13,532 nt of DNA, from contig SHVP01000065.1 of the NCBI GenBank assembly GCA_009694165.1, forward strand, positions 1 to 13,532. Reading direction: 5' to 3'. Under the pieces are notes generated by a model. The model was not told where the DNA came from. It worked only from the letters and a program-made list of their open reading frames with translations, and made no database searches. Shown here one piece after another: positions 1-13,532 of the stretch. This DNA is from Alphaproteobacteria bacterium. GTDB taxonomy: Bacteria > Pseudomonadota > Alphaproteobacteria > SHVP01. A program made the translations under genes and the position numbers. Positions within the stretch are counted from its first letter, which is position 1. Every line of letters begins with the position of its first letter.

Positions 1-360
1 AACACCGCAATCAGCGAAAAAAATGGTCGTTCAGGACGCTCGTGGCGGCAAGCGACGATGATCGCCGTTGATCAACGCACTCAAGATTGCCGCCGTGAGC
101 GCAATCGCCTACTCTGACGCTCGGGACCAGGTTGTATCTGGAGAATCCCAGGTTAACATAAAACGCTGCCAACCCAGCTTCACAAACGGCGTATACAGTG
201 GCCCGACGCAGGGACAGTCAACCGACTTGAAATGGCCGTCAACACACGGAACACTGCCCTCGCCCAACAAAATGGTGAGCCCCGGGAGCCCCAATTGCCT
301 AAACCGCGAATGCCACCCCGGCACGCACGGATCGCCGCCACATCCCAGCGCCGGAAATCG
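1..360. other. Leader region upstream of the acyl-CoA synthetase operon
   Basis: I see no gene I can support here. One frame is open from base 2 to a TGA at 59-61 and ends in a basic tail. It could be the last 19 codons of an upstream + strand gene, but its third positions are only about half G/C, so I do not call it. A weak sigma70-like pair (TTGTAT at 132-137, TAACAT at 154-159, 16 nt spacer) lies in the most AT-rich part and could drive the operon. The match is poor and would occur by chance. If the first gene starts at 232 or 310 rather than 361, this leader is correspondingly shorter. Confidence 0.4.
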
Positions 361-1968
361 GTGGGTGATCTAGCGCAAACACGCGCTAACCACGCGCCGC
401 TGACCCCGGTTTCCTTCCTGGCGCGCAGTGCCGTAGTCTATCCGAACAAGCCGGCAGTCATCCATGGCGAAGTCAGCTATTCCTACGCAACTTTCCATGC
501 GCGCTGCCGGCGGTTGGCATCTGCCTTGAAGCGGCTTGGCATCCGGCGGGGCGAAACGGTCGCGATCATGGCGCCCAACGTGCCGGCCATGTTGGAAGCC
601 CATTATGGCGTGCCCATGGCGGGCGCCGTGCTAAACGCGCTCAATTACCGCCTCGACGCCGCCAGCATCGCGTTCTGCCTGAACCATGGCCGAGCCAAAG
701 TGCTGATCGCCGACCGGGAGTTTTCGGCCGTGGTCGAGCCGGCGCTAGCCATGCTTGGACGCAAGATTGCCGTCATCGACATCGACGACCCACAGCATGT
801 CGGCGGCAAACTCCTGGGCGATATCGACTACGAAGCGTTCCTGCAAACCGGCGATCCGGATTTTCCCGGGCTCCCCCCCCGGGACGAGTGGGACACGATC
901 AGCCTGCTCTACACCTCGGGCACGACCGGCGATCCCAAGGGCGTGGTCTATCACCATCGCGGCGCCTATCTGAACGCGCTGGGCAATGCGCTCACCTTCG
1001 GGCTGACGCCGGATAGCGTCTATCTCTGGACCCTGCCGATGTTCCATTGCAACGGCTGGACCTATACCTGGGCCGTGACGGCCATGGGCGGAACCCATGT
1101 TTGCCTGCGCCGGGTCGATCCGGCCCTGATCTTTCCCGCCATCAAGCGACACCGCGTCACCCATATGTGCGGCGCGCCTGTTGTGCTGACCATGATGATC
1201 CATGCACCGGAGGATACCAAGATTACCTTCGATCATAGGATTGAGCTCGCGACGGGCGGCGCGGCACCGCCATCGGCCGTGATCGAAGGCATGGAGCGCA
1301 TGGGCTTCCGCGTCACCCATCTCTACGGCGCCACCGAATCCTACGGCCCATCCATGGTGTGCGCCTGGCAACCCGAATGGAACGGCCTCAGCTTATCGGA
1401 TCGCGCTGGCCTGATGGCCCGCCAGGGCGTGCGCTATCCAACCCTGGACGATTTGATGGTCGCCGATCCGAAAACGCTGAAACCCGTACCGCGCGATGGC
1501 CGGACCATGGGCGAGATCATGGTGCGCGGCAACACGGTCATGAAGGGTTATCTCGACAAATCCAAGACCACGGCCAAGGCGCTCCGGGGCGGCTGGTACC
1601 ATTCGGGCGATCTCGCGGTCTGGCATCCCGACGGTTATGCCGAGGTCAAGGACCGCTCCAAAGACGTCATCATCTCCGGCGGCGAGAACATCTCAAGCCT
1701 GGAAGTGGAGGAAACGCTGTACAAGCATTCTGCGGTCATGGAGGCCGCCGTAGTGGCGCGACCCGACGAAAAATGGGGCGAAAGTCCGTGCGCCTTCGTC
1801 ACGCTCAAGCCCGGGGCCGTGGCCGTGGCCGACGACATCATCGCCTGGTGCCGCGATCACCTCGCGCGCTTCAAAGTGCCGCGCACCGTGGTGTTTGGGC
1901 CGCTGCCCAAGACGTCTACCGGCAAGATCCAGAAATTCGCGCTGCGCGAACGCGCCCGCGCGCTCTGA
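361..1968 (+). CDS. AMP-forming acyl-CoA synthetase (ANL superfamily)
   Basis: The enzyme activates a carboxylic acid with ATP to an acyl-adenylate and transfers it to CoA, in the cytoplasm. The ANL core motifs are complete. Residue numbers count from the upstream ATG at 232: P-loop YTSGTTGDPKG at 227-237, YGATES at 365-370, YHSGD at 456-460, the hinge DRSKDVIISGGE from 474, and PKTSTGKIQK at 559-568 with catalytic Lys565. The layout matches the medium-chain/methylmercaptopropionate-CoA-ligase-like (DmdB-like) branch, but the substrate cannot be read from sequence. Three starts are possible: ATG 232, ATG 310 and GTG 361. I chose GTG 361 because it has a GGAAA six bases upstream, gives about 535 residues (the usual length) and places the conserved ANHAPLTP segment close to the N-terminus, as in relatives. 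Upstream codons are less GC-biased. First gene of a four-gene operon. It contains an in-frame C8 run at 873-880. Confidence 0.93.
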   Translation: MGDLAQTRANHAPLTPVSFLARSAVVYPNKPAVIHGEVSYSYATFHARCRRLASALKRLGIRRGETVAIMAPNVPAMLEAHYGVPMAGAVLNALNYRLDAASIAFCLNHGRAKVLIADREFSAVVEPALAMLGRKIAVIDIDDPQHVGGKLLGDIDYEAFLQTGDPDFPGLPPRDEWDTISLLYTSGTTGDPKGVVYHHRGAYLNALGNALTFGLTPDSVYLWTLPMFHCNGWTYTWAVTAMGGTHVCLRRVDPALIFPAIKRHRVTHMCGAPVVLTMMIHAPEDTKITFDHRIELATGGAAPPSAVIEGMERMGFRVTHLYGATESYGPSMVCAWQPEWNGLSLSDRAGLMARQGVRYPTLDDLMVADPKTLKPVPRDGRTMGEIMVRGNTVMKGYLDKSKTTAKALRGGWYHSGDLAVWHPDGYAEVKDRSKDVIISGGENISSLEVEETLYKHSAVMEAAVVARPDEKWGESPCAFVTLKPGAVAVADDIIAWCRDHLARFKVPRTVVFGPLPKTSTGKIQKFALRERARAL

Positions 1969-1983
1969 CATCCAGGAGACATC

Positions 1984-2823
1984 ATGTTCGCCCCGAACCT
2001 TCTCAAGGGAAAGACCGTTCTGATCACAGGCGGCGGCACCGGCCTTGGCCGCACCATGGGCGAGCACTTCGTTCAATTGGGCGCGCGCCTGTTCGTGTGC
2101 GGTCGGCGCGAGAAGGTGTTGGCCGACATGGCGGCCGAGGTGAATGCCGCCCATCCCGGTGCCGTTGGCTTCCATCCCTGCGACATTCGCGATGCTGCGG
2201 CGGTCGACGCCATGGTGGATGCCGCCTGGCGCTGGGGACCGCCGGATATCCTGATCAACAATGCCGCCGGCAATTTCATCGCCCGCACCGAGACCTTGAG
2301 CCCGCGCGCGGTCGATGCCGTGCTCAACATCGTGCTGCACGGCACGGCCTATGCCACGCTCGCCTGCGGCAAGCGCTGGATTCGCGACAAGCGCCCGGCC
2401 CATGTCGTCAGCATTGCCACCACCTACGCCTGGACCGGCTCGCCCTATGTGGTGCCCTCCGCCATGGCCAAGGCCGGCGTGGTCGCCATGACGCGCAGCC
2501 TGGCCGCCGAGTGGGGCCGCCACGGCATCCGCCTCAACGCCGTCGCCCCCGGGCCGTTTCCCACGCCGGGCGCCTGGGAGCGGTTGTTGCCGCGTCCCGA
2601 CCTGGCCCACGATTTCGAGACCAAGAACCCGCTGGGCCGGCCGGGCCGGCACGAGGAGCTGGCCAATCTGATGAGCTTCCTCGTCTCCGACATGGCGGGC
2701 TACATTAACGGCGATGTCATCACCATCGATGGCGGCCGCTGGGTGCAGAATGCCGGCTCGTTCAGCTTCCTCGACAAGCTGAGCGAGGCCGATTGGGATG
2801 CGATCAAACCACGGAAGGGCTGA
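1984..2823 (+). CDS. SDR family oxidoreductase, 2,4-dienoyl-CoA reductase type
   Basis: Predicted NADPH-dependent reductase of 2,4-dienoyl-CoA (or a close enoyl-CoA analogue), an auxiliary enzyme of beta-oxidation of unsaturated acyl chains. Of 279 residues, TGGGTGLG at 15-22 is the Rossmann glycine motif, and the CGRR after beta-2 (39-42) fits NADP(H). The usual SDR Tyr-x3-Lys is replaced by Ser159-x3-Lys163, with Tyr148 eleven residues before the Ser and Asn97 in the NNAAGNF segment. As I recall human mitochondrial DECR1, its Asn148, Tyr199, Ser210 and Lys214 have the same spacing (a constant offset of 51), so this is DECR chemistry and not a dead SDR. The segment NAVAPGPFPTPGAW is also DECR-like. 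AGGAG at 1974-1978 supports the start. It follows the synthetase by 15 nt and precedes the next SDR by 6 nt. Confidence 0.92.
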   Translation: MFAPNLLKGKTVLITGGGTGLGRTMGEHFVQLGARLFVCGRREKVLADMAAEVNAAHPGAVGFHPCDIRDAAAVDAMVDAAWRWGPPDILINNAAGNFIARTETLSPRAVDAVLNIVLHGTAYATLACGKRWIRDKRPAHVVSIATTYAWTGSPYVVPSAMAKAGVVAMTRSLAAEWGRHGIRLNAVAPGPFPTPGAWERLLPRPDLAHDFETKNPLGRPGRHEELANLMSFLVSDMAGYINGDVITIDGGRWVQNAGSFSFLDKLSEADWDAIKPRKG

Positions 2824-2829
2824 GTTAAC

Positions 2830-3588
2830 ATGGATATTCGTTTCAACGATAAGACGGTTCTGGTCACCGGCGGCGGCCACGGCTTCGGCCGTGCCATCGC
2901 CCACGCCTTCGCCCAGCGCGGCGCCAAGGTGTGGACCTGCGACATCGACAAGCCCGGCCTGGCCGAAACCAAGAAGACCGCGCCGGGCGCGCTGGAGACG
3001 ACCGAACTCGACATCACCGATCGCGCCGCGCTCGCCGATTACGTCGCCGGCATCACTGCCAAGCGTGGTCGGGTCGATATCCTGGTCAACAACGCCGGCG
3101 GCGTGTGCAACCAGGCCTTCCAACCGCTGGAGCAGGTCACACCCGAGCAGTGGGAGATCGTTTTCAAGGTCAACGTGACCGCCGCCTTTCATTTCTCCCA
3201 GGCGGTCACGCCGGGCATGAAGGCGGCCAAATCAGGCCGCATCGTCAACATCTCCAGCGGCGCGGGGCTACAGGCGAGCTTGACCGGCATTCAGGCCTAT
3301 TGCTCGACCAAGCATGCCCTGGTCGGCTTGACCCGCCAGCTCTGCCACGAACTCGGCCCCTACGGCATCACGGTCAATTCCGTGGCGCCCGGCTTCGTGC
3401 GCACCAACCCGGCGACGGAGCGGCAATGGGCATCCTATGGCGAGGACGGCCAGAAGCGGTTGATCGAGCGCATCGCCGCGCGCCGGCTCGGCTCGGCCGA
3501 CGACATCGCCAACGCCGTGTTGTTCTTCGCCTCCGACTACGCCAACTGGGTCAGCGGGCAGATCCTTCAGGTCAATGGCGGGACATGA
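2830..3588 (+). CDS. Classical SDR family dehydrogenase/reductase
   Basis: A 252-residue classical short-chain dehydrogenase, expected to oxidise or reduce a hydroxy/keto group with a nicotinamide cofactor in the cytoplasm. Motifs seen: TGGGHGFG at 13-20, NNAG at 87-90, Asn115, Ser143, Tyr157 and Lys161, so the Asn-Ser-Tyr-Lys tetrad is complete. The acidic CDID at the end of beta-2 (37-40) points to NAD(H), in contrast to the NADP-type neighbour upstream. In this operon it could be a 3-hydroxyacyl-CoA or secondary-alcohol dehydrogenase, but SDR substrates cannot be assigned from motifs. GGAAGGG lies about 11 nt upstream of the start. Its TGA stop overlaps the ATG of the M20 hydrolase (ATGA), which suggests translational coupling. 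Confidence 0.92.
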   Translation: MDIRFNDKTVLVTGGGHGFGRAIAHAFAQRGAKVWTCDIDKPGLAETKKTAPGALETTELDITDRAALADYVAGITAKRGRVDILVNNAGGVCNQAFQPLEQVTPEQWEIVFKVNVTAAFHFSQAVTPGMKAAKSGRIVNISSGAGLQASLTGIQAYCSTKHALVGLTRQLCHELGPYGITVNSVAPGFVRTNPATERQWASYGEDGQKRLIERIAARRLGSADDIANAVLFFASDYANWVSGQILQVNGGT

Positions 3589-4985
3589 GCGCCGCCCTCG
3601 CCTATCTCGACCGCCACCGCGACCGCATCCTGGCCGAGTTGATCGACTACGTTCGCATCCCCAGCATCAGCGCCGATCCCGCTCATGGCGGCGATATGCG
3701 CCGGGCCGTGGACTTTCTGGCGGCTCATCTCAAGGGTGTCGGGCTGGAGAATGTGGTGGTCTGGGAGACGGAGGGCCATCCCGCCGTCTATGCCAATTGG
3801 TGCCGCACGCCCGGCGCGCCGACCATTCTGGTCTATGGCCACTACGACGTGCAGCCCGCCGCACCCCTGGATGCCTGGACGTCGCCGCCGTTCGAGCCGG
3901 TGGTGCGCGACGGCCGGCTGATCGCGCGCGGCGGTTCCGACAATAAGGGCCCCCATTTCATCCCGATCAAAGTCGCCGAGGCGTTTTTAGCGACCGCAAG
4001 CCGCTTGCCGGTCAATCTCAAACTGCTGATCGAGGGCGAAGAGGAAGTCGGCAGCCGCCATCTGGAGCCGCTGGTCCAAGCCAAACGCGCCGAACTGGCA
4101 GCCGATTTCGTATTGGCCGCCGACGGTGCGCGCTGGCGCGTCGATCTGCCGACCGTCAATGTGGCCAGCCGCGGCGTGATCGCGCTTGAGGCGAGCGTGA
4201 CCACCGCCGATCGCGATCTCCATTCCGGCCGCTATGGCGGCACGATCGCCAACGCCACCCATGCGATGGCGCGCCTGATTGCGGGCTTGCACGATGCGCA
4301 GGGCCGCGTGGCGGTCGCCGGTTTCTATGACGATGTGAAGCCGCCCGATCCGGCGGAGCGCGCCGCCATGGCCAGCATCCCCTTCGACGAAGCCGGCTAC
4401 CTCAAGAATATCGGCGCAACCGTCCCGGTCGGTGAAGCCGGATTCACAACGCTTGAGCGGCAATGGCTGCGCCCCACCCTCGACGTCAACGGCATCTGGG
4501 GCGGCTATACCGGGCCCGGCAGCAAGACCGCGATTCCCGCCCAGGCCCATGCCAAGATTTCCTGCCGGCTGGTGTCCGACCAGCAGCCCGAGCGCATCGT
4601 CGAGCTGATCCGCCGGCACTTGGCAAGCCATTGTCCGCCCGGCGGCCGGGTCGAGCTGCGCTGGGGCGCCCATGGCACGCCCGCCTATGCCATGCCGACA
4701 GACCATCCCGGCCTGACCATCGCCGAGCAGGTGTTGACCGAACTGCACGGCCGGGCGCCGCAACGCGTACGCATCGGCGCGACATTGCCGGTCAGCACCA
4801 TGTTCAAGCGCGTGCTCGGCCTGGACACCATGCTGTTCTCCTTCTCCACCGCAGACGAAGGTTTCCACGGGCCGAACGAATTCTTCCGCCTTCAAGGCCT
4901 GACCGACGGCCTCAAGGCCTGGACGCGCTATTGGGAGATTCTAGGCGGCCTAACACCGGCGCAATTCGATCGCTTCCGGGGTTAG
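3585..4985 (+). CDS. M20 family metallo-hydrolase (dipeptidase/carboxypeptidase type)
   Basis: Predicted di-zinc amidohydrolase or dipeptidase of the M20 family (CNDP/ArgE/DapE relatives), cytoplasmic since no signal peptide is seen. Of 466 residues, metal and catalytic positions are: GHYDVQP with His86 and Asp88; Asp119 in RGGSDNKG (bridging Asp); Glu153/Glu154 in EGEEEVGS (general base and metal ligand); Asp180; His213 in the lid domain (DLHSGRYGG); and His428 in the C-terminal DEGFHGPNEF. All are present, so it should be active. The start is the ATG that overlaps the stop of the preceding SDR by four bases. The same frame is open for 218 codons further upstream, but that part is a shadow of the SDR gene. 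Family members hydrolyse dipeptides, N-acyl or N-carbamoyl amino acids. Here it may free an acid that the operon's acyl-CoA synthetase activates (inference). Confidence 0.93.
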   Translation: MSAALAYLDRHRDRILAELIDYVRIPSISADPAHGGDMRRAVDFLAAHLKGVGLENVVVWETEGHPAVYANWCRTPGAPTILVYGHYDVQPAAPLDAWTSPPFEPVVRDGRLIARGGSDNKGPHFIPIKVAEAFLATASRLPVNLKLLIEGEEEVGSRHLEPLVQAKRAELAADFVLAADGARWRVDLPTVNVASRGVIALEASVTTADRDLHSGRYGGTIANATHAMARLIAGLHDAQGRVAVAGFYDDVKPPDPAERAAMASIPFDEAGYLKNIGATVPVGEAGFTTLERQWLRPTLDVNGIWGGYTGPGSKTAIPAQAHAKISCRLVSDQQPERIVELIRRHLASHCPPGGRVELRWGAHGTPAYAMPTDHPGLTIAEQVLTELHGRAPQRVRIGATLPVSTMFKRVLGLDTMLFSFSTADEGFHGPNEFFRLQGLTDGLKAWTRYWEILGGLTPAQFDRFRG

Positions 4986-5090
4986 GCCGGCGCGACCGGC
5001 AAATTGGTGCGGTCGTGGCCGACGATCTGTCGTGCCACCGGGTCGAACCGATCCCGCGCGCCGATGGTCCAAATCAAGCATGCCAGCGTA
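4982..5090 (-). pseudogene. Possible 3' remnant of a minus-strand gene
   Basis: On the minus strand a frame reads through about 35 codons with strongly G/C-rich third positions (for example GGC CAC GAC CGC ACC) and ends at TAA 4984-4982, overlapping the end of the M20 gene by four bases. The peptide ends LACLIWTIGARDRFDP, then VARQIVGHD, and finishes LPVAPA. Upstream of about 5090 the frame becomes AT-rich and loses coding character, so only a C-terminal stub would remain. I do not recognise the family. A chance open frame is the alternative. The overlap with a converging gene and the codon bias make a decayed convergent neighbour plausible. Confidence 0.3.
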
Positions 5091-5318
5091 TAATTGAGCG
5101 GCTCACTACCGTCGAACTCAACTCTTTGATTCGACGAGAATACTTTCCTCGATGTCATTGGCAGGCTTGCAAAAAATGCTGGCGGACCGACTGGCGGGAT
5201 TTCCAAAAAGTGTTATCATAATCACCTTTTTAACCACCACGCCAACCGCAGCGGGGACCTTGACCATCATCGGTTCCGTCGCGTCGACCGACTATCTTTT
5301 CTAACGAGGCGCGTCAGA
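5091..5318. promoter_or_regulatory. AT-rich intergenic region before the TPR-barrel/FecR unit
   Basis: This 228-base stretch is clearly richer in A/T than its surroundings (for instance the run around 5170-5235) and carries no coding frame I can support. It is the natural place for the promoter of the following two-gene unit. TATCAT at 5213-5218 could serve as a -10 box, but I find no convincing -35 at 16-18 nt, so no promoter is placed precisely. The upstream gene reads toward it, but I see no strong hairpin-plus-T terminator after 4985. A GCCGG/CCGGC pair at 4986-5000 has only a 5-bp stem and no T tract. Confidence 0.3.
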
Positions 5319-6719
5319 ATGGCTTTTAGGGTCCGTGCGCGCGCAAACATCTGCCTAGCGTCGGTTCTTGCCGTTGTCGCCGCGGTGGTTTCATGGGGCG
5401 TCCATGGCGAACCGCGGGCACAAGGTGGAATTCGGCTCCAGCAGATTGCCCAAGCGGCGCAAACGCCAGCGGCGCTCGAACGCGAGCGCGACGAGTTGTT
5501 CGAGCGCACGCTGGCCAATCCGGGCGACCTCGACGTGGCGCTGCGCTACGCTCAAATTTCGGTCGAACTCGACGATCTCGAGGCTGCGGTCGTCGTTTAC
5601 GAGCGGCTGTTGATGATCGACCCCGATCTACCGCGCATCCGCTACGAGTTGGGTTTTCTCTACCACCGCCTCGGTTCGTTCGAACTCGCGCGCGCCTATC
5701 TGACGCGCGCGCTTGCCGGCCGCGACATTCCCATCGATGTGCGCCAGGGTGCGCAGGCGCTCTTGGACGACATCGGTTCGCGCACCCAACCGCATGCGAT
5801 CGCCGGCTCGGTTACCGTCGGTTTCCGCTATCAGACCAACGCCAATGCCGGGCCCGCCTCGGGCACGAGCCGATCGAGCGGCCAAGATACAACTCTGCCC
5901 TCGCGCAATGTGCGGCAGGGCGATTGGAATGCCTTTACCAGCATCGGCGTCCGCCATCGCTACGATTTCGACCGTGCCGACGATGCCGCCATCGACAGCG
6001 TTTTTAATTTGTACGGCGCGCGGCAATTCGTGCACGACGAACTCAATCTATCCAGCACTGAGTTGCGCAGCGGCGTGCGGTTCCGCCCCTTCGAAGCCGA
6101 CCCCGAACTGGTCATCCGCCCCCATCTGCTCGGCGGCGGCAGCATGCTGGAAGACCGGCCCTATACATGGCAAGGCGGTGTCGGGCTCGATCTATCGCGC
6201 CGCATGACCGAGTCTATTTTCGTGGATGCCACCGCCGACTACCGCTATCGCCGTTATTTTAATCACGGTGACAGTCTCACCCGCATCGAGTTGACAGGCT
6301 GGGAAGCGGGCGGCCAGTTGAACGGTCGCTATGTGCTGACACCAAGCCAATCTATCAATGTCGAGGGCGGGTTGCGAAGCACGGATACGCGCCAACGGCA
6401 CAATGACTACACCGATGCCAGCCTGGGCGCCGGCTACACGCTCGCCTTCGATGGCCCCATAGCTCTGATCGACACGCCGTGGACCCTCGTGCTATCGATC
6501 AACCGCAACTGGACCAACTATGTCGGCCCCGACGCCTCGATCGACGCCACGGTCAAGCGCCGAGACCGCCAATGGCAGCTTTCCGGCACGATGAGCGTGC
6601 CGATCACGGCGGAGTGGTCGAGCTATGCGCAGATCACAGCCGCGCGATACACTTCGTCCCTTCCCAACTACGAATACGACAACCTGTCCTCCATCGTCGG
6701 CCTAACGCGCGGATTCTAG
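5319..6719 (+). CDS. TPR plus outer-membrane beta-barrel protein, Slam/DUF560-like
   Basis: This 466-residue protein has a signal peptide (hydrophobic stretch about 10-27, likely cleaved near PRAQ-GG at 35), then helical TPR-like repeats at about 50-155 (LDVALRYAQISVELDDLEAA, then LGFLYHRLGSFELARAYL). From about 163 to the C-terminal Phe it shows amphipathic beta-strands typical of an outer-membrane barrel. The join carries FRYQTNANAGP (169-179), a hallmark I associate with the DUF560/Slam family, in which a periplasmic TPR domain precedes a barrel that exports lipoproteins or soluble cargo (type XI secretion). The final residues GLTRGF* fit recognition by the BAM complex. The ATG at 5319 has GAGG at 5305-5308. 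Only 8 nt separate it from the FecR-domain gene, so that protein is its likely partner or cargo (inference). The alternative is a barrel of unknown role with a TPR plug. Confidence 0.82.
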   Translation: MAFRVRARANICLASVLAVVAAVVSWGVHGEPRAQGGIRLQQIAQAAQTPAALERERDELFERTLANPGDLDVALRYAQISVELDDLEAAVVVYERLLMIDPDLPRIRYELGFLYHRLGSFELARAYLTRALAGRDIPIDVRQGAQALLDDIGSRTQPHAIAGSVTVGFRYQTNANAGPASGTSRSSGQDTTLPSRNVRQGDWNAFTSIGVRHRYDFDRADDAAIDSVFNLYGARQFVHDELNLSSTELRSGVRFRPFEADPELVIRPHLLGGGSMLEDRPYTWQGGVGLDLSRRMTESIFVDATADYRYRRYFNHGDSLTRIELTGWEAGGQLNGRYVLTPSQSINVEGGLRSTDTRQRHNDYTDASLGAGYTLAFDGPIALIDTPWTLVLSINRNWTNYVGPDASIDATVKRRDRQWQLSGTMSVPITAEWSSYAQITAARYTSSLPNYEYDNLSSIVGLTRGF

Positions 6720-6727
6720 AGGCACCC

Positions 6728-8287
6728 ATGCCCAACCAACCCAAACGCCCCCTGCCCGCACTTCTCGTGTCCACCGCGCTCTCGCTTTCCGGCGCGGCTT
6801 GGGCAACGCCGGCAGCGGCCGATCTGCTTCGCGTCGGCGTCGCCGGCGCGGTCAATCCGGCCACGTCCAGCACGCAGCCCGACGGCAATAAGCGGACCCT
6901 TGTGATCGGTAACGACGTCATCTTTAAAGAGCGCATCACGACCGATGCCGGCGGCAAGACGCAATTGCTTTTCCTCGACCGCTCCGCGCTCAGCGTCGGC
7001 CCCAACGCCGAATTGACCATCGACGAATTCGTGTTCGATCCCGCCACCGGGCGCGGCAAGCTGGCCATCAATGCTGCGGTTGGCGTGTTCCGCTTCGTCG
7101 GTGGCAAGTTGAGCAAAGCCGGCGATGTCGAGATCCGGACCCCCTCGGCCGTCACCGGCATTCGCGGCGGCATCGCCATTATCGAAGTCGGGCGCGATGG
7201 CAGCACGACCGCAACGCTGGTCTTCGGCCGCCAGCTCACGGTCACCGCAACCAACGGCACCCAGCAGATGGTTCAAAAACCAGGCTTCTCGGTGACCGTG
7301 ACACCGGCGGCGGCGACGCCCACGGCTCAGGCCCGGCCAACTGCTACGACGATTAACCGACAGCTCGACAACCTCGAAGCCGCACCGCGTCAAGGCGCCA
7401 GCGCATCCTCAACACCCACACAAGCCGCTGCACCTGGAGCTACGGCGGCTCAGCCGGCTGCAGCTAGCGGCAGCCCCACACCCACAGGCGGTCGTTCCAT
7501 CGCTGTAGAAGGTGGTGCCGCCGATCCGGGTGGCGGTCGTTCCGTCGCTGAAGACCGTGGTGCCCCCGATCCGGGTGGCGGTCGTTCCATCGCTGTAGAA
7601 GGTGGTGCCGCCGCTCTGGGTGGCGGTCGTTCCGTCGCTGAAGACCGTGGTGCCCCCGATCCGGGTGGCGGTCGTTCCGTCGCTGAAGACCGTGGTGCCC
7701 CCAATCCGGGTGGCGGTCGTTCCATCGCTGTAGAAGGTGGTGCCGCCGCTCTGGGTGGCACTCAACCCATGACGGCTCAGCCGGCTGCAGCTAGCGGCAG
7801 CCCCACACCCACAGGCGGTCAGCCAGCCGCAACCTCAGCATCGGTCTTCACCACCCAGATCACAGCCGGGGCAATTGAGGCGCGCTTGGCGCCTTCGGCG
7901 ACGGCCGGCGGTACCGGCACAGCATCCGTGACGGTCACCCGACCCGCTTCGACAACAACGGTTACCCGTAGCGTTACCGGCCCGACCACCCTCTCCACGT
8001 CGCCGCTAACGCCAACGGCGGCCACAACCGTTGTAACGGTGCCGCGCTTGCCGCCGCCGCCGCCGATATCCACAATCCGACCGGCAACGACGGCGGTTTC
8101 GCCGCGAACGACGACGACCCCAACCACCACGACCGTGCTGCCGCCGCCGCGAACGACGACGACCCCAACGGGTCCGATCGCACCGGTTTCGCCGCCGCCA
8201 GACACCAGCTCACCGTCGAAGCCAGTATTGCCCGTGCCGACGAAGCCAGGGGAACCTACCCGACCGACGCCGCCAACCGGTCTTTGA
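6728..8287 (+). CDS. Secreted FecR-domain protein with repeat-rich low-complexity tail
   Basis: A 519-residue protein in four parts. A signal peptide ends near AWA-TPAAAD (26-32). A FecR domain spans about 33-185: GNDVIFKERI, LLFLDRSALSVGPNAELTID, then the EIRTPSAVTGIRGG signature at 135-148. Residues 254-343 are six copies of a 15-residue unit starting RSIAVEGG or RSVAEDRG. The tail at about 370-519 is Thr/Pro-rich, with PPPPP and TTTTP runs. No transmembrane anti-sigma segment is seen, so this is not a FecR sigma regulator. It belongs to the secreted or periplasmic FecR-domain proteins, perhaps a surface or carbohydrate-binding protein. The ATG at 6728 lies 8 nt after the barrel gene; the frame is open further upstream but there it overlaps that gene. 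Codons in the repeat part have low G/C at third positions (6 of 15 per unit), unlike the FecR domain (about four in five in a stretch I counted). Confidence 0.85.
   Translation: MPNQPKRPLPALLVSTALSLSGAAWATPAAADLLRVGVAGAVNPATSSTQPDGNKRTLVIGNDVIFKERITTDAGGKTQLLFLDRSALSVGPNAELTIDEFVFDPATGRGKLAINAAVGVFRFVGGKLSKAGDVEIRTPSAVTGIRGGIAIIEVGRDGSTTATLVFGRQLTVTATNGTQQMVQKPGFSVTVTPAAATPTAQARPTATTINRQLDNLEAAPRQGASASSTPTQAAAPGATAAQPAAASGSPTPTGGRSIAVEGGAADPGGGRSVAEDRGAPDPGGGRSIAVEGGAAALGGGRSVAEDRGAPDPGGGRSVAEDRGAPNPGGGRSIAVEGGAAALGGTQPMTAQPAAASGSPTPTGGQPAATSASVFTTQITAGAIEARLAPSATAGGTGTASVTVTRPASTTTVTRSVTGPTTLSTSPLTPTAATTVVTVPRLPPPPPISTIRPATTAVSPRTTTTPTTTTVLPPPRTTTTPTGPIAPVSPPPDTSSPSKPVLPVPTKPGEPTRPTPPTGL
7446..7493 (+). 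repeat. 48-bp direct repeat, left copy
   Basis: This 48-base segment, beginning CGGCTCAGCCGGCTGCAGC, is repeated without mismatch at 7773-7820, 327 bases (109 codons) away. Both copies are in the same reading frame and encode AQPAAASGSPTPTGG. Together they bracket the 45-bp array. Homologous exchange between them would remove or multiply the whole array without a frameshift. Confidence 0.9.
7487..7756 (+). repeat. Six tandem 45-bp repeats within the FecR-domain gene
   Basis: Six head-to-tail 45-base units start at 7487, 7532, 7577, 7622, 7667 and 7712. Unit 2 equals unit 4 and unit 3 equals unit 6. Eight sites vary in all. On the + strand each unit encodes 15 residues of the FecR protein (GGRSIAVEGGAADPG type), and all eight variable sites change the amino acid. 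On the minus strand the same units encode GGTTFYSDGTTATRI or GGTTVFSDGTTATRI. There four of the eight changes are silent third-position changes, and G/C at third positions is 13 of 15. The array therefore looks as if it diversified as coding sequence in the opposite orientation. Confidence 0.95.
7773..7820 (+). repeat. 48-bp direct repeat, right copy
   Basis: Identical to 7446-7493, in the same frame of the FecR-domain gene, starting 17 bases after the last 45-bp unit. It encodes the same Ala/Ser/Pro linker as the left copy. Confidence 0.9.
8101..8169 (+). repeat. 24-bp repeat pair, 45 bases apart, in the Thr/Pro tail
   Basis: The sequence GCCGCGAACGACGACGACC and the five bases after it (24 bases in all) occur at 8101-8124 and again at 8146-8169. 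Both copies encode PRTTTTPT. The offset is 45 bases, the same as the period of the main array, although the sequence is unrelated. It shows that the tail also grew by duplication. Confidence 0.8.
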
Positions 8288-8349
8288 AACGATTTTAATA
8301 TCATCCAATAGTTGCATATAACAACCCTATACGGATGTAACGTAGACAC

Positions 8350-8378
8350 CAGACAAGGTATGTGGATAATGATATACT
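8350..8378 (+). promoter_or_regulatory. Candidate sigma70-type promoter before the broken receiver gene
   Basis: CAGACA (8350-8355) and TATACT (8373-8378) are 17 nt apart, in an AT-rich stretch just after the FecR gene. The -10 has five of six consensus bases and the -35 four. The GTG at 8379 directly abuts the -10, so transcription would begin inside that frame and the GTG could not then be the start codon. The match is only suggestive. Confidence 0.22.
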
Positions 8379-8877
8379 GTGCTTTGCAGGTTCATAAGGC
8401 ACGGTCTGGCTACGACGCCGAGCGCCAATCAGGCACACATCCTCGTCCTTCGACGCGACGATGAGTTAGGCCGCTGGGTCGGTGAGCGGCTGGCGAGCGA
8501 AGGTTATAAGTCGGTCTCGATCGCGACCACGCCGCAAGGCCTGATCGCGCAAGCCCAAGACAATCGCAACGACCTCATCCTGATCGTATCGCATGGCGGC
8601 GCCTAGGAATTGGAGGCGCTGTCGCGGGCAGATAGACCGAGAGTTGTCGTGCTCATCGACGATCCGGCGAAGGGTGAAGCCCTTGCCGACGCGCTTAAAG
8701 CCGATGACGCTTTCATACCGTCGCGTACGCCTCGCGAATTCGCGCGCCGCATCCCGTATGGCCAAAAAACTGGTCGGCAGCGGCATCACGCCGCCCGTCG
8801 ATAGTAGTAGCGCAGGAGCCCGCCCAACCGCTCGCGGCACCGCACGGGTCCCTCGCGCTGCCGATCCGCCGTGCTAA
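8379..8877 (+). pseudogene. Broken receiver-like (response-regulator fold) gene
   Basis: From GTG 8379 the frame encodes a response-regulator-like beginning: HILVLRRDDELGRWVGERL, then DLILIVSHGGA. It meets TAG at 8604-8606. The same frame then continues with good coding character (VVVLIDDPAKGEALADALKA, TPREFARRI). After 8753-8755 (CCC) a one-base shift restores a continuation RMAKKLVGSGITPPVDSSS that ends at TAA 8875-8877. Removing one C would join the two frames. The ancestral protein was about 165 residues with one receiver-like domain. The phosphoacceptor Asp expected after LILI is Val, and the conserved Lys near the end appears to be Arg, so it was probably already a degenerate, non-phosphorylated receiver. 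Sequencing error could explain one lesion but less easily both. No clear ATG start or Shine-Dalgarno remains at the 5' end. Confidence 0.6.
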
Positions 8878-8935
8878 CGTTTAGGGTCGGACGGGTGCTG
8901 GTCGCAAGCATGACTGCCGACAGGAGGGCGGTGCA

Positions 8936-9103
8936 ATGAGAGACCTGGTCAAGACCTGGCTTGCAAAGGTTGCGGTGTCCCTGAGCCTGGCCGTGCCGGT
9001 GGTCGCCGGGCCGTTTGAGGATGGGGTTGCCGCACTAAATAGGCAGGACTACGCAACTGCCTTGCGGCTCTTCCGTCCTCTAGCCGAGTTGACAGATTTT
9101 TGA
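8936..9103 (+). pseudogene. Truncated Sel1-repeat protein with signal peptide (or intact 55-aa secreted peptide)
   Basis: An ATG at 8936 with a strong Shine-Dalgarno AGGAGG at 8922-8927 (8-nt spacing) opens a 55-codon frame ending at TGA 9101-9103. It encodes a signal peptide (WLAKVAVSLSLAVPVVAG, cleavage near residue 24). The mature start FEDGVAALNRQDYATALRLF, followed by RPLAE, is the classic first half of a Sel1-like/TPR repeat protein. Family members continue LAEQGDAxAQ and run for several repeats; here the sequence turns into LTDF and stops. The break falls at about 9087, where coding character ends. I read it as a gene cut by insertion or recombination. A functional short secreted peptide is less likely but possible, since start and signal sequence are intact. 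Confidence 0.6.
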
Positions 9104-9194
9104 GTAGGGACAGCAAGAGTTTCGGGCTACTTTGACGGATGAAACGGATCTAGACTGCTGCCATCGACAATTCGGTATCGGGGGGGGGGAAGTC
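9104..9194. other. Junction sequence with G10 tract before the Rieske gene
   Basis: These 91 bases join the truncated Sel1 gene to the oxygenase operon. They hold a TTG-started in-frame extension of the oxygenase frame (from 9132) that has poor coding character. A run of ten G at 9180-9189 ends five bases before the ATG at 9195 and occupies the ribosome-binding position. TTGACA at 9089-9094, just upstream, is a perfect -35 hexamer, but I find no fitting -10. Confidence 0.5.
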
Positions 9195-10415
9195 ATGGTG
9201 ACGGGGCAAACGGTCGAGGACATCCTGGGCCGCGAGGCGGTAGTAAAGCTGCGCCAGCCGATCGACCGGGCCTGCGGACTGCCGGGCGCCGCCTACACCA
9301 GCGAGGAGTTCTTCCGGCTGGAGCAGAAACGGCTGTTTCCCCGGACCTGGATGTGCCTTGCCTTCGCGTCGGATGTGCCCCAGCCGGGCGACGCGATCCC
9401 GCTGACCGCGGCCGGCATCCCCGTCATCCTGGTGCGCGACCGCCAGGGCGAGATCAAGGTCTTTCACAACGTCTGCCGGCACCGCGCCGCCATGATCGTC
9501 ACCGCTCCGTGCCAGGGCCTGAAGCAATTCGCCTGCCCTTACCACGCCTGGGCATATGACCTCGACGGCCGGCTCAAGGCGGTGCCCTATTTCGACGGCA
9601 CCAAGGACGGCCATTCCAAGCTGCCGCTCGACCTGTCGAAGCTCGGCCTGGTGCCCGTGCGCGCCGCCGTCTGGCACCACTGGGTGTTCATCAATCTCGA
9701 CGGCAATGCCGCGCCCTTTGCCGAGCACGTCCGGCCGCTAGAGGAGCTGATCAACGGCGCCGACCTCGGCGCCACCCGCATCGGCCACCGCGAGGACTGG
9801 GAATGGCGCGGCAATTGGAAGATGCAGAACGACAACTGGGAGACCTATCACCACACCTGGGTGCACAAGAACGTGTTCACCCGGATCTCCGACGATCTGG
9901 ACCTGCAGACCGGTGAGCCGAAGTCCGAGCCGATTCCGCTCGGCACGGTGGTCACGCTGAAGCGCCGGGGCGACCAGGACGTCTATCCCGGCGCGGGCGA
10001 CCTGCCGGTCATCCCGTTTCCCGCCGGCCGTAAGCGCGTGCGCTGCACCAGCGTGCTGTTCCCCAATATGACCCTCACGCTGGGCGCTGATCAACTCGCC
10101 TCGGTGATCGCCGATCCGCTGGCGGCCGACCGCACGGTCTCCAAGATGGGCTACTTCTTCGTCGGCGAGGCAGCGACCAATGTCCGGTTTGCCGAGCCGC
10201 GCGCGCGCGCGCTCGCGCGCTGGCTTGGCGCGACCGGGCGGCAGGGTGATCGGGGCGGCATTCGCAGCCAGGACATGCTGATCTGGGAACAGCAGCAAAA
10301 GGCCCGCCGCTCGCCGGTGGCCGACGAGGTCGTGTTCTCGCCGGTCTGGGAAAAGAACGTCCATCATTTCCAGAACATGCTGATCGATGTAATCTCGGCG
10401 CCGACCAATCATTGA
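9195..10415 (+). CDS. Rieske non-haem iron oxygenase, alpha (catalytic) subunit
   Basis: Predicted catalytic subunit of a two-component ring-hydroxylating or N-demethylating oxygenase, 406 residues, cytoplasmic. The N-terminal Rieske [2Fe-2S] domain has Cys94-x-His96 and Cys114-x2-His117 (CRHRA, CPYHAW). The catalytic domain has NWKMQNDNWETYHHTWVH with iron ligands His219 and His224. The third ligand is probably the Asp of SQDMLIWEQQQ near the C-terminus. Glu216 sits where naphthalene dioxygenase has its bridging Asp. A Glu here is known in CntA and relatives acting on quaternary ammonium compounds, so carnitine-, betaine- or stachydrine-like substrates are plausible (inference). I place the start at ATG 9195 because the residues before it, TTG 9132 onward, do not look like protein. 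The spacer before it is poly-G, an unusual ribosome-binding context. The electron-transfer reductase is not in the window. The permease genes follow, after a gap of 24-72 nt depending on their start. Confidence 0.92.
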   Translation: MVTGQTVEDILGREAVVKLRQPIDRACGLPGAAYTSEEFFRLEQKRLFPRTWMCLAFASDVPQPGDAIPLTAAGIPVILVRDRQGEIKVFHNVCRHRAAMIVTAPCQGLKQFACPYHAWAYDLDGRLKAVPYFDGTKDGHSKLPLDLSKLGLVPVRAAVWHHWVFINLDGNAAPFAEHVRPLEELINGADLGATRIGHREDWEWRGNWKMQNDNWETYHHTWVHKNVFTRISDDLDLQTGEPKSEPIPLGTVVTLKRRGDQDVYPGAGDLPVIPFPAGRKRVRCTSVLFPNMTLTLGADQLASVIADPLAADRTVSKMGYFFVGEAATNVRFAEPRARALARWLGATGRQGDRGGIRSQDMLIWEQQQKARRSPVADEVVFSPVWEKNVHHFQNMLIDVISAPTNH

Positions 10416-10439
10416 GCCCGAGGCGGTGCCGGGGCTTCG

Positions 10440-11342
10440 ATGGTGGCCGCGACGCTCGAACGTGATGGAGCGGGGGAACGGGCGTCGATGACGCGGCGGT
10501 GGACGCTGTGCATCTTGCCGCCGCTGCTGCTCAGCATCGTCATGCTCGGCGTCACCCAGTTCATCTTCCTGCAGCGCAGCTTCTTCCTCGACACCGGGCT
10601 CGGCCAGTCGGGCAGCGAGTTCACGCTGCAGAACTACATCGACGTGGTCACCGACCCCTTCTACATTGACTCCATGCGGCTGACCTTCCTGCTCGCCGCC
10701 ACCGTGGTCGCCTTGTCGCTGATCCTGACCTACCCGATCGCCTACACGCTGGCGCGCCTGCCGGCGCGCTGGGCGACCGTGCTGCTGTCGGCCATCGTCT
10801 GCTCGTCGTTCGTCTCGGTCTCGATCAAGATCCTGGGCCTGGTCATCATCTTCGCCGCCGACGGCGCGATCAGCCGCTTCTTCCGCTGGATCGGCGTCAT
10901 CGAGCAGAGCCTGCAGATCATCGGCACGATCCCCGGCGTGATCTTCGGCTACATTCATCTCGCGATCGGCTTCATGGTCATGATGCTGTTCAGCGTGATC
11001 CAGACCATCCCGGTCCGGCTCGAGGAAGCGGCGCAGGTGCATGGCGCCTCGCGCTGGCGGGTCTACTGGCGGGTGGTGATCCCGCTCAGCCTGCCCGGCA
11101 TGCTCAACGCCGCGCTGATCCAGTTCAACCTGCTGATGGGAGCCTTCGTCACCGCGGCGGTGCTCGGCGGCGGCAAGATCCTGACCTTTCCCGTGCTGAT
11201 CGAACGGGCGCTCATCCTGCTCAACGACTACGGCCTCGCCGCCGCGATGTCCGCGGTGCTGCTGGTGATCGTCCTGGCGGTCAACCTCGGCTCGATCTTC
11301 CTGGTCTCGCGTCTGCGCATGAACCTTGGCGTAGTGCGATGA
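10440..11342 (+). CDS. ABC transporter permease, PotB-like (polyamine/opine type)
   Basis: Inner-membrane permease of a binding-protein-dependent importer, 300 residues, with about six membrane segments (near 22-45, 78-102, 107-130, 158-187, 213-242, 262-290). The cytoplasmic EAA loop, which docks the ATPase, is clear: EEAAQVHGASRWRVYW starts at 195 and continues VIPLSLPG. Sequence style and the partner genes fit the polyamine/opine/phosphonate group. The start is either ATG 10440 or ATG 10488; the second removes a short polar leader and begins MTRRWTLCILPP. Neither has a strong Shine-Dalgarno. The stop overlaps the next permease start (ATGA), so the two permeases are probably made together as a heterodimer. 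Confidence 0.9.
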   Translation: MVAATLERDGAGERASMTRRWTLCILPPLLLSIVMLGVTQFIFLQRSFFLDTGLGQSGSEFTLQNYIDVVTDPFYIDSMRLTFLLAATVVALSLILTYPIAYTLARLPARWATVLLSAIVCSSFVSVSIKILGLVIIFAADGAISRFFRWIGVIEQSLQIIGTIPGVIFGYIHLAIGFMVMMLFSVIQTIPVRLEEAAQVHGASRWRVYWRVVIPLSLPGMLNAALIQFNLLMGAFVTAAVLGGGKILTFPVLIERALILLNDYGLAAAMSAVLLVIVLAVNLGSIFLVSRLRMNLGVVR

Positions 11343-12169
11343 GGCCACCCTATGCGCGCTACGCCTGGCTCGCCATCGTCATCGTCTTCATCTACGCGCC
11401 GATCCTGGTGGTGGTCGGCGCCTCGGTGGATCCCGGCACCTATGTCTCGACCCGTGCCTTCCTGCAGTTCCCGCCCAACGGCTTCTCGCTGCGCTGGTAC
11501 CGCGAGATCCCGCCCGAGCTGTGGGCCTCGCTGTGGTTCAGCATCAAGATCGCCGTGCTGTCGGCGGTGGTCTCAGCGATCGTGGGATTCCTGGCCGCGC
11601 TCGGCCTGGTGCGCGGCCGGTTTCCGGGCAAGGCGCTGGTCGCCGCCATGTTCCGCGCGCCGCTGCAGATTCCTTTCATCGTCACCGGCGTGGCCTATCT
11701 GCAGACCTTCTACTTCGTCTCCGGCCATACCGGCTTCCAGATGCACGGCACGCTGCTCGGCCTGTTCCTCGGCAACCTGTTCGTCTCGATCCCCTATACG
11801 ATCGGCGCGATCACGGTGTCGCTGATGCGCGTCAACCCGAGCCTCGAGGAGGCGGCGCTCGGGCTGGGCGCCTCGCGCTGGCGCGCGCTCCGCCGGGTGA
11901 CGATCCCGCTGATCATGCCCGGTATCTACGGCGGCACGCTGTTCGCGTTCCTGATCACCTTCACCGAGGTGACCATCTCGGTCTTCCTGTCAGGGCGCGA
12001 CGTCGTACCGTTTTCGGTCTACGTGTTCACCTCGATCACGACCGACATGGAGCCGACCATCCCCGCGATCTCGACCCTGGTATTTCTCGGCTCGCTGGCC
12101 ATGGTCTATCTCATGCAGAGATTCCTGGGCATGGAGGTACTGTTGAGGAGCGGCGGCGGCAAGAGCTGA
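11339..12169 (+). CDS. ABC transporter permease, PotC-like
   Basis: Second permease of the importer, 276 residues with about six membrane segments beginning at about residue 8 (YAWLAIVIVFIYAPILVVV). The EAA loop EEAALGLGASRWRALRRV starts at 170 and is followed by TIPLIMPG. The N-terminal layout and the extracytoplasmic loop WYREIPPELWASLW are typical of PotC-type subunits. The start ATG overlaps the stop of the first permease by four bases, so translation is likely coupled. The binding-protein gene begins 46 nt downstream with its own strong ribosome-binding site. Confidence 0.92.
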   Translation: MRPPYARYAWLAIVIVFIYAPILVVVGASVDPGTYVSTRAFLQFPPNGFSLRWYREIPPELWASLWFSIKIAVLSAVVSAIVGFLAALGLVRGRFPGKALVAAMFRAPLQIPFIVTGVAYLQTFYFVSGHTGFQMHGTLLGLFLGNLFVSIPYTIGAITVSLMRVNPSLEEAALGLGASRWRALRRVTIPLIMPGIYGGTLFAFLITFTEVTISVFLSGRDVVPFSVYVFTSITTDMEPTIPAISTLVFLGSLAMVYLMQRFLGMEVLLRSGGGKS

Positions 12170-12215
12170 GCGCGCCCGCCCAACCCGTTGCACACGTATC
12201 AAGGAGGGACGCGAA

Positions 12216-13304
12216 ATGGTCACGGTCATTCGCCTGGCGCTCGCCGGCGCCGCGCTGGCGGCGGCTTCGGCCACGCTGATTCCGGCCGCCGCCGCCGCGG
12301 CGCAGTTCGACAACGTCACGGTGACCATCGGCACCTTCGGCGGCCCGTGGTCCGATCGTCTCAACGTCGAGCTCAAGTCCAAGATGGCGGCGGCGGGGAT
12401 CACGGTGAAATACGTCACCGCCTTGAACGAGGAGATCAAGGCGCAGCTCATCGCCGCGCGCGGCCAAAAGCCGCCCTATGACCTGGTCGAGATCTCCGAC
12501 GCGACCTACCCCGACCTGATCGCCGGCAAGTTCCTGGTGCCGCTCGACCTTGAGAAGATCCCGAACATCAAGAATCTTCATCCCGCCATGTACAACGAGT
12601 ACCGGGTCGCCTACTGGGCCTCGCAGCCCTGCCTGATCTACAACGTCGACAAGCTCGCGGAGGCCGGCATCAAGCCGCCCGTGCGCTACACCGACATGGC
12701 CGACCCACGGCTCGCCGGGCGCGTTCTGCTGTCGGACATCACCGGCTATGCCGGCTACTACCAGGTGCTCAGCCTGGCCTACGAGAACGGCGGCAGCGAA
12801 GCCAATCCCCAGAAGGGCTTCGACATGATGGCCAAGATCAAGCCGCATTCCTATTCGCGCTCGGTCGCCCAGACCATGCAGCTGTTCAAGTCGGGCGACG
12901 TCTGGGCCTCGATCAACATCGCTCATATCGGCATGCGCATGTTCGACGCCGGCATCAACGTCGCCGTCGTGCATCCCGAGGTCGACGGCCACCCGGTCGC
13001 GCTGGCGCGCGGCTATCTTGGCCGCGCCAGCGGCTCCGACGACAAGGGCGGAGCGCTCGAGTTCATCATCAACGAGCTGGTCTCGGCGGAGGTCCAGGAG
13101 AGCCTGTATCTCTGGGGCGCGACCATTCCGACCAACGACATCGCCATGCGCAAGGTGCAGAGCACGGTCAAGACCGACCGCGCGGGTCATCCCTTCCTGC
13201 AGATGGACCCCGCAACGATCGCCAAGTCCTGGGTGCCCGACCTGGGCAAGGTCGACCGCCGTGCCTGGGTGCGGTCCTGGCAACGCGCGGTGGCGCAGCA
13301 ATAG
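12216..13304 (+). CDS. Periplasmic substrate-binding protein of the ABC importer (PotD-like)
   Basis: A 362-residue extracellular solute-binding protein that should capture the substrate in the periplasm and hand it to the two permeases upstream. It has an Ala-rich signal peptide (1-29, LALAGAALAAASATLIPAAA, cleavage before QFDN) with no lipobox Cys, so it is soluble. The mature part opens with VTIGTFGGPWSDRL, the style of the PotD/opine-type binding proteins (SBP_bac_8-like), and has WASINIAHIGMRM and a C-terminal ALEFIINELVSAEVQESL segment typical of that fold. AAGGAGG at 12201-12207 lies 8 nt before the ATG and is the best Shine-Dalgarno of this operon, fitting the need for excess binding protein. 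The ligand cannot be read from sequence; the oxygenase in the operon suggests a small nitrogen compound. Confidence 0.92.
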   Translation: MVTVIRLALAGAALAAASATLIPAAAAAAQFDNVTVTIGTFGGPWSDRLNVELKSKMAAAGITVKYVTALNEEIKAQLIAARGQKPPYDLVEISDATYPDLIAGKFLVPLDLEKIPNIKNLHPAMYNEYRVAYWASQPCLIYNVDKLAEAGIKPPVRYTDMADPRLAGRVLLSDITGYAGYYQVLSLAYENGGSEANPQKGFDMMAKIKPHSYSRSVAQTMQLFKSGDVWASINIAHIGMRMFDAGINVAVVHPEVDGHPVALARGYLGRASGSDDKGGALEFIINELVSAEVQESLYLWGATIPTNDIAMRKVQSTVKTDRAGHPFLQMDPATIAKSWVPDLGKVDRRAWVRSWQRAVAQQ

Positions 13305-13439
13305 GCGAGGGGCGAACGCGGCCAGGGCCGAGCGCAGGCCGGGACAGTCGCCAGCAGTCGAGCCGGGAGGTCAATGACATGAAGGGCATTGTCACATTGA
13401 GGAATCGATATCGCAACAAAGCCGTCAGCGACGTTCATC

Positions 13440-13532
13440 TCAAGCTGCGGCGGTGACCTCGAGCCACGTGTCCATGGCCGCCGTACGGAAGGCGCGGTAG
13501 GTTCGGGCGGATGTCAGGTGGCGTTGTATGTT
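13440..13532 (-). CDS. Possible 3' end of a convergent gene running off the right edge
   Basis: On the minus strand a frame is open from the window edge (13532) to TGA 13442-13440 and encodes about 30 residues, with YRAFRTAAMDTWLEVTAA at the end. About 23 of 30 third positions are G or C, in line with genes nearby. I do not recognise the family. It would converge on the binding-protein gene with a gap of about 135 bases. Thirty codons are too few for certainty. Confidence 0.3.
   Translation of the reverse strand, partial: NIQRHLTSARTYRAFRTAAMDTWLEVTAAA

Follow-up and report, generated by a model that had tools for sequence, protein, structure and literature searches.

The array of six 45-bp units inside the gene of a FecR-domain protein was found to belong, with a probability of about 0.88, to a 279-bp fragment of a 15-residue-repeat protein gene. 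That fragment would have been copied, in inverted orientation, into the FecR gene at its low-complexity linker and would now encode a Gly/Ala/Pro-rich spacer. The homology of the antisense frame to a family of repeat proteins, its orientation, the boundaries of the inserted DNA, the reading frame and a 48-bp duplication at the insert were all observed in the window, that is, the whole stretch of 13,532 nucleotides that was analysed. The features concerned are listed below with their positions in the window.

6728 to 8287, plus strand: host gene for a FecR-domain protein of 519 residues (open reading frame with ATG at 6728, translation, Pfam PF04773).
7446 to 7493, plus strand: left 48-bp direct repeat in the FecR linker; the 45-bp unit begins with the same 7 bp, GGCGGTC, in which this repeat ends.
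7487 to 7756, minus strand: six 45-bp units with the antisense repeat GGTT(FY/VF)SDGTTAT(RI/QS) (Tandem Repeats Finder, translation, unit-matrix scoring).
7494 to 7772, minus strand: inserted 279-bp (93-codon) fragment, in reverse orientation, of a gene for a 15-residue-repeat protein (between exact 48-bp direct repeats; antisense homology).
7757 to 7772, minus strand: 16 bp past the last unit, with the antisense codons H-G-L-S-A in register with N-G-L-S-A of the special first repeat of the family (sequence comparison).
7773 to 7820, plus strand: right 48-bp direct repeat, identical to the left one at 48/48 positions and 327 bp away, a multiple of 3.

The host protein scored 30.8 bits with PF04773 against a curated cut-off of 24, which places it among the FecR-domain proteins. 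It comprises the FecR domain (residues 69-165), a disordered linker and a Pro/Thr-rich tail, and a TPR-containing gene (5319-6719) is located upstream. Classical FecR proteins play a role in sigma/anti-sigma iron signalling; no sigma-factor gene was detected among the window genes scanned with Pfam. In the structure model of the host protein, built from an alignment with 33 of the 47 proteins listed, residues 41-210 reached a confidence of 88-97 per block, as against 39-48 per block in the array region, which lacked secondary structure; the remaining linker and the tail, where the alignment was poor, also gave low confidence. The product of the array in the FecR frame is predicted to be a disordered spacer.

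Other sequences in and next to the host gene were also recorded. The Pro/Thr-rich tail contains another 45-bp repeat at 8094-8195, weaker than the array and with 2.3 copies. Downstream of the gene, one frame of 8385-8850 resembles by eye part of a response-regulator receiver (ILVLRRDDELGRWVGERLASEGYKSVSIATTPQGL...); a stop follows the receiver-like part and similar sequence continues in the same frame, so that it possibly represents a decayed gene. A short signal-bearing stretch at 8940-9110 (MRDLVKTWLAKVAVSLSLAVPVVAGPFEDGVAALNRQDYATALRLFRPLAELTDF, then a stop) looks by eye like the start of a truncated TPR/Sel1-like repeat protein.

Tandem Repeats Finder called the array at 7487-7759 with a period of 45 and 6.1 copies, and a 135-bp period was also called for it. 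The six units are translated in frame in the FecR gene, as the sequence-only reading had stated; the extent given there (7487 to 7756) was right for the units and fell short for the foreign tract, which continues to 7772 and is flanked by the 48-bp direct repeats that the reading had omitted. Units 2 and 4 are identical, as are units 3 and 6, and therefore duplication of larger segments has taken place recently. The antisense 15-mer of the array is GGTTFYSDGTTATRI, and no stops occur in the codon-aligned reverse frame.

The eight variable sites among the units fall at FecR codon positions 1,2,3,1,1,1,2,2, and all of them change the amino acid in the FecR frame (0/8 silent), as opposed to four of eight silent changes in the codon-aligned antisense frame, where the four remaining replacements are F/V, Y/F, R/Q and I/S. 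These counts agree with those put forward from the sequence alone. In 100,000 random placements, at least four silent antisense changes occurred with a probability of 0.11, and jointly with none silent in the FecR frame with a probability of 0.033, so that the silent-site pattern by itself is weak evidence for an origin as antisense coding DNA. The codon-position composition, on the other hand, is strong evidence for coding on the opposite strand. Read in the FecR frame, the array has a GC content of 0.89/0.73/0.43 at the three codon positions; the codon-aligned antisense frame gives 0.43/0.73/0.89, bearing out the earlier remark that the third-position G/C bias fits the opposite strand. The difference between the first and third positions (0.46) was matched by none of 2,866 ninety-codon windows from the other coding stretches of the window, in which the maximum was 0.12.

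Next to this composition stands the relationship of the array to other proteins. A protein search with the antisense repeat had been suggested in the sequence-only reading, which would have been contradicted if no protein anywhere used that repeat; such proteins do exist and form a real family. When the antisense peptide alone was compared with 5.8 billion proteins, one match (P0001; E = 7e-23, 70% identity) was obtained. Within P0001 lies a short protein whose start looks signal-like by eye; its first and last repeats bear Cys, and IGGTTFYSDGTTANQ is an example of its units. The antisense peptide also matched a lipoprotein-like gene at E 2e-19. A profile (A1) made of part of P0001, a Phaeobacter plasmid protein, the gene of one further genome and the window peptide retrieved 174 proteins at E <= 0.001 among 1,947 candidates, 120 of which were listed. 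The consensus with a 15-residue period, G-x-x-T-[FY]-x-S-D-G-T-[TS]-x-x-x-I, is shared by the antisense frame of the array, and the identity between the antisense units of the array and those of the family reached 14/15 residues.

The 120 listed proteins supplied 256 units for a position matrix, on which the family averaged 42.7 bits (sd 5.6, minimum 20.4). The array's six in-register antisense 15-mers scored 47.5, 47.5, 40.0, 40.0, 30.7 and 27.7 bits, the last one reaching three residues into the flank. Because the window peptide was part of the profile used to gather the matrix units, these scores carry some circularity, of which the searches with the antisense peptide alone are free. These 15-mers were the top six of the 19,972 six-frame 15-mers of the window, and the next best scored 0.3. 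Two of the four antisense replacements among the units, Y/F (unit position 6) and R/Q (position 14), affect the two positions at which the family matrix varies most, and each of the four residues ranks among the three commonest at its position. The other two replacements bring in atypical residues: V at unit position 5 (0/256 family units) and S at position 15, which falls outside the pattern by which units were collected.

An origin in place, in which the array would have arisen as linker sequence in the FecR frame and the antisense likeness would be a matter of chance or a by-product of composition, was barely credible in the light of these data. Linkers of such proteins do grow by tandem duplication, as in the FecR relative P0003 with its (GGQQT)n array and internal duplication, and the silent-site pattern taken alone would not decide against it. 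However, none of 20,000 codon-permuted units (best 30.7) and none of 20,000 synonymous recodings of the FecR-frame peptide using the codon usage of the window (best 19.5) reached 47.5 bits. The inverted codon-position GC relative to all 2,866 windows, the match of the antisense peptide to P0001, the unit-matrix scores, the GLSA extension and the 48-bp scar likewise speak against this origin. Inverted capture of antisense coding DNA, the origin favoured in the sequence-only reading, was thus upheld by a family with stand-alone genes, by the rejection of chance in the controls and by visible insertion boundaries.

The members of the donor family are short 15-residue-repeat proteins, probably secreted ones or lipoproteins. 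Among the 120 listed proteins, an N-terminal Cys-pair pattern was present in 77 and a Cys-bearing end pattern in 87. The family is sparse: the window peptide detected it in 5 of 385 genomes from a single class, in some of them at E near 0.001, and the profile in 4 of 398 genomes of the phylum; a further 11 family loci were located in viral contigs. The Phaeobacter gene (WP_199536933.1) lies on a 7.3-kb plasmid, where a replication gene and a recombinase gene flank it. Stand-alone genes, which the earlier reading had proposed to look for in related genomes, exist in other bacteria, plasmids and viral contigs, and none was found in the nearby genomes searched; in the order of the nearest of these genomes (M20 peptidase 78% identical), two genomes were searched and neither matched the repeat profile. 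The donor gene itself was not found in these genomes, and plasmid and phage records gave no match at the DNA level.

The closest stand-alone gene, in viral contig L017, was similar to the array at the DNA level, with 37/45 identical positions to one unit and 36/45 to another, and it was the only locus with at least 33/45 in the 188,697 bases examined on both strands. The GC content at the codon positions of its repeat was 0.37/0.67/0.92, like that of the antisense frame of the array. Modelled with AlphaFold2 from 49 sequences, the L017 protein consisted of a run of short beta strands, two per unit, with a mean pLDDT per block of 83-87 over the repeats and a pTM of 0.47. No sequence match to this protein was found among solved structures, and the fold matches were middling. 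No name or curated family for the 15-residue-repeat proteins was found in the family searches including Pfam, and the donor family is for that reason worth describing.

The members recorded in this work are P0001, P0049-P0167, L017:1914-2282, L001:919-1248 and L012:1492-2214 (minus strand). In addition, the Salmonella plasmid pCFSAN057241 (L002:1836-2555) carries an unannotated 45-bp repeat array that is open on both strands, with a SGTTVPDDYPTAAEV-type repeat on the plus strand and a MVIWDRGPTHLSRCR-type repeat on the minus strand; a Y-family polymerase gene lies on one side of this array and a parB-like gene on the other.

The boundaries of the insert could be read on both sides. On the minus strand, H-G-L-S-A is followed by T-Q-S-G-G-T-T-F, compared with N-G-L-S-A-N-R-I-G-G-T-T-F in P0001 and N-G-L-S-A-S-R-I-G-G-T-T-Y in L017. 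The motif [NDSG]-G-L-S-A was present in 8 of the 120 listed family proteins and [NDSG]-G-[LVMIF]-S-[AGS] in 29. As GLSA is in register with the first repeats of P0001 and L017, the insert, read on the donor strand, starts within a first repeat, and almost all of it is donor-like. The antisense repeat part lacks the Cys-bearing end repeats, and for this reason the array is, judging from its sequence, a fragment of a donor-family gene and not a member gene.

A 48-bp duplication and, at the left junction, the 7-bp GGCGGTC were observed at the insert, which a template switch could have left; the right junction can be judged only with the donor at hand. Seven inverted-repeat pairs of at least 16 bp were detected in 6728-8400, none of which lies at the ends of the insert as transposable-element ends would. 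A replication template switch may have proceeded forward to the GGCGGTC microhomology and then moved to the donor, of which about 280 bases would have been copied before synthesis switched back to the linker, 48 bp upstream. An equivalent repair of staggered breaks could have given the same product. The FecR frame stayed open because the insert consists of whole codons, the 45-bp unit remains in frame at any copy number and the reverse frame is free of stops. What had been a beta repeat would now be translated as a spacer that separates the Pro/Thr-rich tail from the FecR domain, and the antisense strand would be silent.

The relative age of the insertion was estimated from the sequence differences. 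Type A and type B units differ at 5-8 of 45 sites, in contrast to 0 of 48 in the flanking repeats, and the probability of no flank difference under equal rates was 0.0035 to 0.0003. Since the flanks are identical where equal rates predict several differences, most of the A/B divergence probably predates the insertion and thus goes back to the time when this DNA coded on its opposite strand. Gene conversion could have kept the flanks identical, which would weaken this timing argument.

Current coding on both strands, which the sequence-only reading had left as its second option, would require that the following frame work as a repeat protein as well as the FecR linker.

7409 to 7765, minus strand: present-day antisense open reading frame of 118 codons with a TTG start, judged not expressed (open reading frame list; no Cys in the repeat part).

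This frame is open for 118 codons, keeps the family consensus and carries silent changes at four of the eight sites. Nevertheless, its only start is the TTG at 7765, after which it begins SATQSGG; its repeat part contains no Cys, no signal peptide was seen by eye, and beyond the insert it continues into the reversed FecR linker. Conservation of the antisense frame is also expected after a recent capture, and dual coding was consequently regarded as highly improbable.

A broader proposal, that the repeat DNA can act, wherever its codon-aligned reverse complement is open, as an ambidextrous coding module whose phage or plasmid pieces land either way in host genes and yield a beta repeat or a flexible linker, was considered unlikely. 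New linkers would then arise repeatedly by this route, and the FecR case would be an instance that can be seen. Among nine stand-alone loci with recognised repeats (15 loci looked at), three (L001, L019 and L020) had no stop in the codon-aligned antisense frame, and one stop interrupts it in L017. An open reverse frame is therefore no general property of the family, which tells against the proposal; the same counts also weigh against the capture reading of the FecR array itself.

None of the 46 FecR relatives listed in addition to the window's own protein carried the array motif, in a search that scored the 7,995 candidates with the most words in common, and the FecR protein with the array is known as one instance on a single 13,532-base contig. 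In P0003 (492 aa), the closest FecR relative among those listed, the (GGQQT)n array and the large internal duplication occupy the same linker. Because the P0003 linker differs and the array is missing from these relatives, the FecR linker is regarded as a permissive, fast-changing segment.

An assembly artefact, in which repeat DNA of another organism would have been joined to the FecR gene, was regarded as very unlikely. Repeats do confuse assemblers, and the proteins searched held no second copy of this one-contig case; yet the host's own linker and the kept frame are found on both sides of the insert, and a random join would rarely give both. The reverse direction of transfer, in which the FecR linker array came first and the stand-alone repeat genes descended from its antisense strand, has a practically negligible probability. 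Nothing beyond the shared sequence speaks for it, while the family is large and diverse (174 matches), resides on plasmids and viral contigs and has many members with Cys-bearing end repeats, as opposed to an array known in one FecR gene. Capture of a donor fragment in reverse orientation accordingly stays the preferred explanation.

It is difficult to demonstrate that coding sequence derives from the opposite strand of a different gene, as the donor relationship and the scar usually fade. In the window, the donor family, orientation, frame and scar are all readable, which makes it an unusually clear case of the DNA of one protein being reused on the opposite strand. It provides a test case for the gain of segments by antisense overprinting in bacterial genes, with a predicted beta repeat turned into a predicted disordered linker in one step.

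Compared with known systems, the array shares the period, the consensus and the special first repeat GLSA with the short 15-residue-repeat proteins (P0001, P0049, the L017 gene and WP_199536933.1); however, the window copy is a reversed fragment inside another gene, without Cys end repeats or a signal peptide. The host resembles FecR-domain proteins (PF04773) with a low-complexity linker in that its domain scores above the cut-off and P0003-type relatives also have linker repeats, and it differs from the 46 listed relatives in carrying this array. Out-of-frame or antisense remodelling of genes ('overprinting') includes gene families remodelled out of frame, which have reportedly been described for E. 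coli. As in overprinting, a different gene here makes use of a coding piece in a new frame or on the other strand, and the array is homologous to another family off the host frame while the host gene stays open; the window piece differs in being a tandem-repeat array with its scar intact and with a predicted beta repeat turned into a predicted disordered linker. Reverse-orientation DNA that arises or is tolerated within genes is also a theme in reports on short-range template-switch mutations in great ape genomes (PMC7954356) and on coding inverted repeats within mitochondrial genes of Nematomorpha (PMC6649704). Compared with those systems, the window piece stems from the gene of another family and lies in a bacterium.
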